Positions 1-64,000 of a DNA stretch of 64,000 nucleotides are shown here, piece after piece; positions within the stretch are counted from its first letter, which is position 1; the number at the start of each line of letters is the position of its first letter. The translations under genes and the position numbers were made by a program. The DNA is from Bdellovibrio sp. BCCA. GTDB taxonomy: Bacteria; Bdellovibrionota; Bdellovibrionia; Bdellovibrionales; Bdellovibrionaceae. The notes under the pieces were generated by a model, which ran no database searches, was not told where the DNA came from, and saw only the letters and a list, made by a program, of their open reading frames with translations. Where the stretch lies: the NCBI RefSeq assembly GCF_037996825.1, contig NZ_JBBNAC010000001.1:2480001-2544000 (forward strand), written 5' to 3'.

Positions 1-322
1 GCTGAGTGATCTGCGATCTTTTTCCACCGCGAAAACAATAAATCACCGCATTCGGATTTTGCGCGATAAAACTTTTCCATTTTTCAAGGCGTTCTTCTTT
101 GACGGAGCCAGAGATCAATTCATAGCCAAGCTTCACGGCGGCTTCTTGCCCCTGCTCTTTGTAGGTCGTGCCAATACGGGCGCGTTCAATGTCATTAAGA
201 ATGGGAAGATTCACAGATCCAGGAAGGCTTCCTTGGACAAATTCCACCGGAGCGCGCACATCAATCAGTGGCACATCATGAATAAATAAATCTTTAAGAT
301 GTTCCGGTTTAATATTCTTCAT
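1..322 (-). CDS. selU: tRNA 2-selenouridine synthase, N-terminal part (runs off window)
   Basis: The first 107 codons of a minus-strand gene are present; the rest lies beyond base 1. The visible part is a rhodanese domain: IDVRAPVEF near residue 20, IGTTYKEQGQEAA near 52, and the active-site loop YCFRGGKRSQ near 95-104, whose Cys matches the catalytic Cys of E. coli SelU (YbbB/MnmH). SelU replaces sulfur of 2-thiouridine by selenium at the wobble position of certain tRNAs, using selenophosphate. The P-loop half expected downstream cannot be seen. The start codon at 320-322 abuts the selD stop codon, so the two are surely co-transcribed and the product of the first feeds the second. Identification is by remembered family motifs and is strong. 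Confidence 0.93.
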   Translation of the reverse strand, partial: MKNIKPEHLKDLFIHDVPLIDVRAPVEFVQGSLPGSVNLPILNDIERARIGTTYKEQGQEAAVKLGYELISGSVKEERLEKWKSFIAQNPNAVIYCFRGGKRSQITQ

Positions 323-1372
323 TTAGTTGAAGATCACTGCTTTATCTTGGCGAGCAATAACCTCTCCAATGATCTCAGCAGATTTAAACTTCGCACGCAA
401 GGCCTGAACCATCAAACCGCTCACTTCCGGAGACACGCTTAAGAGCAAGCCTCCGCTGGTTTGTGGATCATGAATCAATAATTTATGAAGAGCGTCTAGT
501 TTAGAAACGTCAATGGAGTCTTCCGTGTATTGAGCATTGCTTCTATGAGCCTTCGTCAGAAAACCCTTTTCCAGGCAATGCATAGTCTTCGCAAAACGCG
601 GAAGTTTTTGTGAGTGAATTCGTAAACTGACTTGGCTTGCTTTCGCTAGTTGCATCGAATGCCCCGAAAGTCCAAAGCCTGTGATGTCTGTCGCCGCACG
701 AACCTCGTTCACCAGATTTGCAGGAATAAAATCAATGGCGTTATTCACAGTGGCCATGCTGAGCAAAGCCTCCATGATATCTTCTTCCGTGGATTCTTGA
801 CGCTTTAAAGAGGCCGTCATAGTGCCCGTACCCAAAGCTTTTGTCAGGATCAAATGATCCCCGGGTTTAGCTTTAGCGTTGGACCATACATGATCAGGAT
901 GAACAAAACCTGTGACGGAAAGACCGAACTTCAAAGTATCGTCGTCAATTGAGTGACCGCCGACGAAATTGGCATCGGCTTCTGCGATTTTATCACTCGC
1001 CCCTTGCATCACATCAACGATCACGTGCTCTGGCATAGTGGCAATTGGAAACGCCAAAATACCCATCGCCGTTTTTGGTTTTCCGCCCATGGCATAGACA
1101 TCGCTCAGCGCATTGGCCGCCGCGATTTCACCGAAAAGTTTGGGAGTATCAACAATGGGAGTAAAAAAATCGAGAGTTTGAACGAGCGCGATTTCGTCGT
1201 TCACTTTGTAAATTGCCGCATCATCAAAAAGACCGCCATCCACCAGAAGATTAGGATGAGGGACCGGGAACTTCACCTGTTGCAAAATTTTACGAAGTTC
1301 GGAGGCGGCCACCTTCGCGGCACATCCTCCTTTTTGCACAGTCTGAGTCAGGGCAATTTTTTCTGAGCTCAT
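323..1372 (-). CDS. selD: Selenide, water dikinase (selenophosphate synthase)
   Basis: A 349-residue protein of normal SelD length. It makes selenophosphate from selenide and ATP in the cytoplasm. The N-terminal motif GGCAAKV gives Cys17 and Lys20, the same positions as the catalytic pair in E. coli SelD. The active-site residue is therefore cysteine, not selenocysteine. Further AIRS/PurM-type motifs include DFFTPIVD, ANALSDVYAMGG, GGHSIDD, TDITGFGLSGH and DPQTSGGLL. It overlaps tatA by four bases (ATGA) and its stop touches the selU start. No selA, selB or tRNA-Sec is visible in the window, so the likely use here is tRNA 2-selenouridine. Confidence 0.97.
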   Translation of the reverse strand: MSSEKIALTQTVQKGGCAAKVAASELRKILQQVKFPVPHPNLLVDGGLFDDAAIYKVNDEIALVQTLDFFTPIVDTPKLFGEIAAANALSDVYAMGGKPKTAMGILAFPIATMPEHVIVDVMQGASDKIAEADANFVGGHSIDDDTLKFGLSVTGFVHPDHVWSNAKAKPGDHLILTKALGTGTMTASLKRQESTEEDIMEALLSMATVNNAIDFIPANLVNEVRAATDITGFGLSGHSMQLAKASQVSLRIHSQKLPRFAKTMHCLEKGFLTKAHRSNAQYTEDSIDVSKLDALHKLLIHDPQTSGGLLLSVSPEVSGLMVQALRAKFKSAEIIGEVIARQDKAVIFN

Positions 1373-1602
1373 GATTGTTTGTGAGAGTCTTTTTCCTCTT
1401 GAGTTTGATTCAGAGGCTGTTCTTGATTTTGAGGAATTTGCTTACCAACTTCACGTTCCTGAGAAGCGTCTTCGTTCAGGCCTTTTTTAAAACCACGGAT
1501 CGCCTCTCCCATAGAACGTCCCAATCCGGGAAGTTTGCTTGGGCCAAAAAGAAGTAAAGCAATGCCGCCAATCAATAGGATTTCAGTCCAACCAAGATTC
1601 AT
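1369..1602 (-). CDS. tatA: Sec-independent (twin-arginine) translocase subunit TatA/E
   Basis: A 77-residue protein with the TatA plan: a short N-terminal membrane helix (about residues 4-21, WTEILLIGGIALLLFG), the conserved FGPSKLPGLGRSMGEAIRGFKKG hinge region leading into an amphipathic helix, and a charged Gln/Glu-rich tail. TatA oligomers form the transport path for folded proteins across the inner membrane. No tatB or tatC lies beside it. Instead the stop codon overlaps the selD start, making it the first gene of a tatA-selD-selU unit. An AGGAGACC-type ribosome site precedes the ATG. The Phe-Gly hinge is intact. Confidence 0.95.
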   Translation of the reverse strand: MNLGWTEILLIGGIALLLFGPSKLPGLGRSMGEAIRGFKKGLNEDASQEREVGKQIPQNQEQPLNQTQEEKDSHKQS

Positions 1603-1692
1603 AAGGTCTCCTCGTTACAATCATGGACGGTACTATAAGCCCTATTGCGTGGCAACAAAAGGCCGTGCATTATATTGAGAAAGGGGGAAACA

Positions 1693-2088
1693 ATGCTGAG
1701 TTTCATCGTCGTCTTATTCCTCGCGGGTGATGCGCAGGCCCAAGAACAGGCCCCGCCCAAGAAGATCAATACAAACCTTTATGAGCAGGAAGCAGAACCT
1801 GAAAAAACCAAAAGCTTTAGCGCCAAAGTGAAAGTGGTGCGCGAAGAAAGCGATGGCGTTGAGGTGTTTTTTGAAGGAGAGAACAAAGGCGCATACAGCC
1901 TTTTGCGCTCTACGGAGCACTATGCCAAGATGCTTAAAGATCTCGAAGACAGTCGTAAACCCACAGGCAAACCTGTGAAAGTTGTCGCGACGACTGAAAA
2001 ACGTATTAAGACCGTTGAAAAAAGCAAAAGCACGGAAGGTTCCGGAGACCCGAACAAACCTTGGGATTTCGGAAAAATTCCAGACTGA
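1693..2088 (+). CDS. Small exported protein of unknown function
   Basis: A 131-residue protein. I chose the ATG at 1693 because a GAAAGGGGGA ribosome site sits just before it; an in-frame start at 1645 would add 16 residues with no such site. The N-terminus MLSFIVVLFLAGDAQA looks like a short signal peptide. The mature part is charged, rich in Lys and Glu, with no motif I recognise. The middle segment has a VFFEGENKGAYSLL stretch that may be a small beta fold. It lies alone, divergent from tatA. Function is unknown and a periplasmic location is inferred. Confidence 0.7.
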   Translation: MLSFIVVLFLAGDAQAQEQAPPKKINTNLYEQEAEPEKTKSFSAKVKVVREESDGVEVFFEGENKGAYSLLRSTEHYAKMLKDLEDSRKPTGKPVKVVATTEKRIKTVEKSKSTEGSGDPNKPWDFGKIPD

Positions 2089-2143
2089 GCCCCATCTGAT
2101 TCATCTTGCGTAAGCGCTCGGGAAGTGAGATTTTCAGCCTTCA

Positions 2144-4258
2144 ATGAAAACATCCCGGGCGCAGTGGCTTAACCAATCTTGGCTGTACTTAAAACGCATT
2201 CTGATCGTGAATGCGGTCTTCATCGTGATTGGCTTTTTGTGGCGAGTCGCTTTCTATCTTTACTACGGAAATTCCCAAGAACTTTCGCAACTGCACGGTG
2301 ATGTTCTTCACGCGTTTGTTTTAGGCGCGCGCTTTGACAGCACGGTTTTATTTTATATCAACGCCATTCCTTTTTTGATTTTGTTTTTGCTAAGCCTTTT
2401 CTCTTTCTGGAAGGGCTTTGAAGGTTTCTTAGGAAAAATCTTTTCGCGCTTCACAAAGTTTTTAATCCCCTACTACACCGTCATGCTTTTGATCGTGACA
2501 TTTATTTCTGCGGTGGATTTCGGGTTTTATAGTTTCTATCAAGACCGTATCAATGTTTTGATCTTTGGTTTTTTCACTGACGACACGACGGCCTTAATCA
2601 AAACCATGTGGAGAAATTACCCCATTGTTTGGATTTTCTTAGGGCTTGGTGTTTTCACTTACTGTTTGTGGAAGGGTTTAAAGATCAACTTTACGGAAGG
2701 TCGGGAATGGCTTCCGTTAAAGTCCTACGCCGTTTCTTATCCTATTTTCGTGCTATTCTTTTTTGCGTTGTTCTTGCTTAATGGCGTCGGAGCCCGCGGT
2801 TCTTTAGCACTTTTTCCTTTAAGCGAAATGGACACCGGGATTTCTAAAAGTATTTTTGTGAATCATTTATGCTTTAACGGCACACGCGCTTTTTCTCGCG
2901 CCATTGAACTAAAGTCTTTGCAGACCTCAAAATGGGATAGCAATCTTCGTCATTATGGCTACGGTGACAATCCGGCTTTAGCCTTTGCGGATTTTTATCA
3001 GATCCCTTTGGATAAAGTTCCTGCTGATCCCTTGGAATTAATGAAACACAAAACCCCTCCAAATCCTTGGGCTGAAAAAACGCGTCCTCATGTCGTGGTT
3101 TTGACGATGGAGTCTTTAGGGGCTTACTGGTTTAAATACCAAGATCCCAGTTTTGATTTGGTTGGGAACTTTAAAAAGCATCTTCATGAAGACACTTATC
3201 TGACGCATTTTCTTTCGAGCACCAATGCGACGATTGGAAGTTTAAGCTGCTTGATGATTGGCTCCCCTCAAAGACCGATCAGTGAGTTTTTGACAGAGAG
3301 TGATTACCTGCAAGTGCCTTTCCGCTCAAGTCCTGCACGTGTATTTAAAAGTGCCGGTTACAAAGCAAGATTCTTGTATGGTGGAAATCCCGGCTGGCGC
3401 GAAGTGAATAAGTTTGCCTTGATGCAGGATTTTGACACGGTTGAAGGTGAAACAGAGATCGCCGAGGGCCTTGGTGGACTTAAAGAAAAACATGATTGGG
3501 GCATCTATGATGAAGATGTTTTTGATTATGTCTTTAAAACTTTGAGTGACGCCAAAGAACCGCAATTCTTGCTCACAATGACGACGACCAATCATCCTCC
3601 TTATCAGCTTCCCGCAAGTTATGAATCTCCAGAATTAAAGGTACCTGACGAGTTGGCTTCTCGTCTGATTGTTGATAAAGCTTTAGCGGCTCAGCGTTTT
3701 GCGACTTATCGTTATTCTACTGATAAGCTCGCTGCATTCTTGGATCGCATTAAAAAATCCCCTTTGAAAGACAAAGTCATTATCGCCGTTACTGGTGACC
3801 ATACGTTTTGGATTGTGAACTTCACCGAGCAAGAACTTTTACAAAAAGGCTCGGTTCCCTTTTACATTTACATGCCGGAAGCCATTCGTAAAAAATTAGA
3901 TCCGGAAACTTTTGGTTCGCAAGTCGATATCGCTCCCACTTTGTACAACCTTGCTCTTTCAAATCAGGAATATAATTCTTTAGGACGTGATTTATTCTCT
4001 AAAGGTGACGACTTTGCCGTGAACGCTTCCAACCTGATTGTCGACCGCACCGGCGGAGTGTTGGCGGCTGGCAAAGCGATTGATGACCACGCTCTGGATT
4101 GGCAAGGCTCTTATGAGCGTTTGATCCCTGGTGAAAACACGGAGCATAAAAAATCTTTGTCTGTGAAATACAAATCCTTGATGGGCGTCCTAGATTACTA
4201 TTTCATGAAAGAGAAACAAGATAAGAAAGGCATGCAGCATGCGAATTCTCGTCGTTGA
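2144..4258 (+). CDS. LTA synthase-like membrane sulfatase/phosphotransferase
   Basis: A 704-residue protein with about five N-terminal membrane helices (to about residue 225) and an extracytoplasmic alkaline-phosphatase-superfamily domain. The family's metal and catalytic positions can be placed: Glu323 in LTMESLG, Thr363 in STNATIGSL as likely nucleophile, His484 in TTTNHPPYQLP, and Asp552-His553 in VTGDHTFW. LtaS and OpgB-type enzymes move phosphoglycerol or phosphoethanolamine from lipids onto glycans. Gram-negative bacteria lack LTA, so the acceptor here is probably a periplasmic glucan or lipid A; this cannot be told from sequence. The end overlaps the response regulator by 20 bases, so the enzyme and the two-component system are one operon. 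Confidence 0.88.
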   Translation: MKTSRAQWLNQSWLYLKRILIVNAVFIVIGFLWRVAFYLYYGNSQELSQLHGDVLHAFVLGARFDSTVLFYINAIPFLILFLLSLFSFWKGFEGFLGKIFSRFTKFLIPYYTVMLLIVTFISAVDFGFYSFYQDRINVLIFGFFTDDTTALIKTMWRNYPIVWIFLGLGVFTYCLWKGLKINFTEGREWLPLKSYAVSYPIFVLFFFALFLLNGVGARGSLALFPLSEMDTGISKSIFVNHLCFNGTRAFSRAIELKSLQTSKWDSNLRHYGYGDNPALAFADFYQIPLDKVPADPLELMKHKTPPNPWAEKTRPHVVVLTMESLGAYWFKYQDPSFDLVGNFKKHLHEDTYLTHFLSSTNATIGSLSCLMIGSPQRPISEFLTESDYLQVPFRSSPARVFKSAGYKARFLYGGNPGWREVNKFALMQDFDTVEGETEIAEGLGGLKEKHDWGIYDEDVFDYVFKTLSDAKEPQFLLTMTTTNHPPYQLPASYESPELKVPDELASRLIVDKALAAQRFATYRYSTDKLAAFLDRIKKSPLKDKVIIAVTGDHTFWIVNFTEQELLQKGSVPFYIYMPEAIRKKLDPETFGSQVDIAPTLYNLALSNQEYNSLGRDLFSKGDDFAVNASNLIVDRTGGVLAAGKAIDDHALDWQGSYERLIPGENTEHKKSLSVKYKSLMGVLDYYFMKEKQDKKGMQHANSRR

Positions 4259-4925
4259 AGACCAGGCCAAAATGGCGAACTTTCTAAAAAAAGGTCTGAA
4301 TGAAGTCGGCTATGCAGTGGATATTGCCGAGTGCGGCTCTGCAGCCGAATCTTACATGGCTCAAGGTGATTACGATCTTGTGATTTTAGACGTGATGTTG
4401 CCTGATCAAAGCGGCATCGATACCGCTCGCCACATCCGTCGCGATGGTTACGATGGCCCGATCTTGATGGTCACGGCTCTTTCTACAACCAAGGACAAAG
4501 TTCATGGACTTGACGCTGGGGCTGACGATTATTTGACGAAGCCTTATTCTTTTGACGAACTTCATGCGCGCGTGCGTGCTCTTCTTCGTCGTAAAACTCC
4601 GGCAGGCAATGGTGTTGCTTCAAACACTTTAAAGTATGCGGATCTTGAATTGGATTTGATTCAGCGTAAAGCGCGCCGTTCAGGCCAAGAGATTTCTTTA
4701 ACAACAAAAGAATTCGCTTTGCTTGAATACTTTATGCGTAATCCTGAAAGACCTTTGGGCCGTGTTTCTATTGCCGAACACGTTTGGGATATTCACTTTG
4801 ATTCTGAAAGCAACGTCATCGATGTCTACATCAATTTGCTACGTAAGAAAATTGATGCTCCTTTTTCAAAGCGACTGATTCATACAGTGGTAGGCACGGG
4901 TTATGTTCTTAAAGAGAATTTATAA
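4239..4925 (+). CDS. OmpR/PhoB-family response regulator
   Basis: A 228-residue two-domain regulator. The receiver domain (1-120) has the acidic pair E7-D8, phosphoacceptor Asp51 in VILDVMLPDQSG, and the LTKPYSFDEL loop with the conserved Lys near 101. A winged-helix DNA-binding domain follows (about 130-225), with LTTKEFALLEYFMRNPERPLGR and the typical ending VVGTGYVLKE. It should be phosphorylated by the kinase encoded next. It starts inside the end of the sulfatase gene and its last codons overlap the kinase start, so three genes are translated in a coupled manner. Target genes are unknown; its own operon is a natural candidate. Confidence 0.96.
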   Translation: MRILVVEDQAKMANFLKKGLNEVGYAVDIAECGSAAESYMAQGDYDLVILDVMLPDQSGIDTARHIRRDGYDGPILMVTALSTTKDKVHGLDAGADDYLTKPYSFDELHARVRALLRRKTPAGNGVASNTLKYADLELDLIQRKARRSGQEISLTTKEFALLEYFMRNPERPLGRVSIAEHVWDIHFDSESNVIDVYINLLRKKIDAPFSKRLIHTVVGTGYVLKENL

Positions 4926-6360
4926 TTTCTTTTCAAGTTTCAGCATCCGTCTGCGTTTGTCTTTGATCTTCGTTCTGATTTTCGGAGCGACGACAATCTT
5001 TTTTAATATGTTCTTATTCAAGGCGATGATCGATACGCTTCAACAAGACTTTGATGATGCGCTTTTCAACTACTCCGTCGACGTTTCGGAAGGAATTGAG
5101 ATTGGGGTCAAGGGTGATTTAAGCTTTCCTCCCCTGCGCTTAGATCATGGTAAAATTCTTCCGTTCCCTTTGGGAACAGCTTTGATTCAAGTGCGCCACA
5201 GTTCAGGTGCCGTCCTTGCGCGCGTTGGGAATTTCGGGGAATTTAATCCACCTTATAAAAAAGATTTCGAGCGCATTTGGGCTGGTGAAGAAGCGACTTA
5301 TCGAACCATTGAACACATCCGCAATATTCCCTCAGCCGAAGCGGATTCTTACCGATTGATTTCGTTTCCTTTAGACAACGCTGCAAAACCGCAGCTTCTT
5401 TTGCAAATTGCGGTTCCGATGACGTTGATGGAAACACAGATCTCGCAGCGTTTAACGCTCTTGCAAGTCGGTATTCCTTTTGTATTGTTAATTGCAACTC
5501 TCGGTGGTCTTTTCCTTTCTGCTCGTGCACTGAATCCGTTGAAAAACATGATTAACACCGCCAAAGAAATCAAGGCGAGCGAACTGTCTCAACGAGTTCC
5601 TATTCCTAATGCCAATGACGAGATTAAAACTCTCGCTTTAACTTTGAATGAAATGCTCGACCGTATTCAGCAGGCCTTTCAAAGTCAGGAGCGTTTCGTC
5701 GCGGATGCTTCTCATCAGCTGCTCACTCCTCTAACGATCATGCGTGGGGAATTGGAGCTTCTGCAAAAGACTGAGAAAAAAGATATCGATCAGTTTATTA
5801 AAAGCGGTTTGCAAGAGGTGGATAATCTGTCAAGCATTGTGCAAGAGATGTTGCTCTTGGCTCGCGTCGATGCCGGGATTGGCGCTTTAAACATGCAAGA
5901 GATTGCCTTGGATGAGTTGATCTTTGAAGTGCTGCCTCGTTGTGAGAAGCTTGCAAGTTCAAAAAATATCAAAATTAAACTCAATATCAACAACGAGACA
6001 TCCGAAGATCGCAAAATGGTCCGTGGAGATAATGATCTTCTTCAGAATCTTGTGACGAATGTGATTGAGAACGCGATCAAGTATTCTCCGAACGGTGAAG
6101 TTGTGACTGTCACTTTGGTTTGGAAAGAAGATGTGACTGAACTTATCGTGGATGACAACGGCCCCGGCATTCCTGAAGAACTTCTTCCATTCATTTTCGA
6201 ACGCTTTTCTCGCGGGTCTAATATGGAGACACGAGTTAAGGGCTTTGGTCTGGGTTTAGCGATTGCTCAAAAAATAGCCATTCTTCATGAGGCTAAGCTA
6301 ACTGCGCAAAATCATTCAGGACACGGTGCGAGATTTAGTTTTGAAATTAAAAACATTTAA
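4903..6360 (+). CDS. Membrane sensor histidine kinase
   Basis: A 485-residue sensor kinase. It has a membrane helix near 16-38, a periplasmic sensor region of about 150 residues, a second helix near 188-210, HAMP (about 210-262), a dimerisation/phosphoacceptor domain with His271 in DASHQLLTPL, and an ATPase domain with N-box NVIENAIKYSPNG, DDNGPGIP and GFGLGLAIAQ. The residue after His271 is Gln, where most kinases have Glu or Asp; this position is the usual general base, so activity may be tuned. The start overlaps the regulator by 23 bases. The partner is almost certainly the upstream response regulator. The ligand is unknown. Confidence 0.95.
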   Translation: MFLKRIYNFFSSFSIRLRLSLIFVLIFGATTIFFNMFLFKAMIDTLQQDFDDALFNYSVDVSEGIEIGVKGDLSFPPLRLDHGKILPFPLGTALIQVRHSSGAVLARVGNFGEFNPPYKKDFERIWAGEEATYRTIEHIRNIPSAEADSYRLISFPLDNAAKPQLLLQIAVPMTLMETQISQRLTLLQVGIPFVLLIATLGGLFLSARALNPLKNMINTAKEIKASELSQRVPIPNANDEIKTLALTLNEMLDRIQQAFQSQERFVADASHQLLTPLTIMRGELELLQKTEKKDIDQFIKSGLQEVDNLSSIVQEMLLLARVDAGIGALNMQEIALDELIFEVLPRCEKLASSKNIKIKLNINNETSEDRKMVRGDNDLLQNLVTNVIENAIKYSPNGEVVTVTLVWKEDVTELIVDDNGPGIPEELLPFIFERFSRGSNMETRVKGFGLGLAIAQKIAILHEAKLTAQNHSGHGARFSFEIKNI

Positions 6361-6445
6361 TTCGGTTTTAATGGGGGTTTTAACACTGTTTGCTAATCTT
6401 CTAGTGTTTCCAATTGAAGCTAACAATAACCATTAGGAGGTTACT

Positions 6446-6655
6446 ATGAAAATCGCTTCTGTTTTGATGACTCTTGTTTTTGCTGGTGTAGTTGCTCAAG
6501 CTAACGAAACTGCTCCTGCAGCTGCTGCAACAACTACAGCTCCTGCTGCTCCTGCAGCTGAAATGAAAAAAGAAGAAACAAAAGCTCCAGCTAAGAAAAA
6601 ACACGCTAAAAAAGCTGAGAAAAAAGAAGAAGCTGCTGCTCCTGCAGGTCACTAA
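6446..6655 (+). CDS. Small exported Ala/Lys/Glu-rich protein
   Basis: A 69-residue protein with a clear signal peptide (MKIASVLMTLVFAGVVAQA) and a low-complexity mature part. It is alanine/threonine/proline-rich first, then lysine/glutamate-rich (AKKKHAKKAEKKEE), ending AAAPAGH. A strong AGGAGG ribosome site lies eight bases before the ATG, and a good intrinsic terminator follows the gene. It therefore appears to be a monocistronic, highly expressed transcript. Composition suggests an extended, basic periplasmic or outer-membrane-associated peptide, in the style of small alanine-rich envelope proteins. No specific function can be assigned. Confidence 0.8.
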   Translation: MKIASVLMTLVFAGVVAQANETAPAAAATTTAPAAPAAEMKKEETKAPAKKKHAKKAEKKEEAAAPAGH

Positions 6656-6674
6656 TCCCCGCTATGCGGAGGAG

Positions 6675-6730
6675 GTGTCGCTTGCGACACTGGACTGCGC
6701 AGCTTAGGATAAGTGAGAGCTTCGCTCTTA
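6675..6730 (+). other. Two hairpins in the 3' UTR before the terminator
   Basis: GTGTCG-CTTG-CGACAC (6675-6690) is a perfect 6-bp stem with a 4-base loop. GAGAGC-TTC-GCTCTT (6715-6729) is a second stem. Both lie between the small Ala/Lys-rich gene and its terminator. With the terminator they make a three-hairpin tail that could stabilise the mRNA or be a 3'-UTR-derived small RNA. Confidence 0.45.
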
Positions 6731-6733
6731 TGG

Positions 6734-6764
6734 AAAAGGGAACCGCAAGGTTCCCTTTTTTTAT
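6734..6764 (+). terminator. Intrinsic terminator with GCAA tetraloop
   Basis: AAAAGGGAACC (6734-6744) pairs with GGTTCCCTTTT (6749-6759) around a GCAA loop, followed by a run of T. It ends the transcript of the small exported protein and also separates it from the convergent ABC transporter gene. Confidence 0.9.
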
Positions 6765-6792
6765 TTGTAGGAGGCACCGTGGCCTCCCCTTC

Positions 6793-9700
6793 TTAAACCA
6801 AACTTTCTTCGATTTCTTCTTTTGAAAACTCAGTCGGTCTGCGGATGGATTTCACTTCTCCGGCGGAGATCTCGACGATCTGATCGCAGTCGGCAATGGT
6901 TCCTAGGCGATGCGCGATGATGAGCATCGTGACACCTGTGAATGACTGACGAATTACTTTCTGCAATAGCGCATCTGTTTGCACGTCAACGCTGGCGGTG
7001 GCTTCATCCATCACAATCACACGGGCTTTTGTTAACAAGGCGCGCGCTAGACACAAGAGCTGTCTTTGACCTTGGCTTAAGTTCAACCCGCCTTCTGTTA
7101 CCGGCGAATGAAGTCCTTGCGGAAGGTCTGAAACATACTCCCACATCGAAGCATGTCTTAAAGCGCCGATTACTTCTTCGTCTGTGTATTCATTGTAGCG
7201 ATCCAAGTTGTTACGAATCGTTCCCATGAAAAGTGTCGGATCTTGCGGAATGATTGCAAGGCTGCGACGAAGTTTTTCTAAAGGTACTGACGCCGTTTCA
7301 ACTCCATCGATTACAATGCGTCCGTCTTCGGCTTCAATAAATCTAAAAAGCGATTGGAAGAATGTGCTCTTCCCTGAACCCGTGCGACCAATAATCCCCA
7401 CGCGACTTCCCGCTTCGACTTTAAAAGTGATTCCTTTTAAAACCAAAGGTAGATGATCGGCATAGCGGATTTTTAAACCTTCGACGGAAATTTCACCAAA
7501 CTCCGGCCAAGTTGGACGAAGAGGCTCCGCACTTGGTTTGAGTACGGACTTTTCCGACGGTAGATTTGAGAAAAACTTTAAGCGCTCAATCGAGGTCATG
7601 CGCGATTCGATATCGGCAAAGACACGAACACCCCAATTCAAAAATCCCCAGAACGACAAAGAATACAAAGTCACAAGACCCGCCGTTCCCGCATCCATCA
7701 CTCCCGCATAGGCAGACAATGTTACACCGATGGTTGTCGTCATTGAGATCAATCCCCCAATGAGCGGAATGCGTGACGAGAACCAACGATTGATCAAGTA
7801 ATGCGAATAAAACATGCGTTGGCTGTGCGCGAGTTTGTCATAAAAGTTGCGCATAAACCAAGATGTTTTATTAAAACTGCGAATGACGATCAAACCTTGC
7901 AAGCTTTCTTTAAAGTGAGCGTAACGAGGAGATCTTGCCACGCTGTCAAAACGTTTTACTTCGCGCGCCGGACGACGATAGTCTCTTTGCAAGACGTAAT
8001 ACAACGCCATCACGGGACCAATCACCACGATCATCAAGGGCATCAATCCTAAGATCAGAACCAACGACACAACGACTTGTAAAAAGCAGTGAACCGCAGA
8101 GTCAAAACTCCATTGTAAATACACATCCACAGATTCGATATCTCGAGAGAATCTTTGAATGATTCGACCAATCGGTGTTGAATCAAAAAATCTCACAGGC
8201 GAATACAAAACGCTTTTCAGCATTTTATCATGCATGTTTTTACCCGCACGGATTCCGCGCTCTAACCAAAAAAGATGATTGAGCAACGAGCCCACAAGAA
8301 CTGACAAACCAATCAAACCGTAAATTCCAACGGCCGATAAAGCTGTCCACTGAGTTTGATGGTCCGAATAGTACGACAGCCACGCTTTTTGTAAAAGCGG
8401 AAGCAATGTTACACCGACGGCTCCACAAAGAAGCACAGTTAAAATCAATGGCTTCGTATAACGGCCATCACCACCAAGTGAACTGATATAATCCCAGTAG
8501 ACGGAACCTTTCACCGCTCCGACCTCGCGCTCTTCATCTTCTGTCACGCGGGATTTTTTATCATTTACGCTTTCAACGGCTTTAGCTTCCTCGGCCTCCA
8601 TTGCGAGATTTTGACTTTCGGCTTTGCCCGCGTCGGCACCTTCAGCGGACTCCTGCTCGCCTTGCGTTTTTCCGTGTTCTTTATAAAATTCCGCAAATGG
8701 CTCGCAGATTTTAAGAAGCTCTTCGAAAGTTCCAGATCCTTTGACGACACCGTCTTCAACGAAGATCACTTGATCGAATTGTGGCAAATATTCCAAACGA
8801 TGCGTCACCACAATGCGCGTGATATCTTTCCACGCGCCAAAAATCAGACGGTCACACAAAAGTTTTTCTGTATCTGCATCCACTGCCGAAAGAGGATCAT
8901 CTAACAAAACCACTTGGGGCTTGCGCAAATAAGCGCGAGCTAAAGCGACACGTTGTTTTTGACCGCCCGAAAGATTCACACCTTTTTCGCCGATCTCAGT
9001 GCGAAGACCACCGGACCATTCTTTCAAGTCACGACTTAAGCAGCTGTTGTGCAAAGAACGACGAAGCTCTTCTTTAGAAACTTCTTCCCCGAAAGAAAGG
9101 TTTTCTAAAAGAGTGCTATTAATAATGTAAGCCTCTTGCGGCACATAGGCCATGCGGGGTCTTTCACCTCTTTCTAGCGGGAAAAACTCAACAGTTCCTT
9201 TTGTGACAGGCACTTCACCGAGCAATCCATAAAGAAGCGAACTTTTTCCTGATCCCACAGGTCCCACAATCGCCAATGATTGACCTGGTTGTACGCTTAC
9301 ATCCACACCGCGCAAAACATCTTCTTGAGAGCCAGGATAAGTGACAGTGACATTTTGCAAAGTCAGTCCCACCGGTGTATCAAGCTTGGTGCTTTCGACC
9401 GTGGAGATTTCCACTTCATCTTGCTTTAAGAAGTTAAGAATACGCCCCGCACCCACAACCGCCGTGGTGTAGCGTGAAATCAAACGCGATAAATCCCCGA
9501 ACGGTCCTTCTAAAAGACCGAATAAAGAAATACACGTAAAGATAATCGCCGCATTCAAAGTTTCTCCGCGCCAGGCATGCACTGCTAACGCGACAAATAA
9601 AACTAATGTCGACACCGCCAAGTAACCTAAACTTGAAATCACTTCCGCGCGCGCCAAACGGCGGCGGCTTAAAAGTTCTTTTTCACGAACATCAGTGACT

Positions 9701-10515
9701 TCTTTGGAAACACTTTTTTCCCAAGCAAAAAACTTCACGACACGAATTGCGTTGAGAGCTTGAGTCATAAGTGTCACGCGATGATCGCGATGAGCCATCA
9801 TCTCTTCATCAAGGCGTGTGAACTTTTTTGCGACATAGTTGGTTAACGGCGCCAAAGTAAAGAGCACGGCCAACGCTGCAAAAGCCGACCAACCGATATA
9901 ATAAAAAAGCATCACGACAACACCGGTAATTAAGAAAATGGCCGACACCAAATCCCCAATCACTAATGGAAAGTCCGAGACCGAATCACTGTCGGAACTC
10001 ATGTGGTTCACAATATCGCCGATTTGATTCTTCTGACGCGCACTTTGGCTGAGCTTCAAACTGTGGCGGAAGATCTTTTCATTCAAAACATTCGTCGCGA
10101 TTTGATAAGACCTGAGAGTGTTATAAAAATAGTGCTGCATCCAAAGGCCCGACAAAAATCCACACACGCCTAAAAGAACACCATAGAGCAAAGCCCACGC
10201 GATATTCTCTTTCGTAACTCCGGAAGAAATCACTCCGACGAAACGATTGACCAGCACCGGCGAAAGCAAGGCCATCGTGGAACTTGCAAAATACCAAGTG
10301 TAAGCCGGGCGCGTGTATGCGCTCATGGCCTTAATTAAAGAAAATAAAAAAGCTTTTGGCGTTGTCCAAACAAGTTTATCTGTCGGAATCGCCGTATGCT
10401 CAGGATTAAGATCTTGAGGCAAGGGCAATAAATCCTCTTCGGAAATATTCTTCGCCTTGGCCAGTTTCACCAAAGGACTCACCTGCGAGAACAACATACG
10501 TCTAAAGAAATTCAT
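6793..10515 (-). CDS. ABCC-type full-length ABC exporter (TMD-NBD-TMD-NBD)
   Basis: A single 1240-residue polypeptide with the whole exporter: first membrane domain (about 70-355), NBD1 (about 385-610), a charged linker (about 620-690), second membrane domain (about 700-985) and NBD2 (about 1010-1230). NBD1 has Walker A GPVGSGKSS (418-426), signature LSGGQ (515-519) and Walker B VVLLDDP, in which Asp540 stands where the catalytic Glu belongs. NBD2 has GRTGSGKST, LSQGQ and VIVMDEATASVD with the normal Glu. One degenerate and one active site is the hallmark of the MRP/ABCC family, common in eukaryotes; most bacterial exporters are half-size. The substrate is probably amphipathic or drug-like, but this is a guess. 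No neighbour is co-transcribed. Confidence 0.92.
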   Translation of the reverse strand: MNFFRRMLFSQVSPLVKLAKAKNISEEDLLPLPQDLNPEHTAIPTDKLVWTTPKAFLFSLIKAMSAYTRPAYTWYFASSTMALLSPVLVNRFVGVISSGVTKENIAWALLYGVLLGVCGFLSGLWMQHYFYNTLRSYQIATNVLNEKIFRHSLKLSQSARQKNQIGDIVNHMSSDSDSVSDFPLVIGDLVSAIFLITGVVVMLFYYIGWSAFAALAVLFTLAPLTNYVAKKFTRLDEEMMAHRDHRVTLMTQALNAIRVVKFFAWEKSVSKEVTDVREKELLSRRRLARAEVISSLGYLAVSTLVLFVALAVHAWRGETLNAAIIFTCISLFGLLEGPFGDLSRLISRYTTAVVGAGRILNFLKQDEVEISTVESTKLDTPVGLTLQNVTVTYPGSQEDVLRGVDVSVQPGQSLAIVGPVGSGKSSLLYGLLGEVPVTKGTVEFFPLERGERPRMAYVPQEAYIINSTLLENLSFGEEVSKEELRRSLHNSCLSRDLKEWSGGLRTEIGEKGVNLSGGQKQRVALARAYLRKPQVVLLDDPLSAVDADTEKLLCDRLIFGAWKDITRIVVTHRLEYLPQFDQVIFVEDGVVKGSGTFEELLKICEPFAEFYKEHGKTQGEQESAEGADAGKAESQNLAMEAEEAKAVESVNDKKSRVTEDEEREVGAVKGSVYWDYISSLGGDGRYTKPLILTVLLCGAVGVTLLPLLQKAWLSYYSDHQTQWTALSAVGIYGLIGLSVLVGSLLNHLFWLERGIRAGKNMHDKMLKSVLYSPVRFFDSTPIGRIIQRFSRDIESVDVYLQWSFDSAVHCFLQVVVSLVLILGLMPLMIVVIGPVMALYYVLQRDYRRPAREVKRFDSVARSPRYAHFKESLQGLIVIRSFNKTSWFMRNFYDKLAHSQRMFYSHYLINRWFSSRIPLIGGLISMTTTIGVTLSAYAGVMDAGTAGLVTLYSLSFWGFLNWGVRVFADIESRMTSIERLKFFSNLPSEKSVLKPSAEPLRPTWPEFGEISVEGLKIRYADHLPLVLKGITFKVEAGSRVGIIGRTGSGKSTFFQSLFRFIEAEDGRIVIDGVETASVPLEKLRRSLAIIPQDPTLFMGTIRNNLDRYNEYTDEEVIGALRHASMWEYVSDLPQGLHSPVTEGGLNLSQGQRQLLCLARALLTKARVIVMDEATASVDVQTDALLQKVIRQSFTGVTMLIIAHRLGTIADCDQIVEISAGEVKSIRRPTEFSKEEIEESLV

Positions 10516-10597
10516 AAGAATCCATAACTGCTCTAACGAGCATTAAATAACTATATATATTTGTATTCAGATCTTTACGTTGGGTTGAACGAGGATC

Positions 10598-10651
10598 TTA
10601 TTTTTGGGACAGAAGAAGTACCATCATTGAAATCATAGTATTCATAATCAT
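10598..10651 (-). CDS. Putative 17-residue hydrophobic peptide
   Basis: A 17-codon ORF (MIMNTMISMMVLLLSQK) lies in the 256-base gap upstream of the ABC transporter on the same strand. A near-perfect AAGGAGG ribosome site ends five bases before its ATG, which is rarely seen by chance. The peptide is rich in Met and Leu and may insert in the membrane, or the ORF may act as a leader peptide for the transporter 80 bases downstream. It is too short for similarity arguments. A second small ORF with the same kind of ribosome site is at 42634-42726. Confidence 0.5.
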   Translation of the reverse strand: MIMNTMISMMVLLLSQK

Positions 10652-10771
10652 GATGACCTCCTTCTTACGTGTGAGATTTTTTAAGCGTAAACAAAGAAAA
10701 AAGCTTTGTCTAGCCCCTCCTAAAAAGAAAAACAAAAAATATTTAAGAGGGGTTCGACGTTCAAGAATTGG

Positions 10772-12067
10772 TTAAAGAACCCAAAGACAGAAAATGGCGA
10801 CCGCTGTAGGAATGAGAGCTGCAATCAACAAGTTCAAAGGCTTGATTCCTCCGGGAAATTTATGACTGAGGATCGAATAACCTGCCGCGTTTGGCGCATT
10901 TGCAATGATTGTCAATCCACCGCCCGCGATAGCTCCCGCGACCAGAGCGTATTTGCTGGCTTCACTTAAACCCTCGACCTGAGACCCTAAATATGTGAGC
11001 GCGGCATTGTCAGTAATTGCAGTCAGCCCCACAGCGCCTTTAAACAAAAGCAGATCACTCATGTTTCCTAAAAGGGGCGCTAACCACCATTTTTGGAACG
11101 CTCCAAATTGAATGATTCCACCTAAGAACATAGAAACCAAAAGACTTTCTTTGAGGCGCAAAGTATCTTGATAACGTTGAGTGACAGTTGCGACTCCCAA
11201 GAAGAGCAAGAAAATCCCCAAGAACGCATTCTGATGGTGGCTTGTCACAACAATGCCCGCGAGGAAAATTAAGTGGATCAACGTCACAGGAAATGGAATT
11301 CCAGCCTGGGATCCGTGCAGGCGTTTTTCTACATCACGCAAAGTGATACAGCTCGTGGCAAATTCGCGGCGGAAATATAAAACCAAGGCGATTGTATTTA
11401 CCACAACCGCAATTGCGCTCTTCCAGCCAAAATGAGTCAGGATAAACGTAAAATCCCAATTCCATTTGTGCGCCACCATTAAAATCGGCGGAGCTGCAAA
11501 GGGAGTCAGGGCTCCCCCAATAGAAACGTTCACGAAAAGAACGGCAATCAAAGCATAAATCAATTTATTGGATTCTTTGTGCAACATGGAATTGAGCATA
11601 AATGCTGTCACCGTCATCGCCGCAGGTTCGGTAATGAAACTTCCTGACAATGGGCCAAGAATTAAAACCACCGCAAGATCTGTGAGAATTGCAGGAGTTC
11701 TAAAAATTTTTTGAATCGCCGTACTTAAAAACAAAATCCCCTGACGAGCTGCCGCCAAAACAGGTCGTGTTGAACACACCACCATGATGGCGAAAATAAA
11801 GAACGGCTCCATGAAGTTTAAGGAGTTCTGATAGGCAATCGCAGCACCCCAACCTTCAAAAGAAATATAAATGATCATGAAAAGTGCAGCCCAGATTGCA
11901 AAGACGGCTTCGATTTCACCTAAAAGATGAAGGACATTATTCCACAAAGATTGTTTTGGAAAATGATGGGCCCATTGCAGGATACGTCCCACCATGAATG
12001 TGTGTACCACTGCCAAACCAAAAAATATCGCGCCTAAAAGTTCAATCGTTGTGTATGTCATTCCCAC
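10772..12067 (-). CDS. Putative Na+/H+ antiporter (PF07399-like)
   Basis: A 431-residue membrane protein with about 11-12 hydrophobic helices. Segments such as GPLSGSFITEPAAMTVTAFML, NVSIGGALTPFAAPPILMVA and LTAITDNAALTYLGSQV are typical of the ion-transporter superfamily that includes NhaD, and the whole resembles the putative Na+/H+ antiporter family PF07399. The start is a GTG at 12065-12067; an ATG two codons later (12059-12061) is an alternative. It would export Na+ in exchange for protons at the inner membrane. It stands between the small ORF region and the ADP-ribosylglycohydrolase and may be the last gene of that minus-strand group. Confidence 0.78.
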   Translation of the reverse strand: MGMTYTTIELLGAIFFGLAVVHTFMVGRILQWAHHFPKQSLWNNVLHLLGEIEAVFAIWAALFMIIYISFEGWGAAIAYQNSLNFMEPFFIFAIMVVCSTRPVLAAARQGILFLSTAIQKIFRTPAILTDLAVVLILGPLSGSFITEPAAMTVTAFMLNSMLHKESNKLIYALIAVLFVNVSIGGALTPFAAPPILMVAHKWNWDFTFILTHFGWKSAIAVVVNTIALVLYFRREFATSCITLRDVEKRLHGSQAGIPFPVTLIHLIFLAGIVVTSHHQNAFLGIFLLFLGVATVTQRYQDTLRLKESLLVSMFLGGIIQFGAFQKWWLAPLLGNMSDLLLFKGAVGLTAITDNAALTYLGSQVEGLSEASKYALVAGAIAGGGLTIIANAPNAAGYSILSHKFPGGIKPLNLLIAALIPTAVAIFCLWVL

Positions 12068-12108
12068 ATACTAAACAATTTTAGAAAGAGCTCCAAACAG
12101 AACCGAAC

Positions 12109-13020
12109 TCAATGCGTTAATTTTGCATTGAGTAAAAGCGAGAGAATTTCTTCTCGCATCTCTAATTTCTCAAGCCAACGCGCTGGAATCGCCGAGACTC
12201 CATAGTAAGCACCACAAAGCGCTCCTGCCACGGCACCGCAAGAATCCGAGTCATCACCACGGTTGATCACAGCGATCAATGCATCTTCTAGTGTGTTAAA
12301 TTTCATAAAGGCCCAAAGCCCGGCGCACAATGTATCAACGCAAAATCCTGATGTGGAAAGTTCTTCCCAAGATGTTGTTGGAATTTTTTTTAGTTTTTCT
12401 GCAATAAGATTTGAAACCTTCTCTGCTTCTTTTAAAGCGGCTGCAAAAATCACCTCTTTGGAATTTCCATCAAGCGCACTTTTTAAAGCCGCGATTAAAA
12501 CACGATCACTATCCACGCAGTTTTGATGCCCATGAGTCATTTTCGTTTGTGTCTCGATGATTTCTTCTAGTGAATAGATAAAGCCACCTTGATAAGTACC
12601 TACAGCATCATTGTTTAATAAACAGAGCGGAGCCACGCGCATAAGTGAACCATTGCCCTGAAACTTATTATCCACGTAGCCGCAAAGGCGAAGCGGCAGA
12701 CCCGCTTTTAAATTCCTTAAACCGCGAATCGTCGTCGTGCCAATATCGGGAGGACGACTGTCAAACCACTTCAGCATTTCTGTTTTTAAAATATCAAAAG
12801 AAATTCGCTCAGGACTTTCAATAGCGCGCAAAACACAGAGCATGAGATCCGTATCGTCTGTAGCCTCGCCCGCTTTCCAGCGAAAGAATCCTCCGCCCAC
12901 GATCTCCGTATGGAAATGCCACACGGGTGACGGCGGTAAAAATTCAAAAGGGGCTCCGAGAGAATCTCCCGCATGCAGCCCCCATAACATCCCTAGAACT
13001 TTTTGATGAGAATACTTCAT
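12109..13020 (-). CDS. ADP-ribosylglycohydrolase family protein
   Basis: A 303-residue all-helical enzyme of the DraG/ARH family, which removes ADP-ribose from proteins or small molecules. The metal-binding motifs are present: GLHAGDSLGAPFEF near residue 14-27, DDTD near 55, and NRGDDSDSCGAVAGALCGAYYG near 250-271. Length is normal. It begins ten bases after the HNH nuclease stop, with an AGAGGG ribosome site in between, so the two are probably co-transcribed. No ADP-ribosyltransferase is seen nearby, so the substrate is unknown; NAD-linked repair or protection from phage or host toxins are possibilities. Confidence 0.9.
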   Translation of the reverse strand: MKYSHQKVLGMLWGLHAGDSLGAPFEFLPPSPVWHFHTEIVGGGFFRWKAGEATDDTDLMLCVLRAIESPERISFDILKTEMLKWFDSRPPDIGTTTIRGLRNLKAGLPLRLCGYVDNKFQGNGSLMRVAPLCLLNNDAVGTYQGGFIYSLEEIIETQTKMTHGHQNCVDSDRVLIAALKSALDGNSKEVIFAAALKEAEKVSNLIAEKLKKIPTTSWEELSTSGFCVDTLCAGLWAFMKFNTLEDALIAVINRGDDSDSCGAVAGALCGAYYGVSAIPARWLEKLEMREEILSLLLNAKLTH

Positions 13021-13029
13021 TCCCTCTGA

Positions 13030-13875
13030 TTACTGACAGAGGTTCATGTTGTCAGCAATAAAACGTCTTTGCTGATCTAATTCTTGCACACTGTAAGTCA
13101 TTTTATTCAAATCACAGTGGTTCGTGCGGAGAAGCTCAAGCACCGTTTCTTTTTCTGGCGGTGTAAGTCCCAAAGACCAAATCAATTTCACCTTCAACCA
13201 CTGCGCAATGTACTGGCACTGGTAAGCGGTGTTCGGAGGCATGTAACCTTCTGGAGTTTTATCACTCTTGGAAGTGTTTTCTTTTCCGTAAACTGCAAGA
13301 AGATGGAAGTCATTGCCAAGAAAGTTCGCATAAAGACAACGCTTCTGTCCGTTCCACTTGTAAGCACCACTGATGTATGCATTTTTCAACGGTACAAAGT
13401 GATCAATTTGCATATCTCCTGCACTCGTGTAATCGCGGCCCCCATAAGGATCACTCCACTTACCAGAAGAGACCGTGCAACCGTTTGTTCGGAAATCCAC
13501 AGGAATCGAAGAGTCACGAATTAAGACTTTTGCGCGCGTGTTGTAGCAAGTGTTATCGCGGCGGTCATTCACCCAAGTGCCGAAATGTTTTTGACGATTG
13601 TAGGGCTCATTCACATCACCGTATTTTTCGTGGTGATAATCAAAATCAATCAAAGAATAAATTTTTGCAGCTAATTCGTAGAGGTTTTCAGCGTCGGACC
13701 AGAAGGATTGAGCGATATCGGCGGGATTGACAAAAGGAGTGTCAGCTTCGTGGCTTTTCACCACTTGCTCTTTCACGGTGTAAAATTCATCAAACCGTGG
13801 ATTTCCCAATGTGTCTGTGGCGGCGTTTGATACAGACACGACAAGCAACATGATCATCAGAAGCAAGGTCTTCAT
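13030..13875 (-). CDS. Secreted HNH endonuclease
   Basis: I start at the ATG at 13873-13875 because a GGGAG site precedes it, giving 281 residues. MKTLLLMIMLLVVSVSNA is a signal peptide. The catalytic region near 155-200 reads GDMQIDHFVPLKNAY, then FLGNDFHLLAVYGKENTSKSDKTPEGYMPPN, which is the DHxxP...N...S form of the GmrSD-C/DUF1524 HNH fold. Several cysteines suggest disulfides in an exported enzyme. A secreted nuclease would digest extracellular or prey nucleic acid; this role is inferred from the signal peptide. It is the first gene of a pair with the ADP-ribosylglycohydrolase. Confidence 0.87.
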   Translation of the reverse strand: MKTLLLMIMLLVVSVSNAATDTLGNPRFDEFYTVKEQVVKSHEADTPFVNPADIAQSFWSDAENLYELAAKIYSLIDFDYHHEKYGDVNEPYNRQKHFGTWVNDRRDNTCYNTRAKVLIRDSSIPVDFRTNGCTVSSGKWSDPYGGRDYTSAGDMQIDHFVPLKNAYISGAYKWNGQKRCLYANFLGNDFHLLAVYGKENTSKSDKTPEGYMPPNTAYQCQYIAQWLKVKLIWSLGLTPPEKETVLELLRTNHCDLNKMTYSVQELDQQRRFIADNMNLCQ

Positions 13876-13990
13876 GAAGTCTCCCAATCCCTAGGAAGTT
13901 GTTGTTTTACTTAATTAGATGCGGCCTCGGCGCGGTTGGCAATGAGTAATTTGTTAGACTTCCGTTAAGGATTTAAATACAACAGAGATT

Positions 13991-15013
13991 ATGTTACGTG
14001 CCGGTCGTTTTCGCCATCGCCTCTTGGACGATGAATTTTTAAAAAATCAGGGGCCATTGGCTTTTCAGTGTTTGCAAAGTTTTTTACAACTCTGGCGCAC
14101 GGGAAGCCTTAATGATGTCGAAATGGCCAGTGCCTACATCCTGATTTTTGCGTTTCTCCGTCGGCCTAAAGATTTTTTAGGTGGAGTTCATAACGAACTT
14201 TTAGACCGTGACAAAAGCCAAAACGCCGTTTCGTCAGAAAAAGTCTTAAGCGTTCTACAAAACTCACTGCCCGCTTCTTTGCGTGATTCGAAATCTCTGC
14301 AAAGGTTGAACAGTCCGGTTTCTTTTGTTGAACACTTTTGCTCCATGAGCTGGCGGTCCATTCCACTTTCAGTTCAACAGTCTTTAAGTGCCTGGAGCTC
14401 GGGACGCTATCCTTTGCGTCTTCTGACAACAGTGCCGACTCCAGAAGAAGTTCTGGAAATGCAGGCCCAGGGGTTGCGTTGTATCAGCATGTTGATTCAA
14501 GAAAATGAAATCTGTCATTTCGTGGAAGAAGGTCGTGATGTTTTGGGGTTTATCGTTCACGACCTGATTCACGCCGATCATTTTTTTGCGGACCCCGTCA
14601 AAGCTCAAGCGCAGATTCACTTTTGCCAAAAACTTCTCGTGATTGAGAAGCTTCCGGAAATTCAAAAAATGCTCTCGGGCGACATCACCTTTAAAGGTGA
14701 GTTTCACTATCTAATGTCGGATATGAATTCGGTACCACTGCATTTACTGAAGACTTTGAAAGCGATTTTATTGGGATATTTCAAACGCCGGGAAAATGCC
14801 GCGATGAATGCTCCTTTGCCTCCTCAAGTTGAGACAGAGTTTTTAAAGCTGTTTAAAGCGATTTTGGATCCTTGGAGTTTCCCGCAAGGCGCTCTGGAGG
14901 CGGCTTATCGTCTTAACACACCTCTCTACAAAGGTCTCGATGACAGTGAAATGTTGCACCTGGCTCTTTCTCGATCCGAGAGAAACTTCAGTGACGAAAG
15001 TACTTTTGTTTGA
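13991..15013 (+). CDS. Uncharacterised protein with HDxxHAD motif, upstream of Crp/Fnr gene
   Basis: A 340-residue cytosolic protein with no signal peptide or membrane helix. I do not recognise its family. It is Leu/Phe-rich and probably all-helical. A central stretch FIVHDLIHADHFF (about 180-192) carries a histidine/aspartate cluster that could bind metal, and Cys-His pairs (SFVEHFCSM, NEICHFVEE) lie nearby. It ends 15 bases before the Crp/Fnr regulator gene on the same strand, so the two are probably one transcript and may be linked to redox control. That link is position only. Confidence 0.75.
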   Translation: MLRAGRFRHRLLDDEFLKNQGPLAFQCLQSFLQLWRTGSLNDVEMASAYILIFAFLRRPKDFLGGVHNELLDRDKSQNAVSSEKVLSVLQNSLPASLRDSKSLQRLNSPVSFVEHFCSMSWRSIPLSVQQSLSAWSSGRYPLRLLTTVPTPEEVLEMQAQGLRCISMLIQENEICHFVEEGRDVLGFIVHDLIHADHFFADPVKAQAQIHFCQKLLVIEKLPEIQKMLSGDITFKGEFHYLMSDMNSVPLHLLKTLKAILLGYFKRRENAAMNAPLPPQVETEFLKLFKAILDPWSFPQGALEAAYRLNTPLYKGLDDSEMLHLALSRSERNFSDESTFV

Positions 15014-15028
15014 TACTATTATCTTTAT

Positions 15029-15730
15029 ATGTCAACGAAACGCGACTGTCCTACGCCTACACACAATTCGTCCTGCCAATCCTGCGGAATGCGTTTTGAT
15101 AGTCTTTTGTGTTCTTCACCAGATGTACTTTTGATGATTGAAAAAGCACGTGTCACTTGCCGTTATAAGGCAGGTCAGGTGATTTTTTACGCTGGCAATG
15201 ACCCTTTAGGAATTTTCACGATTCAATCAGGCTTGGTAAAGCTCGAAGTAACTTCAGCTTCTGGCGGAGCCCACACTTTGCGCATGATCGGCGCCGGCGG
15301 AGCTTTGGGCTACCGTTCCCTTTTTGCTGGTGAGCCCTATCACGCTTCGGCCGTCGCGGTTGAAGACTGTGAACTTTGCTTTCTTCCGAAGGCAGAAATC
15401 ATGAATATCTTTAAGACCCATCCGGACCTCGCGATGAAACTTTTGTCGCACATTTCTAAAGATCTCCGTATGGCTGAAGAAAAGTGGATGGATCAAATGG
15501 ATAAAGGAGCTTCAGAAAGAATTGCCGAAGCGCTTTTATTCCTCCAAGATCACTTCTCGCACCAAAACTGGACCCGTCGAGAAATCGCTCAATGGGCCGG
15601 GACGACTCCTGAGACTGTGATTCGTACTCTTTCTCAGTTTGAGAAAGAAGGCCTCATTGACCAAACCGACGGTCGTAGTATTCGCATTCTTTCTAAAGAA
15701 AAACTGCGCGAGCGCGCCGACGTCCGCTAG
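15029..15730 (+). CDS. Crp/Fnr-family regulator with N-terminal Cys cluster
   Basis: A 233-residue regulator with a cyclic-nucleotide-binding-type beta roll (about 35-150), a dimerisation helix, and a C-terminal helix-turn-helix (REIAQWAGTTPETVIRTLSQFEKEG, about 187-211). Cys7, Cys16, Cys19 and Cys28, plus Cys114 in DCELCFL, resemble the Fnr arrangement in which three N-terminal and one central Cys hold an oxygen-labile [4Fe-4S] cluster. The spacing CxxC-x8-C differs from E. coli (CxxC-x5-C). The recognition helix has ETVIR, keeping the Glu and Arg shared by Crp and Fnr. Its position right before the cbb3 oxidase operon, with a matching operator between, argues for oxygen control of that operon. 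Confidence 0.88.
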   Translation: MSTKRDCPTPTHNSSCQSCGMRFDSLLCSSPDVLLMIEKARVTCRYKAGQVIFYAGNDPLGIFTIQSGLVKLEVTSASGGAHTLRMIGAGGALGYRSLFAGEPYHASAVAVEDCELCFLPKAEIMNIFKTHPDLAMKLLSHISKDLRMAEEKWMDQMDKGASERIAEALLFLQDHFSHQNWTRREIAQWAGTTPETVIRTLSQFEKEGLIDQTDGRSIRILSKEKLRERADVR

Positions 15731-15821
15731 TCTAGAAGTATTTAATTGCGCAACAATTTGCAGCACCCTTCCACCCTCCCGGTGTAAAAAAATATTTATT
15801 TCGTCCTCATATTTACCAAGA

Positions 15822-15839
15822 CTATGATGTCCGTCATAG
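15822..15839 (+). promoter_or_regulatory. Crp/Fnr-type operator upstream of ccoI
   Basis: CTATGA-TGTCCG-TCATAG is a perfect 6+6 inverted repeat with a 6-base spacer. Its TGA-N6-TCA core is common to Crp (TGTGA-N6-TCACA) and Fnr (TTGA-N6-TCAA) sites. It lies 46 bases before the ccoI ATG. A GATAGT hexamer at 15860-15865 could be a -10 element, placing the operator near -41.5, the usual class II activator position. Confidence 0.65.
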
Positions 15840-15885
15840 AAATAACCTTCTAAAAAATCGATAGTAGGTACAACGGAGACAGCAC

Positions 15886-18159
15886 ATGGACCTAAACGTG
15901 GCTACAAATTGCAACTACTGCGGAATCCCTACCCAAGGGGATGCGTACTGCTGTCGTGCTTGCGAAATTCTTGATACGCAAGTCAAAGAGATGCCTGTCC
16001 TTGCCGTCGCTCAAAATCCGTTTTCTTATTTAGATCAGCCAGAGTTCCGCGATCTCTATCGCCACAAAAATCAGGACGATTTCAATTTTCTTTTCTTTGC
16101 AGAGGGTCTGCACTGTTCCTCTTGTGTCCATCTTTTAGAAAAACTTCCCCAGTTTTACGAACACGTAGAAAAAGCCCGCGTGAATTTCGGGCAGTCCACA
16201 GTGGCTGTCAAAATTTCTGATGCGGGATCTTTAGCGCAAACGGCCCACGTTATTCAGGAGTTGGGATACAAACCCACTTTACTTTCACCGCAAGACAATA
16301 TCGTTGAAAAATATAAAAAGGAAAACCGCACTCATCTTAAACGTATCGCCGTGGCCGGATTTTGCGCCGGGAACACGATGCTTTTTGTGATTCCCGTTTA
16401 TGCGGGGCTTGCGGGAACTTGGGCTCATATCTTTAATTTTTTAAGCTTTCTTTTGTTCCTGCCTATTTTATTTTACAGCGCTATTCCCTTTTATAAGGGC
16501 GCCTGGAATTCTTTGAAATATCAAGTCGTGAATGTCGACCTGCCAATCACAGTGGCGATGCTTTCGGGATTTGCACTTTCAACAGTGAACCTTGTGAAGC
16601 AAGACGGCGCTATCTATTACGATAGTACGGCAAGCTTTATGTTTTTTATTCTGTCAGCCCGATATCTTCTAAAAAGAGTTCAGCAGAATTATCTGTCGCC
16701 GACACGTGTGCAGTCCTTCTTCAAAACTGAAAAGTACATTCTCGTTGAAGATGGCGAAGAAAAAAGCATTCCTTGGTCAAGTGCGAAACCCGGTGATCTT
16801 TTAAAAATTCAGCGCCACCAAACTTTGCCGACGGATTCTCTCTTGGAGTCTTCGCAGGCGAACTTAGACATGTCTTTATTTAATGGTGAATCTTTGCCAA
16901 AAATATTTTCCCGCGGCATGTCGCTCTTTGCTGGCACAAAAGTATTAGACGAATCGATTTTGATTCGCGTGAAAGTTCCTTTTACTGAAAGCAAGCTTGG
17001 AATTCTTCTAAAACAGCTTGATCAAAATGCTTTGCAAAAAAGTCACTTTATTACTCTGTCCGATAAACTTGCGCAAAAGTTAATTGTTACAGTTTTTAGT
17101 ATCGCTTTGCTTTTCTTCTTTTTATATATGAGCGTTAATCCGACGGAAGCCTTTAATAGGTCATTGGCATTGATTGTCCTGGCCTGCCCTTGCGCCTTGG
17201 CTTTTGGTTCGCCTTTGACTTTCGGTTTGGCGTTAAAGAAGGCGCAGAAACTCGGAATACTTCTCAAGGATGCCACAAGTCTTGAGCGCATTCTTAAAGT
17301 TCGTCATATTTTCTTTGATAAAACAGGCACGCTCACTGAAGGTAATTTGCAAATTTCTCATTCAGAGCCTTCGAATATTCCAGAAGATCTTAAAAGAGCG
17401 ATTTTGGGCCTTGAAGCCGCTTCTTATCATCCCGTGGCTTTTGCTCTCCGCAAAGCTTGGGCTCATAATTCAGAACTCATTGAAGCTTCCAATGTTCAAG
17501 AAACTTTGGGCCGTGGAGTTCATGGTGATATCCAGGGATGTCATTATGAAATTCGTCATCTGGCAGAAAGCACTCACGAAGTGGAAACCGGCATCGAAGT
17601 GTTAAAAGATGGCACAAGTGTCGCACGCATTTACTTTATCGACGCTCTTCGTGGTGATTCTCGCTCCTCCGTACAGAGCTTGCAGCGTCAAAATATAGAA
17701 TGCTTTTTGCTTTCCGGTGATAAAAAAACTCGCGCTCAACAGGCCGCCGACGCTTGCGGAATTTCCCGCGAGAACACTTACGGTGAACTCTTTCCCGAAG
17801 ATAAAAAAGCAATCCTTGAAAAATACACCGACACTTGCATGATCGGTGATGGCGCCAATGACTCTTTAAGTCTGCAATCCGCCGATGTCGGTATCGCGGT
17901 TAAAGGAAGTGTCGATTTAAGCTTACAAAGTGCCGACATTTACTTTATGCGCGGAGGACTGTCTCCTTTGTTTGATCTGATGAATCTGGCAAAACAAACC
18001 CGCCGCGTGCTGGTGCGCAATCTTACTATTTCCCTTGTCTATAATACTCTTGGTGGAACGTTAGCATTGATGGGGTTTATCAACCCAATGATGGCGGCAA
18101 TTTTAATGCCTTTGAGCTCTTTGGCCATCATTCTTTCGAGTCTTTGGGGGTTCCGATGA
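15886..18159 (+). CDS. ccoI: Copper-transporting P1B ATPase for cbb3 oxidase assembly
   Basis: A 757-residue P-type ATPase. It has a Cys-rich ribbon (Cys9, 12, 22, 23, 26) as in FixI/CcoI, a heavy-metal domain with CSSC (77-80), six or more membrane helices, the transport motif CPC at 434-436, the phosphorylation motif DKTGT with Asp478, and GDGANDSLSLQSADVG near the C-terminus. CcoI-type pumps export copper across the inner membrane for the CuB site of cbb3 oxidase. It is the first gene of the operon, which is unusual, as ccoGHIS normally follows the structural genes. An ACGGAGAC ribosome site precedes it. The stop overlaps ccoS. Confidence 0.95.
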   Translation: MDLNVATNCNYCGIPTQGDAYCCRACEILDTQVKEMPVLAVAQNPFSYLDQPEFRDLYRHKNQDDFNFLFFAEGLHCSSCVHLLEKLPQFYEHVEKARVNFGQSTVAVKISDAGSLAQTAHVIQELGYKPTLLSPQDNIVEKYKKENRTHLKRIAVAGFCAGNTMLFVIPVYAGLAGTWAHIFNFLSFLLFLPILFYSAIPFYKGAWNSLKYQVVNVDLPITVAMLSGFALSTVNLVKQDGAIYYDSTASFMFFILSARYLLKRVQQNYLSPTRVQSFFKTEKYILVEDGEEKSIPWSSAKPGDLLKIQRHQTLPTDSLLESSQANLDMSLFNGESLPKIFSRGMSLFAGTKVLDESILIRVKVPFTESKLGILLKQLDQNALQKSHFITLSDKLAQKLIVTVFSIALLFFFLYMSVNPTEAFNRSLALIVLACPCALAFGSPLTFGLALKKAQKLGILLKDATSLERILKVRHIFFDKTGTLTEGNLQISHSEPSNIPEDLKRAILGLEAASYHPVAFALRKAWAHNSELIEASNVQETLGRGVHGDIQGCHYEIRHLAESTHEVETGIEVLKDGTSVARIYFIDALRGDSRSSVQSLQRQNIECFLLSGDKKTRAQQAADACGISRENTYGELFPEDKKAILEKYTDTCMIGDGANDSLSLQSADVGIAVKGSVDLSLQSADIYFMRGGLSPLFDLMNLAKQTRRVLVRNLTISLVYNTLGGTLALMGFINPMMAAILMPLSSLAIILSSLWGFR

Positions 18160-18311
18160 ATATTTTAACTCTGATGATTCCGATGGCTTTGCTTTTAGGA
18201 ATCGGTTTTGTGTCCGCTTTTTTGTGGGCCACTTCAAAAGGTCAGTTTGATGACCTGGAAACTCCTGCACATAGAATTTTAAATGATGATAACGAAAGGA
18301 AACACTCGTGA
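18156..18311 (+). CDS. ccoS: cbb3 oxidase maturation protein CcoS
   Basis: A 51-residue protein with one N-terminal membrane helix (MIPMALLLGIGFVSAFLWA), followed by the sequence SKGQFDDLETPAHRIL, which is the characteristic CcoS signature. CcoS is needed for cofactor insertion in cbb3 oxidase. The ATG overlaps the ccoI stop (ATGA) and the stop overlaps the GTG of ccoNO. The charged tail NDDNERKHS overlaps the next gene's AAGGA ribosome site. Confidence 0.93.
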   Translation: MNILTLMIPMALLLGIGFVSAFLWATSKGQFDDLETPAHRILNDDNERKHS

Positions 18312-20431
18312 AAACAACTGGAAACCTCATCGAGAAAATATATTACGATGATGATATCGTAAAAAAATTCATTCTCGCCACTCTGATCTGGGCCGGAGCT
18401 GCCTTTTTATTCGGCTTGCTTGCTGCCTTGCAACTCGCTTATTGGCCTTTGAATGCCAATATGGAGTGGATCACTTTCGGTCGTCTGCGCCCTCTTCATA
18501 CAAATGCGGCGATCTTTGCTTTTGCAGGAAATGCGATCTTTGCCGGAATTTATCACTCTTCGCAAAGACTTTTAAAAGCTCGCATGTTTTCAGATTTGCT
18601 TTCAAAGATGCACTTCTGGGGTTGGCAATTAATTATTCTTTCTGCCGCAATTACTTTGCCTTTGGGCTACAGCCAGTCCAAAGAGTATGCAGAGCTTGAA
18701 TGGCCGATTGATATTGCGATCACTGTCGTTTGGGTGATTTTTGCCTTGAACTTCTTTATGACGATTCGCAAGCGTCGTGAAAAACACATGTACGTGGCGA
18801 TTTGGTTCTACATCGCAACAATCATCACGGTCGCTGTTTTGCACATCATTAACTCTATTGAAATTCCGGTTTCACTGTTTAAGTCTTACCCGGTGTATGC
18901 AGGCATTCAAGATGCGATGGTGCAATGGTGGTATGGTCACAACGCCGTTGCGTTTTTCCTAACAACTCCGTTCTTGGGCTTGATGTACTACTATGTTCCT
19001 AAAGCCGCCAACCGCCCGGTTTATTCTTACCGTCTGTCGATTGTGCACTTCTGGGCGTTGGTGTTTATCTATATTTGGGCCGGTCCTCACCACTTGCTTT
19101 ACACTTCACTGCCAGAATGGGCGCAAACATTGGGAATGGTTTTCTCGATTATGTTGTGGGCTCCGTCTTGGGGTGGAATGATCAACGGTCTTTTGACGTT
19201 GAAAGGCTCTTGGCATCTTCTTCGTACAGAGCCATTGATTAAGTTCTTTGTTGCAGCTTTAACTTTTTACGGCATGTCGACATTCGAAGGACCGTTGCTT
19301 TCAATTAAATCTGTTTCAGCATTGGGTCACTACACTGACTGGATCATCGGTCACGTGCACTCAGGAGCTTTGGGTTGGAATGGTTTCCTAACTTTCGGGA
19401 TGATTTACTATCTTGTACCTCGTCTTTGGAAGACAGAGCTTTATTCTAAAAAACTTTTAGAAAATCATTTCTGGATTGGACTGACAGGTGTTCTTCTATA
19501 CTACATCTCTATGGTGGTAGCGGGGATCACTCAAGGTCTTATGTGGAGAGCGGTCGACGCTGACGGAAGTTTGACATATCCTGATTTCATCGAGACTGTG
19601 GTGCGTATCGTGCCTTTATATTGGGTGCGCGCAGTGGGTGGATTCCTCTTCCTGACTGGTTTCTTGATGATGTGTTACAACATCTTCAAAACAATTCAAA
19701 TGGCACCAAAGACTGTGGAAGCCAAAGAAGTTTTGGTGGAACGCACAGGCTTTGACGAAGTCACAAAAGAAGCTCACCGTAAACTTGAAGGCATGGGATT
19801 GGCGTTCTCAATTCTTGCTTTCTTGGCGATTGCAGTCGGTTCGGTGATTGAAATTTACCCGACACTTTCTTTACACAAGTACGTAAGCCCTAATAATATC
19901 ATTGATCCTTACACTCCCCTGGAGCTTGCGGGCCGCGATATTTATATCAAAGAAGGTTGCTACGTTTGTCACTCTCAACAAATTCGTCCGATTGCCTCTG
20001 AAGTTCTTCGGTATGGAAAAGCTTCCACTGTGGAAGAGTCCATGTACGATCATCCGTTTCAGTGGGGATCAAAACGCACGGGTCCGGATTTATCGCGTTT
20101 AGGAAAGAAATATCCGAATCTTTGGCACTACAGCCATATGATGGATCCTCGCGCTGTGACTCCAAAGAGTATTATGCCGAACTATCCATGGCTTGCAGAA
20201 AAAGACACGGATTTCTTAGGTCTTCGTAAAAAATTATCTGTGATGAGTGAGCTTGGAGTTCCGTACGAACAAGATGTCATCGCCAACGCCGATATTCATG
20301 CGCAAAAACAAGCGCAGGAAATTGCCGCAGATCTAGAATCCAATGGCGCTCCGAAAGGACTTGCGAAAAAAGAAATCATTGCTTTGATCGCTTACCTTCA
20401 GTCGTTGGGTCAGAAAGGAAAAGTACAATGA
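18308..20431 (+). CDS. ccoNO: Fused cbb3 cytochrome c oxidase subunits I and II (CcoNO)
   Basis: A 707-residue protein joining CcoN and CcoO. Residues about 1-490 are the heme-copper catalytic subunit with 12 or more membrane helices and heme or CuB histidines in RLRPLHTNAAIFAF, WWYGHNAVAFF, WAGPHHLLYT and HVHSGALGWNG. After a membrane helix near 500, residues about 540-707 are CcoO with one c-type heme motif, C551-Y-V-C554-H555, followed by SQQIRP and a methionine ligand candidate in SIMPNYPW. In most Proteobacteria these are two proteins. The start is GTG at 18308 with AAGGA before it. The stop overlaps ccoQ. This is the oxygen-reducing core of a high-affinity terminal oxidase. Confidence 0.96.
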   Translation: MKTTGNLIEKIYYDDDIVKKFILATLIWAGAAFLFGLLAALQLAYWPLNANMEWITFGRLRPLHTNAAIFAFAGNAIFAGIYHSSQRLLKARMFSDLLSKMHFWGWQLIILSAAITLPLGYSQSKEYAELEWPIDIAITVVWVIFALNFFMTIRKRREKHMYVAIWFYIATIITVAVLHIINSIEIPVSLFKSYPVYAGIQDAMVQWWYGHNAVAFFLTTPFLGLMYYYVPKAANRPVYSYRLSIVHFWALVFIYIWAGPHHLLYTSLPEWAQTLGMVFSIMLWAPSWGGMINGLLTLKGSWHLLRTEPLIKFFVAALTFYGMSTFEGPLLSIKSVSALGHYTDWIIGHVHSGALGWNGFLTFGMIYYLVPRLWKTELYSKKLLENHFWIGLTGVLLYYISMVVAGITQGLMWRAVDADGSLTYPDFIETVVRIVPLYWVRAVGGFLFLTGFLMMCYNIFKTIQMAPKTVEAKEVLVERTGFDEVTKEAHRKLEGMGLAFSILAFLAIAVGSVIEIYPTLSLHKYVSPNNIIDPYTPLELAGRDIYIKEGCYVCHSQQIRPIASEVLRYGKASTVEESMYDHPFQWGSKRTGPDLSRLGKKYPNLWHYSHMMDPRAVTPKSIMPNYPWLAEKDTDFLGLRKKLSVMSELGVPYEQDVIANADIHAQKQAQEIAADLESNGAPKGLAKKEIIALIAYLQSLGQKGKVQ

Positions 20432-20592
20432 AACAAGAAGGATTAAAATTTTTTACAGACACACACCTTACGGCTTTGGGTCTTTTGATTTTCTTTCTGT
20501 TTTTCGTTGGTGTCTTGTTCTGGGTTTACCGTAAATCCAGTTCAACCTTGTACACGAAGATGGAACAAATGCCTTTAAAGGATGGGGAATAA
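20428..20592 (+). CDS. ccoQ: cbb3 oxidase small subunit CcoQ
   Basis: A 54-residue protein with one membrane helix (ALGLLIFFLFFVGVLFWVYR) followed by a short polar tail ending in MEQMPLKDGE, the typical FixQ/CcoQ layout. It overlaps the ccoNO stop codon by four bases and ends one base before the ccoP ATG. CcoQ stabilises the interaction of CcoP with the core in other bacteria. The call rests mainly on size, topology and position. Confidence 0.9.
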   Translation: MKQEGLKFFTDTHLTALGLLIFFLFFVGVLFWVYRKSSSTLYTKMEQMPLKDGE

Positions 20593-20593
20593 A

Positions 20594-21154
20594 ATGAGCG
20601 ATCAAAAAGAAAAGTTCCACGAATACGACGGCATTATCGAACATGACAATCCTCTTCCAACGTGGTGGCTGTGGTCCTTTTTCATCACGATTATTTTTTC
20701 GTTTATGTATTTTATCCACTACCAACTTGGCGGCGGTGGACTCACATTAACGGAAGAACTCAAAGAAGCCATGGCCGAGTTGGAAAAATCCAAGGCCACA
20801 GCGGCTTCCTCTTCTCCGATGGAAACCGAAGATTCTTTAAAGGAAGCTTTTGGTAAAGACGGTGTTGTCGCCCTGGGCGCATCGGAATTCACGGCTAAAT
20901 GTGCTTCTTGTCACGGACAGGAATTGCAGGGTCTCATTGGTCCTAATTTGACTGATAAATACTGGCTGCATGGCAAAGGCACGCGCATGGACGTCGTAAA
21001 AGTCATCCGCGAAGGTGTGCCTGAAAAAGGGATGCCGCCTTGGGGACCTGTTTTGAAAAAAGACGAGATTTATGCGGTGGCAGCATTTATTCTTTCAAAA
21101 AAAGGTTCAAATCCAGCCGGAGCTAAAGAACCTCAAGGAGATCCTGTCGAATGA
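20594..21154 (+). CDS. ccoP: cbb3 oxidase subunit III, monoheme CcoP
   Basis: A 186-residue protein. The ATG at 20594 is preferred over one at 20582 because GGGGA precedes it and the product then starts like known CcoP (MSDQKEKFHEYDGIIEHDN). The conserved NPLPTWWLWSFF motif leads into one membrane helix. Only one heme motif is present, CASCH near residue 100, with GPNLTDKYWLHG and GMPPWGPVL around the Met ligand. Classical CcoP is about 300 residues with two hemes, so one cytochrome domain is missing. The retained one looks like the second, C-terminal domain. The stop overlaps ccoG. Confidence 0.93.
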   Translation: MSDQKEKFHEYDGIIEHDNPLPTWWLWSFFITIIFSFMYFIHYQLGGGGLTLTEELKEAMAELEKSKATAASSSPMETEDSLKEAFGKDGVVALGASEFTAKCASCHGQELQGLIGPNLTDKYWLHGKGTRMDVVKVIREGVPEKGMPPWGPVLKKDEIYAVAAFILSKKGSNPAGAKEPQGDPVE

Positions 21155-22551
21155 GCTCACTAGACCCCAGCAAACTGACCAGCGTTGATGAACACGGTGA
21201 CCGTGTCGGAATTATTCCTGCTGAAGTGCGCGGATTCTTCCGTCGTCACCGGACATGGACTCAATTGGTTTTGTTGGTTGTGTTTTTGGCGCTGCCTTGG
21301 ACAAAAATGGGTGGCCATCAAACAATACTTCTGAACATTCCTCAAAGAGAGTTCGCTCTTTTTGGGGTTTTGTTTAAAGCTCACGATGCGCCTTTGTTAT
21401 TTTTTATTTTCGGCACATTGGCTCTGGGTTTAGCTTTTGTTACTTCAATCTGGGGCCGTGTGTGGTGTGGATGGGCGTGCCCGCAGACAGTTTTTATTGA
21501 TGCTGTTTTCCGTCGTATTGAACAATGGACGGAGGGAACTTATATCAAACGTCGCGCCCTTCGCGACGGTCCGATGACTTTTGAAAAAGTTCGTAAGACC
21601 GGATTGAAATGGATTTTATTTATCATCGTGTCCTCGCTGATTGCGCATAGTTTTATGGCGTATTTTGTGGGTGCTGCGGATCTTGTTGAAATGATCCAGA
21701 ATGAACCTTCAAAAAATCTCACTTATTTTTTATTAGTGACCTTCTTTACGGCGGCAACCCTGTTTGATTTCGGTTGGTTCCGTGAACAGTTCTGCGTGAT
21801 CATGTGTCCTTACGGACGTATTCAATCTGTTTTGCTTGATCAAAAATCCATGGCTGTTGTCTATGACGTGCAACGTGGGGAACCTCGCAAAGGCCAAGCG
21901 CCTCCGGGAAAAACGGCGGGTGATTGTGTATCCTGCAATCGCTGCGTACAAGTCTGTCCTACAGGTATCGATATCCGCAACGGTTTGCAAATGGAATGTA
22001 TTGCTTGCACTGCGTGTATTGATGCTTGTGATGAAATCATGGAAAAAGTGAAAAAGCCTAAAGGGCTTATTCGTTATGACACCTTGGATGGCAGTCCGAT
22101 TTCTTTGATGAAACCGCGATCGATTATTTATATCGTTGCAATTGTAAGTTTGATTTTAGGTTTGGGATATGCGGTCGCGACCCGAGAGCCTGCGCACTTT
22201 ACTATTTTACGCGGAGCCGGACTTCCTTATTCTTATGTGAAAAACTCCCACGGGGAAGAAGTGATTCTCAATCAATTCCGCGTGCACATTCAAAACCAAG
22301 GTAAAGAAACCGCTCGTTATGAACTCAGTCTTCCGGCCGAGTTTTTAAAACAAGATGTCGAATTCAGTGTTGCAGAAAATCCTTTAACACTGGCTTCAGG
22401 TGAATCTAGGGAATGGTATTTCTTTGTGAGAATTGTTCCTTCGCTTTTTGATGCCAGTGGAAAAATAAAAACGCAATTGCAGATTCGCGATTTGAATAAC
22501 GAAAAGTTTCAGTCTCAGCGCGAATTAATTTTAGTAGGGCCTAAACAATGA
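21151..22551 (+). CDS. ccoG: Cytochrome c oxidase accessory protein CcoG
   Basis: A 466-residue membrane iron-sulfur protein of the FixG/RdxA family. It has several helices in the N-terminal half and WGRVWCGWACPQTVFID and CVIMCPYGRIQS motifs. A ferredoxin pair CVSCNRCVQVCPTG and CIACTACIDACDE follows (about 253-290), then a late membrane helix and an Ig-like C-terminal domain (about 340-466). CcoG reduces Cu(II) to Cu(I) for oxidase assembly in studied species. It overlaps ccoP and the SafE-like gene by four bases each, so the whole operon is translationally coupled. Confidence 0.95.
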   Translation: MSSLDPSKLTSVDEHGDRVGIIPAEVRGFFRRHRTWTQLVLLVVFLALPWTKMGGHQTILLNIPQREFALFGVLFKAHDAPLLFFIFGTLALGLAFVTSIWGRVWCGWACPQTVFIDAVFRRIEQWTEGTYIKRRALRDGPMTFEKVRKTGLKWILFIIVSSLIAHSFMAYFVGAADLVEMIQNEPSKNLTYFLLVTFFTAATLFDFGWFREQFCVIMCPYGRIQSVLLDQKSMAVVYDVQRGEPRKGQAPPGKTAGDCVSCNRCVQVCPTGIDIRNGLQMECIACTACIDACDEIMEKVKKPKGLIRYDTLDGSPISLMKPRSIIYIVAIVSLILGLGYAVATREPAHFTILRGAGLPYSYVKNSHGEEVILNQFRVHIQNQGKETARYELSLPAEFLKQDVEFSVAENPLTLASGESREWYFFVRIVPSLFDASGKIKTQLQIRDLNNEKFQSQRELILVGPKQ

Positions 22552-23159
22552 CCCCGACTCTTTTGCTTGCATTAGGAATTCTTTCTTCCAGTTTCTTCGG
22601 CAGTTGGCACTGCGCTGGAATGTGTGGACCTATTGCAAGCATGATGAGTGCAAAAAAAAGTTTACTGAGTTACCACTTGGGACGACTTATTTCTTACACA
22701 GCCCTAGGCGTCGTCTCTGGCGCCTTGGGACAGTTTTTCTTAAACAGTGATTTTGTGGTCTTACGCTGGATTTCGAGTGTTCTCTTAGCGGCTCTGCTTT
22801 GTCTTTCTGGTTTTGCTTTGATCTTTCCTCAACTTGGAGCACGTCTAAAGAAAAATCCATGGCGTCTTCAGGTCTTTCAGATAGGCCGTTCAGGTTGGGC
22901 CGTGGGACTTCTTACGGTGTTTTTACCTTGCGGCTGGCTTTACACTTATGCGATGGCAGCGATCGCAACAAGAAGTCCGTGGGCCGGCGGATTGACTTTG
23001 TTTTTGTTCTGGCTGGGCGGACTTCCCACCCTAAGTGCAGTTCCAATGATGGTTCGAAAGACCATTCAGTCTGCTGGACTTCGCCAACAACGAATCGCCG
23101 GCGTGGTGCTCTTGATTTCAGGACTGTACTCCATTGGCAGTTTTATGTTTTTGCATTGA
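22548..23159 (+). CDS. SafE/DsbD-like membrane protein in cco operon (PF13386 type)
   Basis: A 203-residue protein with six hydrophobic helices. The motif GSWHCAGMCGP (about 18-28) is typical of the sulfite exporter TauE/SafE-like family PF13386, related to the DsbD transmembrane region, and often found in cbb3 and copper clusters. The two cysteines could carry electrons or copper. A second motif, FLPCGWLYTYAMAA, lies near 125-138. It takes the place where ccoH would be expected, but it is not CcoH. The likely role is copper delivery or redox support for the oxidase, inferred from family and operon. Confidence 0.87.
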   Translation: MTPTLLLALGILSSSFFGSWHCAGMCGPIASMMSAKKSLLSYHLGRLISYTALGVVSGALGQFFLNSDFVVLRWISSVLLAALLCLSGFALIFPQLGARLKKNPWRLQVFQIGRSGWAVGLLTVFLPCGWLYTYAMAAIATRSPWAGGLTLFLFWLGGLPTLSAVPMMVRKTIQSAGLRQQRIAGVVLLISGLYSIGSFMFLH

Positions 23160-23170
23160 ATCCCCCAGGG

Positions 23171-23188
23171 CTTTATTGAAAAATAAAG
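23171..23188 (+). promoter_or_regulatory. Hairpin directly before an outer-membrane protein start
   Basis: CTTTATT-GAAA-AATAAAG is a perfect 7-bp stem with a GAAA tetraloop. It ends three bases before the ATG at 23192, and no other ribosome site is visible there. The stem covers the whole initiation region, so it may control translation of the barrel protein. Confidence 0.4.
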
Positions 23189-23191
23189 TCT

Positions 23192-23917
23192 ATGAAAAAC
23201 ATTTTTATCACTTCAGCAGCACTTTTCATTTTATCAACTTCCGCTTTGGCGCAAGAAACTTCTTCTGAAACGAAGGAAACTCCTGCACAAGAAACTCAAG
23301 CCGCAGACACGGCGCCAGTTCCAACGCCAACAACTCCCAATCATCAAGGAGAACCGCGCGAATGGCCGCGCAGCCTTTGGGGTGTTTATGGTGGTCTTGG
23401 TCTTCCTCACGGATTGAGTGGCGGTCTTGAGTATTTAGACCAATCCCGCACCTGGGCCGTCTCTGTTGATGTCGGAGCTTTTTCTTATAAACCAAAAGAT
23501 GAAGCGAATGATAAAGAAGAAGTTTCTTTGGGAAGCTTTGGTCTTGAGGGACGCTATCATCCTTTCACAGGTTCTTTCTTCTTTGGCGGCGTGATCGGAA
23601 CACAAGTCGTGAAAGCCAAGAAGACGGCAACATATGTTGGTGAAACCGTGTCTCCGGAAGTTAAGGTCGGCAACACTTACCTTACTCCTAAAATCGGTTG
23701 GTTCTGGCAGTTTAATTCCGGTCTTAATTTCGGCGTTGAATTAGGTGCACAGATTCCTCTCTCAACAAAAGTGGACATTGATGACGGAACAACGAATCCT
23801 CTAGTGCTGAATGATCCTGACTACATTAAGAACAAGGACGACGTGAAAGACACGGCAGAAAAACTTGGTAAAATGGTTTTGCCTCACGCTTTGGTTCGTC
23901 TTGGTTACGCATTCTAA
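23192..23917 (+). CDS. Predicted outer-membrane beta-barrel protein
   Basis: A 241-residue protein with signal peptide MKNIFITSAALFILSTSALA, then a Thr/Glu/Pro-rich linker (about 22-60), then alternating strands with many Gly and aromatic residues (WGVYGGLGLPHGLSGGLEYL, SFFFGGVIGTQVV, FGVELGAQIPLS). It ends in HALVRLGYAF, a C-terminal Phe typical of barrel proteins recognised by the Bam machinery. It resembles small OmpW/OmpA-like barrels in plan only; I cannot name a family. It lies 32 bases after the cco operon and is followed by a strong terminator, so it may be co-transcribed or separate. Confidence 0.75.
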   Translation: MKNIFITSAALFILSTSALAQETSSETKETPAQETQAADTAPVPTPTTPNHQGEPREWPRSLWGVYGGLGLPHGLSGGLEYLDQSRTWAVSVDVGAFSYKPKDEANDKEEVSLGSFGLEGRYHPFTGSFFFGGVIGTQVVKAKKTATYVGETVSPEVKVGNTYLTPKIGWFWQFNSGLNFGVELGAQIPLSTKVDIDDGTTNPLVLNDPDYIKNKDDVKDTAEKLGKMVLPHALVRLGYAF

Positions 23918-23937
23918 AAAATATAAAAATTCAATTT

Positions 23938-23970
23938 AAGAAAAGGAGAGCTAAAAACTCTCCTTTTCTT
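23938..23970 (+). terminator. Intrinsic terminator after the barrel protein gene
   Basis: AAGAAAAGGAGAG pairs with CTCTCCTTTTCTT (13 bp) around a 7-base loop CTAAAAA, followed by TTTTC. This is a strong plus-strand stop that closes the cco-to-barrel region. Confidence 0.9.
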
Positions 23971-24159
23971 TTTCAAGTTTCAACCTTGCAATCCAATTCT
24001 TCACTTTGGTATGCACTCCACTGTTAACGGACATCTAAACAGGGATTGTCATCTGTTTTTCTTGTTCTCTTTGATTTTCGAGGATTAGCCTAAATTCAAG
24101 AATAAAAAAATATCTGGCCGATATCGAAGACTGGTATTTGCCAGCACAAAGGAGACGTT

Positions 24160-25512
24160 ATGATATCGCGAACAAAGCAGTATGTTGCAGCCGTGGCTCT
24201 TGCGATTGCCATTGCCGGATGCGCCGGTAAACCACCTCAATATCAAACTATTTCCTCCAGTGCCAACCCTACAACTGAAATAGAGCGCACCGAAGAAATG
24301 TTGAGAGATGCCCAGGGCCGTCAAGTGGACGTCCTTTCTCCAAAAAACTTTGCTGATGCACGAAAAGCTTTAGAGAAAGCAAAAGATAAAAAAGAAAAAG
24401 GCAAATCCAACGAAGATATCTTAGAACAGGTTTCCTATTCCCGCGGATGGTTGAATGAAGCCAATGCCAAAGCGGAAATCGCGGAAACATCCATGAAAGA
24501 TATCACAGATGCTCGTGCAGGAGCTTTGCGTGCCGGCGCCCCCAGCCTCTATCCTAAAGAATGGAAAAAAGCAGGTGATGAACTTGAAGACATCACAGCC
24601 GCTATTGAAAAAGGAAACTTAAGTCCTTCAGAGAAAAAAGGGAATGACTTAACAGCCCGTTATCGCGATCTAGAAACCATGTCCGTGACCAAAGCAAATC
24701 TAGGGATTGCTGATGAAAATATTAAATCAGCTAAAAAAGACAAGGCCGATAAAAATGCACCGAAGTCTTGGGACCTCGCTGTCATGAAATACAACAATGC
24801 GGAAAAAATGATCAAATCAGATCCGCGCAACACGGAAGCTATCCGTCGCGCGTCTGAAGATGCCACCCGTGAATCCGTACGTCTTCTTGACGTCACTCGC
24901 CGTGTGAATGCAGGTAACACGGAAGATCTGGTTCTAATGGCAGACCGCCAACAGCGTACGATTTCAAGCCTGCGCAATGAATACTCTTCAACAGAAAAAG
25001 AACTGCAGGAATCACAATCGCAATTAAGTGAAGCTGAAAAACAAAAGCAAGAGTTGGCTAAAAAACAAGAGGAGCTTGAGAAAGTACAAACCCTCAACCA
25101 AACTGCAGCGGACCTTCGTAAACAGTTTAAACCGAACGAAGCGGAGGTTTATACAGATAACGGCAAATTGATGATCCGTCTCAGAGGCTTGCAGTTCGCA
25201 AGCAACCAAGCGACTTTGGGGCCTAAGAATCAAGCTCTCTTAAAAAAAGTTGAAACGGCTCTGAATGATGTCGATGCCTCTCACGTCCGAATCGAAGGTC
25301 ACACCGACGCCACGGGAAATCCTGATCGCAACACCGTTCTTTCAGAAGAAAGAGCGAAAGCGGTGGAAAACTTCCTCGTTAAAAACGGCGCCATCCCTGA
25401 AGATCGCGTGGATGCCGTCGGCATGGGATCTGATAAACCCATCAGCGACAATAAAACACAAAGAGGTCGCGCAGAAAATCGCCGTATCGATCTTGTGATC
25501 GAAACGGAATAA
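24160..25512 (+). CDS. OmpA-family peptidoglycan-binding lipoprotein
   Basis: A 450-residue protein. The N-terminus ends in lipobox AIAGC with Cys21 as the lipidated residue, and the next residues (AGK) do not show an inner-membrane retention signal. Residues about 45-310 are charged and helical, with a coiled coil near 265-310 (KELQESQSQLSEAEKQKQEL). The last 110 residues form an OmpA/MotB domain: FASNQATLGPKN, IEGHTDATGNPDRN, LSEERAKAVENFL and RGRAENRRIDLVI. It should link the outer membrane to peptidoglycan through diaminopimelate. AAAGGAGA precedes the ATG. The CsbD-like gene follows at 11 bases, probably in the same transcript. Confidence 0.93.
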   Translation: MISRTKQYVAAVALAIAIAGCAGKPPQYQTISSSANPTTEIERTEEMLRDAQGRQVDVLSPKNFADARKALEKAKDKKEKGKSNEDILEQVSYSRGWLNEANAKAEIAETSMKDITDARAGALRAGAPSLYPKEWKKAGDELEDITAAIEKGNLSPSEKKGNDLTARYRDLETMSVTKANLGIADENIKSAKKDKADKNAPKSWDLAVMKYNNAEKMIKSDPRNTEAIRRASEDATRESVRLLDVTRRVNAGNTEDLVLMADRQQRTISSLRNEYSSTEKELQESQSQLSEAEKQKQELAKKQEELEKVQTLNQTAADLRKQFKPNEAEVYTDNGKLMIRLRGLQFASNQATLGPKNQALLKKVETALNDVDASHVRIEGHTDATGNPDRNTVLSEERAKAVENFLVKNGAIPEDRVDAVGMGSDKPISDNKTQRGRAENRRIDLVIETE

Positions 25513-25523
25513 GGAGGTGCCTT

Positions 25524-25847
25524 ATGGCAACACACCTTCCAGGTCATAAATGGACCGAGTTAAAACGGGAGCTCATGGAAAAATGGCATGAGCTTACCGA
25601 ACATGACCTTGAGCGAACCCGAGGCAATGCTCAGTCCATTGTCGACTTATTAGAAAAAAAGGTGGGTATGGCCATTGAAGATGCCAGCGAGAAATTTGCA
25701 GAAATCGCATCTCATTACCATCTCTATGATGAACCCGAAGAAAAACCCACAAAAGTTTCTGAGGAGAAAAAAGAGAAGGTTTTGGAACTCAAGCCTAAAA
25801 AACCAGCCAATCGGGATCGAAAACCGAAAGATGATTTTAGAGCTTAG
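25524..25847 (+). CDS. CsbD-like stress protein with charged tail
   Basis: A 107-residue protein. The first 65 residues resemble the CsbD family (HKWTELKRELMEKWHELTEHDLERTRGN), a small helical general-stress protein. The tail is Lys/Glu-rich and disordered (KPTKVSEEKKEKVLELKPKKP). AAGGAGG lies directly upstream. It follows the OmpA-like lipoprotein gene with a short gap and is closed by a bidirectional terminator. CsbD proteins have no defined biochemical role; induction in stress is the usual finding. Confidence 0.78.
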   Translation: MATHLPGHKWTELKRELMEKWHELTEHDLERTRGNAQSIVDLLEKKVGMAIEDASEKFAEIASHYHLYDEPEEKPTKVSEEKKEKVLELKPKKPANRDRKPKDDFRA

Positions 25848-25871
25848 AGTTGGATAGTCCTGCTCACCTCG

Positions 25872-25903
25872 AAGAATCCCGCGTTTAAGCGGGATTCTTT
25901 TTT
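25872..25903. terminator. Bidirectional intrinsic terminator
   Basis: AAGAATCCCGC pairs with GCGGGATTCTT (11 bp) around GTTTAA, with TTTTTT on the plus side and A residues on the other. It serves the CsbD-like gene and overlaps the stop region of the convergent pcm gene. Confidence 0.9.
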
Positions 25904-26541
25904 CTGACAACAGAGACAAATGAACAAGGCATTGAATCAACAATGACGGGCTTTCCGTCTTTTTTCTCTGTCACTTCCAGCACGTCATAGCCTAAATAAT
26001 GCTGGCGAACGAAAATCATGCGTCCGCCTTCTTTAAGCTGTGTAAATAATTTTTCAGGAAACTCTGTCGAACCTGCCGTAAAGATCAGGCGATCATAGGG
26101 GGCTTCCGCTTCATACCCCTCAAATCCATCTCCTTCAATGGCGAGCACATTGTTCACAGAAAAAGATTTTAAAGTCTGCTTGGCTCTTTCCGCCATCTCA
26201 GGAATAACTTCCACAGAAACAACTTTGCCAGTGGGTCCCACGATAAAAGCCATGAGTGCCGTATTCCAAGCACTGCCCGTTCCCAGCTCAAAAACTTTTT
26301 GTCCTTCCTCTAATTTTAAAAGATCTAAAATCTTAAGAACAAAACTGGGTTGAGAAATCGTCGAAACAAAGGGACCTTTCGCATACAAAGGCAAAGCTTG
26401 ATCAGAGTAGGCTTCTTCGATGGTGTATTCAGGAATAAAGAGATGACGCGGATGATGGTAATAGGCTTCCACCACTTTCTCAGAGAGAGGAAGTGCCCGT
26501 TGTAGCACATACTTCTGATAAAGCTCTATTTGCGACGCCAT
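25885..26541 (-). CDS. pcm: Protein-L-isoaspartate O-methyltransferase
   Basis: A 218-residue protein if started at the ATG at 26539-26541; an upstream in-frame start at 26586 would overlap oxyR. It methylates isoaspartyl residues with S-adenosylmethionine so that damaged proteins can be repaired. Diagnostic motifs are RHLFIPE, EEAYSDQALPL, ISQPSFVLKILDLL and the AdoMet motif VFELGTGSAWNTALMA. GTGSAWNT differs slightly from the usual GTGSGYQT. It is divergent from oxyR with only 43 bases between, fitting a shared stress-control region. Confidence 0.93.
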   Translation of the reverse strand: MASQIELYQKYVLQRALPLSEKVVEAYYHHPRHLFIPEYTIEEAYSDQALPLYAKGPFVSTISQPSFVLKILDLLKLEEGQKVFELGTGSAWNTALMAFIVGPTGKVVSVEVIPEMAERAKQTLKSFSVNNVLAIEGDGFEGYEAEAPYDRLIFTAGSTEFPEKLFTQLKEGGRMIFVRQHYLGYDVLEVTEKKDGKPVIVDSMPCSFVSVVRKKNPA

Positions 26542-26545
26542 GATT

Positions 26546-26559
26546 AAGCTTGCAAGCTT
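26546..26559. promoter_or_regulatory. Palindromic element in the pcm-oxyR intergenic region
   Basis: AAGCTTGCAAGCTT is a perfect 14-base palindrome in the 43-base gap between the divergent pcm and oxyR genes. A second copy of the core, CAAGCTTG, follows near 26573. LysR-type genes often bind such repeats in their own divergent promoter, so OxyR autoregulation is one reading. It does not match the ATAG-N7-CTAT site seen before dps. Confidence 0.4.
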
Positions 26560-26584
26560 TTTTCCATAACGGCAAGCTTGTATC

Positions 26585-27541
26585 ATGACACTGACTCAAC
26601 TTGAATACATTCTTGCCGTTGTTGATACAGGAAGCTTTAGCCAAGCCGCACGCCAATGCCACGTGACTCAGCCAACTTTGAGCATGCAAATCCAAAAGCT
26701 GGAAGATGAATTAGGCGTTGTGATCTTTGATCGTACGAAACAGCCGATCAAACCGACTTCCATAGGTGAGGAAATTCTACAACAAGCACGTCTGGTCGTG
26801 AAGGGCTCTCAGCATCTTAAAGAGATCGTCGATGACGCAAAAGGTTCTCTGAAAGGAGAACTGCGTATTGGAATTATTCCTACGTTAGCTCCTTATCTTT
26901 TGCCGCTCTTTTTAAAAAAGATGAAAGACGTTTACAAAAATCTTCATTTAACCTTTGAAGAACTTCAAACCGAAACGATGGTTGAAAAAATTCGCAGTCA
27001 CAATTTGGATTTGGGCATTGTTGTCACTCCCATTGATGATTTAAATATCGCAAGCCATGTTTTATTTTATGAACCTTTTATGGCGTATTTCGCCAAAGGA
27101 CATCCCCTTTTAAATAAGAAATCTATCGATGAAAAAGATCTCTCTGTGGATGACGTTTTGCTTTTGAACGAAGGTCACTGCTTTCGTGAGCAAAGCCTTT
27201 CGCTTTGTCGCAATAAAAAACAGATTGTGTCGGCAGACAAAACTTTTACCTTTGAAAGCGGCAGCTTAGAAACTCTTAAAAAACTGGTCGATCAAGGCGA
27301 AAATTTTACCTTGCTTCCTTGGCTTGCCACCTTTGATGTGCAGGATAAAAAGCGCCTTCGTGCCTTTTCAGATCCCATTCCTACCCGAGAGGTCAGTTTA
27401 ATACATGGTCCTCACTTTCAAAGAAAAGCCCTGCTTAAGGCTCTAGTTGAAAACATAAAGAAAAACCTGCCGGAAGGTCTTAGCTCTTCTCGCAATAAAA
27501 ACCAAATGAAGGTGGATAATCCTTTAGGCCATATCAAATAG
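26585..27541 (+). CDS. oxyR: Hydrogen peroxide-sensing regulator OxyR
   Basis: A 318-residue LysR-family regulator. An N-terminal winged helix (GSFSQAARQCHVTQPTLSMQ, about 17-36) is followed by the effector domain. The redox switch is intact: GHCFREQSLSLC gives Cys199 and Cys208, the same numbers as the disulfide-forming pair in E. coli OxyR. LPLFLKKMKDVYKNLHL and EGSLETLKKLV-like segments also fit. Oxidised OxyR activates peroxide defence genes. The next gene is dps, preceded by a matching OxyR site. The start overlaps the longest possible pcm ORF, which supports the shorter pcm start. Confidence 0.96.
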   Translation: MTLTQLEYILAVVDTGSFSQAARQCHVTQPTLSMQIQKLEDELGVVIFDRTKQPIKPTSIGEEILQQARLVVKGSQHLKEIVDDAKGSLKGELRIGIIPTLAPYLLPLFLKKMKDVYKNLHLTFEELQTETMVEKIRSHNLDLGIVVTPIDDLNIASHVLFYEPFMAYFAKGHPLLNKKSIDEKDLSVDDVLLLNEGHCFREQSLSLCRNKKQIVSADKTFTFESGSLETLKKLVDQGENFTLLPWLATFDVQDKKRLRAFSDPIPTREVSLIHGPHFQRKALLKALVENIKKNLPEGLSSSRNKNQMKVDNPLGHIK

Positions 27542-27564
27542 TTTTCATTTATGGTTAAACGACA

Positions 27565-27585
27565 TATATAGATTTTGTCTATATA
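27565..27585 (+). promoter_or_regulatory. OxyR-type operator upstream of dps
   Basis: ATAG-ATTTTGT-CTAT (27568-27582) matches the OxyR half-operator ATAG-N7-CTAT. The repeat is extended as TATATAGA-TTTTG-TCTATATA, an 8+8 perfect inverted repeat (27565-27585), and a further ATAG follows at 27582-27585. It lies between oxyR and dps, where it could control dps directly. Confidence 0.75.
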
Positions 27586-27619
27586 GCTCATAGAAAAAGA
27601 GAACTGTTCATCACACGCC

Positions 27620-27652
27620 CCTCCTCTTATCCTGTATCTAGGCAAGAGGAGG
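27620..27652 (+). promoter_or_regulatory. Leader hairpin hiding the dps Shine-Dalgarno
   Basis: CCTCCTCTT (27620-27628) is a perfect 9-base complement of AAGAGGAGG (27644-27652), which contains the AGGAGG ribosome site seven bases before the dps ATG. The loop is 15 bases. When folded, the helix would block translation, so a trigger such as temperature, a protein or a small RNA may be needed. Confidence 0.6.
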
Positions 27653-27659
27653 TATCTTT

Positions 27660-28178
27660 ATGAGATCTACAGCACATGCTTCAAAAGAAACAGGTCGTGA
27701 AAACAGAAACCTAAGTCCCGTTAAATCCGAAGAGGCTGACACATCCGCCGTTGTTGAAACACTGAAAAAAACTTTAGGGGATGTTTACATCCTTCAATTA
27801 AAAACACAAAACTGCCACTGGAACGTGGAAGGTCCATTGTTCTTTTCATTGCACAAACTTTTTGAAGAGCAATACAAAGAACTTGCGGAGTTTGTCGATC
27901 GCACAGCCGAAGTTTTGCGCGCTCTCAAAGTCCGTGCACCGGGCTCTTTTAGAGAGTTTAAAGAACTTTCTTCTTTACAAGAAGTTCCAGTTGAAAAATT
28001 AAATAGCACTCAAATCATTGAGATGCTCAGTCAGGATCACACCAATGTAGCAATCGCGTTAAGACCTCGTCTTGAGGCTGCGGAAGAAGCTGAAGAAACC
28101 AGTGCCGTTGTCCTGTACGAAGATTTAATCAGCTTTCATGAAAAAGCCGCATGGATGATCCGAAGCCATAGATCCTAA
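27660..28178 (+). CDS. dps: Dps ferritin-like DNA-binding/iron-storage protein
   Basis: A 172-residue Dps protein with an extended N-terminal tail of about 35 polar residues (RSTAHASKETGRENRN), in a position where such tails bind DNA. The ferroxidase-site residues lie in NCHWNVEGPLFFSLHKLFEEQY and ELAEFVDRTAEVLRAL (His, His, Asp and Glu of the inter-subunit site). Dps oxidises iron with peroxide and stores it in a 12-subunit shell. It follows oxyR with an OxyR-like operator and an mRNA hairpin in the leader, so control at two levels is likely. The ZIP-family gene follows after 16 bases and may be co-transcribed. Confidence 0.95.
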   Translation: MRSTAHASKETGRENRNLSPVKSEEADTSAVVETLKKTLGDVYILQLKTQNCHWNVEGPLFFSLHKLFEEQYKELAEFVDRTAEVLRALKVRAPGSFREFKELSSLQEVPVEKLNSTQIIEMLSQDHTNVAIALRPRLEAAEEAEETSAVVLYEDLISFHEKAAWMIRSHRS

Positions 28179-28194
28179 TTAGAAAGGATATTTT

Positions 28195-28938
28195 ATGGGT
28201 AGTGCGTGGATGGGATTATTAGCAGGATTGATTACAGGTCTTTCAACCATGATTGGTGCTCTTCCGATTTTAAAGAAAGAATCCAAAGGTTGGAATCCTT
28301 GGCGCAGCTTAAATCTTGATTTTGCGATTGGGATGATGCTTGCCGCCGCTGCTTTTAATCTTATCGGTCCTGCCTATACTAATTCCAAATCGGGCGCCTT
28401 CGGGGTGTCTCTTGCCCTGGCGCTTGGCGTGGTTTCGATTTATGGGCTCAGTCATTTGATCCATAGTTTTTCTCCCTCCGAGTGGTCGCTTCATCGCCGT
28501 GCTTGGTTATTTGTGACGGCCATGATGCTGCACAATCTTCCCGAAGGTCTCGCATCGGGAGCTGCGCTAAGCGCCGACTCTTTATCGCAAGCAAATGGCT
28601 GGACTGTTGTGGGCGCCATCGTTTTTCAAAATTTTCCGGAGGGTTTAGCCACAGCCGCGGCATTTCTATCTATAGGTCTTTCACGAAAAGCTGCTTTGTA
28701 TGGCGCCTGCCTTACTGGCGTGATGGAAATTTTAGGAGGCGCTTTGGGAGGAATTTTTGCCTCCTTAACGTCAGCGACTTTACCCTACATCTTGGCGTTC
28801 GCTGGTGGTGCGATGATCAGTGTCACTTTGGAAGAGATCTTTGCGAAACTTAAAGAAACTAAGATGAGATATCTAGTGCAGAAAGAGTTCTTAATGGGAG
28901 CGCTTTCCGTGGTCGTTATGAACTGGATTATCACATAG
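28195..28938 (+). CDS. ZIP-family metal transporter
   Basis: A 247-residue membrane protein with about eight helices. The two metal-transport motifs are clear: HNLPEGLASGAALS (helix 4) and QNFPEGLATAAAFL (helix 5), the HNxPEG/xNxPEG pair of ZupT-like ZIP proteins. ZIPs bring zinc, iron or manganese into the cytoplasm. It is 16 bases downstream of dps with its own AGAAAGGA ribosome site, so it is probably in the OxyR-controlled unit, where manganese or zinc import would fit peroxide defence. The metal specificity is not visible. Confidence 0.92.
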   Translation: MGSAWMGLLAGLITGLSTMIGALPILKKESKGWNPWRSLNLDFAIGMMLAAAAFNLIGPAYTNSKSGAFGVSLALALGVVSIYGLSHLIHSFSPSEWSLHRRAWLFVTAMMLHNLPEGLASGAALSADSLSQANGWTVVGAIVFQNFPEGLATAAAFLSIGLSRKAALYGACLTGVMEILGGALGGIFASLTSATLPYILAFAGGAMISVTLEEIFAKLKETKMRYLVQKEFLMGALSVVVMNWIIT

Positions 28939-28970
28939 ACATAAGGCACCTTAGCATTTACGCTTAAGGA

Positions 28971-30152
28971 ATGACATTAACATCACTACAAACTTTGGCA
29001 CTGGCAGCGTTGGTTGTTTACTTTGGACGTTTTCTAAAAAAGAAAATCCACTTTATCGATAAATACAATTTACCCTCCCCTGTTATCGGCGGTTTTATTT
29101 TGGCTTTTGTTTTAGCAATTTTAAAAAGCCAGGGCCTTTTTGAACTGAAATTTACAAAAGCTTTCGAAGAAACTTTGATGATCGCCTTCTTTACCTCCAT
29201 CGGTTACTCGGCTTCTTTAAAACTTCTTAAAGAAGGCGGAAGAACTGTTATCTTCTTTTTAATTCTCACCGTGGGTGGTCTTCTTTTACAAATTCTTGCC
29301 GGCATTGGTGCTGCCAAACTCATGGGTCTTCCGCCTTTAATGGGAGTTCTCACAGGAGCAGTCTCTTTAACTGGAGGCCCCGGAACAGCGCTTGCCTTTG
29401 GACCTTCATTTCAAGCAGCCGGTGTTGATGGAGCTTCTGCTATCGGTCTAACAACTGCGATGGGTGGAATTCTTTTAGGCGGTCTTATTGGAACTCCGTT
29501 AGCGACGTATTTGATTCATAAGAGAAAATTAAAAGACCACGCTCAAGCTTTGCCTCTTGAACACGAACAACCGCATTCACTTAAGGCTCGCCCTGGATTT
29601 GATCTTCTTTATCATTTCTTAGGATTCGCATTGATCATGGGAATTGGAACCACTTTAAGTTCGTGGATAAATGATCAAGGCATTACGCTGCCGATTTATA
29701 TTGGCTCAATGGTTATCGCGGCAGTTTTTAGAAATGTAGAAGATGTGCGCCCTATTTTTAAACTCAATCCCGATTGGGTTGAAGAGATTGGCTCTGTGGC
29801 TCTGACACTTTTTATCGCGACGGCTATTATGACATTGCGTTTAGATGAGCTTAAAAACGCCGCCTTACCGATTTTAATTTTCCTGGCACTGCAAGCTGTT
29901 CTGGTTGTTATCACCGCACTGGGACCCGCTTTTTGGGTTGCAGGGCGCGATTATGAAGGAGCCATTATCAGTGCTGGTTATGTCGGCTTTATGATGGGAA
30001 CTTCTGCGAACGCCATGGCTAATATGTCATCGCTTTCGCAAAAGTACGGGCCAGCTCCCAAAGCGTTCTTAGTGGTTCCTCTTGTTGGATCTTGTTTTAT
30101 TGATTTTATCAATGCTGCTTTTGTGACGTTTTGTTTAAACTATTTCACGTAA
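28971..30152 (+). CDS. gltS: Sodium/glutamate symporter
   Basis: A 393-residue membrane protein of normal GltS length. The start region (SLQTLALAALVVYFGRFL), NLPSPVIGGFILAF, SLTGGPGTALAFGPSF and the C-terminal VGFMMGTSANAMANM are conserved GltS features; the two inverted repeats each contain a Gly-rich hairpin. It takes up glutamate with Na+. The ATG is preceded by AAGGA. It ends two bases before the stop of the convergent KH-domain gene. Confidence 0.93.
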   Translation: MTLTSLQTLALAALVVYFGRFLKKKIHFIDKYNLPSPVIGGFILAFVLAILKSQGLFELKFTKAFEETLMIAFFTSIGYSASLKLLKEGGRTVIFFLILTVGGLLLQILAGIGAAKLMGLPPLMGVLTGAVSLTGGPGTALAFGPSFQAAGVDGASAIGLTTAMGGILLGGLIGTPLATYLIHKRKLKDHAQALPLEHEQPHSLKARPGFDLLYHFLGFALIMGIGTTLSSWINDQGITLPIYIGSMVIAAVFRNVEDVRPIFKLNPDWVEEIGSVALTLFIATAIMTLRLDELKNAALPILIFLALQAVLVVITALGPAFWVAGRDYEGAIISAGYVGFMMGTSANAMANMSSLSQKYGPAPKAFLVVPLVGSCFIDFINAAFVTFCLNYFT

Positions 30153-30154
30153 CA

Positions 30155-30484
30155 CTAGACGACAAGCTCAATAATTGCGCGGAAACCGTGATTCCCCGCC
30201 ATAGCTCCGATGATATTTCTAAGAGATGTAATGTTTTTTCCCTGAGATCCGATAAGCTTCCCTCTGAATTCCTGAGGGAGCGAGACATTGTAAACTGTCG
30301 TCTTATCACCTGTCGCATATGTTACTTGCACTTCAAGACAAGAGGTCATTTCCACAATCACACTTTGTAAGACGCCAGCAAGGCGGTCTCTAATCTCCGT
30401 TTCCTGATTAACAACTTCCGCTAACACACGAGCCTCCGATGACTCCATTGTGTAAGAAAATTTCAAACTTGAGCAACCCTCCAT
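30155..30484 (-). CDS. KH-domain RNA-binding protein (KhpA-like)
   Basis: A protein of about 109 residues. The C-terminal half is a type II KH domain: LPQEFRGKLIGSQGKNITSLRNIIGAMAG with the GxxG loop GSQG, as in KhpA/YlqC. The N-terminal part (ETEIRDRLAGVLQSVIVEM) is helical. KH proteins of this type bind RNA and can affect sRNA function or cell division. The start is uncertain: ATG at 30482-30484 is used here; ATG at 30446-30448 gives a shorter protein, and neither has a strong ribosome site. It is convergent with gltS and divergent from the protease gene. Confidence 0.72.
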   Translation of the reverse strand: MEGCSSLKFSYTMESSEARVLAEVVNQETEIRDRLAGVLQSVIVEMTSCLEVQVTYATGDKTTVYNVSLPQEFRGKLIGSQGKNITSLRNIIGAMAGNHGFRAIIELVV

Positions 30485-30650
30485 TACAGCGTCTAGGCTA
30501 CAATGTGTTCCACCAATACGACAGAACACAGAACAGAGAACACTTCTGAAGAGACACTGTCGATGTTAAAATAGGTTAACCGAAGCGATAGAGTCTCGTG
30601 TCTATGATTGGCGGACAAGATGTCCCGACCAAAAAGAGAAGGAATACTCG

Positions 30651-31547
30651 ATGTTAAAAAAATTAAACACGCTTCTACTAATCCTCCTGCTCGCAGCCTG
30701 CCAAGCTCAGGACACCGCCCTAAAATCTGCACCCACAGAAGGTTCTGAGACTATCGACGAAAAAGTGATTTATGGCTCGGATGATCGTAAAGATGTTTAC
30801 GAAGTGACTTCTTCGCTGCAAAAACGTTTGGCCGATTCTACCGTCGCCCTCATTAAGGCCAGCTCAGTACAAGCCGGAGCAAACACATCACGAATTGTTT
30901 CCAAGACTTTTAAGGAAACGTATGGTTTGTGTTCCTCGGAACGTTTCGGGGAACAGGAAAATGCGGCGTTTTGCTCGGGTTCTCTTGTCGCTCCTGACAT
31001 CATCGCCACAGCCGGACACTGTGTCCGTTCAGCCAGCGATTGCGCTTCTACGAAGTTTGTTTTTGGTTACGCGGTGAAAGTAAAAGGTGTTTTGCCGCGA
31101 GAGATCGCCAACTCCGAAATCTATTCTTGTGCTGAAGTCATTCATACCGAAGTTCTTGCCAGTGGTTCTGACTTTGCGCTTGTCCGTTTAAATCGCCCTG
31201 TCACCAATCACGCTGTTCTTAAACTTCGTCAAAGAGGTGCCGTGAAAGTCGGTGATCCTTTGGTCGTCATTGGACATCCCGTTGGTCTCCCCACCAAAGT
31301 CGCTGCCGGTGCGAAGGTTCGTAGCGCGCAACCGGATCAGTATTTTGTTGCCAACTTAGACACCTACGGGGGCAACTCAGGCTCTGCAGTTTTTAACTCT
31401 AAGACCGGTGTTGTTGAAGGAATCTTAGTCCGCGGTGACGATGATTTTGAGTACCATGGATCTTGCACCGTCTCACATCGCTGTAAAGACACAGAATGCC
31501 GCGGTGAAGATGTCACACGAATAACAAGAATTCTTCCTTATCTTTGA
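30651..31547 (+). CDS. Trypsin-like serine protease, lipoprotein
   Basis: A 298-residue secreted S1-type protease. The lipobox LLAAC makes Cys17 the lipidation site. The catalytic triad is His123 in ATAGHC, Asp174 in SGSDFALVRL and Ser243 in YGGNSGSAVF. GNSGS instead of GDSGG places it nearer the V8/glutamyl-endopeptidase-like group. Paired cysteines suggest disulfides. It would act on the outer membrane or outside the cell, fitting a predatory lifestyle; the substrate is unknown. It is divergent from the KH gene. Confidence 0.9.
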   Translation: MLKKLNTLLLILLLAACQAQDTALKSAPTEGSETIDEKVIYGSDDRKDVYEVTSSLQKRLADSTVALIKASSVQAGANTSRIVSKTFKETYGLCSSERFGEQENAAFCSGSLVAPDIIATAGHCVRSASDCASTKFVFGYAVKVKGVLPREIANSEIYSCAEVIHTEVLASGSDFALVRLNRPVTNHAVLKLRQRGAVKVGDPLVVIGHPVGLPTKVAAGAKVRSAQPDQYFVANLDTYGGNSGSAVFNSKTGVVEGILVRGDDDFEYHGSCTVSHRCKDTECRGEDVTRITRILPYL

Positions 31548-31636
31548 GTTTCATCAAGTTCATTTCATAAATCTTTCCGAAGATTGATTTTTAGGCTTTG
31601 AATACCTCCACAACAAATCAATCCAAAGGAGGATCT

Positions 31637-32149
31637 ATGAAAATGAATCGTATGCTCATGCTTTGCGCGGGTCTCTGTATGATGGCACCCGCTCTTTCTC
31701 AAGCTAAATCTTTTGAAAGCGAAGACACCGTTGAACTTGGAACGGCCGCTGTGGAAATTGCCGCTCATCCCCACGGGCTTCAAAATTGCCAAGGGCTCAC
31801 CTTGGATGACGCACAAAAGATGGCTCTTCGCCAGGCGGCTTTTGATTTTATAAAACAAAAAAATACTCTGGGTGCGACAGCAAAAAATGCCTGGATTGAC
31901 TATGCTAATACAATTTCTGATATGGCTTCTACCAAAGATCAAGGCATTGCCGCAGGCGCAGCTGCTAAAGATGCAATGATGGCTTTGGGCCAAGCGAAAC
32001 TGGATTTAGAAATAAAAGTGTTCTACGACATTCTAAAAGCTGAACAAAGAGAGCCCGCTTTCAAATGCATCATGAAGCAAATGCATCAAAAGATGATGGA
32101 TAAGATGAAAAGAATGTGCTCTAAAATGCCGCCAGAGAAAAAACCTTAG
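31637..32149 (+). CDS. Exported helical protein of unknown function
   Basis: A 170-residue protein. The ATG at 31637 is chosen because AAAGGAGG lies five bases upstream; a start at 31598 would place that site inside the gene. MKMNRMLMLCAGLCMMAPALSQA is a signal peptide. The mature part is Ala/Lys/Met-rich and helical, with a CQGLTLDDAQKMALRQAAFDF segment and a Met-rich C-terminus (KQMHQKMMDKMKRMCSKMPP). Met/His-rich tails can bind copper, but this is only suggestive. A good terminator follows, so it is a single-gene transcript. Confidence 0.75.
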   Translation: MKMNRMLMLCAGLCMMAPALSQAKSFESEDTVELGTAAVEIAAHPHGLQNCQGLTLDDAQKMALRQAAFDFIKQKNTLGATAKNAWIDYANTISDMASTKDQGIAAGAAAKDAMMALGQAKLDLEIKVFYDILKAEQREPAFKCIMKQMHQKMMDKMKRMCSKMPPEKKP

Positions 32150-32157
32150 TATTTTTG

Positions 32158-32187
32158 AAAGCCATCTTAAATAAGATGGCTTTTTTA
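32158..32187 (+). terminator. Intrinsic terminator
   Basis: AAAGCCATCTT pairs with AAGATGGCTTT around AAAT, followed by TTTTATTT. It closes the Met-rich exported protein gene. Confidence 0.9.
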
Positions 32188-32237
32188 TTTCTCGTTTTAA
32201 ACGAAACAAATCCTGCCAAACCATATAACCTTGCTTT

Positions 32238-33344
32238 ATGACGGAAAAATCCAATTGGCAAAAACTGGGTGCGATCGAAGTTTTAAAACTAAAACCTCTT
32301 CAGCAATTGGAAATCAATCGCACAAAAATCGCTTTGATTTACAAAGACAATGAGTTCACCGCGATCTCAGGAGTGTGCAATCACGCCGGAGGACCTTTGG
32401 GTGACGGTCGTCTTGAAGGCGACTATGTCGTTTGTCCTTGGCACTACTATAGGTTCCATACGAAGACAGGAAAAGGTGAACCTGGCTTTGAAGAGGATCG
32501 TGTTCCGAGTTATCCGGTGAAGGAAGAAGACGGAATGCTTTGGGTCGATCTTGCGGCCGGCACATCTCGCCATAAATTGCATCATGCTCCTCACCCACTG
32601 ACGCGCCCTTTGGGACGAGCGCCGGGGCCTTTGCGTGTTGTCGGAATTTCAACGACGGTAATGGATGTTAAAAATCCCCGTGTGTCGACATCCGAATTGT
32701 TGTTGGAAGAAGCTTTGAAGTACGGGGCGACTTTAGGATATGAAACGCGTTTAGAAAAAATCCGTGAGTTGCAGTTTCGCCACTGCGAAGGCTTTTATTC
32801 AAAAAGTTCGCATGCATGCACGTGGCCTTGTTCGATCACGCAAATGGATCCAAACGATCAGCTAGATCGAATTTACGAAGATATTATCTATTGGGCCGAT
32901 GTGATACTGATTGCAACACCGATTCGCTGGGGCTCCGCAAGTTCATTGTATTATAAAATGGCCGAGCGCTTTAACTGCATTCAAAATCAAATCACCATTC
33001 GCAACAATCAACTGATTCGCGATAAGGTTGCAGGGTTTATCATCACCGGTGGTCAAGACAATGTGCAATCCGTTGCTGGTCATTTGATGGGATTTTTTGC
33101 CGAGCTCGGATTTCATCTGCCACCGTTTCCGTTTATCGCGCACTCTTTAGGATGGAGCATGGAAAACATGGAGCACAACGTCCGTTATGTGCAAAAGAGC
33201 CATGCCTTGGGTGATGCCGCAAAAGAGCTCTTAGACCGATGTGCGGATTTATCTGGAGCTTTGATTGAAGCCAGCTCGCCCTATAAGATTGTTCACCGTG
33301 CGGGTCGCAAGGCTTACGATGCGGAGAAACACCACGAGAAATAG
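32238..33344 (+). CDS. Rieske ferredoxin - flavodoxin-fold reductase fusion
   Basis: A 368-residue cytosolic protein with two domains. Residues about 1-105 are a Rieske [2Fe-2S] domain with C47-x-H49 and C66-x-x-H69 in VCNHAGGPLGDG and VCPWHYYRFH. Residues about 130-355 are an NADPH-dependent FMN reductase or iron-sulfur-flavoprotein-type flavodoxin fold (VVGISTTVMDVKNPRVSTSELL, WADVILIATPIRWGSASSLYYKMAERF). A Cys cluster HCEGFYSKSSHACTWPC sits where iron-sulfur flavoproteins bind their cluster. It would carry electrons between flavin, Rieske centre and an unknown partner. No operon mate is visible. The domain pairing is unusual. Confidence 0.85.
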   Translation: MTEKSNWQKLGAIEVLKLKPLQQLEINRTKIALIYKDNEFTAISGVCNHAGGPLGDGRLEGDYVVCPWHYYRFHTKTGKGEPGFEEDRVPSYPVKEEDGMLWVDLAAGTSRHKLHHAPHPLTRPLGRAPGPLRVVGISTTVMDVKNPRVSTSELLLEEALKYGATLGYETRLEKIRELQFRHCEGFYSKSSHACTWPCSITQMDPNDQLDRIYEDIIYWADVILIATPIRWGSASSLYYKMAERFNCIQNQITIRNNQLIRDKVAGFIITGGQDNVQSVAGHLMGFFAELGFHLPPFPFIAHSLGWSMENMEHNVRYVQKSHALGDAAKELLDRCADLSGALIEASSPYKIVHRAGRKAYDAEKHHEK

Positions 33345-33542
33345 TTTTCTTTCGTAGAGAGCGGCAATAAAAATAGTCGACGTGCGGATCATCTTTAAAT
33401 CTTGTTATTTATTTTAACCAAAAATTTACCAAACCATTAAAACATTATTTAGTTTACTGCGTCATATATTTTTTTTCTTCATTTGATCAAAAATATAAGC
33501 TGTACTTGTATAAACATTTTTTGTTTACAGAAAGGATAGCAA

Positions 33543-34471
33543 ATGTCAAAAAAGTTTGGATTACTATTAGGGATTTTTGCAACAGCGGGACTGCTTACCG
33601 CTGTTGGAAAAATCTCACCTAATGAAGTAGACGAAGAGATTTTAAATCAGCATGGAGCAAAAGTTTTACATATTAAGAATGGAACTAAGAAACCGGTTAG
33701 CTTTCTTTCCTATCTAGAAATGTATCCAAGCTTCATTGGCTGCAGTCAAAATTTAGCAAGCACTGAGGAATGGGAATTTCAGTGCTCCGACTGCTGGAAG
33801 AAGGTAATGAGGACGGTGGACACAGTTCCCTCACGCATTCGTCTCGCCCCCTGGGACAGTTAACAAGTCATTTAGAAGGAGTTCCATATCACGTAACCGG
33901 AAGCCTCTTTCTAACCTACCAGGCGCCGAATAACTCAGGTGAAGCAAGATTGAAGGCGACATGGACATTTCCGTCAGCTCCACCTATGGTTTCATATGTG
34001 TCATTCTACGTTTTTGTCCCCGACTTAGAAGATATGTCAGGTAGTCCTTACTTCACTACGAACAATATCACATCTCATCCAGGAGATGGTACATATATGC
34101 AATATAACGCCGGAGTAGCTCTCATTACTGCTCTTGATGATTATCAAATTAAATCTGCTGCTGACGGCATACCAACCGGAAGCATCGTGAAACCTAATTC
34201 AGAAGCTCTTAGCTTAAAATACGGAGGTATTTTCGACATTGGCAAAAATTATTCAAATCCCCACTGCCAACATCGAAGTGGTCTGGATATAGATATCGGA
34301 ATGGCAAACTTTCAAGCTAGCTCCTACCATACGCAACTCGTTGCAAACCTCGAGGACAAACTACTTGCGGCTGGATATACATTCCCTGAAGGTAGCGAGA
34401 GCCCATATGCAACTCCGACAGAGCAAAGCCAACCGGGATATCATTGGCATGCTCACTATGATGGACCATAA
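33543..34471 (+). pseudogene. LAS-type metallopeptidase gene with a frameshift
   Basis: Two overlapping reading frames seem to be one gene. Frame A (33543-33863) has a signal peptide (MSKKFGLLLGIFATAGLLTAVG) and stops early at SRIRLAPWDS. Frame B (open from 33767 to 34471) lacks its own signal but carries CQHRSGLDIDIG and HWHAHYDGP, matching the HxxGxAxD and HxH zinc motifs of the LAS/M15 peptidases that cut peptidoglycan. A one-base shift between 33767 and 33863 would join them; the C5 run at 33850-33854 is one candidate. No classical slippery heptamer is visible. It may be a true pseudogene, a sequencing error, or programmed. The area is AT-rich compared with its surroundings. Confidence 0.6.
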
Positions 34472-34498
34472 TTATTTAATTTTTTCAGGAGATTTTTA

Positions 34499-35473
34499 AT
34501 GAACTATTTATTGATCATACTTATTAATTTTATTGCATTTTCAGTACAGGCAAATACCTGTCCTTATTCTCATCACAGTTTTGATGTCGAAGTTTCGACC
34601 AAAGTCACAAAAGCGAAGGATGAATATTCTTATGAATATTCAGTGTCTAACTCTAAAACTAGCATTGTCTCTGTCGCCAATTTTTTTCTTAAATCCAAAG
34701 AGAAAATTACAAGTCCTAAGTCGCCGAACAACTGGAATCCTGCAAAGTTTTCTGGAAGCTCTACCGTTGGATGGAGTACAGATAGAAAACTAAGTATAAA
34801 ACCCGGAGAGTTCGTTTCAGGATACAAAGTAACGTCAAAAGGCAGACCCGGAATAGTGAAAGCATCATTTATGGGTAGAAACTCAATCACCAATGTTATC
34901 TACACGAAAATTAAACGTGACAAAATGACCGCATGTCCAGGCTACTGGGACTACGGCAGCCGCGGAGTTGACGATCCTCGTGCTTCAGTTATGACCCTTG
35001 GCCCAATTCCAGAAAATCAGGTGAGTCCTACGGCGTTGTATCGCTTAAAGTCCGATGAAGCATGGACGGGCTCATTGGAGACCTCACACGATGCCTTGCG
35101 AACTATTGATCCTATGGCAAAAGGGACCATTGAGGTTCTCGTATTAGGAAACTCTGATATTCAAGCCGAGGATATTCAAAAGAGTGGAATCAAATTTGGA
35201 CGTGGAAATGCCGAACCAAAATCAATCAATATTATTGACATTAACACGACAACCCCAAGATATTCCGGAAAAGCATTGCTGCTCACTTTTGATTTAGAAC
35301 AAGTTCAGGTTCTTTGCGATCTTGATCGAGCGCTATTCTTGGAAGCTCAGGCCTCGAAAGATCGTCGTGTTTTTACAGGTATAAAAATTAAACCTACGTT
35401 CTGCGATTTAAAAAACTGGGCACCAGAAGTTCCGAATATTTTAAAAGTTCGCGCCGAATCGCATAACGAATAA
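34499..35473 (+). CDS. Secreted protein of unknown function
   Basis: A 324-residue protein with signal peptide MNYLLIILINFIAFSVQA and a mature part starting NTCPYSHH. It is Ser/Lys/Thr-rich and probably all-beta. Paired cysteines are spread along the length (CPYS, TACPGYWDY, VLCDLD, FCDLKNW). No family is recognised. It begins 27 bases after the metallopeptidase-like gene, with CAGGAGA before the ATG, so it is probably its operon partner. The pair lies in an AT-rich patch and may have been acquired together. Confidence 0.7.
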   Translation: MNYLLIILINFIAFSVQANTCPYSHHSFDVEVSTKVTKAKDEYSYEYSVSNSKTSIVSVANFFLKSKEKITSPKSPNNWNPAKFSGSSTVGWSTDRKLSIKPGEFVSGYKVTSKGRPGIVKASFMGRNSITNVIYTKIKRDKMTACPGYWDYGSRGVDDPRASVMTLGPIPENQVSPTALYRLKSDEAWTGSLETSHDALRTIDPMAKGTIEVLVLGNSDIQAEDIQKSGIKFGRGNAEPKSINIIDINTTTPRYSGKALLLTFDLEQVQVLCDLDRALFLEAQASKDRRVFTGIKIKPTFCDLKNWAPEVPNILKVRAESHNE

Positions 35474-35638
35474 AAGAAATTTAATGGTATGGCTACAAGA
35501 TCATGTGGCCATGCCCGTTAAATCAAAAAGCGACTATCTGAATCTCCCTCGTTTATCCCACGTACAAAGTCTTGTTTGCCTTCCGAAAGCGCCTCAGCTT
35601 GAGATTTTTTGCTAGGCTGAGTCTTCGAGGAGAATCGC

Positions 35639-36472
35639 ATGCAAAAAATTTTGCTAATTATTGCCGTGAGCTTTTCGTGTCTGACTGCGTGCTCACGACT
35701 TGATATCGCCTACAATTGGGCGGACACGTTTATTGCCTCTAAAGTTGACGACTACTTTGATATTTCTTCCAAACAAAGCAAAGCCCTTAAAAAATCCCTG
35801 CAACAAGACTTTGAAAAAATGAAGACCGCCGTTCTTCCGGATTGGATCAATAACGCTAAAAAGCTTGAGCGGGATATTGCGCAAAATACATTAAACGAAA
35901 ATAAAATCTCTAGCGTCTTTTCTTTGGTGATAAGAAATGTCGAGCACTTCACGTCTTATTTTACCGATACGGCTGTGAATTTTATCTCGTCAACAGATCC
36001 TCAACAATTGGCTTATTTTTCAAAAGCTTTTCATGAAAAGAATGATGAAGATTTAAAGAAATTCCGCGACACGAAAACATATCAGCGCGAATACAAAGAA
36101 AAATATTATAAGTACTTTAATATGTTCTTGGGTTCTTTAACGGATTCACAGAAGTCCCTGATTGAAAAACACATTCAAGAGTCTCCGTTTCCTTTGGAGC
36201 TTAAGATCAAAAACAAGGAATGGGTTTTTCAAAAGTTTATCAAAGAGTGCAAAACTCCAGAAAGCATGAAAGCGTTCGTGAGGGACTTTTATGCCCATCC
36301 AGAGGCTTACAATGATCCTGCCTACCAGGCGGCTTTTAAGGCTTACCAGAAAGATCTGCAAAACCTTGTAGTGAAAATTCTTTTAAGTCTGAACTCTGAG
36401 CAAAAGAAGGAACTCCTTCAGAACCTGCAAGAAAAGGTCGCTCAGCTGGAAAAAATCCGCAGACGTTCTTAA
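35639..36472 (+). CDS. DUF6279-type lipoprotein
   Basis: A 277-residue lipoprotein with lipobox SCLTAC and Cys at 18. The pattern after the Cys (SRLDIAYNWADTFIASKVDDYFDISSKQSKALKKSL) is like DUF6279 lipoproteins. The rest is charged and helical (NSEQKKELLQNLQEKVAQLEKI near the end). A paralogue at 56861-57691 shares the same plan: DYFxLTSEQ, a SxDQK-type motif, and the same C-terminal repeat. Function is unknown and a periplasmic location is inferred. AGGAGAATC precedes the ATG. Confidence 0.8.
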   Translation: MQKILLIIAVSFSCLTACSRLDIAYNWADTFIASKVDDYFDISSKQSKALKKSLQQDFEKMKTAVLPDWINNAKKLERDIAQNTLNENKISSVFSLVIRNVEHFTSYFTDTAVNFISSTDPQQLAYFSKAFHEKNDEDLKKFRDTKTYQREYKEKYYKYFNMFLGSLTDSQKSLIEKHIQESPFPLELKIKNKEWVFQKFIKECKTPESMKAFVRDFYAHPEAYNDPAYQAAFKAYQKDLQNLVVKILLSLNSEQKKELLQNLQEKVAQLEKIRRRS

Positions 36473-36534
36473 TCGTCTCGTTTTAAAACACAATTCCCGT
36501 TATTTTTCTCTGTTATATTCCGAAAAGAACTGTG

Positions 36535-37302
36535 ATGAAAATCTTCGCGGTTCTTTTTATTTTTTTGCTTTCATCAGCGAGTTTTGCCAAAGACGATCTA
36601 AAGTCTTTTGCTACAGGCCTGGATAAAACGCTTCGTCACTTAAACCGCTCTGATTCCCGACCTTGTGATGCCGAAAATTTGACGCCTTCTTCAGCTCGTT
36701 TGGTGAGCTACAAAGGTGCTCCGGCCACTGTTATGTCAGAAGAAGATGCCCAGGCTTTATTTACTGAACTTAAAAACAAAAAAGACATTCCCTATGACTT
36801 TTCATTGGCGGGTTGTGAGCAGCGTGCTCATGAGATGTCTCGGTTGATGTTATTAAAAGGGATTACGCCACTTAAAGGTTTTGCTTCGGTGGACGAAAAT
36901 AAATCTCCCCGCTTGGAAATTCCTCACCCCAGAAAAAAAGGCGAACGCATTCGCTGGAAATATCACGTCGCTCCCGTTGTTTTAATTGAGAAAAAAGGCG
37001 AGCTTATTCCATTCACCATTGATCCTTCAATGGAAACGAAAGCTGTTCCCACCTCTCAATGGGTGGGGGACATGTCTAAGCACAATAAATCCATGAACGT
37101 GAAATTGCAGTTCACTCCGGCGAACCAATATGACGTCGACGGTCGTTTGCGCATAGATCCCCGTGATAAAGAGTTCAGTCAATCCAACCAAGAGTCTTTG
37201 CGTGAGTTTAAAAAATACAGCGAAGACCCTCGTGGTGAAGAAGAATGGATGTTCCAGCAGCAATTGATGGAAGATAAATTGAACTCGATGCCCGGCTATT
37301 GA
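36535..37302 (+). CDS. Secreted protein-glutaminase-like deamidase
   Basis: A 255-residue protein with signal peptide MKIFAVLFIFLLSSASFA. The start is ATG at 36535; a GTG lies just before it. The motifs match the Chryseobacterium protein-glutaminase family: AGCEQRAHEM (Cys94), IRWKYHVAP (His144) and TIDPSME (Asp163), which form the Cys-His-Asp triad. Such enzymes convert protein-bound glutamine to glutamate and thereby alter protein function or solubility. It would act in the periplasm or be exported further. For a predator, prey proteins are possible targets, but this is inference. It stands alone, followed by a terminator. Confidence 0.8.
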   Translation: MKIFAVLFIFLLSSASFAKDDLKSFATGLDKTLRHLNRSDSRPCDAENLTPSSARLVSYKGAPATVMSEEDAQALFTELKNKKDIPYDFSLAGCEQRAHEMSRLMLLKGITPLKGFASVDENKSPRLEIPHPRKKGERIRWKYHVAPVVLIEKKGELIPFTIDPSMETKAVPTSQWVGDMSKHNKSMNVKLQFTPANQYDVDGRLRIDPRDKEFSQSNQESLREFKKYSEDPRGEEEWMFQQQLMEDKLNSMPGY

Positions 37303-37329
37303 TTCTTCATGTCCAATGACATTCGTGAC

Positions 37330-37356
37330 AATGACTTAACATAGTCATTTTTTTCT
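37330..37356 (+). terminator. Intrinsic terminator
   Basis: AATGACT pairs with AGTCATT (7 bp) around TAACAT, followed by a T-rich run. It closes the protein-glutaminase-like gene. Confidence 0.8.
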
Positions 37357-37406
37357 TTCACCCATAAGGATGATAGTTAAACTTAGGTATGTTTTAGGAG
37401 AGGATT

Positions 37407-39914
37407 GTGCGGATTCTCCATTATTTATCAGGCATCCTTTTGGTTTTAACTGTGGGACTTCTGATGTATGTCACAGAAGGCACCGAATACTATTTGCCCA
37501 ATCCCGCGTCGCTTCTTGTTTTAGCTGTGATCTTTAGTTGCTTTTATGGCGGAATGGGGCCGGGCCTTTTTACAAGTACCGTGGCCTGGACTTATCTCGC
37601 TTACTTTCTTTCTCATAATGGCACTTTAAGCGAAGAAGCAACTCGACGACTTTCGATGTGGGCTATTTCACTTCCCTCCATCGCCGCCATCGTCGGTGTT
37701 CTTAAAAAACGTTCTGAAGCTCATTTTCTGAAAGAGCTCGGAGAACGAAATCTGCGCGAAAAACTTCTTCGGGAAAGTGAAGAGCGCACGCGGGCCATTA
37801 TTAACTCGGCCCATGATTCATTTATCGCGATTGATACTGAAAGCCACATTCGTGAGTGGAATCCTCAAGCGGAAAGATCCTTTGGCTGGAAACGCGAAGA
37901 AGTTTTAGGACAATCTATTGCAAACGTGATTATTCCGGAAAAATATCGCGAGGCCCATTTTGCGGGACTGAAGCGCTATCTTGGCTCTGGCGAAGGTCCG
38001 ATCTTAAACACCCGCATTGAAGTGCCCGCCATACATAAAGACGGCCACGAGTTGATCGTGGAACTTACCGTCTATCCGATTCAGCAAAAGGAGACGGTGA
38101 TCTTTGGAGCCTTTCTTCATGACATCACAATAAGAAAAAAAACAGAGCAGTTAAGTCTGATTCAGTACTCCATCACGCGCATTCTGACAGATCGGAATAA
38201 TTTAGCGGAAGCCATTCCGCCATTTCTAAAAGCCGTTGGGTCGGGACTCAATTGGCCTGTCACGGAACTTTGGCTTTCCGATAAAGAAAGAAAATATTTA
38301 ACCATTGCTGGCTTATGGTCTTTATCTTCTGAGCTTGAAGATAGTTTCAAATCGGCAAATGCGTCTTTAAGAATTCCCCGCGAAGAAGGCCTTGTTGGAA
38401 CTGTTTCCACAATCACGGCTTCCTTATGGCTATCTGCCAAAGATCGCCCGATGCCTCGCGCGGATTTTTTAAAACAAAATGGCATTCAAACTATTTTGTA
38501 CTGCCCGATTTATGAAGGAACAGAACTTATTGGAACTCTGTTAATACATCATACAAGTGCCATGCCTTCGGATGTGCAGGTGTTAGATCTTATGAATGAC
38601 ATCGGAAAGCGCTTCGGACTTTTTGTTTTACGCCGTTGGGCGGAAGAAAAGCTGACACAGCTTTCAAAAGACCTTGAAGTCAAAGTTCAAAAACGAACAG
38701 AAGAGTTGGGAAATTTGAATAAGCAGCTTTCTCAAGAAGTGACCGAAAAACAGATTTTGTATGAGCAAGCGCAAACAGCGAACCGTCTTAAAGATGAGTT
38801 TTTAGCAACGATTTCTCATGAACTGCGAACGCCTATGAATGTGATCTTGGGACACAGTGAAATGCTTCACGATGAAGACTTAACGGAGTCTGAAAAACGA
38901 AAATCCATTGAGGCTATTTATCGAAACACCAAAGCGCAAGTGCATATTGTGAGCGATATCCTGGATGTTTCGCGCTTTATCACCGGCAAAGTGCAGCTCA
39001 ATATGGAAGTCAATGATATGGCGGATATTATTTCCCTCTCTGTGGAATCTATTTTACCTGCAGCAAGTGCTAAAAATATTGAAGTCATTGAGAATATCGG
39101 AACTGATATTGGCCCTATTGCAGGTGACCCTACCCGTCTGCAACAAGTTCTTTGGAATTTACTTTCTAATGCGGTGAAGTTCACTCCTCGCCACGGGAAG
39201 ATTTATGTTTCATTGGCAAAAGCGGAATCCAATGTGCAGATCACGGTGCGCGATACAGGGAAAGGTATTGATCCAAGTTTTTTGCCGTACGTCTTTGAAC
39301 GCTTCCGTCAAGAAGATGCCACTACGACACGAAAATATGGCGGTCTGGGTTTGGGCCTTGCTATCACTCGCAGTATTGTTGAAGCTCATGGCGGAAATAT
39401 TCAAGTCGCCAGTGAAGGTAAAGGCAAAGGTGCCACCTTTACGGTGATTTTCCCGATGACATCTTTAAAGAATCGCCCCGCGCCGAAAGATGATCACGAT
39501 GTTGCGGTTAGTAAGAATCCTCTGAAAAACTTAAGTATTCTTATTGTCGACGATCAGGCTGATGCGCAAATTTTAGTGGGCACACTTTTAAAGAAAGCCG
39601 GAGCGAAGATTTATACGGCCTCTTCAGTCGCTGAAGCTTTTAAATCTTTGATCAAAAATCGTCCTGACGTTGTTCTCACCGATATCGGTATGCCCGAGCA
39701 CGATGGCTATGACTTGATTCACATGATTCGCAAACTCTCTCCAGAAATGGGAGGAAATACGATCGTTATTGCGTTAACAGCTTATGCTCATGATGAGGAT
39801 CACGAGCGTGCTTTAAAAGAAGGCTTTCAAGAACATCTTGCAAAACCTGTTGAAGGACGACTGCTCATTAAAACTATTGGCAAACTCACGGGCCGTTATA
39901 AACCGACGCACTAA
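37407..39914 (+). CDS. Hybrid sensor histidine kinase (DUF4118-PAS-GAF-HisKA-ATPase-REC)
   Basis: An 835-residue hybrid kinase. N-terminal helices resemble the KdpD-type DUF4118 sensor (to about 105). A PAS domain (about 125-250, IIEW-like FIAIDTESHIREWNPQAERSFGW), a GAF-type domain (about 255-410), a coiled coil, HisKA with ATISHELRTPMNVI (His about 472), an ATPase with NLLSNAVKFTP, DTGKGI and GGLGLGLAITRS, and a receiver domain (about 708-830) with Asp in DVVLTDIGMPEHDG follow. Phosphate flows from His to the internal Asp and on to an outside phosphotransfer protein not seen here. The start is GTG with AGGAGAGGA before it. It overlaps the convergent globin gene by four bases. Confidence 0.95.
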   Translation: MRILHYLSGILLVLTVGLLMYVTEGTEYYLPNPASLLVLAVIFSCFYGGMGPGLFTSTVAWTYLAYFLSHNGTLSEEATRRLSMWAISLPSIAAIVGVLKKRSEAHFLKELGERNLREKLLRESEERTRAIINSAHDSFIAIDTESHIREWNPQAERSFGWKREEVLGQSIANVIIPEKYREAHFAGLKRYLGSGEGPILNTRIEVPAIHKDGHELIVELTVYPIQQKETVIFGAFLHDITIRKKTEQLSLIQYSITRILTDRNNLAEAIPPFLKAVGSGLNWPVTELWLSDKERKYLTIAGLWSLSSELEDSFKSANASLRIPREEGLVGTVSTITASLWLSAKDRPMPRADFLKQNGIQTILYCPIYEGTELIGTLLIHHTSAMPSDVQVLDLMNDIGKRFGLFVLRRWAEEKLTQLSKDLEVKVQKRTEELGNLNKQLSQEVTEKQILYEQAQTANRLKDEFLATISHELRTPMNVILGHSEMLHDEDLTESEKRKSIEAIYRNTKAQVHIVSDILDVSRFITGKVQLNMEVNDMADIISLSVESILPAASAKNIEVIENIGTDIGPIAGDPTRLQQVLWNLLSNAVKFTPRHGKIYVSLAKAESNVQITVRDTGKGIDPSFLPYVFERFRQEDATTTRKYGGLGLGLAITRSIVEAHGGNIQVASEGKGKGATFTVIFPMTSLKNRPAPKDDHDVAVSKNPLKNLSILIVDDQADAQILVGTLLKKAGAKIYTASSVAEAFKSLIKNRPDVVLTDIGMPEHDGYDLIHMIRKLSPEMGGNTIVIALTAYAHDEDHERALKEGFQEHLAKPVEGRLLIKTIGKLTGRYKPTH

Positions 39915-40306
39915 GGCTCTTCTTGATTGCGCATATGATCGGCAAGTCTTAAAAGAGAATGTAAAAGTTCAGATCTGAGTGGCTCTGCGATTTTTAAATC
40001 ATCAAAAGCTTGAACCATGCAAAGCATCCACTGATCGCGTTCGGATTTTCTGATTTCAAAAGGCATGTGTCTAGCGCGCAATCTTGGATGACCATAGCGT
40101 TGTTCAAAAAGACCCGGGCCACCAAGCCAGCCTGATAAAAACATAAAAAGTTTTTCTTCAGAGCCTCTGAGGTTTTCTGGATGCATGTCGCGCAAAGATT
40201 TTACCTCTGGCAAAGTGTCCATGATTTCATAAAAACGTTTTGTGATATTTCTTAAGACCGGTTCCCCGCCAAGAAGTTCGTAGGGCGTTTGTTGTTTTTG
40301 ATTCAC
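39911..40306 (-). CDS. Truncated hemoglobin, group II (TrHbO-like)
   Basis: A 131-residue globin. TPYELLGGEPVLRNITKRFYEIMD at the start and GGPGLFEQRYGHPRLRARHMPFEI in the middle fit group II truncated hemoglobins, in which the His of RARHMPF is the heme-proximal ligand. The ending DQWMLCMVQAFDD contains the group II Trp (G8). Such proteins bind O2, NO or peroxide. The gene follows the membrane protein at 40307-40762 directly on the minus strand and is probably co-transcribed with it. It is convergent with the hybrid kinase. Confidence 0.92.
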   Translation of the reverse strand: MNQKQQTPYELLGGEPVLRNITKRFYEIMDTLPEVKSLRDMHPENLRGSEEKLFMFLSGWLGGPGLFEQRYGHPRLRARHMPFEIRKSERDQWMLCMVQAFDDLKIAEPLRSELLHSLLRLADHMRNQEEP

Positions 40307-40762
40307 TTAGTGTTTCTCTTCCAAATAACTAAAATAGGCTTTGCAATAATCGGTTTCGGATTGCACGCGGTTGTAACGCACAGATTTATCCATCTTACGA
40401 GCGCTGCAACGACTGAGCGCTGGCCAAATCAATCCCGTCGGACGAGCTTTGATAATGTCAGCGAGCTCCTGCTTACAATCCCCGATCGCTTTATCCCAGA
40501 TTGTTTTGCATAAGTCAGGCTCAAGTTTATAACAGGCGCCTTGCGGCGATTTTGAACCACAAGGCTCTTTGGCGAGGTCCTCTTCAATCATTTTAGGAGT
40601 CACCACCGCCGTCATAATGTAGATCAAAAAGATAATGACCGCTCCGGTTCCGATCCCCATGTCCCAATAAAGCGGACTGCGCGTTAAGCGCCAGATCGGG
40701 CGAACGATGATAAAAAGAAGGCCTACCACTAGAACTACACTGGATATAACTGTGCCTACCAT
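40307..40762 (-). CDS. Two-helix membrane protein upstream of truncated hemoglobin
   Basis: A 151-residue protein if it starts at the first ATG (40760-40762). A TTG-initiated form from 40801 is possible but would read through a TATAAT-like sequence. Helices are VGTVISSVVLVVGLLFIIVRP and WDMGIGTGAVIIFLIYIM. The C-terminal half has six cysteines (EEDLAKEPCGSKSPQGACYK, DLCKTIW, GDCKQEL, SRCSAR, DYCKAYF), suggesting disulfides in the periplasm. No family is recognised. It is directly followed by the globin gene with no gap, so both are likely one operon. Confidence 0.72.
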   Translation of the reverse strand: MVGTVISSVVLVVGLLFIIVRPIWRLTRSPLYWDMGIGTGAVIIFLIYIMTAVVTPKMIEEDLAKEPCGSKSPQGACYKLEPDLCKTIWDKAIGDCKQELADIIKARPTGLIWPALSRCSARKMDKSVRYNRVQSETDYCKAYFSYLEEKH

Positions 40763-40768
40763 AAGCTT

Positions 40769-40774
40769 ATTATA
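40769..40774 (-). promoter_or_regulatory. -10 box of a possible leaderless promoter
   Basis: On the minus strand the sequence reads TATAAT followed by six bases and then the ATG at 40762. A start of transcription seven bases after the -10 would fall on the ATG itself, giving a leaderless mRNA. No good -35 is seen, and no ribosome site exists in front of the ATG. Confidence 0.5.
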
Positions 40775-40873
40775 AAATGTCTGTTTGCAATTGAAAGACA
40801 AATATTAGGGGTCGATAGGATCAAGCCACTTGGGTGTCAATTTGTTTTACTTTTTATTCAACTTTCTCGAGGT

Positions 40874-41233
40874 TTAACCCTTAAACTCTTCCCACGTAGT
40901 CAGACCGTATTTCTTTCTTTGGCTTTTGTAGTAGATGGCCATGGAAACTCCAAAGAGCACTCCCGCAAAAACGGACGCTGCGACTTGCAGGGAAATCGGC
41001 ATATTATGACGACGCCAAGAAACAAAATGCATGGCAAGCCCCCACCCTGCCGCGAAGTTAATTCCCAAGGAAAGAGCGATTTGCCACATTTTGCAGAAAA
41101 TGATCGGCGGAACATTTTGTCCCATGCTGATGAACATCACTGTCGGCGTTGTAGTATAAGCTCGCGGCATTTTCTTTTCTTGCGCATAGGCTTTAAAGAT
41201 CGTGACTTTTTGTTCATGCGTGAGTGGTGACAT
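40874..41233 (-). CDS. Small membrane protein (DUF6404-like)
   Basis: A 119-residue protein with two membrane helices (about 42-65 and 78-98) and a C-terminal KYGLTTWEEFKG motif that I associate with DUF6404 proteins of bacterial membranes. An N-terminal cytosolic helix (EQKVTIFKAYAQEKKMP) precedes them. Function is unknown. It starts eight bases after the MazG-like gene stop on the same strand, so the two are likely one transcript. Confidence 0.65.
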   Translation of the reverse strand: MSPLTHEQKVTIFKAYAQEKKMPRAYTTTPTVMFISMGQNVPPIIFCKMWQIALSLGINFAAGWGLAMHFVSWRRHNMPISLQVAASVFAGVLFGVSMAIYYKSQRKKYGLTTWEEFKG

Positions 41234-41241
41234 AGACCTTC

Positions 41242-41589
41242 CTACTCGTTGTACTTTCTATTAGAGCCTTTGGCTTTTTCCACCGGGTACTTTTCAGCAT
41301 TCTTCTGCATTTTGTTTTGCAAAGCTTCTGAAAGATCTATGGAGTTCATCTGTGCAAATCTTAGAACGAAGAAAAAGACATCCGCAAGCTCTTCAGAAAC
41401 TTTTTGCCGGAACTCCGGCGTTTTCATTTTTTCCTGAACTTCAGCATCGGATTTAAAACGGAAAAGTTCCAAGAGTTCGTTGGCCTCAGTGGACATGCCA
41501 ATGGCAAGGTCTTTTGGTGGGTGGAACTGGTCCCAGTCGCGGGCTTCGCAGAAGGATTTGATAAGTTGAGTTAGCTGTACAAGTTCCAC
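41242..41589 (-). CDS. MazG-like nucleotide pyrophosphohydrolase
   Basis: A 115-residue all-helical protein. The metal-binding motifs EANELLELF (Glu-x-x-Glu) and EELADVFFFVL (Glu-x-x-Asp) are in place, with RDWDQFHPPKDLAIGMSTEANEL before them. The short, single-domain layout resembles RS21-C6/dCTPase-type MazG-like enzymes, which hydrolyse non-canonical or methylated dNTPs. It is likely a house-cleaning enzyme. The DUF6404-like gene follows. Confidence 0.92.
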   Translation of the reverse strand: MELVQLTQLIKSFCEARDWDQFHPPKDLAIGMSTEANELLELFRFKSDAEVQEKMKTPEFRQKVSEELADVFFFVLRFAQMNSIDLSEALQNKMQKNAEKYPVEKAKGSNRKYNE

Positions 41590-41659
41590 CGGTTCTCCGT
41601 TTTTTAGAAAGAATAACTCCTTTCCTGGTTTTCTACAAACTGTGTGCTAAGCTTAAACA

Positions 41660-42622
41660 ATGCAAAAAACGCTTTTGGCCGCTTTATTAATTTTCAACCT
41701 GCCTTTTTATAGTTTTGGAAAGATCATGCAGAAGACAGAACAGCTCAACGTGAGACAGAGCAAACAATGGATCTCGTATTTTGGAAATGACTCCGCAAAG
41801 ACTGTGATCCTCTTTGTACACGGAGGGCCTGGCTCACCGCTGATGATGTTTTCAGAAAGTTTTGACAAGGAACTTGCGAAGAATTTTTTGGTGGTTCATT
41901 GGGATCAACGTGGTGCCGGAAAATCTTATACTCCCGAGGCGTTTAACAAGTCTTTAAGCTTGAAAGACTATGTCGCTGACGGATTAGAAGTCGTAAAACA
42001 TCTTAAAGAAAAACTGCCAGGGAAGAAATTGATTTTGGTCGGCCACTCTTGGGGAACTGTGGTAGCTTCCCATATGGTAAAAGCAGAGCCCGATGCATTT
42101 GTTGCTTATGTTTCTGTCGGCACCGTGGTTGATTATGCCAAGGCCGACCAAATCAAATACGAATTCCTGCACAAAAATCATCCTGAGTTAAAAGCTCCGC
42201 CCTATGTGCATTGGGCGGATGCGATGCAAGTCAGTCAGCTTTTGATCAAAGCTCATCGTATTTTTCATGGAATTGCCCTTGATGAAGTTAATCGTGCTGC
42301 GGGTTCGGGTCATTTCTATTCTATGGACGATCTCAAGAATCAATCTTTGGGAGCACAGAAATCCTTTGAAGCTTTGATTCCGTTTTTAGAAAAATACAAT
42401 GCGGCCTCCGCAGTTCCGACTTTGGATATTCCCACTTATTTTATTCAAGGGACTTTTGATCTAGCGACACCAACAGAGCTTGTGAAAAAATATTTCGATA
42501 AAACCTTGGCCCCTAAGGGGAAAGAATTTATTGAGTTTAAAAACTCCGCGCATTTTCCGATGTTTGAAGAGGCGGCTTTATTTGCTGAGACGATGAAGAA
42601 GGTGGGGTCTTTGAGGCCTTAA
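41660..42622 (+). CDS. Exported alpha/beta-hydrolase (proline iminopeptidase-like)
   Basis: A 320-residue hydrolase with signal peptide MQKTLLAALLIFNLPFYSFG. The oxyanion motif HGGPGSPLMMF, nucleophile elbow GHSWGT with its Ser, Asp in FDLATPTELV and His in NSAHFPMFEEA are in order for the fold. The HGGPGS motif fits the prolyl-aminopeptidase (S33) group. It would act in the periplasm, perhaps on peptides from prey or envelope. The neighbours on both sides are on the opposite strand, so it is a single-gene unit. Confidence 0.88.
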   Translation: MQKTLLAALLIFNLPFYSFGKIMQKTEQLNVRQSKQWISYFGNDSAKTVILFVHGGPGSPLMMFSESFDKELAKNFLVVHWDQRGAGKSYTPEAFNKSLSLKDYVADGLEVVKHLKEKLPGKKLILVGHSWGTVVASHMVKAEPDAFVAYVSVGTVVDYAKADQIKYEFLHKNHPELKAPPYVHWADAMQVSQLLIKAHRIFHGIALDEVNRAAGSGHFYSMDDLKNQSLGAQKSFEALIPFLEKYNAASAVPTLDIPTYFIQGTFDLATPTELVKKYFDKTLAPKGKEFIEFKNSAHFPMFEEAALFAETMKKVGSLRP

Positions 42623-42633
42623 GGCCCCCAAGA

Positions 42634-42726
42634 TTATTCGAGATGAGATAGACAAGAAATAACTGTCGAGTTCTCGAGATTCATACCGAAGATTTTTTCT
42701 TTTAGAGATGAAATCAGTTTCATCAT
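42634..42726 (-). CDS. Putative 30-residue peptide with strong ribosome site
   Basis: A 30-codon ORF, MMKLISSLKEKIFGMNLENS and ten more residues, in the gap between two unrelated genes. AAAGGAGG ends five bases before the first ATG. The N-terminus could be a short amphipathic helix, and one Cys is present near the end. The ribosome site is as good as those of clearly real genes here (for example 31637 and 25524). Function unknown. Confidence 0.5.
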   Translation of the reverse strand: MMKLISSLKEKIFGMNLENSTVISCLSHLE

Positions 42727-42888
42727 TGAAGCCTCCTTTGTTTGTTATTGCTTCTTACGGCATATAATAACAAAAGATGGAGGCTTTTAATTCCCTCATT
42801 CAGCAAATTCGAATATGCGTGTTATGCATATATAAATGTATAATTATTCGTCACCGCTGTATAAAGGGCTAGTTTTTCAGCAATGTTT

Positions 42889-43077
42889 TTAGTCTTCTGA
42901 CTTTTTGGGGAAAAGGTCTTCAACTTTCACATCGTTTTTTCGACGAACGCGGGGCTCTTTGCGTTCTTCTTCGTAGAACTCGCCTTGTAATCGGCGCATG
43001 GGCATTTGATCTAATTCTTTGATGATGTTGTAGAACTTTATTAATTGGTTTTTTAAGCTTGTGAGGACACGGATCAT
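42889..43077 (-). CDS. Small charged protein of unknown function
   Basis: A 62-residue protein from the ATG at 43075-43077, chosen because GGGAG is placed six bases upstream; a longer form to 43197 would lack this. It begins MIRVLTSLKNQLIKFYNII and becomes highly charged (EFYEEERKEPRVRRKND). It may be a small basic protein or a regulator. No similarity recognised. It lies at the border to the defence island. Confidence 0.55.
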   Translation of the reverse strand: MIRVLTSLKNQLIKFYNIIKELDQMPMRRLQGEFYEEERKEPRVRRKNDVKVEDLFPKKSED

Positions 43078-43345
43078 TCTGGGCTCCCTGGATAATGGAG
43101 TTAGTGTAAAATCAGAATGTCCGCTCATTGTTAAAATCTGCATGAAATTGTGAAATCCTAGACTGCCGAATAGGATGATGAATGCTTTCGAGAGCATCTT
43201 TCGGAATTCCAGAATTCTTTCCAGATTTCATCCACCATTCGTACTATCTGTTAAAATACGAACAAAACAAATTTGCCTTTATAATGAGCAAACTAAACTT
43301 TTTTATAAACAAACCGAAATGTACGCTGCAATAAGGAGCAGCTGA

Positions 43346-44254
43346 ATGTCTAGAGAAACAAAACAGGACAGAATCATTCGTAATCTACTCGATCAAGCAA
43401 CCGAGCATCTTCACGAACTAAAGAATCTCGATGCAAATCCAAATACAAAAGAGCTTGATGTTGAGAGATGGGCCCAGAGCTTTATTAGAAATTGCTTGGG
43501 CTATTCCGCTTCCGCTGGATACTCCATTCGTGCACAAGAAACTAAGGGAAAAATGCGTCCTGATTTAATTGTTCTCTTTAATGACAAACCTATCTTCGTC
43601 GTTGAAGTAAAGAAAATGGGTTTTGATCTTAATAAATCTGATTTCCGTTGCGGCAAAGTACAACTCAACGAATATCTAAACCTTATTGGAAATGTCCGTT
43701 GGGGAATGCTTACAAATGGGACTGAATGGAAACTTTACGACTTCTCACTCCCTGAGTACGGCGGAATTGAGATCGCAGCTTTTGATTTAAAATCGGAAGG
43801 TGACGTTCTCGATGTATCTAAAAAAGCCGTTGAAGAACAAGCTTATGAGTTTTTTGATTTCCATGAAAATTCATTCACTACGACGTCCTGGCCTGAGCTT
43901 TCAAAGGAAGCTATGGCATTTTCTCCGGAATCACTAGCGAAAGCGATCTTATCAACTGACGTTGTTAGATACATTGCCAAATATGTTCGTGGAGAGCATG
44001 AGTTTAAAGCAAATCACGAAATTTTAACGGACCGTCTCTATTGGTTACTTGAACAAGGTCTCAATGACGCCATCAAAGGATGGAATGATACGAAGGCTGC
44101 CGAAATCCAAAAATTCGTCAAAGCGCAGAAAAGAGCTTCCCGAAAAACAAAGAGATCTAGAAAATCTTCTGTAAGTACCGAGCCAGCCATTGCCACATCC
44201 GATGTGACATCGCCAGACACAGTTCTAGGCGAAGAAAACAAAACAGCGTCTTAA
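43346..44254 (+). CDS. HsdR-N-like PD-(D/E)xK nuclease-domain protein
   Basis: A 302-residue protein. Residues about 35-180 resemble the N-terminal nuclease domain of type I restriction HsdR (HSDR_N): Asp in RPDLIVLFNDKP and ExK in IFVVEVKKMG form the PD-(D/E)xK core, followed by QLNEYLNLIGNVRWGMLTNGTEWKLYD. No helicase domain follows, and no HsdM or HsdS is found, so it is a stand-alone protein. The C-terminus is basic and low-complexity (RASRKTKRSRKSSVS). AAGGAGC precedes the ATG. It is the first gene of the island, 51 bases before the bPH2 gene, and probably in the same transcript. A nuclease effector is the likely role. Confidence 0.82.
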   Translation: MSRETKQDRIIRNLLDQATEHLHELKNLDANPNTKELDVERWAQSFIRNCLGYSASAGYSIRAQETKGKMRPDLIVLFNDKPIFVVEVKKMGFDLNKSDFRCGKVQLNEYLNLIGNVRWGMLTNGTEWKLYDFSLPEYGGIEIAAFDLKSEGDVLDVSKKAVEEQAYEFFDFHENSFTTTSWPELSKEAMAFSPESLAKAILSTDVVRYIAKYVRGEHEFKANHEILTDRLYWLLEQGLNDAIKGWNDTKAAEIQKFVKAQKRASRKTKRSRKSSVSTEPAIATSDVTSPDTVLGEENKTAS

Positions 44255-44305
44255 AAATGACTTCAACAAAAAACGTTACTTTTTCAATTATATAAAGGTT
44301 ACAAA

Positions 44306-44764
44306 ATGGCATTTAAACTACGAGACAACGAAGAAATTAAAATGAAAGCCACATTCCATTGGTCAGACTATCTTGTTGCAGGCTTCTGGGCATTCATTTG
44401 CACGCCTGGATTTTTTGTATCAATGGCTGACGATTCCAATCGCATGCCTTCACCTGTATTTTTTGCGATTGTTGCCTATGCTCCTTTGCTATACAAAATC
44501 CTCAAGAATAGATCAAAAAAATATTTAATAACAAATCAGCGTCTTTACATTGAAAACGGAATTTTAACAAAAACTGCAACAGATGTTCCCCTAAATAAAA
44601 TCAATGATATTGCATTTTCTCAAAATTTTATCGAAAGACTTTTTGATGTTGGGAGTCTCAGCATCTTAACTGGGAACGATAAAGGAAATAACGTTAAAGG
44701 TATTGTCAATCCAGAAGGCTTTCGAGAATGCCTAAGTAAATACTGCAACCATAAAGCATCATGA
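44306..44764 (+). CDS. Membrane protein with bacterial PH domain (bPH2)
   Basis: A 152-residue protein with two membrane helices (about 22-42 and 48-68) followed by a bPH2 domain (about 72-148) with YLITNQRLYIENGILTK and VPLNKINDIAFSQNFIERLF, the usual pattern of that domain. It should lie in the inner membrane with the PH fold in the cytoplasm. Its stop overlaps the start of the DUF4917 gene (ATGA), so they are coupled. In an antiviral cassette it may be the membrane anchor or sensor. Confidence 0.85.
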   Translation: MAFKLRDNEEIKMKATFHWSDYLVAGFWAFICTPGFFVSMADDSNRMPSPVFFAIVAYAPLLYKILKNRSKKYLITNQRLYIENGILTKTATDVPLNKINDIAFSQNFIERLFDVGSLSILTGNDKGNNVKGIVNPEGFRECLSKYCNHKAS

Positions 44765-45801
44765 AAAAAATAGAGCTTAAAAGATTTGACGACTGCATAA
44801 AATCGGCAGTCAGCAAGAAAAAGCATGTCTTACTGGGAAATGGCTTCAGTCGCGCTTGCAGAAATGAAGTATTCTCTTATGACTCTCTCTTCAAATCAGC
44901 GGACTTCAGTAGGCTTTCTGTTGAGGCAAAACAGATATTTCAACTACTAGATACGACGGATTTTGAAATCGTCATGAAGTCCTTAAATGTATCAGCGACT
45001 ATTATGCCTATCTACGGCTGTGCTGCAGATATATCAAATCGCGCTCAATCGGACTCTGGTTTCTTGCGCAGCATTTTGGTCAACACAATTGCAAAACATC
45101 ATCCTCCCTTACCATCTAGCATATCGGAAGAGGAGTATGCGAACTGCATAAAATTCTTATCAAACTTCGACAAAATATACTCTCTCAACTATGACCTTCT
45201 ATTGTACTGGACACTTATGAAGCAAAGAGAGCTGGGAGGCTCAGAGAAAGACGATGGATTTCGAGATCCATCGGAAATTGAAAATGAGATATCTACCGAG
45301 GACGGGTATGTCGCATGGGCAAACGACACCCACGGACAAAATATTCACTATATTCACGGCGCACTTCATATATTTTACCAAAAAGCTCTCCTACAAAAAT
45401 TCTGCTGGAGTAGAACAGGCACGCGTCTCTTAGAACAAATCGACACAGCCTTGAAGAGTGGAAAATTTCCCCTGATAGTAGCAGAAGGTACAGCAAATCA
45501 AAAACTCGAAAGAATTCAAAAGAGTAACTATTTAGGGTTTAACTTTCGAAGTCTCCGAAATTGTACTGGAACATTATTTACCTTTGGAGTTTCCTTTGGA
45601 GACGCTGACAAACATATTATGACGCAAATTCAAAAAAACACTCGCCTGGAAAAAATTTGTGTTTCGGTCTTTGGTGATATAGACAGTGAAAACAATCTTC
45701 AAATGATCCAGTCCCTTGAAACAATTACGAATGATCGTCCCGCTTCAAAACCGCTCACATTAGAGTTTTACGAAGCAAATTCCGCAAGGGTGTGGAAGTA
45801 A
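44761..45801 (+). CDS. DUF4917 (SIR2-like) protein
   Basis: A 346-residue protein. HVLLGNGFSRAC near the start, SLNYDLLLYW near 147 and YIHGALHIFY near 200 are the motifs I associate with DUF4917, a Rossmann-like group related to SIR2 domains in defence systems. SIR2-like defence proteins often hydrolyse NAD+ when phage is sensed. The N in GNGFS and the H in IHGALH could be active-site residues. The function in this member is not shown. It overlaps the bPH2 gene by four bases and is followed after five bases by a membrane-protein gene. Confidence 0.8.
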   Translation: MKKIELKRFDDCIKSAVSKKKHVLLGNGFSRACRNEVFSYDSLFKSADFSRLSVEAKQIFQLLDTTDFEIVMKSLNVSATIMPIYGCAADISNRAQSDSGFLRSILVNTIAKHHPPLPSSISEEEYANCIKFLSNFDKIYSLNYDLLLYWTLMKQRELGGSEKDDGFRDPSEIENEISTEDGYVAWANDTHGQNIHYIHGALHIFYQKALLQKFCWSRTGTRLLEQIDTALKSGKFPLIVAEGTANQKLERIQKSNYLGFNFRSLRNCTGTLFTFGVSFGDADKHIMTQIQKNTRLEKICVSVFGDIDSENNLQMIQSLETITNDRPASKPLTLEFYEANSARVWK

Positions 45802-45806
45802 TAAAA

Positions 45807-46319
45807 ATGGTAGACAAACTTCAAAACTTCTTTTTTCTTTTTGGCGGTCTATTTGGGTACTATACGCTTTCTAGATTACAAGCTATGCGCCTTTACAACT
45901 TTGATATGCTATTTGAAAAAAATGGATCTCCGCCTTCCAGAGTCCTTTGTAGATATATTCTTGGAATAACCTCCAATATGCTAGTGGCAACTTGCATCTC
46001 ATTTTCATGGCTATGGTTTAACTATTTGATTCCCCAAACAAAGATAGAATTTTCATTTATACAAGTGATTGCCGGAGCAAGTATTGTTATTTCATCCTCT
46101 TCAATTGTATTGGTAAGCCACAGACTCGTTGCCTCTTTAGCAATCTATTTTCAAAAACAGCTATTCTCTGACGACTATTTCGACAAAATTGACAGCGACT
46201 TAAACATCAAATCCAGATTCTTAACTCAAAGTAAAGCACACGCACACTTTAATGGTGCTGTCATTTTTTTGCTCCTACAATGTGGCTTCGGATACATCAT
46301 GTCTTTTGCTTTTCTTTAG
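45807..46319 (+). CDS. Four-helix membrane protein next to DUF4917
   Basis: A 170-residue protein (ATG at 45807; a GTG five codons earlier is possible). Four hydrophobic segments: FFFLFGGLFGYYTL, MLVATCISFSWLWFNYLI, FIQVIAGASIVISSSSIVLV and NGAVIFLLLQCGFGYIMSF. No known family. It lies five bases after the DUF4917 stop and has no independent promoter visible, so it is likely the third gene of a bPH2-DUF4917-TM cassette. A pore-forming or membrane-linked effector role is possible, by analogy only. Confidence 0.65.
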   Translation: MVDKLQNFFFLFGGLFGYYTLSRLQAMRLYNFDMLFEKNGSPPSRVLCRYILGITSNMLVATCISFSWLWFNYLIPQTKIEFSFIQVIAGASIVISSSSIVLVSHRLVASLAIYFQKQLFSDDYFDKIDSDLNIKSRFLTQSKAHAHFNGAVIFLLLQCGFGYIMSFAFL

Positions 46320-46359
46320 ATTTCTTATAAGGATAATTTTTTATATTTGAGGGGTGAAA

Positions 46360-46770
46360 ATGAGTAATTCTGCTATGTTCCCTTATGGGGAGAACAACCA
46401 ATTTCAGTGTGAGTGTACTGCTCATTTAACCGTGCATATTACTAAGCAAGATGGCCACAATGAAACAGAAGAATTTTACTGTCCACGATGTGGTAAGGAT
46501 TATAAAGCCAGAGCATCAATGCCTATAAGTGATATTCAAATCACTCCTCCTCTTCTCACAGATCCACTTGATCGGAAAATGGAAATCTCATCATATAAAA
46601 ATAACCTTGAAAGGAAGGTTGAAGACTTGTCGGTAGAGGTCGCTCAGATGGATCAAAGAAGAGAAACGCTAAGCGTGGACGAGCAGCGCTATATGAATGC
46701 AAAGGAGAGTGAGATCAAAGACCTCCAAGCTCAGATTAATCGTCTGAAGAATATGTTTGCTCGCCTTTAA
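46360..46770 (+). CDS. Zinc-ribbon coiled-coil protein
   Basis: A 136-residue protein (ATG at 46360; GAGGGG precedes it with good spacing). The N-terminal half has CECTAHLTVHI and YCPRCGKDY, four cysteines of a zinc-ribbon type. The C-terminal half is a coiled coil (LERKVEDLSVEVAQMDQRRE, DLQAQINRLKNMF). No membrane segment. It lies 40 bases after the four-helix membrane protein. A strong hairpin follows. Function unknown, perhaps a small adaptor. Confidence 0.68.
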   Translation: MSNSAMFPYGENNQFQCECTAHLTVHITKQDGHNETEEFYCPRCGKDYKARASMPISDIQITPPLLTDPLDRKMEISSYKNNLERKVEDLSVEVAQMDQRRETLSVDEQRYMNAKESEIKDLQAQINRLKNMFARL

Positions 46771-46776
46771 TTAATT

Positions 46777-46804
46777 CGTGGGTGACAGCAAACGGTCACC
46801 CACG
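46777..46804. terminator. Strong 10-bp hairpin after the zinc-ribbon gene
   Basis: CGTGGGTGAC (46777-46786) pairs with GTCACCCACG (46795-46804) around AGCAAACG. There is no T-run, so it is terminator-like at best; it may be a 3' stabiliser or the trace of a mobile element. It is the last feature before a 200-base stretch with no supported gene. Confidence 0.5.
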
Positions 46805-47017
46805 TTAGCCGATTAGAATTGAGTGAATCCAATCAGCCAAAATATGGCCACCATGTACGAAAAGCAAAAGCATACGATCCGGCATTCTTTGAAGAGAATT
46901 CCTGTGATGATCCTATTACAATGCTCAAAGCCGCAGCCGTCGTCGCTCCAAAATTAAGTATTAATAATCCGCCTATAATTACGAGTACGATGATTTCATC
47001 CATCAGTACATCCCTGA

Positions 47018-47203
47018 GTTACATATGCTCAAGAGGTCATCAGAAGTTATTGTCGTGGAAATATCACACATAAGTACCTTCTGACTGATAAGCAATTCTC
47101 TCGATATCTTCCTAAAGTACAAAAAGAAGCGGGAATTACTGAGCATATTATCTGTCACATCGCCAGACACATTTTCGGAGACTATCTTTGGAAATTAGTC
47201 TGA
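47018..47203 (+). pseudogene. Tyrosine recombinase remnant (middle and C-terminal part)
   Basis: A reading frame open from 47018 to the TGA at 47201-47203 encodes VTYAQEVIRSYCRGN, then NITHKYLLTDKQFSRYLPKV and ITEHIICHIARHIFGDYLW. The HIARHIF segment is the HxxRH box of phage and ICE integrases. There is no start codon, no N-terminal DNA-binding part, and no following catalytic-tyrosine region. It is a decayed integrase piece. It lies between the zinc-ribbon gene and the retron, and so marks a recombination site in the island. Confidence 0.7.
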
Positions 47204-47280
47204 GAATATATGATTAATAGAGGACATACCCGCAACACCAGAAAGTCTTGTTCTCGAATTAAACGGTACATGCGATGCCC

Positions 47281-48222
47281 CTATTTCTTGACCCATTTGG
47301 CATCCCAATTGGCTGAATTTAATTTATTTTTCAGCTCATCTCCATATTTTGCAATAAGACTGCGATAAAAACCGCTCTCAATAGAATCAATATATGCAAT
47401 TTCTCCAGCTAAAGATTTCATATGCTCCGGAGACAAATTTCCAGTCAACGCTCGATGAATTTTCGCTCTCAAAAATTTTTTTCTAACTCTACCAACACTT
47501 AAACTCGAATCGCTTGTAACTGTCACTCCAGTTATAATTACCTTCTTCTTTTTTGAAACGTGGACAGTTTTGGCTGTATTCAATTTTAATTTGAGATCCG
47601 TGAAGTCCGATAACACTGACATTATCTCCTTGTCACAGTCACTTAAACGATTCGGATACTCGGATGACAAACATATATCATCTGCGTAGCGTGTATATAC
47701 AACGCCTCTATTTGCCATCCGTTCTGCAAACTCTTTATCAAATTCATACATAATCAAATTTGACAGAATCGGTGAAGATGGAGCACCTATAACGAGTTGT
47801 CCCTTCTTACAGCAAATATTTGTTATTAAAGTCAAATCACTTGCTGGTAAGTTAATTCCTCTCGCCTCTAAATTTCTCTTAAGCATTGATTGGATATTGT
47901 GAGCTTTGATAGACGGAAAGAAGTCGGAAAAATCAAACTTAACGAAATATTTGCTCCGCACATGCTGATTTGCATTATGAGCAATTCCTTTACCTTTTAC
48001 ATATGCTGTCGCCGCAGAGTGAACGGGCAACCTCGAAAACAACATCTCAATGAGCACGCGTTGAAGAAATTTTACTTCCTTTGATGGTTGTTCGACAGTT
48101 CGAGTGCCACCCTTCTTTTTCGGAATTTTATATACCTTATATCGATGTGATGCTGTATTGGCAAACGCCATCAATCCCCACTGAGTAAGTCCTGAAACCT
48201 CAGCTACCATTTCCAGAATCAC
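47281..48222 (-). CDS. Retron reverse transcriptase
   Basis: A 313-residue reverse transcriptase starting at GTG 48220-48222, with AAGGAG nine bases upstream and a four-base overlap with the effector gene. Catalytic YADD is at 179-182 in TRYADDICLSSE, the first Asp lies in VKFDFSDFFPSI, and APSSPILSN is motif 4. Two retron marks are present: NANQH at 83-87 (the NAxxH motif) and ITG at 230-232 (retron 'VTG' region) in KKKKVIITGVTV. It should copy the msd part of the adjacent ncRNA into 2'-5'-branched msDNA. The size is that of short retron RTs such as Eco1. Confidence 0.95.
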   Translation of the reverse strand: MILEMVAEVSGLTQWGLMAFANTASHRYKVYKIPKKKGGTRTVEQPSKEVKFLQRVLIEMLFSRLPVHSAATAYVKGKGIAHNANQHVRSKYFVKFDFSDFFPSIKAHNIQSMLKRNLEARGINLPASDLTLITNICCKKGQLVIGAPSSPILSNLIMYEFDKEFAERMANRGVVYTRYADDICLSSEYPNRLSDCDKEIMSVLSDFTDLKLKLNTAKTVHVSKKKKVIITGVTVTSDSSLSVGRVRKKFLRAKIHRALTGNLSPEHMKSLAGEIAYIDSIESGFYRSLIAKYGDELKNKLNSANWDAKWVKK

Positions 48223-49154
48223 AGCACAAACTCCTTAACTTGGAATAATTGAGGTCGAATTCTTTTATAATAACTTTTCACTTTGAGAAGAAGCACGTTC
48301 TCATCAATGTTTCTAAGTTCAACAAGTGGGTGGACGGCATTATTATTTTTCACCACCAATGAGCCATCGGCCTCGTAGATATCGACGTATTTAATTCCTT
48401 TAAGAATCCCAACGTAATCCCTTAGCTCACGAAACTCGAATTGCCCAAATAGATGCAAAATGACTTCTTTAAGATCTTCTATTGAAATAGCACCAAAAAT
48501 ATCGATGATCTTATAGATCAAATGGAGACGATGCCGATGATCCATTTCCTTGAAATTTTTTTGAAGAATTTTCTTTGAGCTTTTATTTGAACCGTTAATG
48601 CGCTCATGAAGACGAGTCCTAACACGATCAAATTCAATTACTTGGGCCTTAAAATCTATATGTACCTTCGTGCGAAAATCAGACTCTCGATCAATCAAAT
48701 CAATGGGCCCTTTGTTCAAGAAAGAATCTTTTTGCTCGTCCCCGCAATTAACAATTAGAGTCTTTTTTCGTATTTCTTCACTTTTCGCAAAATAACCGAC
48801 TTCGGCAAAAGACCCAGGGCTCTCAGGAAAGATAATCACGCAGTCGGAAATATCAGCTAAGATTTCTTCAAATAAGGCTATATTATTATAACGAATCTGA
48901 TTGAGACCATCTGCAGACTCGGCGGCGGCTTCAGCTAACACTATTTCATAATCCGGGAGCTCTGTTGCTGCATAGGCAAGAAACTTGCTTCGAACAGAGA
49001 ATATAGTAGTTTCCCCATTTTTTTTATCGTTACCACCGCAAACAAAAATAAAGGGTCTATTATATCTTAGGAAAGCCTTTTCACTGCATAATGCATTTTT
49101 CAACTCGCTCAACAATGCACTTGCAGTATTATTGGTGGCTAAATTTTCAAACAT
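48219..49154 (-). CDS. Retron effector (St85/Eco1-type, nucleoside deoxyribosyltransferase-like)
   Basis: A 311-residue protein that starts at the ATG at 49152-49154, six bases after the end of the ncRNA. Its N-terminal half is Rossmann-like with FIFVCGGND, YEIVLAEAAAE and CVIIFPESPGSFAEVGYF (about 105-123); the SPGSxxExGYF motif is the active-site region of nucleoside deoxyribosyltransferase-like domains and is typical of the 'retron St85 family effector'. The C-terminal half (about 205-310) looks like a winged-helix module. In Eco1 this effector is bound by msDNA and RT and is toxic when the complex is disturbed. The gene order ncRNA-effector-RT is the same as in Eco1. Confidence 0.9.
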   Translation of the reverse strand: MFENLATNNTASALLSELKNALCSEKAFLRYNRPFIFVCGGNDKKNGETTIFSVRSKFLAYAATELPDYEIVLAEAAAESADGLNQIRYNNIALFEEILADISDCVIIFPESPGSFAEVGYFAKSEEIRKKTLIVNCGDEQKDSFLNKGPIDLIDRESDFRTKVHIDFKAQVIEFDRVRTRLHERINGSNKSSKKILQKNFKEMDHRHRLHLIYKIIDIFGAISIEDLKEVILHLFGQFEFRELRDYVGILKGIKYVDIYEADGSLVVKNNNAVHPLVELRNIDENVLLLKVKSYYKRIRPQLFQVKEFVL

Positions 49155-49159
49155 CAAAA

Positions 49160-49316
49160 ATATCTCTTACATTAAGAGCGCCAAATTTTAGCGGAAGGTT
49201 TCGTAGAAAGCTTTCGCTATAATTTGGCGGTAAAATCTAATCAATCCATCACGGCCTGGTGAAACACCCGGCACAGAACTTAACAAAAAAAACGAAAAGT
49301 TCTCCCTAAGAGATAT
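49160..49316 (-). ncRNA. Retron msr-msd non-coding RNA
   Basis: Folded by eye on the minus strand. The ends are an exact 10-base inverted repeat: a1 ATATCTCTTA (49316-49307) and a2 TAAGAGATAT (49169-49160). Right after a1 comes GGGAG, with the first G after TTA as candidate branch point. msr stem 1 is AGAACTT/AAGTTCT (49303-49275). Stem 2 is GCC-GGGTG-TTT-CACC-GGC (49272-49254), with GUUUC in the loop area as in Eco1. The msd is a long hairpin of 23 bp with three mismatches and a TAC loop (49228-49180), with single-stranded RNA before it. All elements and their order agree with Eco1-type retrons. Confidence 0.85.
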
Positions 49317-49320
49317 AAAC

Positions 49321-49349
49321 ATTTTTAAATATATCGAGGCCACCGTCAA
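49321..49349 (-). promoter_or_regulatory. Candidate promoter of the retron
   Basis: On the minus strand TTGACG (49349-49344) is a 5-of-6 match to -35, followed by 17 bases and AAAAAT (49326-49321) as a weak -10. The expected start of transcription, about 49314, falls at the first bases of the a1 repeat, which is just where the ncRNA should begin. Confidence 0.55.
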
Positions 49350-49549
49350 TGTCTGTAAACAAAATGAGAGCAACAAACTTAGACTTTTGTCTATGGTTCG
49401 AGCTCTTAAATAACGCACACGAAGGCGACAAGCTTGCTCTGCAAGCTTTAGGCGGATGGAAAACGTCTCGCCAGCCAGAGCGCTACAAAGATTCTCTCCA
49501 GTGTAGGGCAGAACGGCCTTCGACAAGATCGAAAGCAAAGGCAAACTGA
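49349..49549 (+). pseudogene. Tyrosine recombinase C-terminal remnant
   Basis: In this 66-codon frame, KLALQALGGWKTSRQPERYKDS is the C-terminal box of tyrosine recombinases, with Tyr in the position of the catalytic residue. The upstream part of the protein is absent, and the tail looks frameshifted. It overlaps the retron promoter on the opposite strand and lies 150 bases from the CAU tRNA gene, so it is likely a trace of the integrase that once used this tRNA as target. Confidence 0.6.
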
Positions 49550-49660
49550 TCCTATTCAAAGCAAGTAATTACCTGCCACCTCATTGCATTTTGATGGTAA
49601 ATCGCCGATCAGCCTAATCGCAACACCCATTCAAAAATTGTAAGTCATTGAATTTTGGGC

Positions 49661-49687
49661 AAAAAAAAAGCCCGGCGATTGCCAGGC
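49661..49687 (-). terminator. Intrinsic terminator of the tRNA transcript
   Basis: On the minus strand GCCTGGC-AATC-GCCGGGC is followed by nine T. It lies ten bases after the 3' end of the tRNA and closes its transcript. Confidence 0.9.
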
Positions 49688-49697
49688 ATTTTAAAAT

Positions 49698-49774
<77 letters not shown>

Positions 49775-49988
49775 ACACGAATCACAGAAATTGCGTTTTG
49801 GCGCAAAATGCGTGAAGCAGGATTTTTAATTGGGGACGTGCATTATGTCAATCCTGGGCTTTGCGTTAAATTACGTTTTTTGAAATATGCTGAATATTCC
49901 AAAGTTTCCTCGCCTTAGGTCTTGACCTTACCCCCTATTCCGCCGTGCAATTACAGATGATGTAAGAAAACCACGGAGGGGGACTTAT

Positions 49989-51437
49989 ATGAAAAAACTG
50001 ATGATGGCACTTGCGGTGCCAGCGCTACTTATTGGCTGTTCTAAGGACGATAAATCTAAAAAGCCAACTTCAATGCAGCCCACGACTTTTTCAAGTCTGT
50101 TCTGGGTACAACAAACAAACCTTATCACAATCAAAACTGTTGATGACCAGCCTCTTGCGGGTGCTCAAATTTTGATCGGCGATGCCTTGAATGCTCCTTT
50201 TTCAGGCAACTTCCTGACGACGGATGCAAATGGTCAGGTGGAGCTTCCAGCGGGATGGACTTCGGCTCAAGCAGTCACAGTTCAAGCTCCGGGCTATATG
50301 CGCACGACTTATATGGCGCAAGAGCCAGGCGCTTTGACGATCAAACTTCGCGCAGTGTCTTCAAAGGTTCAGCACGAAGTGCGTGGCGGAACTCAAGGTC
50401 TTCCGATCCAAGATAAAGATGGCTTTGTCGACTTCGGACTTGTGATGCCTGCATTTACGAAACAAGACATGCTGGCTTTCGATATTAATAATGTTATCAG
50501 CCCGCAGTACGATCGCATTTCAGCGATGGGCCAAGACATCGATGTTCCGGCGAATATCTCTTTGCCAAAACAAAGCGAAAAGTATTCTTTGTTCACAATC
50601 ACTTTGGATAAACCAACGTATCGCATTTACTACGGACAACCCGGCATCAGTCGCGTGTTCGCAGCTCGCGGTCGTTTCCCGTTTAAATCTACAGTGGATG
50701 CTTTGCGTGGCGGAGCTGAGTTCTACGAACTTATCAACGATTTCAAAATCAACGGTGGAGCCGTTCGCGACATCGAAATCAAATCCGGCCAAACAAAATT
50801 GGATATGCCAACTCGCGAGTTGAACTTCTCAGAACCAAAAAATCTGACAGCTCCTCAATATCGCGCAGATGAAATGTTCATCGCCGTCGGCGTAGCGAAC
50901 CAATCCGGCTACCTCATCCCGACAGATGTGAAAAAACTCGCACAAGGTCAGAAAATGGCTTTGAATACGCTGCCTGGCTCTGAGCAACTTGTTTTGGGTG
51001 TTCTAAAAAAATCAGCTGACATGAAAAGCGGCGGAGATCGTATGAGTGCGACCCTGCTTCCTTTTGCAGCAGGTGCGACTCCGTCAATGCTTCCTTTGAT
51101 CCCTGATCCAACGATCCAAGGTGATGAGATCTTGATGCCGAAGTTTAGCTCTGTGGCGGGTGTAAATCCGATTGCGACTTACTCTGTGCTTTCTAAAGAA
51201 GAGGAAGTTCAGCAAGGTAACGCGAAAGTGAAAATCTATATGCCTCAATGGGAAGTGTACGCACAAAACTGGCTTGAGCGTATGAAACTGCCCCAATGGC
51301 CAAGTGACTCTGCGATTCCTGGTAAAAAACGCTGGGAAGTAAACTTCGTCGGCAGCCAAACTGCTTCACAAGCAGCCCTCGGACCTGCTATGATCGAAGC
51401 CGCAACACATGTTACACACAGCTCAATCTCTTTCTAG
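49989..51437 (+). CDS. Lipoprotein with carboxypeptidase-regulatory-like domain
   Basis: A 482-residue protein with signal MKKLMMALAVPALLIGC (Cys17 lipidated; lipobox LIGC). Residues about 45-120 look like a CarboxypepD-regulatory/Ig-like fold (TIKTVDDQPLAGAQILIGD, LTTDANGQVELPAGW). The rest is beta-rich with no known family. Its end overlaps the next lipoprotein gene by 29 bases. CACGGAGGGG precedes the ATG. It is a surface or periplasmic protein of unknown role. Confidence 0.82.
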   Translation: MKKLMMALAVPALLIGCSKDDKSKKPTSMQPTTFSSLFWVQQTNLITIKTVDDQPLAGAQILIGDALNAPFSGNFLTTDANGQVELPAGWTSAQAVTVQAPGYMRTTYMAQEPGALTIKLRAVSSKVQHEVRGGTQGLPIQDKDGFVDFGLVMPAFTKQDMLAFDINNVISPQYDRISAMGQDIDVPANISLPKQSEKYSLFTITLDKPTYRIYYGQPGISRVFAARGRFPFKSTVDALRGGAEFYELINDFKINGGAVRDIEIKSGQTKLDMPTRELNFSEPKNLTAPQYRADEMFIAVGVANQSGYLIPTDVKKLAQGQKMALNTLPGSEQLVLGVLKKSADMKSGGDRMSATLLPFAAGATPSMLPLIPDPTIQGDEILMPKFSSVAGVNPIATYSVLSKEEEVQQGNAKVKIYMPQWEVYAQNWLERMKLPQWPSDSAIPGKKRWEVNFVGSQTASQAALGPAMIEAATHVTHSSISF

Positions 51438-51921
51438 AAAAATACTTCTTGGACTTGTGATTATCACAGGCTGCACTCTTTTTGGGTGCAGCTTGTTCGA
51501 CAAGAAACCTTCTGCCCATGCCCGCATGGGACAAATCAACAAACAAAAAGTTTTCTTCGCCACCTACGACCAAGTGTGGAGAGCCGCTCACGCTGTTCTT
51601 AAATATCCTATCGCTCAAGAAAATCAGGACACCGGTGTTATCGAAACCGAATACATCAAAGGCATCGACGGCTGGCTTCCACCAAATGAACAACGTCCTC
51701 CATCAAGCGGCATTCGCTACAAGTTGACGCTGACATTTGCCAAAGGAAAAACCGAAGGCCGCGAATCCGTGCGCGTGACGGTTGATAAAAGAATGGAAAT
51801 TCTAAGAGATTTCTTTTCAGAACCAGAAACCATGGAATCCGATGGCCTTGAAGAGAAGATCATCTTCTATCGCATCGAACGCGAGCTTATCGTTAACGAC
51901 GCTCTTAAGCGCGCGAATTAA
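51409..51921 (+). CDS. Small lipoprotein
   Basis: A 170-residue lipoprotein, with lipobox LFGC and Cys27. The mature part KVFFATYDQVWRAAHAVLKYPIAQENQDTG has a pattern somewhat like BamC/NlpB domains (VWxAAxxxL), so a Bam-complex-like role is possible but weak. The start lies 29 bases inside the upstream lipoprotein gene, so the two are coupled. The last residues are RELIVNDALKRAN. Confidence 0.7.
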   Translation: MLHTAQSLSRKILLGLVIITGCTLFGCSLFDKKPSAHARMGQINKQKVFFATYDQVWRAAHAVLKYPIAQENQDTGVIETEYIKGIDGWLPPNEQRPPSSGIRYKLTLTFAKGKTEGRESVRVTVDKRMEILRDFFSEPETMESDGLEEKIIFYRIERELIVNDALKRAN

Positions 51922-51938
51922 AAAACATACCCCAAGAA

Positions 51939-52385
51939 CTATTCTGCATCCGGGCCTTCGTGTTGTTCGCTGTCACTGTCTGAATCATCAGAATCGTCTG
52001 GCGGAAGCTCGGCCTTCGTTTTCGTCAAAGTGGGATCTTGCACAGAAGAAGGAGTCTTCGCCAAAACCGTATTGCAAGAAGCTTTTACTCTGAAAAAATG
52101 CTTCCACATTTCTTCATCGGCTTTTCCTTTGATCTCGGGTTCTTGCAACTCGGAACCCATGTACGAACTGAATTTAGCAAATTCCTTAAGATGTTTTAAC
52201 TTGCGAGGGATTTTGCGTTCTCCGTCACATTCGCCCTGAGACGCTTTTCCACCTTCCGCAATAAAGCTGAAAGCTTTCGGAGGAGTTTTTCTTTTCGCCA
52301 ATGCAAAAGAGCTTGGATTCACCATAGGATGAAGAAGCAATACACTGACAAAGATCACTGTTTTTTTAAATTTTAGATTCCACAT
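51939..52385 (-). CDS. Exported protein of unknown function with acidic tail
   Basis: A 148-residue protein starting at the ATG at 52383-52385; a TTG two codons upstream also fits. The N-terminus WNLKFKKTVIFVSVLLLHPM is a signal peptide or anchor. The mature part has two cysteines and a Lys-rich middle region, and it ends in an acidic low-complexity tail, DDSDDSDSDSEQHEGPDAE. No good ribosome site is visible. The gene stands alone on the minus strand between two plus-strand units. No family recognised. Confidence 0.6.
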   Translation of the reverse strand: MWNLKFKKTVIFVSVLLLHPMVNPSSFALAKRKTPPKAFSFIAEGGKASQGECDGERKIPRKLKHLKEFAKFSSYMGSELQEPEIKGKADEEMWKHFFRVKASCNTVLAKTPSSVQDPTLTKTKAELPPDDSDDSDSDSEQHEGPDAE

Positions 52386-52489
52386 ATGCAAAAATGCTAA
52401 CAGAGATAACCTTTAATGACAAAGTATCTTGATTAACCGCTCGTTTACGTCCTATTTTTATTTCTAACGTTTTTACCTGGAGACAAAAA

Positions 52490-53098
52490 ATGAAAATTTC
52501 GATTCTTGTTTTGCTCTCTTTTATTTGTTTTGGATTTAACTCAGCTTTTGCCGTCACTTATCAAGACGGCGACTTGATTTTTCATGAAAGCCAGGGACCT
52601 CAAACCAAAGCAATCCAGGAAGCCACGGGTTCAAAGTGGACTCACGTGGGAATGCTCTTTTTAAAACAAAATCAATGGCAGGTTGCGGAGGCCGTACAGC
52701 CGGTACGATTCACTTCGCTGTCTTCTTTTATTTCTCGTGGCAAAAATGGCGCTTACAGAATTTATCGTGTCCCTGGACTTAAAGAGGCGCAAAAACAAGA
52801 TTTACGTAAACAGGTCGAAGCGTTTATGGGACGCGACTATGATATCTGGTTTGAGTGGTCTGATGATTTAATTTACTGCTCGGAACTTGTTTACAAATCT
52901 TTCTTTCGTGCGACCGGAATTGAAGTGGGCCAAGTACAAAAGTTTCGTGATTTAAGACTTGATGGACCCTACGTGAAAGAACTGATTCGCCAACGCGTAG
53001 AAAATACGGGGCGAGAGCTTGATTTAAATGAACCCATCATCACGCCTGTGGCGCAGATTCGCGATACTAAGCTTGTATTAGTGGAAGAAAAAAAATAG
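52490..53098 (+). CDS. YiiX/YebB-like permuted papain-fold protein
   Basis: A 202-residue protein with signal peptide MKISILVLLSFICFGFNSAFA. The mature part starts with YQDGDLIFHESQGPQTKAIQEAT and has His in KWTHVGML and Cys in LIYCSELVYK, the permuted Cys-His arrangement of YiiX-like NlpC/P60 relatives. These enzymes probably cut amide or ester bonds in lipids or peptides. AAACGTTTTTACCTGGAGAC precedes the ATG with GGAG. It acts in the periplasm; the substrate is unknown. Confidence 0.87.
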   Translation: MKISILVLLSFICFGFNSAFAVTYQDGDLIFHESQGPQTKAIQEATGSKWTHVGMLFLKQNQWQVAEAVQPVRFTSLSSFISRGKNGAYRIYRVPGLKEAQKQDLRKQVEAFMGRDYDIWFEWSDDLIYCSELVYKSFFRATGIEVGQVQKFRDLRLDGPYVKELIRQRVENTGRELDLNEPIITPVAQIRDTKLVLVEEKK

Positions 53099-53116
53099 GC
53101 CTAAAAACACAGGCCT
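53088..53116 (-). terminator. Intrinsic terminator (minus strand)
   Basis: On the minus strand AGGCCT-GTGTTTTT-AGGCCT is followed by ATTTTTTTT. It closes the HEAT-protein transcript and overlaps the last codons of the convergent YiiX-like gene. Confidence 0.75.
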
Positions 53117-53121
53117 TGCAA

Positions 53122-53856
53122 TTAAAGTTCGATTTTTTCTTTCTTAACGTAGTCTTTCCACATCCCAACAAGAGCGGACTTGGTGACTTTGCCTTCGCCA
53201 AGTTTTACGCCTGTGAGTTTTTCAAGACCACGGATAGCCGGGATATGAAGACGGTCGTCTTTATCAGATAACAATCCCGCAAAGATTTTAGTTTCACGAT
53301 CTAAAGGTTTCTTCGCCAAAACTTCCACGATCTGATGGCGGATCCAAAGACTTTGTGCGTTTTTAAAATTGTAACCTTGATTGAGTTCTTCCCACAAAAG
53401 ATCACGAACATCCGAAGAGGCTGATTTCTCTAAAACCCCAACGGCTGCGGAACGAACAACCAAAGCCTTATCTTTCAGAAGTTTTTGCGCAAGCTTCTCC
53501 CCTTGAGAGGGATTCACTTCACTCAACGCCACAAGAGCCGCGTTACGCATGTACCAATATTTATGATTGGAAGCTTTTAAAAGATCGGGAGTCGATTTCT
53601 CGCCACGAGCCTCGGCTGCCGCCATCAAAGCGCGCCAACGCATGTTCATGGGTTGTTCTTCGTTAAATGCGACAGAGATAAAGTTCTGATAATACTTATC
53701 GCCCTGACCTTGAATCACCATGCGACGGTTTTCACTAGGAAGCTTAAGAACTTCCACCGCCGAAGTTAAAGTACTAGATGAAGGTTTAGCTCCGACTGCG
53801 AAAGCACTTGAAGATAATCCCGCAACTACAACGGACACAAGAATAATCTTATTCAT
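53122..53856 (-). CDS. Exported HEAT-repeat protein
   Basis: A 244-residue protein with signal peptide MNKIILVSVVVAGLSSSAFA. It consists of helical repeats of the HEAT/PBS-lyase type: NHKYWYMRNAALVALSEV, DKALVVRSAAVGVLEKS, WIRHQIVEVLAKKPL and DDRLHIPAIRGLEKLTG. Such repeats are protein-binding scaffolds in the periplasm. It starts three bases after the stop of the coiled-coil gene, so both are translated together. Partner unknown. Confidence 0.85.
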   Translation of the reverse strand: MNKIILVSVVVAGLSSSAFAVGAKPSSSTLTSAVEVLKLPSENRRMVIQGQGDKYYQNFISVAFNEEQPMNMRWRALMAAAEARGEKSTPDLLKASNHKYWYMRNAALVALSEVNPSQGEKLAQKLLKDKALVVRSAAVGVLEKSASSDVRDLLWEELNQGYNFKNAQSLWIRHQIVEVLAKKPLDRETKIFAGLLSDKDDRLHIPAIRGLEKLTGVKLGEGKVTKSALVGMWKDYVKKEKIEL

Positions 53857-53859
53857 AGC

Positions 53860-54831
53860 CTAACTCTTTTTTGATACGAAGTTTTCAAACTCATTCATCA
53901 ACTTATCGGATTCATCGTTACCAGATTTCGCGGCTTCACTGCCGTCACCGGCTTTTTCAGCGGCTTTATCTAAAGCTTTTTGACCTTCAACGGCTGCGGC
54001 AAATTCTCTCATCAACTCATCATCGATCAAATCAGATGAAGGTTCTTGCGCCTGAGTTTCTTGAGCATCTGCCACTTCAGGAACTGGCGCTGGCGCTGGC
54101 TCTGGTTCCGGTGCCGCTTCTACTTTCGGAGCTTCAGGAGCTGGCGCTGCCGCCGCGGCCGCTGGTTTTGCGCCGCCTGCTTTAAGGCCTTCTAATTCTT
54201 TTTTTAATTGATCATTTTCTTCGCGATAACGAGAAAGGTCGGCGATATCTTCACTGATGATTTCGTATTCAGCCAGACGCGCTTCTAAATCACGAACTTT
54301 ACCTGCAAGTTCATCGTTGGCAGCAGAATTGGCTCCGCCTTCAGAAACACCCGCTGCCGGAGCACCACCTGATGCCGCAGCTTCTTCTGCAGCCGTTAAT
54401 GCTTCTTTTAATTGTTTTTGCAGAGTTTCAATTTTTTGATGGCTTTCAGTTAAAGACAAACGAAGCTGTGACACTTCCGCGGCAGATTCTCCAGACGCTA
54501 CCGCAGCACCAGTTGCTTTCAAAGAAGACGCTGATGATTTTTCCATTTCATCTAAGTCTACATCCAAACCAAAATCTTCAGACGCTCCACCACCGTTGCG
54601 TGCCGCAGGTTTTCCTGACTGCGCTTGATTGTCGAGAATCTTCTGCAATGTTTTTTCAAGTTGAGCCGCGTCGAGACCGTGGCCCAAATCTGAACCTCCC
54701 TCGCTGGACTTTTTCGCAAAAAAACTGCGATACGCCAGGAAAAGAGAGAGAATTAGAACGAGCGCAACGAGGCCCTCGATGATGACGGTATTATGCTGAT
54801 CCCAAAAGGAGAGAAATGTATCAAATGTCAC
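53860..54831 (-). CDS. Membrane-anchored coiled-coil, Ala/Pro/Glu-rich protein
   Basis: A 323-residue protein. One membrane helix near 15-35 (VIIEGLVALVLILSLFLAYRSFF) is followed by a cytosolic part with coiled coils (LRLSLTESHQKIETLQKQLKEAL; DLEARLAEYEIISEDIADL) and an Ala/Pro/Glu-rich low-complexity linker (about 225-265, APAPEAPKVEAAPEPEPAPAP). The C-terminal MREFAAAVEGQKALDKAAEKAG is helical. No family recognised. It is the first gene of a pair with the HEAT protein, and a scaffold role at the inner membrane is the best guess. Confidence 0.78.
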   Translation of the reverse strand: MTFDTFLSFWDQHNTVIIEGLVALVLILSLFLAYRSFFAKKSSEGGSDLGHGLDAAQLEKTLQKILDNQAQSGKPAARNGGGASEDFGLDVDLDEMEKSSASSLKATGAAVASGESAAEVSQLRLSLTESHQKIETLQKQLKEALTAAEEAAASGGAPAAGVSEGGANSAANDELAGKVRDLEARLAEYEIISEDIADLSRYREENDQLKKELEGLKAGGAKPAAAAAAPAPEAPKVEAAPEPEPAPAPVPEVADAQETQAQEPSSDLIDDELMREFAAAVEGQKALDKAAEKAGDGSEAAKSGNDESDKLMNEFENFVSKKS

Positions 54832-54921
54832 AATTCAAATTCTCACCTATCCTAGAGGCCCCGTCAACGCTAGACCTTCGATAGAGTATAGTGGTATGGT
54901 TTTTTGAATCCGAGGTGATAC

Positions 54922-56274
54922 ATGTCTCAGCGCCCTTTTGATCTTCTTATTCAAGGTGGAATCTGCTTACTCCCCCATCCTTCGGGAACTGGCTTGATCG
55001 AACAACAGGCCGATATTGGGATTCTAGATGGCCGCATCGAAAAAATTCGCGACTCTATTACAGATCCTGCTGTCAGAACGATTAAAGCGGAGGGATTGCA
55101 TGTCCTTCCCGGCATTATCGATAGCCAGGTTCATTTTCGCGAGCCAGGTCTCACGCACAAAGAAGATCTAGAAACGGGAACCAAGGCCGCGATCTTAGGT
55201 GGAGTTACGAGTATTTTTGAAATGCCGAACACCAACCCACCAACGACCACGAAAGAAGCTTTCGCCGAGAAACTTCAAAGAGCCCAAGGTCGAGCTCACA
55301 GCAACTATGCTTTTTTTATTGGCGGGTCTCATGACAATGTCGACCAATTGGCAGAGCTTGAAAAATTACCTCATTGTTCTGGCATTAAGATTTTTATGGG
55401 AAGTTCCACGGGAAATCTTTTGGTGGAAGATGACGAAACACTCGAAAGAATTTTGCGCCAAGGCACTCGCCGTGTGATTTTTCATAGCGAAGATGAAATG
55501 CGTCTGCGCGAAAGAAAGCATATCGCGGTTGACATGGCCGATCCGCACTATCATCCGGTGTGGAGAGATGTTGAAACAGCTGTGAATTCAACAACAAGAC
55601 TTTTGCGTTTAGCACGCAAAACCGGGCGCCGTATCCATGTCCTTCATGTCTCTACAGGTGAAGAGATGGATCTTTTAAAAGATCAAAAAGATATTGCGAC
55701 TGTCGAAGTTCTTCCGCAACATCTAACACTTTATGCGCCTGATTGTTACGATCGCTTGGGAACTTACGCTCAACAAAATCCACCGATCCGTGAAAAGCGG
55801 CATTTAGATCGCATTTGGAAAGCGGTTTTGGATGGCACAGTGGACGTGATTGGTTCAGATCATGCTCCGCACACACGCGAAGAAAAAGAGCGTCCTTATC
55901 CGCAAAGTCCTTCGGGAGTTCCCGGAGTGCAAACACTCCTTCCGATCATGCTGAATCACGTTCATGAGGGGCGTCTGACTTTACGTCGTTTTGTAGAGAT
56001 GGTAACGGAAAATCCTTGTCGCGTTTTTGGAATCAAAAACAAAGGCCGTCTTCGCCAGGGTTTTGACGCTGATATCACTTTGGTTGATTTGAATAAAACA
56101 AAGACCATTGATAATTCTTGGATCGCCAGTCGCTGTGGATGGACTCCGTTTCACGGCATGTCTGTGACAGGATGGATGACTCACACGATAGCGGGCGGTC
56201 ATCTTGTGATGGAAAACGATCAAGTGCTGATGCTTCCGCAAGGAAAACCCGTTAACTTTTTGGAAACGAATTAA
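54922..56274 (+). CDS. pyrC: Dihydroorotase (class I type)
   Basis: A 450-residue amidohydrolase which closes carbamoyl-aspartate to dihydroorotate in pyrimidine synthesis. Motifs: GIIDSQVHFREPGLTHKEDLETGT, EMPNTNPPTTT, HVLHVSTGEE, GSDHAPHTREEK and SGVPGVQTLLP. The first metal motif, usually HxH, reads QVH, so one His is Gln; I recall the same variation in a subgroup of bacterial dihydroorotases (DQVHFREPG). It overlaps the YciB-like gene at TAATG. AGGTGATAC precedes the ATG. Allantoinase would be the alternative, but GVPG and the overall form fit dihydroorotase. Confidence 0.9.
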   Translation: MSQRPFDLLIQGGICLLPHPSGTGLIEQQADIGILDGRIEKIRDSITDPAVRTIKAEGLHVLPGIIDSQVHFREPGLTHKEDLETGTKAAILGGVTSIFEMPNTNPPTTTKEAFAEKLQRAQGRAHSNYAFFIGGSHDNVDQLAELEKLPHCSGIKIFMGSSTGNLLVEDDETLERILRQGTRRVIFHSEDEMRLRERKHIAVDMADPHYHPVWRDVETAVNSTTRLLRLARKTGRRIHVLHVSTGEEMDLLKDQKDIATVEVLPQHLTLYAPDCYDRLGTYAQQNPPIREKRHLDRIWKAVLDGTVDVIGSDHAPHTREEKERPYPQSPSGVPGVQTLLPIMLNHVHEGRLTLRRFVEMVTENPCRVFGIKNKGRLRQGFDADITLVDLNKTKTIDNSWIASRCGWTPFHGMSVTGWMTHTIAGGHLVMENDQVLMLPQGKPVNFLETN

Positions 56275-56864
56275 TGCAACCGAATTCTTCCGCCAGTCCG
56301 AAAGCTCAAGCCGCCAGTCTTTTCTTTGCGGGTCTTCTTCCCGTTATCGCCTTTACTTTGATTGAAGAGTATTATGGAACCGTGGCCGGTCTTATTGCCG
56401 GGATGGTTTTTGGTGTCGGTGAAATTTCTTGGGAACTTTATAAATATAAAAAAGTTCAAAAGCTCACTTGGTTCGGAAACGGAATGCTTTTTATTCTCGG
56501 AGGCATTTCACTAATTTCGTCTGAAGGTCTTTGGTTTAAACTTCAACCCGCTTTGATGGAAGGATTTTTCGCTTTGATCTTGTGGGGCTCCGTCATTATG
56601 AAAAAACCTTTGTTCGTGTATCTCGCTGAACAACAAGGTCATCAGTTTCCGGATATTGTCAAAACCCGGATGAATGGTATCACGATTCGCTCTGGATTTT
56701 TCTTTGCTATTCACACAGGACTTGCCGTTTGGGCCGCACTGGCATGGAGCACGACGGCCTGGGCTCTGCTCAAAGGTATTGGTCTTACCGTAAGTTTCAT
56801 TCTGTATCTTATCATGGAGGGTTTTCTCTTAAGGAGAGCCGTTTTAAAACAAAAGGCAGAATGA
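56274..56864 (+). CDS. YciB/IspZ-like inner-membrane protein
   Basis: A 196-residue membrane protein with about five helices. The pattern LPVIAFTLIEEYYGTVAGLIAGMVFG, YKKVQKLTWFGNGMLFILGGISL and ILWGSVIMKKPLFVYLAEQQG follows the intracellular septation protein A (YciB) family, in which a KKPL motif after helix 3 is conserved. YciB is linked to envelope synthesis and septation. It overlaps the dihydroorotase stop and its own stop overlaps the lipoprotein start (ATGA), so three genes are coupled. Confidence 0.8.
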   Translation: MQPNSSASPKAQAASLFFAGLLPVIAFTLIEEYYGTVAGLIAGMVFGVGEISWELYKYKKVQKLTWFGNGMLFILGGISLISSEGLWFKLQPALMEGFFALILWGSVIMKKPLFVYLAEQQGHQFPDIVKTRMNGITIRSGFFFAIHTGLAVWAALAWSTTAWALLKGIGLTVSFILYLIMEGFLLRRAVLKQKAE

Positions 56865-57691
56865 GATATGCATTACTGATTTTTTTTGTCATAGCTTTAA
56901 GTGCCTGCAACAGATCGGATATTTTCTTCCGATTTGCTGATGATCTTGCTGTTTCCAAAACAGATGACTATTTCAATCTTACAAGTGAACAACGCGACGA
57001 TCTTCGTAAAGACGTGCAAAAGGACATTCAGAATATCAAAAAAGAACTTTTGCCTCAAGTCGCAAAAACTTTGCGAGAGATCGAACCTGAAGTTCAAAAA
57101 GACAAACCCAATGCCGAGCTGATCTCTCGCCATTTTGATGAATTTCAGAATTATTTTAAAAAAGTTTCCGCTTACTTTAAAAACACCGCTGTCAAAGTTT
57201 CGTTGAAACTTAAATCTGATCAATACACTCACTTCGCCAAAGAACTTCGAGACGAGATCAAAGAAACTGAAAGCAGCAATGAGCTTCCTGAAGATTCCTT
57301 AAATCAAACCTTTAAACGCTATCGCAGGTCGATTGAATTTTGGATCGGCGGCCTTTCAAATGATCAGAAAGAAAAGATTAAGAAATTTATCAGCACTCAT
57401 CCTTATCCATGGCGATTGCAAAACCAGAGCAAAGAATTTGTCTTAAAGCAGTTTTTGGATTCTAAAGAAAATCCCGAGAAATTAAAAAAATTCGTAGCGG
57501 ATTTTTACGACGATTTTGAAGCCGTAAGACTTCCGGCCTACACGACAGCCCTCAACGAACATACAAAGGCTTTTCAGAGATTTCTCATTGAAGAATTCTG
57601 GCAAAGCCTTTCAAAAGAACAAAAAAAGAATTTAAAAGAAAATCTTTTAGCGCGCGCAGAAGAACTCGAAAAGATTTCTCAGCGCCCTTGA
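56861..57691 (+). CDS. DUF6279-type lipoprotein, second copy
   Basis: A 276-residue lipoprotein starting at ATG 56861, which overlaps the upstream stop; the longer frame from 56729 runs inside the YciB-like gene. Lipobox ALSAC. Like the protein at 35639-36472, it has DYFxxTSEQ near residue 40, helical charged segments, an NDQKEKIKKFISTHPYP block (compare SQKSLIEKHIQESPFP there), and KNLKENLLARAEELEKI at the end. The two are clear paralogues of about the same size. Function unknown. Confidence 0.82.
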   Translation: MRYALLIFFVIALSACNRSDIFFRFADDLAVSKTDDYFNLTSEQRDDLRKDVQKDIQNIKKELLPQVAKTLREIEPEVQKDKPNAELISRHFDEFQNYFKKVSAYFKNTAVKVSLKLKSDQYTHFAKELRDEIKETESSNELPEDSLNQTFKRYRRSIEFWIGGLSNDQKEKIKKFISTHPYPWRLQNQSKEFVLKQFLDSKENPEKLKKFVADFYDDFEAVRLPAYTTALNEHTKAFQRFLIEEFWQSLSKEQKKNLKENLLARAEELEKISQRP

Positions 57692-58494
57692 AAGTCCGGA
57701 GACTTTTTATCTTTCATTGCTTGCAACGCCGTAAAATGATCTTCCGTTCTTTGCGTGATCCCCTGATAAGCCGCGGACAAATCCAAAATCGTATTGAGAT
57801 CACTCAAATACGCCATCTTCATCGCTTTCTTTGTCATTTGCACGGCTACTGGTGCATTGGCTGCGATTTTATCGGCGATCTTTTGTGTTTCAGCTTCTAA
57901 AACATCTTCCCCAACAAAATAATTCAAAAGCCCCCATTGATACGCTTCTTCCCCAGCCACAAGATCGCCTGTTAAAGACATCTGCATGGCTTTAGAAAAG
58001 CCGATCACGCGTTGAAGGAAGAACGTCCCGCCATCGCCAGGAATAAGTCCTAGTTTCACGAACGTCTCACCGAATTTGGATTTCGCAGTTCCCACTCGCA
58101 AATCACACATCATTGCAAGATCACAGCCTGCTCCAATCGCAGGACCATTCACCATTGCAATCACCGGAGTTGAAAGTTCTTCGATACATTTAGGAATTTG
58201 TTGAATACCGTGAATGTAGCGCATACGAAGTTCGTTGCCTTCGCCTGCGAACATGCCGGTTTTATTTTGCATGGCTTTGACATCGCCACCGGCACAGAAC
58301 GTAGGGCCCTCGCCTTTAAGAACAATCACACGCACGGCCGGATCAAAATCAGCATGTTTTAAAACGCGCGTAAGAGAGTCGACCATTTCTAAAGAAATCG
58401 CATTGCTTTGTTCTGGATTATTGAGCGTCACCCACAGAATGTGCGAAGACAAAGACAACTTGAGATGCTGGAATGCTTGAGAATAGAACGACAT
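57679..58494 (-). CDS. Enoyl-CoA hydratase/isomerase family protein
   Basis: A 271-residue crotonase-fold enzyme starting at ATG 58492-58494, with GGGGAG seven bases upstream. The oxyanion-hole motifs are GPTFCAGGDVKAM near 70 and NGPAIGAGCDLAMMCDLRVGT near 115-135, followed by KLGLIPGDGGTFFLQRVIG with its acidic residues. This is a typical enoyl-CoA hydratase of fatty-acid beta-oxidation, but related crotonase enzymes with other reactions cannot be excluded. The end overlaps the convergent lipoprotein gene by 13 bases. Confidence 0.9.
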   Translation of the reverse strand: MSFYSQAFQHLKLSLSSHILWVTLNNPEQSNAISLEMVDSLTRVLKHADFDPAVRVIVLKGEGPTFCAGGDVKAMQNKTGMFAGEGNELRMRYIHGIQQIPKCIEELSTPVIAMVNGPAIGAGCDLAMMCDLRVGTAKSKFGETFVKLGLIPGDGGTFFLQRVIGFSKAMQMSLTGDLVAGEEAYQWGLLNYFVGEDVLEAETQKIADKIAANAPVAVQMTKKAMKMAYLSDLNTILDLSAAYQGITQRTEDHFTALQAMKDKKSPDFQGR

Positions 58495-58554
58495 AAGACT
58501 TCTCCCCTGTTCAAATTGAAACAGAAGCAAAGTGCTTTGTGAATTGAAATCCTC

Positions 58555-61500
58555 TTAAGGAAGGAAATACTCAATCAACGCAGGCAAGCCATTTTGTTTA
58601 GCCATCATGACCAAGCGTTTTGGTTTAGGACCTGATGCTGGTTTCACTAAAATACGGCGGCCCTCGCAAGTGATGTTATCCGCAGGCATTGTGAGCTGCG
58701 TGATCGTATAATGAGTGTTTTCAACAAGAGGCCAATTTGCAACAGAGCTTAAGTCACCCGCATTTGTGATATTCGCCTTATAGAGCTTACCACCAGTGCA
58801 GTAATAAATATTTCCACTGTCATAGGTAAAACCTGAAGGACGCGAAGGCAGTGTCAAAAATTTGTGTGTCATACCGCCATGAACAACGTGCATTACGCCT
58901 TCGTACGAAGAACCCGTGGTTCTGGTCGGATTGAAGAGCCATCCAGAAAGAGGACCATAATAAACAGGAGCCCCCATTCGATGCATTCCCGTCACTCCCA
59001 GATTGCAACTTGTTGACGCTCCATCTGGGCACGAGTCCGTGCTTGAGTCCACCGCAATAGTTCCAGCAACAAACTCTGTTGAAGTCGGCGTAACCAAACG
59101 AAGATGGCTGTTGTTTTGAGCCGTTCCATTCCAATAGAACTGATTAAATAAAATGCTTCCCGCCTGGAAGGCCATCACCGCCGGAGAATATCCGGTGAGT
59201 TGAAGATCAGCATAACTTAAAGATGTTTGTGTGTAGCTCGGGGTCGCGCCCTCACCGTCAAGAATTTGTTCCCACATTCCCGTTGCACGATTTAATTTAC
59301 AAATCCTGTGGTAATTCACGTAAGTGCTCGGAGCCGTCACTAGAACACTGTTTAAAGAACAGTTCATGTACAAATCACCCGTTGCAGGATTTGTAGCAAA
59401 CGAGTTAGGCTCACCCCAATTACCTAGAGGAATTTTTTGCGCATTCGCTGCTGTGGCGTAATCCACAATACCGCTTTGGCCATTGCCCGCAATCAGTTGA
59501 ACTTCAGGTGAAGCGCCGGGTCTCATCTCACGAATTTTATTTTCTTGATGATCTAGCATAATGACATTGTTGCCGACACCATGATCAATATAAAACACAG
59601 AAGCCAGGCGCATATCTAATCCTGCTCCGCCGTCACCGGCATCTTTGCGCTGACCAAACAATGTATAAACGTTGCCGTTATAGACCGTGCGAATAATTCC
59701 ACGAGTAGAAAAGAAAATACGACCGTAGCGATCCACGAAGGCGTCATCTAAAGAAACCGCACATGATGTGGCTGCAGTTCCATCAGCACAGTCTCCCATC
59801 GCACCTGTTCCAAGAACTCTTGTCCACGTGCCGTCATCATTCAGACGAGAAACAGAATGTTCGGTATAACGATTAGACCGGTAAACTCGTCCATCCAAAG
59901 ACTGCACGTCGTAATAAACGAGACTGTTGTTTGAGGCAAAGGGATGATTTGGATAAACACCATTGCCAATCCATGTTGTCGGATCAAGCTCCGTCATATT
60001 TCCGTAAGAATTTCCCGGCACACTGTACACAGCATTCACGTAAGCTTTTAAGATGTCACTTGTTTGCGGATCATAGCGCAAACTAAAGAACGAATAAGGT
60101 TGCGTGTTCAAATCCCACGACGGCAGATCCTTCACACCCGTTCCTGAAAAACGGATGGATTCCACACGAGGCACTGCGAGAGAACCTTTGTAAACACGAA
60201 TGCGACCGCCATTGTCTTTGGCAACCCCGGGCTTGTCAGAGACAAAGTAAATGTCTCCATTTGGCAGAGCCACAAAAATAGATCGCTTGCGAATCGTCCA
60301 AGATTCATCCAAGGACACATTTGTTGTCAGATTGATTTTTAAATCGCGAGGGTCTGCCACGGTATCGGCAGTGTTCGTTCCTAAATTTCCTGCGGGGTCG
60401 GCACCAATCAAAGTCTCAATTGTCATGGGTTCCACATTCGTATCAATACGGCGGATCATATAACGGTCATAAACCAAGATGCGATTTTGATAATCCAAAG
60501 TCGTGCGCAAGATGGCTTTAGCCCGAGCTTGTTCAACAGGGATGCCGTCCCCGTAGGAATCCTCACCCGTTTTTGCTAAACGCAAAAGAACTTTGGAGTT
60601 GTTCGTTTTAGGATCAATGTACATTAATCCGTAAGAAGAATCGTTAAAGAAAATTTTCCCATCCGTTGTTACGAGCAATGTTCCCGGAGCCATGTCATTT
60701 CCAACCGTCGTATTAAAGACCGTCTTCTTGGCATTGCCGTTATGACCAGCGTCTTGATTTCCTGCAAGCAGATTTAAATTCTGACTGTTCAGTGGAGGAC
60801 TTGTCACCTGCGAGGTTTGACCGTAGTTATCCGTCACACGCAATTGCAATTTGAAAAATGAATTATTCGGAAACGACGAATTCCAAACCCAACATCCCGT
60901 GTGAGGAGCGGAATAGCTGCAGCTTGCCCCATTTGAAGAACTGTTGCTTAAAGTATCCGAGATCAATGTGTACTGACTTCCATCCGTTGAGGAGTAAAGT
61001 TCTACTTTAGAAATGCTGCCGTTATCGCTGGCTGCCCATTTAATATAAACTGAAGCTCCGTTGGCGAAATTCATATCCGCATTGATCGGCGGCGTATTGG
61101 GTGTCGTGGAATTGACAGTTAAGAAATTAGAAACTGTTGGTGGAGCATCATTGATATAATTAATGGTGTTAAAATCTTTTTTAAGCGTCGCCGAATTTGT
61201 ACTGATATTCCCAGCAACGTCACGAACCCAAGCATAAATATTATAAGTGCCAAAATTAATTCCTAAAAAGAAATCAAAATCCACGAGCAAAAGATCTGGC
61301 AACTCTTCTAGACCAGGCTTGGGTGCTTTCACGGAAACCCAACAAGCATCTGAAGTTGCGGGTGCTGAGTTCGTAGTTTTAAAACAGAAATCCGTAATCG
61401 CTGTTTCACCGTCGTGGGCTTGCAAACTCACCGTCACGTAAGAGCGAACCGTGTCTGAAGGTGTCAAAGATCCATTGATCTTCATTTGATTGGCAGAAAT

Positions 61501-63402
61501 CACAGGAGCAATCGTATCAACAACCGCATCAAAAGCGTTGGACACTCCATAGCCCGTCAAACCATTGTCATCTGTGAGCATCGCCCGGACTTTCATTCCC
61601 ACCTGATAGGAAGGTGGCGCCCAATTCACCACAAAAGATTTTGCATTCATCGGACCGGCAAGTCCCAAGGCTCTGCTCGCAGCAAAATTCCAAGTGGTCC
61701 CACCGTTTGTGGAATACTGCAAAGTCAAAACGGCCGATGCCGACACGGTGGTTTCTGTCACATACACCACAAAAGGATAAGAAACATTGATGGCAAGCGT
61801 AGGCACAGGGTCAAGGCTTAAGATCGGTGCCTTGCTATCGTAAGTGACCGTGAAAACGGTGGCAGTAGAAATATTTCCCGCTTCGTCGCGTGCGTAGAAG
61901 CGCACGTTTCTTAAACCTTGTTGATCACTAGCGCTCAAATCGTAAATATAACTCTGCGCCGCCGTTGAACAAGAAATCCATCCAGAATCACCCAGAGCTG
62001 GAGGCGTGTTTTGTTCTTTCATCAAAATAAATGTATGGTCACTACAATCATTCACTGTGAATTTTGCTAATGCCGCATTTGTTGTTGCAGGAGTATTAAG
62101 AGTCACATTCGGCGGAATGATTGTCGTGTCTTTTGTCACTGAATAAAATGCAATTGAGGAAGCATTTCCCGCCGCATCCGTGGAGGAAACAGAAATATTT
62201 TTTGCACCATCAACACCCGTCAAAGATAAATTTGCGGCGTAAGTTCCGGTGACAGAACAAGTGGTCGTCGTCGGACTGGGAGTAAAGTCGCCAGAAATAT
62301 TGACTGTTAATCCCGCTTCACACGCTCCTGATAAAGTAAAGGCTGATTGAAATTTAGCTCCTGCAAGAGGAGTTGTGATAGTCAAAGCCGGAGCTGTTTT
62401 ATCAATCACCACGGCCGAGCTTTCAACCACGGAAGAAGGACCTTGCCAGTTATTCGCTTGGTCTCCACCAATTGTGCAAATGCGATAAACTCCATCTCCA
62501 CTAAAGCTTAACGAAATGGGTGTTCCTGCAGGCACAGGCGTTGTAGCCATAATAGCCGCCCACTGACCAGAGCAGTCAGTATCCTTCACAACAATGTATT
62601 TGTACTGAGTTCCGCCGTCTGTCGGGGTTCCCACAGTCACCGTGCGAGGGGCATCGTTATTACTCAAAGCACTGCCCAAAGATCCCAAGGTCACAGGAAG
62701 AAGAGGTGCCACTGTATCTTTGTTAAACGTTGTACTGACGTTTGTTCCGATATTTCCCGCGAGATCTTTTTGTTGAACTGTGAATGTACGAAGGCCTTCA
62801 TCAAGCCCCGCCACAGAGATAGTTCCAGAAAAACTTCCCGCAAGACATGTGAAAGTATTTAATAAAACACCTTCACTTAAAATTTCAACAGGGCCGTCAT
62901 CGGTTTCGCAAGCTCCGCCAACGGAAACGGCACCGACAAAATCATTTCCTACTTCCGCAGAAATCGGCGCACCGAAAGAGACAACAGGAGCAACAACGTC
63001 TTTCAAAGCTGCGGATTCACTGCTGGAGCTCACTCCCGCTAAGGAAGTGACCGCAAGAACAATCCGATAATCCGTATCACTCCAATTTTGGGTGTCGACG
63101 TTCAAAGAAAATTTTTTATTTTTGCAAAGCGCTTTAAAATTTCGAGTGTCACTGACGGATAAAGAAGAATTCTGCGGAACAAAAGAGACCTGAATTTCTT
63201 GGTCTTCGTAGTAACACTCCCCTTGAAGTTTCACGGAGCTTAAGTTTGTGCCGGAATTAATAACGAGAGACTCCAAACGATCGCCGTTGGAATCCAAAAG
63301 TACGGGAGGTGTTAAAGCATTAAAATCCGTGAGCTTGGAATTAAGGCTGCAACCTACCCCCAATAGCAGTACCAAATTGAGAAGTACCTGTACGTTCCGC
63401 AT
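58555..63402 (-). CDS. Very large lipoprotein with Ig-like repeats and beta-propeller-like region
   Basis: A 1615-residue lipoprotein (lipobox LGVGC, Cys18). Residues about 30-800 are a series of Ig-like beta domains with repeated DKTAP/DxxAPV and DAAGN segments (TFTVQQKDLAGNIGT, SVSSTDAAGNASS, RFYARDEAGNIST). The C-terminal half (about 900-1600) has NHL/propeller-like repeats: IFFNDSSYGLMYIDPKTN, GDIYFVSDKPGVAKDNGG, GRIFFSTRGIIRTVYNG and VGNNVIMLDHQENKIREM. It is probably displayed on the cell surface and could bind prey or surfaces. Neighbours do not tell more. Confidence 0.88.
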   Translation of the reverse strand: MRNVQVLLNLVLLLGVGCSLNSKLTDFNALTPPVLLDSNGDRLESLVINSGTNLSSVKLQGECYYEDQEIQVSFVPQNSSLSVSDTRNFKALCKNKKFSLNVDTQNWSDTDYRIVLAVTSLAGVSSSSESAALKDVVAPVVSFGAPISAEVGNDFVGAVSVGGACETDDGPVEILSEGVLLNTFTCLAGSFSGTISVAGLDEGLRTFTVQQKDLAGNIGTNVSTTFNKDTVAPLLPVTLGSLGSALSNNDAPRTVTVGTPTDGGTQYKYIVVKDTDCSGQWAAIMATTPVPAGTPISLSFSGDGVYRICTIGGDQANNWQGPSSVVESSAVVIDKTAPALTITTPLAGAKFQSAFTLSGACEAGLTVNISGDFTPSPTTTTCSVTGTYAANLSLTGVDGAKNISVSSTDAAGNASSIAFYSVTKDTTIIPPNVTLNTPATTNAALAKFTVNDCSDHTFILMKEQNTPPALGDSGWISCSTAAQSYIYDLSASDQQGLRNVRFYARDEAGNISTATVFTVTYDSKAPILSLDPVPTLAINVSYPFVVYVTETTVSASAVLTLQYSTNGGTTWNFAASRALGLAGPMNAKSFVVNWAPPSYQVGMKVRAMLTDDNGLTGYGVSNAFDAVVDTIAPVISANQMKINGSLTPSDTVRSYVTVSLQAHDGETAITDFCFKTTNSAPATSDACWVSVKAPKPGLEELPDLLLVDFDFFLGINFGTYNIYAWVRDVAGNISTNSATLKKDFNTINYINDAPPTVSNFLTVNSTTPNTPPINADMNFANGASVYIKWAASDNGSISKVELYSSTDGSQYTLISDTLSNSSSNGASCSYSAPHTGCWVWNSSFPNNSFFKLQLRVTDNYGQTSQVTSPPLNSQNLNLLAGNQDAGHNGNAKKTVFNTTVGNDMAPGTLLVTTDGKIFFNDSSYGLMYIDPKTNNSKVLLRLAKTGEDSYGDGIPVEQARAKAILRTTLDYQNRILVYDRYMIRRIDTNVEPMTIETLIGADPAGNLGTNTADTVADPRDLKINLTTNVSLDESWTIRKRSIFVALPNGDIYFVSDKPGVAKDNGGRIRVYKGSLAVPRVESIRFSGTGVKDLPSWDLNTQPYSFFSLRYDPQTSDILKAYVNAVYSVPGNSYGNMTELDPTTWIGNGVYPNHPFASNNSLVYYDVQSLDGRVYRSNRYTEHSVSRLNDDGTWTRVLGTGAMGDCADGTAATSCAVSLDDAFVDRYGRIFFSTRGIIRTVYNGNVYTLFGQRKDAGDGGAGLDMRLASVFYIDHGVGNNVIMLDHQENKIREMRPGASPEVQLIAGNGQSGIVDYATAANAQKIPLGNWGEPNSFATNPATGDLYMNCSLNSVLVTAPSTYVNYHRICKLNRATGMWEQILDGEGATPSYTQTSLSYADLQLTGYSPAVMAFQAGSILFNQFYWNGTAQNNSHLRLVTPTSTEFVAGTIAVDSSTDSCPDGASTSCNLGVTGMHRMGAPVYYGPLSGWLFNPTRTTGSSYEGVMHVVHGGMTHKFLTLPSRPSGFTYDSGNIYYCTGGKLYKANITNAGDLSSVANWPLVENTHYTITQLTMPADNITCEGRRILVKPASGPKPKRLVMMAKQNGLPALIEYFLP

Positions 63403-63510
63403 ACTTTTTTATCGGAATAGAACGGGGTTCGCTAAATGGACTTGTACAAAATACGAACGTCTTTAGAAAAATTTAATGTATCACACGTGGAATTTCACGA
63501 ATAAGACGGA

Positions 63511-63540
63511 AATAAAAAAGGCCCCCTCTCGGGAGCCTTT
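63511..63540 (-). terminator. Intrinsic terminator (minus strand)
   Basis: On the minus strand AAAGGCTCCC pairs with GGGGGCCTTT (10 bp, one G-U) around GAGA, followed by TTTTTTATTT. It closes the partial Ig-like gene to its right. Confidence 0.9.
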
Positions 63541-63553
63541 CTCATTTTTCTGC

Positions 63554-64000
63554 TTAGTTAGATTTGCAGAATGGAAGATCTGGTTGGATCTGGCAGATGA
63601 TTTGGCAGATCGCTGGATCACCAAGTGGGCAGTCGCCTGGCTCACCTGGGTTGCCTGGATCTTGTCCTGGAGGTTGACCAGGATTTGGTGGTTGGTTGCC
63701 ACCTGATTTAGCGCCCACATTGATGTTCAATGAAGAAGCTGTTTTTCCGTCAGCATCAGTCACAGTCACAGTTGTTGTACCGTTACCAGCTGCAGTCAAA
63801 GTACCGTTGTTGTCGATAGAAGCAACTGAAGTGTTGCTAGAAGCGAATTTGAACGGAGCTTTACCGTGAAGAACAGAGAAAGCCAAAGTTGAAGATGGTT
63901 GGATTGTTGCTGCAGCAGGAACAAGAACCATTTTCTTAGCGATAACAGCGTCAACAGCTTCGAAAGCGTCAACACGGCAGTTACATGCAGTCTCGATAGA
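63554..64000 (-). CDS. C-terminal end of an Ig-like (Big2-type) surface protein, partial
   Basis: The frame is open from the window edge to the stop at 63554, giving 148 residues of the C-terminus. An Ig-like/Big2 unit reads FASSNTSVASIDNNGTLTAAG then NGTTTVTVTDADGKTASS. After it comes a Gly/Pro-rich low-complexity stretch (GGNQPPNPGQPPGQDPGN) and a Cys-rich end (CPLGDPAICQIICQIQ). It is likely a secreted or surface protein. The true length is unknown; the internal ATG at 63931 is probably not the start, because the frame continues off the window. Confidence 0.82.
   Translation of the reverse strand, partial: SIETACNCRVDAFEAVDAVIAKKMVLVPAAATIQPSSTLAFSVLHGKAPFKFASSNTSVASIDNNGTLTAAGNGTTTVTVTDADGKTASSLNINVGAKSGGNQPPNPGQPPGQDPGNPGEPGDCPLGDPAICQIICQIQPDLPFCKSN

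Follow-up and report, generated by a model that had tools for sequence, protein, structure and literature searches.

The 64,000-nucleotide stretch of the Bdellovibrio sp. BCCA genome analysed here (the window) contains a gene whose product was originally predicted, from the letters of the DNA, to be an exported deamidase resembling the Chryseobacterium protein-glutaminase. The papain-like fold is also found in proteases, acyltransferases and transglutaminases. The locus raises the questions of whether the encoded protein is a glutamine deamidase, how it is related to the known enzymes, and how such an enzyme might spare the bacterium that makes it. Here we show by computation that the protein has an export signal and the protein-glutaminase fold and triad, and that it is conserved. 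We consider it fairly probable that it is an exported protein-glutamine deamidase with pro-segment latency, which would most likely act where the predator digests the proteins of a prey cell that it has invaded.

Gene and protein organization

The open reading frame and the motifs GCEQRAH, WKYHVAP and IDPS lie where the original prediction had placed them, and the motifs contain the triad residues Cys94, His144 and Asp163, respectively (Table 1). An ATG opens the gene, with an in-frame GTG 3 bases upstream of it, and the last base of the stop codon is the last base of the gene. The hydrophobic N-terminus, with small residues at positions −3 and −1, reads as the signal peptide MKIFAVLFIFLLSSASFA followed by KDD, and genus orthologues are alike in this respect; export of the protein, as first proposed, fits this predicted Sec signal peptide. 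The earlier figure of ~75 residues preceding the catalytic cysteine is correct after subtraction of the 18-residue signal peptide, and a putative pro-segment lies within these 75 residues. It comprises a helix (residues ~22–36), Cys44 and the start of a β-hairpin (residues 55–67).

Table 1 Features of the protein-glutaminase-like locus, in window coordinates
Feature	Coordinates	Strand	Basis
Protein-glutaminase-like gene, 255 aa	36535..37302	+	Open reading frame; PF18626, E 5.1e-27; fold matches
Predicted signal peptide, residues 1–18	36535..36588	+	Cleavage between ASFA and KDD, by eye
N-terminal pro-segment, residues 19–62, ~44 aa	36589..36720	+	Conservation; profile overlap with the 3a56 pro-region
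Cys44	36664..36666	+	Sole non-catalytic Cys of the mature protein; invariant in 15/15 aligned genus sequences
Gln_deamidase_2 catalytic domain, residues 72–180	36748..37074	+	PF18626 match
Cys94, catalytic nucleophile	36814..36816	+	Aligns with the protein-glutaminase catalytic Cys; 112/112 non-redundant members
His144, triad	36964..36966	+	Alignments with relatives and protein-glutaminases
Asp163, triad	37021..37023	+	Alignments with relatives and protein-glutaminases
Trp176, beside the active-site motifs	37060..37062	+	Invariant in 22/22; W in 107/112
C-terminal helical tail, residues 206–255	37150..37299	+	Less conserved (mean identity 0.42); two helices in models
DUF6279 lipoprotein-like gene, upstream neighbour	35639..36472	+	PF19795, E 2.3e-15

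Family membership and triad conservation

The Pfam profile PF18626 (Gln_deamidase_2) aligns with the protein along the whole profile (positions 1–106 of 106) and scores 94.6 bits, where the curated cut-off is 25. In an alignment of 22 sequences with identities down to 19%, the only invariant columns are Cys94, His144, Asp163 and Trp176. The score over the full profile, together with the invariance of these four residues, argues that the motif match is not due to chance. The triad is complete in 107 of the 112 non-redundant Bdellovibrionota members; three of the five incomplete triads reflect alignment gaps, in rows that are truncated or only partly aligned, and the other two (L107 and L186) have another residue at the His column. 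L107, in which the catalytic motif lies at residue 118 of the open reading frame, keeps the catalytic Cys and has an Asn at the His column; it is perhaps inactive or misaligned.

Fold and nearest structural neighbours

A search of the PDB with the single sequence gave weak matches, the best of which was 8z3i (E 0.006). With a profile of 22 relatives, protein-glutaminases were the only matches up to E 1, and all five distinct sequences were recovered, at E values between 1.1e-27 and 6.6e-21 and with matching positions of the triad residues. We built two AlphaFold2 models, each from three input sequences and the second without the signal peptide; their mean pLDDT values of 64.3 and 67.9 are middling, since only three sequences were used. 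Protein-glutaminases ranked first for both models (Foldseek E 1.6e-7 and 3.3e-6), and the best VIA-align match was 8z3i (Z 11.4; rmsd 3.1 and 3.2 over 138 and 135 residues), with TM-scores against protein-glutaminases of 0.38–0.55. The predicted structures, at moderate confidence, thus point to the protein-glutaminase fold that the original prediction had named, and not to a different fold, which would have contradicted it.

Other glutamine deamidases occupied the next ranks, namely human NTAQ1 (PDB 4w79 and 3c9q), a glutamine amidohydrolase of related fold and 10–18% identity (Z 7.7 and 8.4), and SseI (Z 6.9 and 7.1). Human NTAQ1 is not known to have a signal peptide. Transglutaminase structures were among the listed matches at Z ~4 to 5 (transglutaminase 2, 5.1), and N-acetyltransferases reached 5.2. 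These ranks bear on the reading that the protein is a papain-like enzyme of other chemistry, such as a transglutaminase, acyltransferase or protease, with the predator's own envelope as its target: such enzymes do share the fold at these lower Z values, but protein-glutaminases came first in every search, standing ~6 Z units higher in the one that gave the values for transglutaminase 2 and the N-acetyltransferases, and glutamine deamidases came next. We regard this reading as improbable. The preferred assignment as a glutamine deamidase draws its putative specificity from the fold neighbours, one of which, NTAQ1, is described as acting on N-terminal glutamine (PMC4214742).

Relationship to known protein-glutaminases

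The match to the Chryseobacterium enzyme stands at the superfamily level, in fold and triad, and does not extend to orthology: identity is 20–25%, and the NCBIfam equivalog model for the Chryseobacterium-type protein-glutaminase (NF040782) gives 29.1 bits, below its cut-off of 250. Judged from these comparisons, the window gene and the Chryseobacterium gene are not orthologous, and the former represents a separate branch that is common in the phylum. With the Chryseobacterium proteolyticum protein-glutaminase (PDB 2zk9, 2ksv, 3a54 and 3a56), the protein shares the Cys-His-Asp triad, the order of the motifs and the fold, and like that enzyme, which is secreted with a pro-segment, it is predicted to be exported with one. 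However, the mature domain of the C. proteolyticum enzyme has several extra cysteines, whereas the mature Bdellovibrio protein has none but Cys44. The pattern also differs from that of Flavobacterium sp. 316 FBPG (PDB 8z3i), the top PDB match by both structure and sequence (~22% identity), which has cysteines at −18, −10, +18 and +37 in the stretch compared.

Three PF18626 genes are present in the Bdellovibrio sp. BCCA genome. The paralogue G000:C1:3732665 and its copies in the genus (for example, G006:C1:3709821) belong to PF18626 and have the same triad, but lack a Cys at −50 and carry a Cys pair at +90/+101 instead. The other paralogue, G000:C1:214904, also a PF18626 member, has a Cys at −56 from the catalytic Cys, and its N-terminus is longer than that of the window protein, with two more cysteines. 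In a core-domain tree of 65 of the 67 relatives found by regular expression (two, in which the full motif is absent, were skipped) and two PDB fragments, the Chryseobacterium and Flavobacterium enzymes group with G000:C1:3732665 and its genus copies, and not with the window gene; support joining these groups is weak (0.41–0.77).

A short pro-segment with an invariant cysteine

The earlier remark that no propeptide of the usual kind is obvious has to be corrected, as there is a short conserved pro-segment that overlaps the known pro-region: the alignment of the family profile covers the last part of that region, over ~20 residues (3a56 chain, from residue 94). The pro-sequence of the C. proteolyticum enzyme is given as 114 aa (PMC6132073), as against ~44 aa here. 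Mean pairwise identity within the genus is 0.56 for residues 21–40, 0.62 for the domain and 0.32 for residues 41–54, and Cys44 is invariant in all 15 genus sequences although the residues around it are so poorly conserved. Cys44 and the catalytic Cys are the only mature cysteines in 13 of the 15 sequences, L015 and L016 having one more.

Because the catalytic Cys is the only possible intramolecular partner of this conserved lone Cys44, the pattern suggests a disulfide latch, which would extend the preferred reading. A Cys44–Cys94 bond would block the active site in the oxidising periplasm. Activity would begin either with reduction of this bond, which the contents of dying prey might bring about, or with removal of the pro-segment by cleavage. 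We put this forward tentatively, leaning somewhat against it. In its favour are the presence of exactly two mature cysteines, the invariance of Cys44 and the cysteine positions across the family. These positions were counted in 88 members: the 112 non-redundant members were reduced to 97 that are shorter than 400 aa and have no triad gap, and nine were then dropped because a heuristic found no signal peptide in them, the start and cleavage calls being rough. In the first cysteine table, members had been found by regular expression. A Cys 46–75 residues before the catalytic Cys occurs in 54 of the 64 non-PG-like members whose N-terminal segment is long, compared with 4 of 14 short-segment members and 0 of 10 PG-like members. 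Where a member has exactly two cysteines, the partner falls in this interval in 23 of 26 cases (3.3 expected if uniform). Also in favour of the latch, members of a small clade carry a Cys at −6 from the catalytic Cys, the position of the papain oxyanion-hole glutamine, in most cases instead of the far one, and CxxC versions exist (L015, L053, L060, L064 and L097).

Several observations weigh against the latch. Among the remaining long-segment members, five have a Cys 1–12 residues before the catalytic Cys instead, but five have neither, and mistakes in signal-peptide calling may account for some of the short segments. Clustering at 50% identity lowers the counts to 20 of 28 long-segment members and 3 of 5 two-cysteine members. 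Furthermore, residues 22–48 are below pLDDT 50 in the models, including the second, which was built to place Cys44. The most far-reaching version, in which a phylum-wide Bdellovibrionota branch uses a cysteine of the shortened pro-segment to clamp the catalytic Cys by a disulfide, so that the deamidase is redox-switched, staying silent in the predator periplasm and becoming active in the reducing contents of broken prey, is in our judgement unlikely.

Distribution in the genus and phylum

A close orthologue (E < 1e-40) is found in 15 of the 23 other genus genomes, for example at G006:C1:2749872–2750639, and one copy (G014) is cut by a contig end. None was found in 8 of the 24 genus genomes, one of which (G010) is 88% complete. 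Since part of the genus has no close orthologue, the gene is accessory and not essential for the lifestyle of the genus. PF18626 is widespread in the phylum: with matches accepted up to E 0.001, 159 of 241 genomes have it (154 of them above the curated cut-off), with up to 12 copies per genome, whereas none of 14 control genomes does. Although the family is this widespread, the titles and opening parts of abstracts in the literature on Bdellovibrio with deamidase or glutaminase yielded no report linking Bdellovibrio with a protein-glutaminase, and the passages searched in PMC12546842, PMC2797640, PMC7174725 and PMC3627812 do not mention glutaminase. Titles and abstracts on redox-controlled relatives likewise contained nothing about the PF18626 family.

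Other Bdellovibrionota also encode proteins of ~520–630 aa (L049, L052, L054 and others) in which PF18626 lies near the C-terminus, preceded by a long cysteine-bearing N-terminal part; for L054, PF18626 was the only Pfam family matched.

Genomic context

In 6 of 12 genus genomes the gene immediately upstream, on the same strand, belongs to DUF6279, an arrangement that is frequent but not constant. In two further genomes, G005 and G020, another DUF6279 copy is ~2 kb away and both copies lie in the same genome region, so we read the association as regional synteny. DUF6279 is present in one or two copies in each of the 12 genus genomes and in none of the 14 controls; within the window, a second lipoprotein-like copy (56729–57691, +) lies ~21 kb from the first. 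The downstream neighbour, a hybrid histidine kinase, is likewise not constant across genus genomes. As the neighbours are not constant, an operon or immunity partner was rejected. A scan for promoters and terminators gave chance-level results. A mobile origin was also rejected, since tblastn gave no plasmid or phage match and viral contigs contained none; a blastn search of one relative's locus against plasmids gave no match.

The neighbourhood bears on a further alternative, that the protein is delivered as an effector with a single prey protein to deamidate, in the manner of the targeted effector deamidases that pathogens use. The protein has the same fold class as effector deamidases, and one survey of papain-like enzymes describes PF18626 members as protein glutaminases and places them close to type IVb secretion genes (PMC10318531). 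However, the predicted signal peptide is a plain Sec type, the neighbours vary, and no secretion-system, adaptor or immunity gene was recognised among the open reading frames listed beside the gene or, on reading by eye, in five rearranged loci. Because neither an immunity gene nor a delivery system is indicated nearby, we favour a general digestive enzyme over a specific injected effector, which we consider quite unlikely.

Elsewhere in the window, an open reading frame (30651–31547, +) reads by eye as an exported trypsin-like serine protease (TAGHC and GNSGSA motifs) and could be a processing protease. Downstream, a Type II-A retron (47281–49157, −), with a reverse transcriptase (RT_II-A, E 1e-106) and a nucleoside deoxyribosyltransferase-like effector (NDT_II-A, E 7.7e-53), adjoins a tRNA-Met gene (49698–49774). 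With the candidate defence protein PDC-S21 (44761–45801, +; E 3.7e-113), the retron suggests a small defence island.

Discussion

For the preferred reading, an exported protein-glutamine deamidase, we propose the following mechanism. The amidohydrolase would be synthesised as a precursor whose Sec signal peptide is followed by a short pro-segment, and the latter probably prevents activity before the protein has left the predator's cytoplasm. Cys94, which His144 and Asp163 activate, would then attack glutamine side chains in proteins or peptides; ammonia would be released and glutamate left. The latency, the site of action and the substrates are what we infer, and the likeliest setting would be the digestion of prey protein inside the invaded cell. 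The modification of prey proteins, with which the original prediction had linked the enzyme, is plausible.

Glutamine deamidation, if it occurs, would be a little-studied step of prey digestion, and the cysteine pattern leads to a simple proposal for how the enzyme spares its maker. The Bdellovibrionota branch, distinct from the Chryseobacterium enzyme and with a possible cysteine latch, belongs to a family that provides natural variants of an enzyme with uses in food production.
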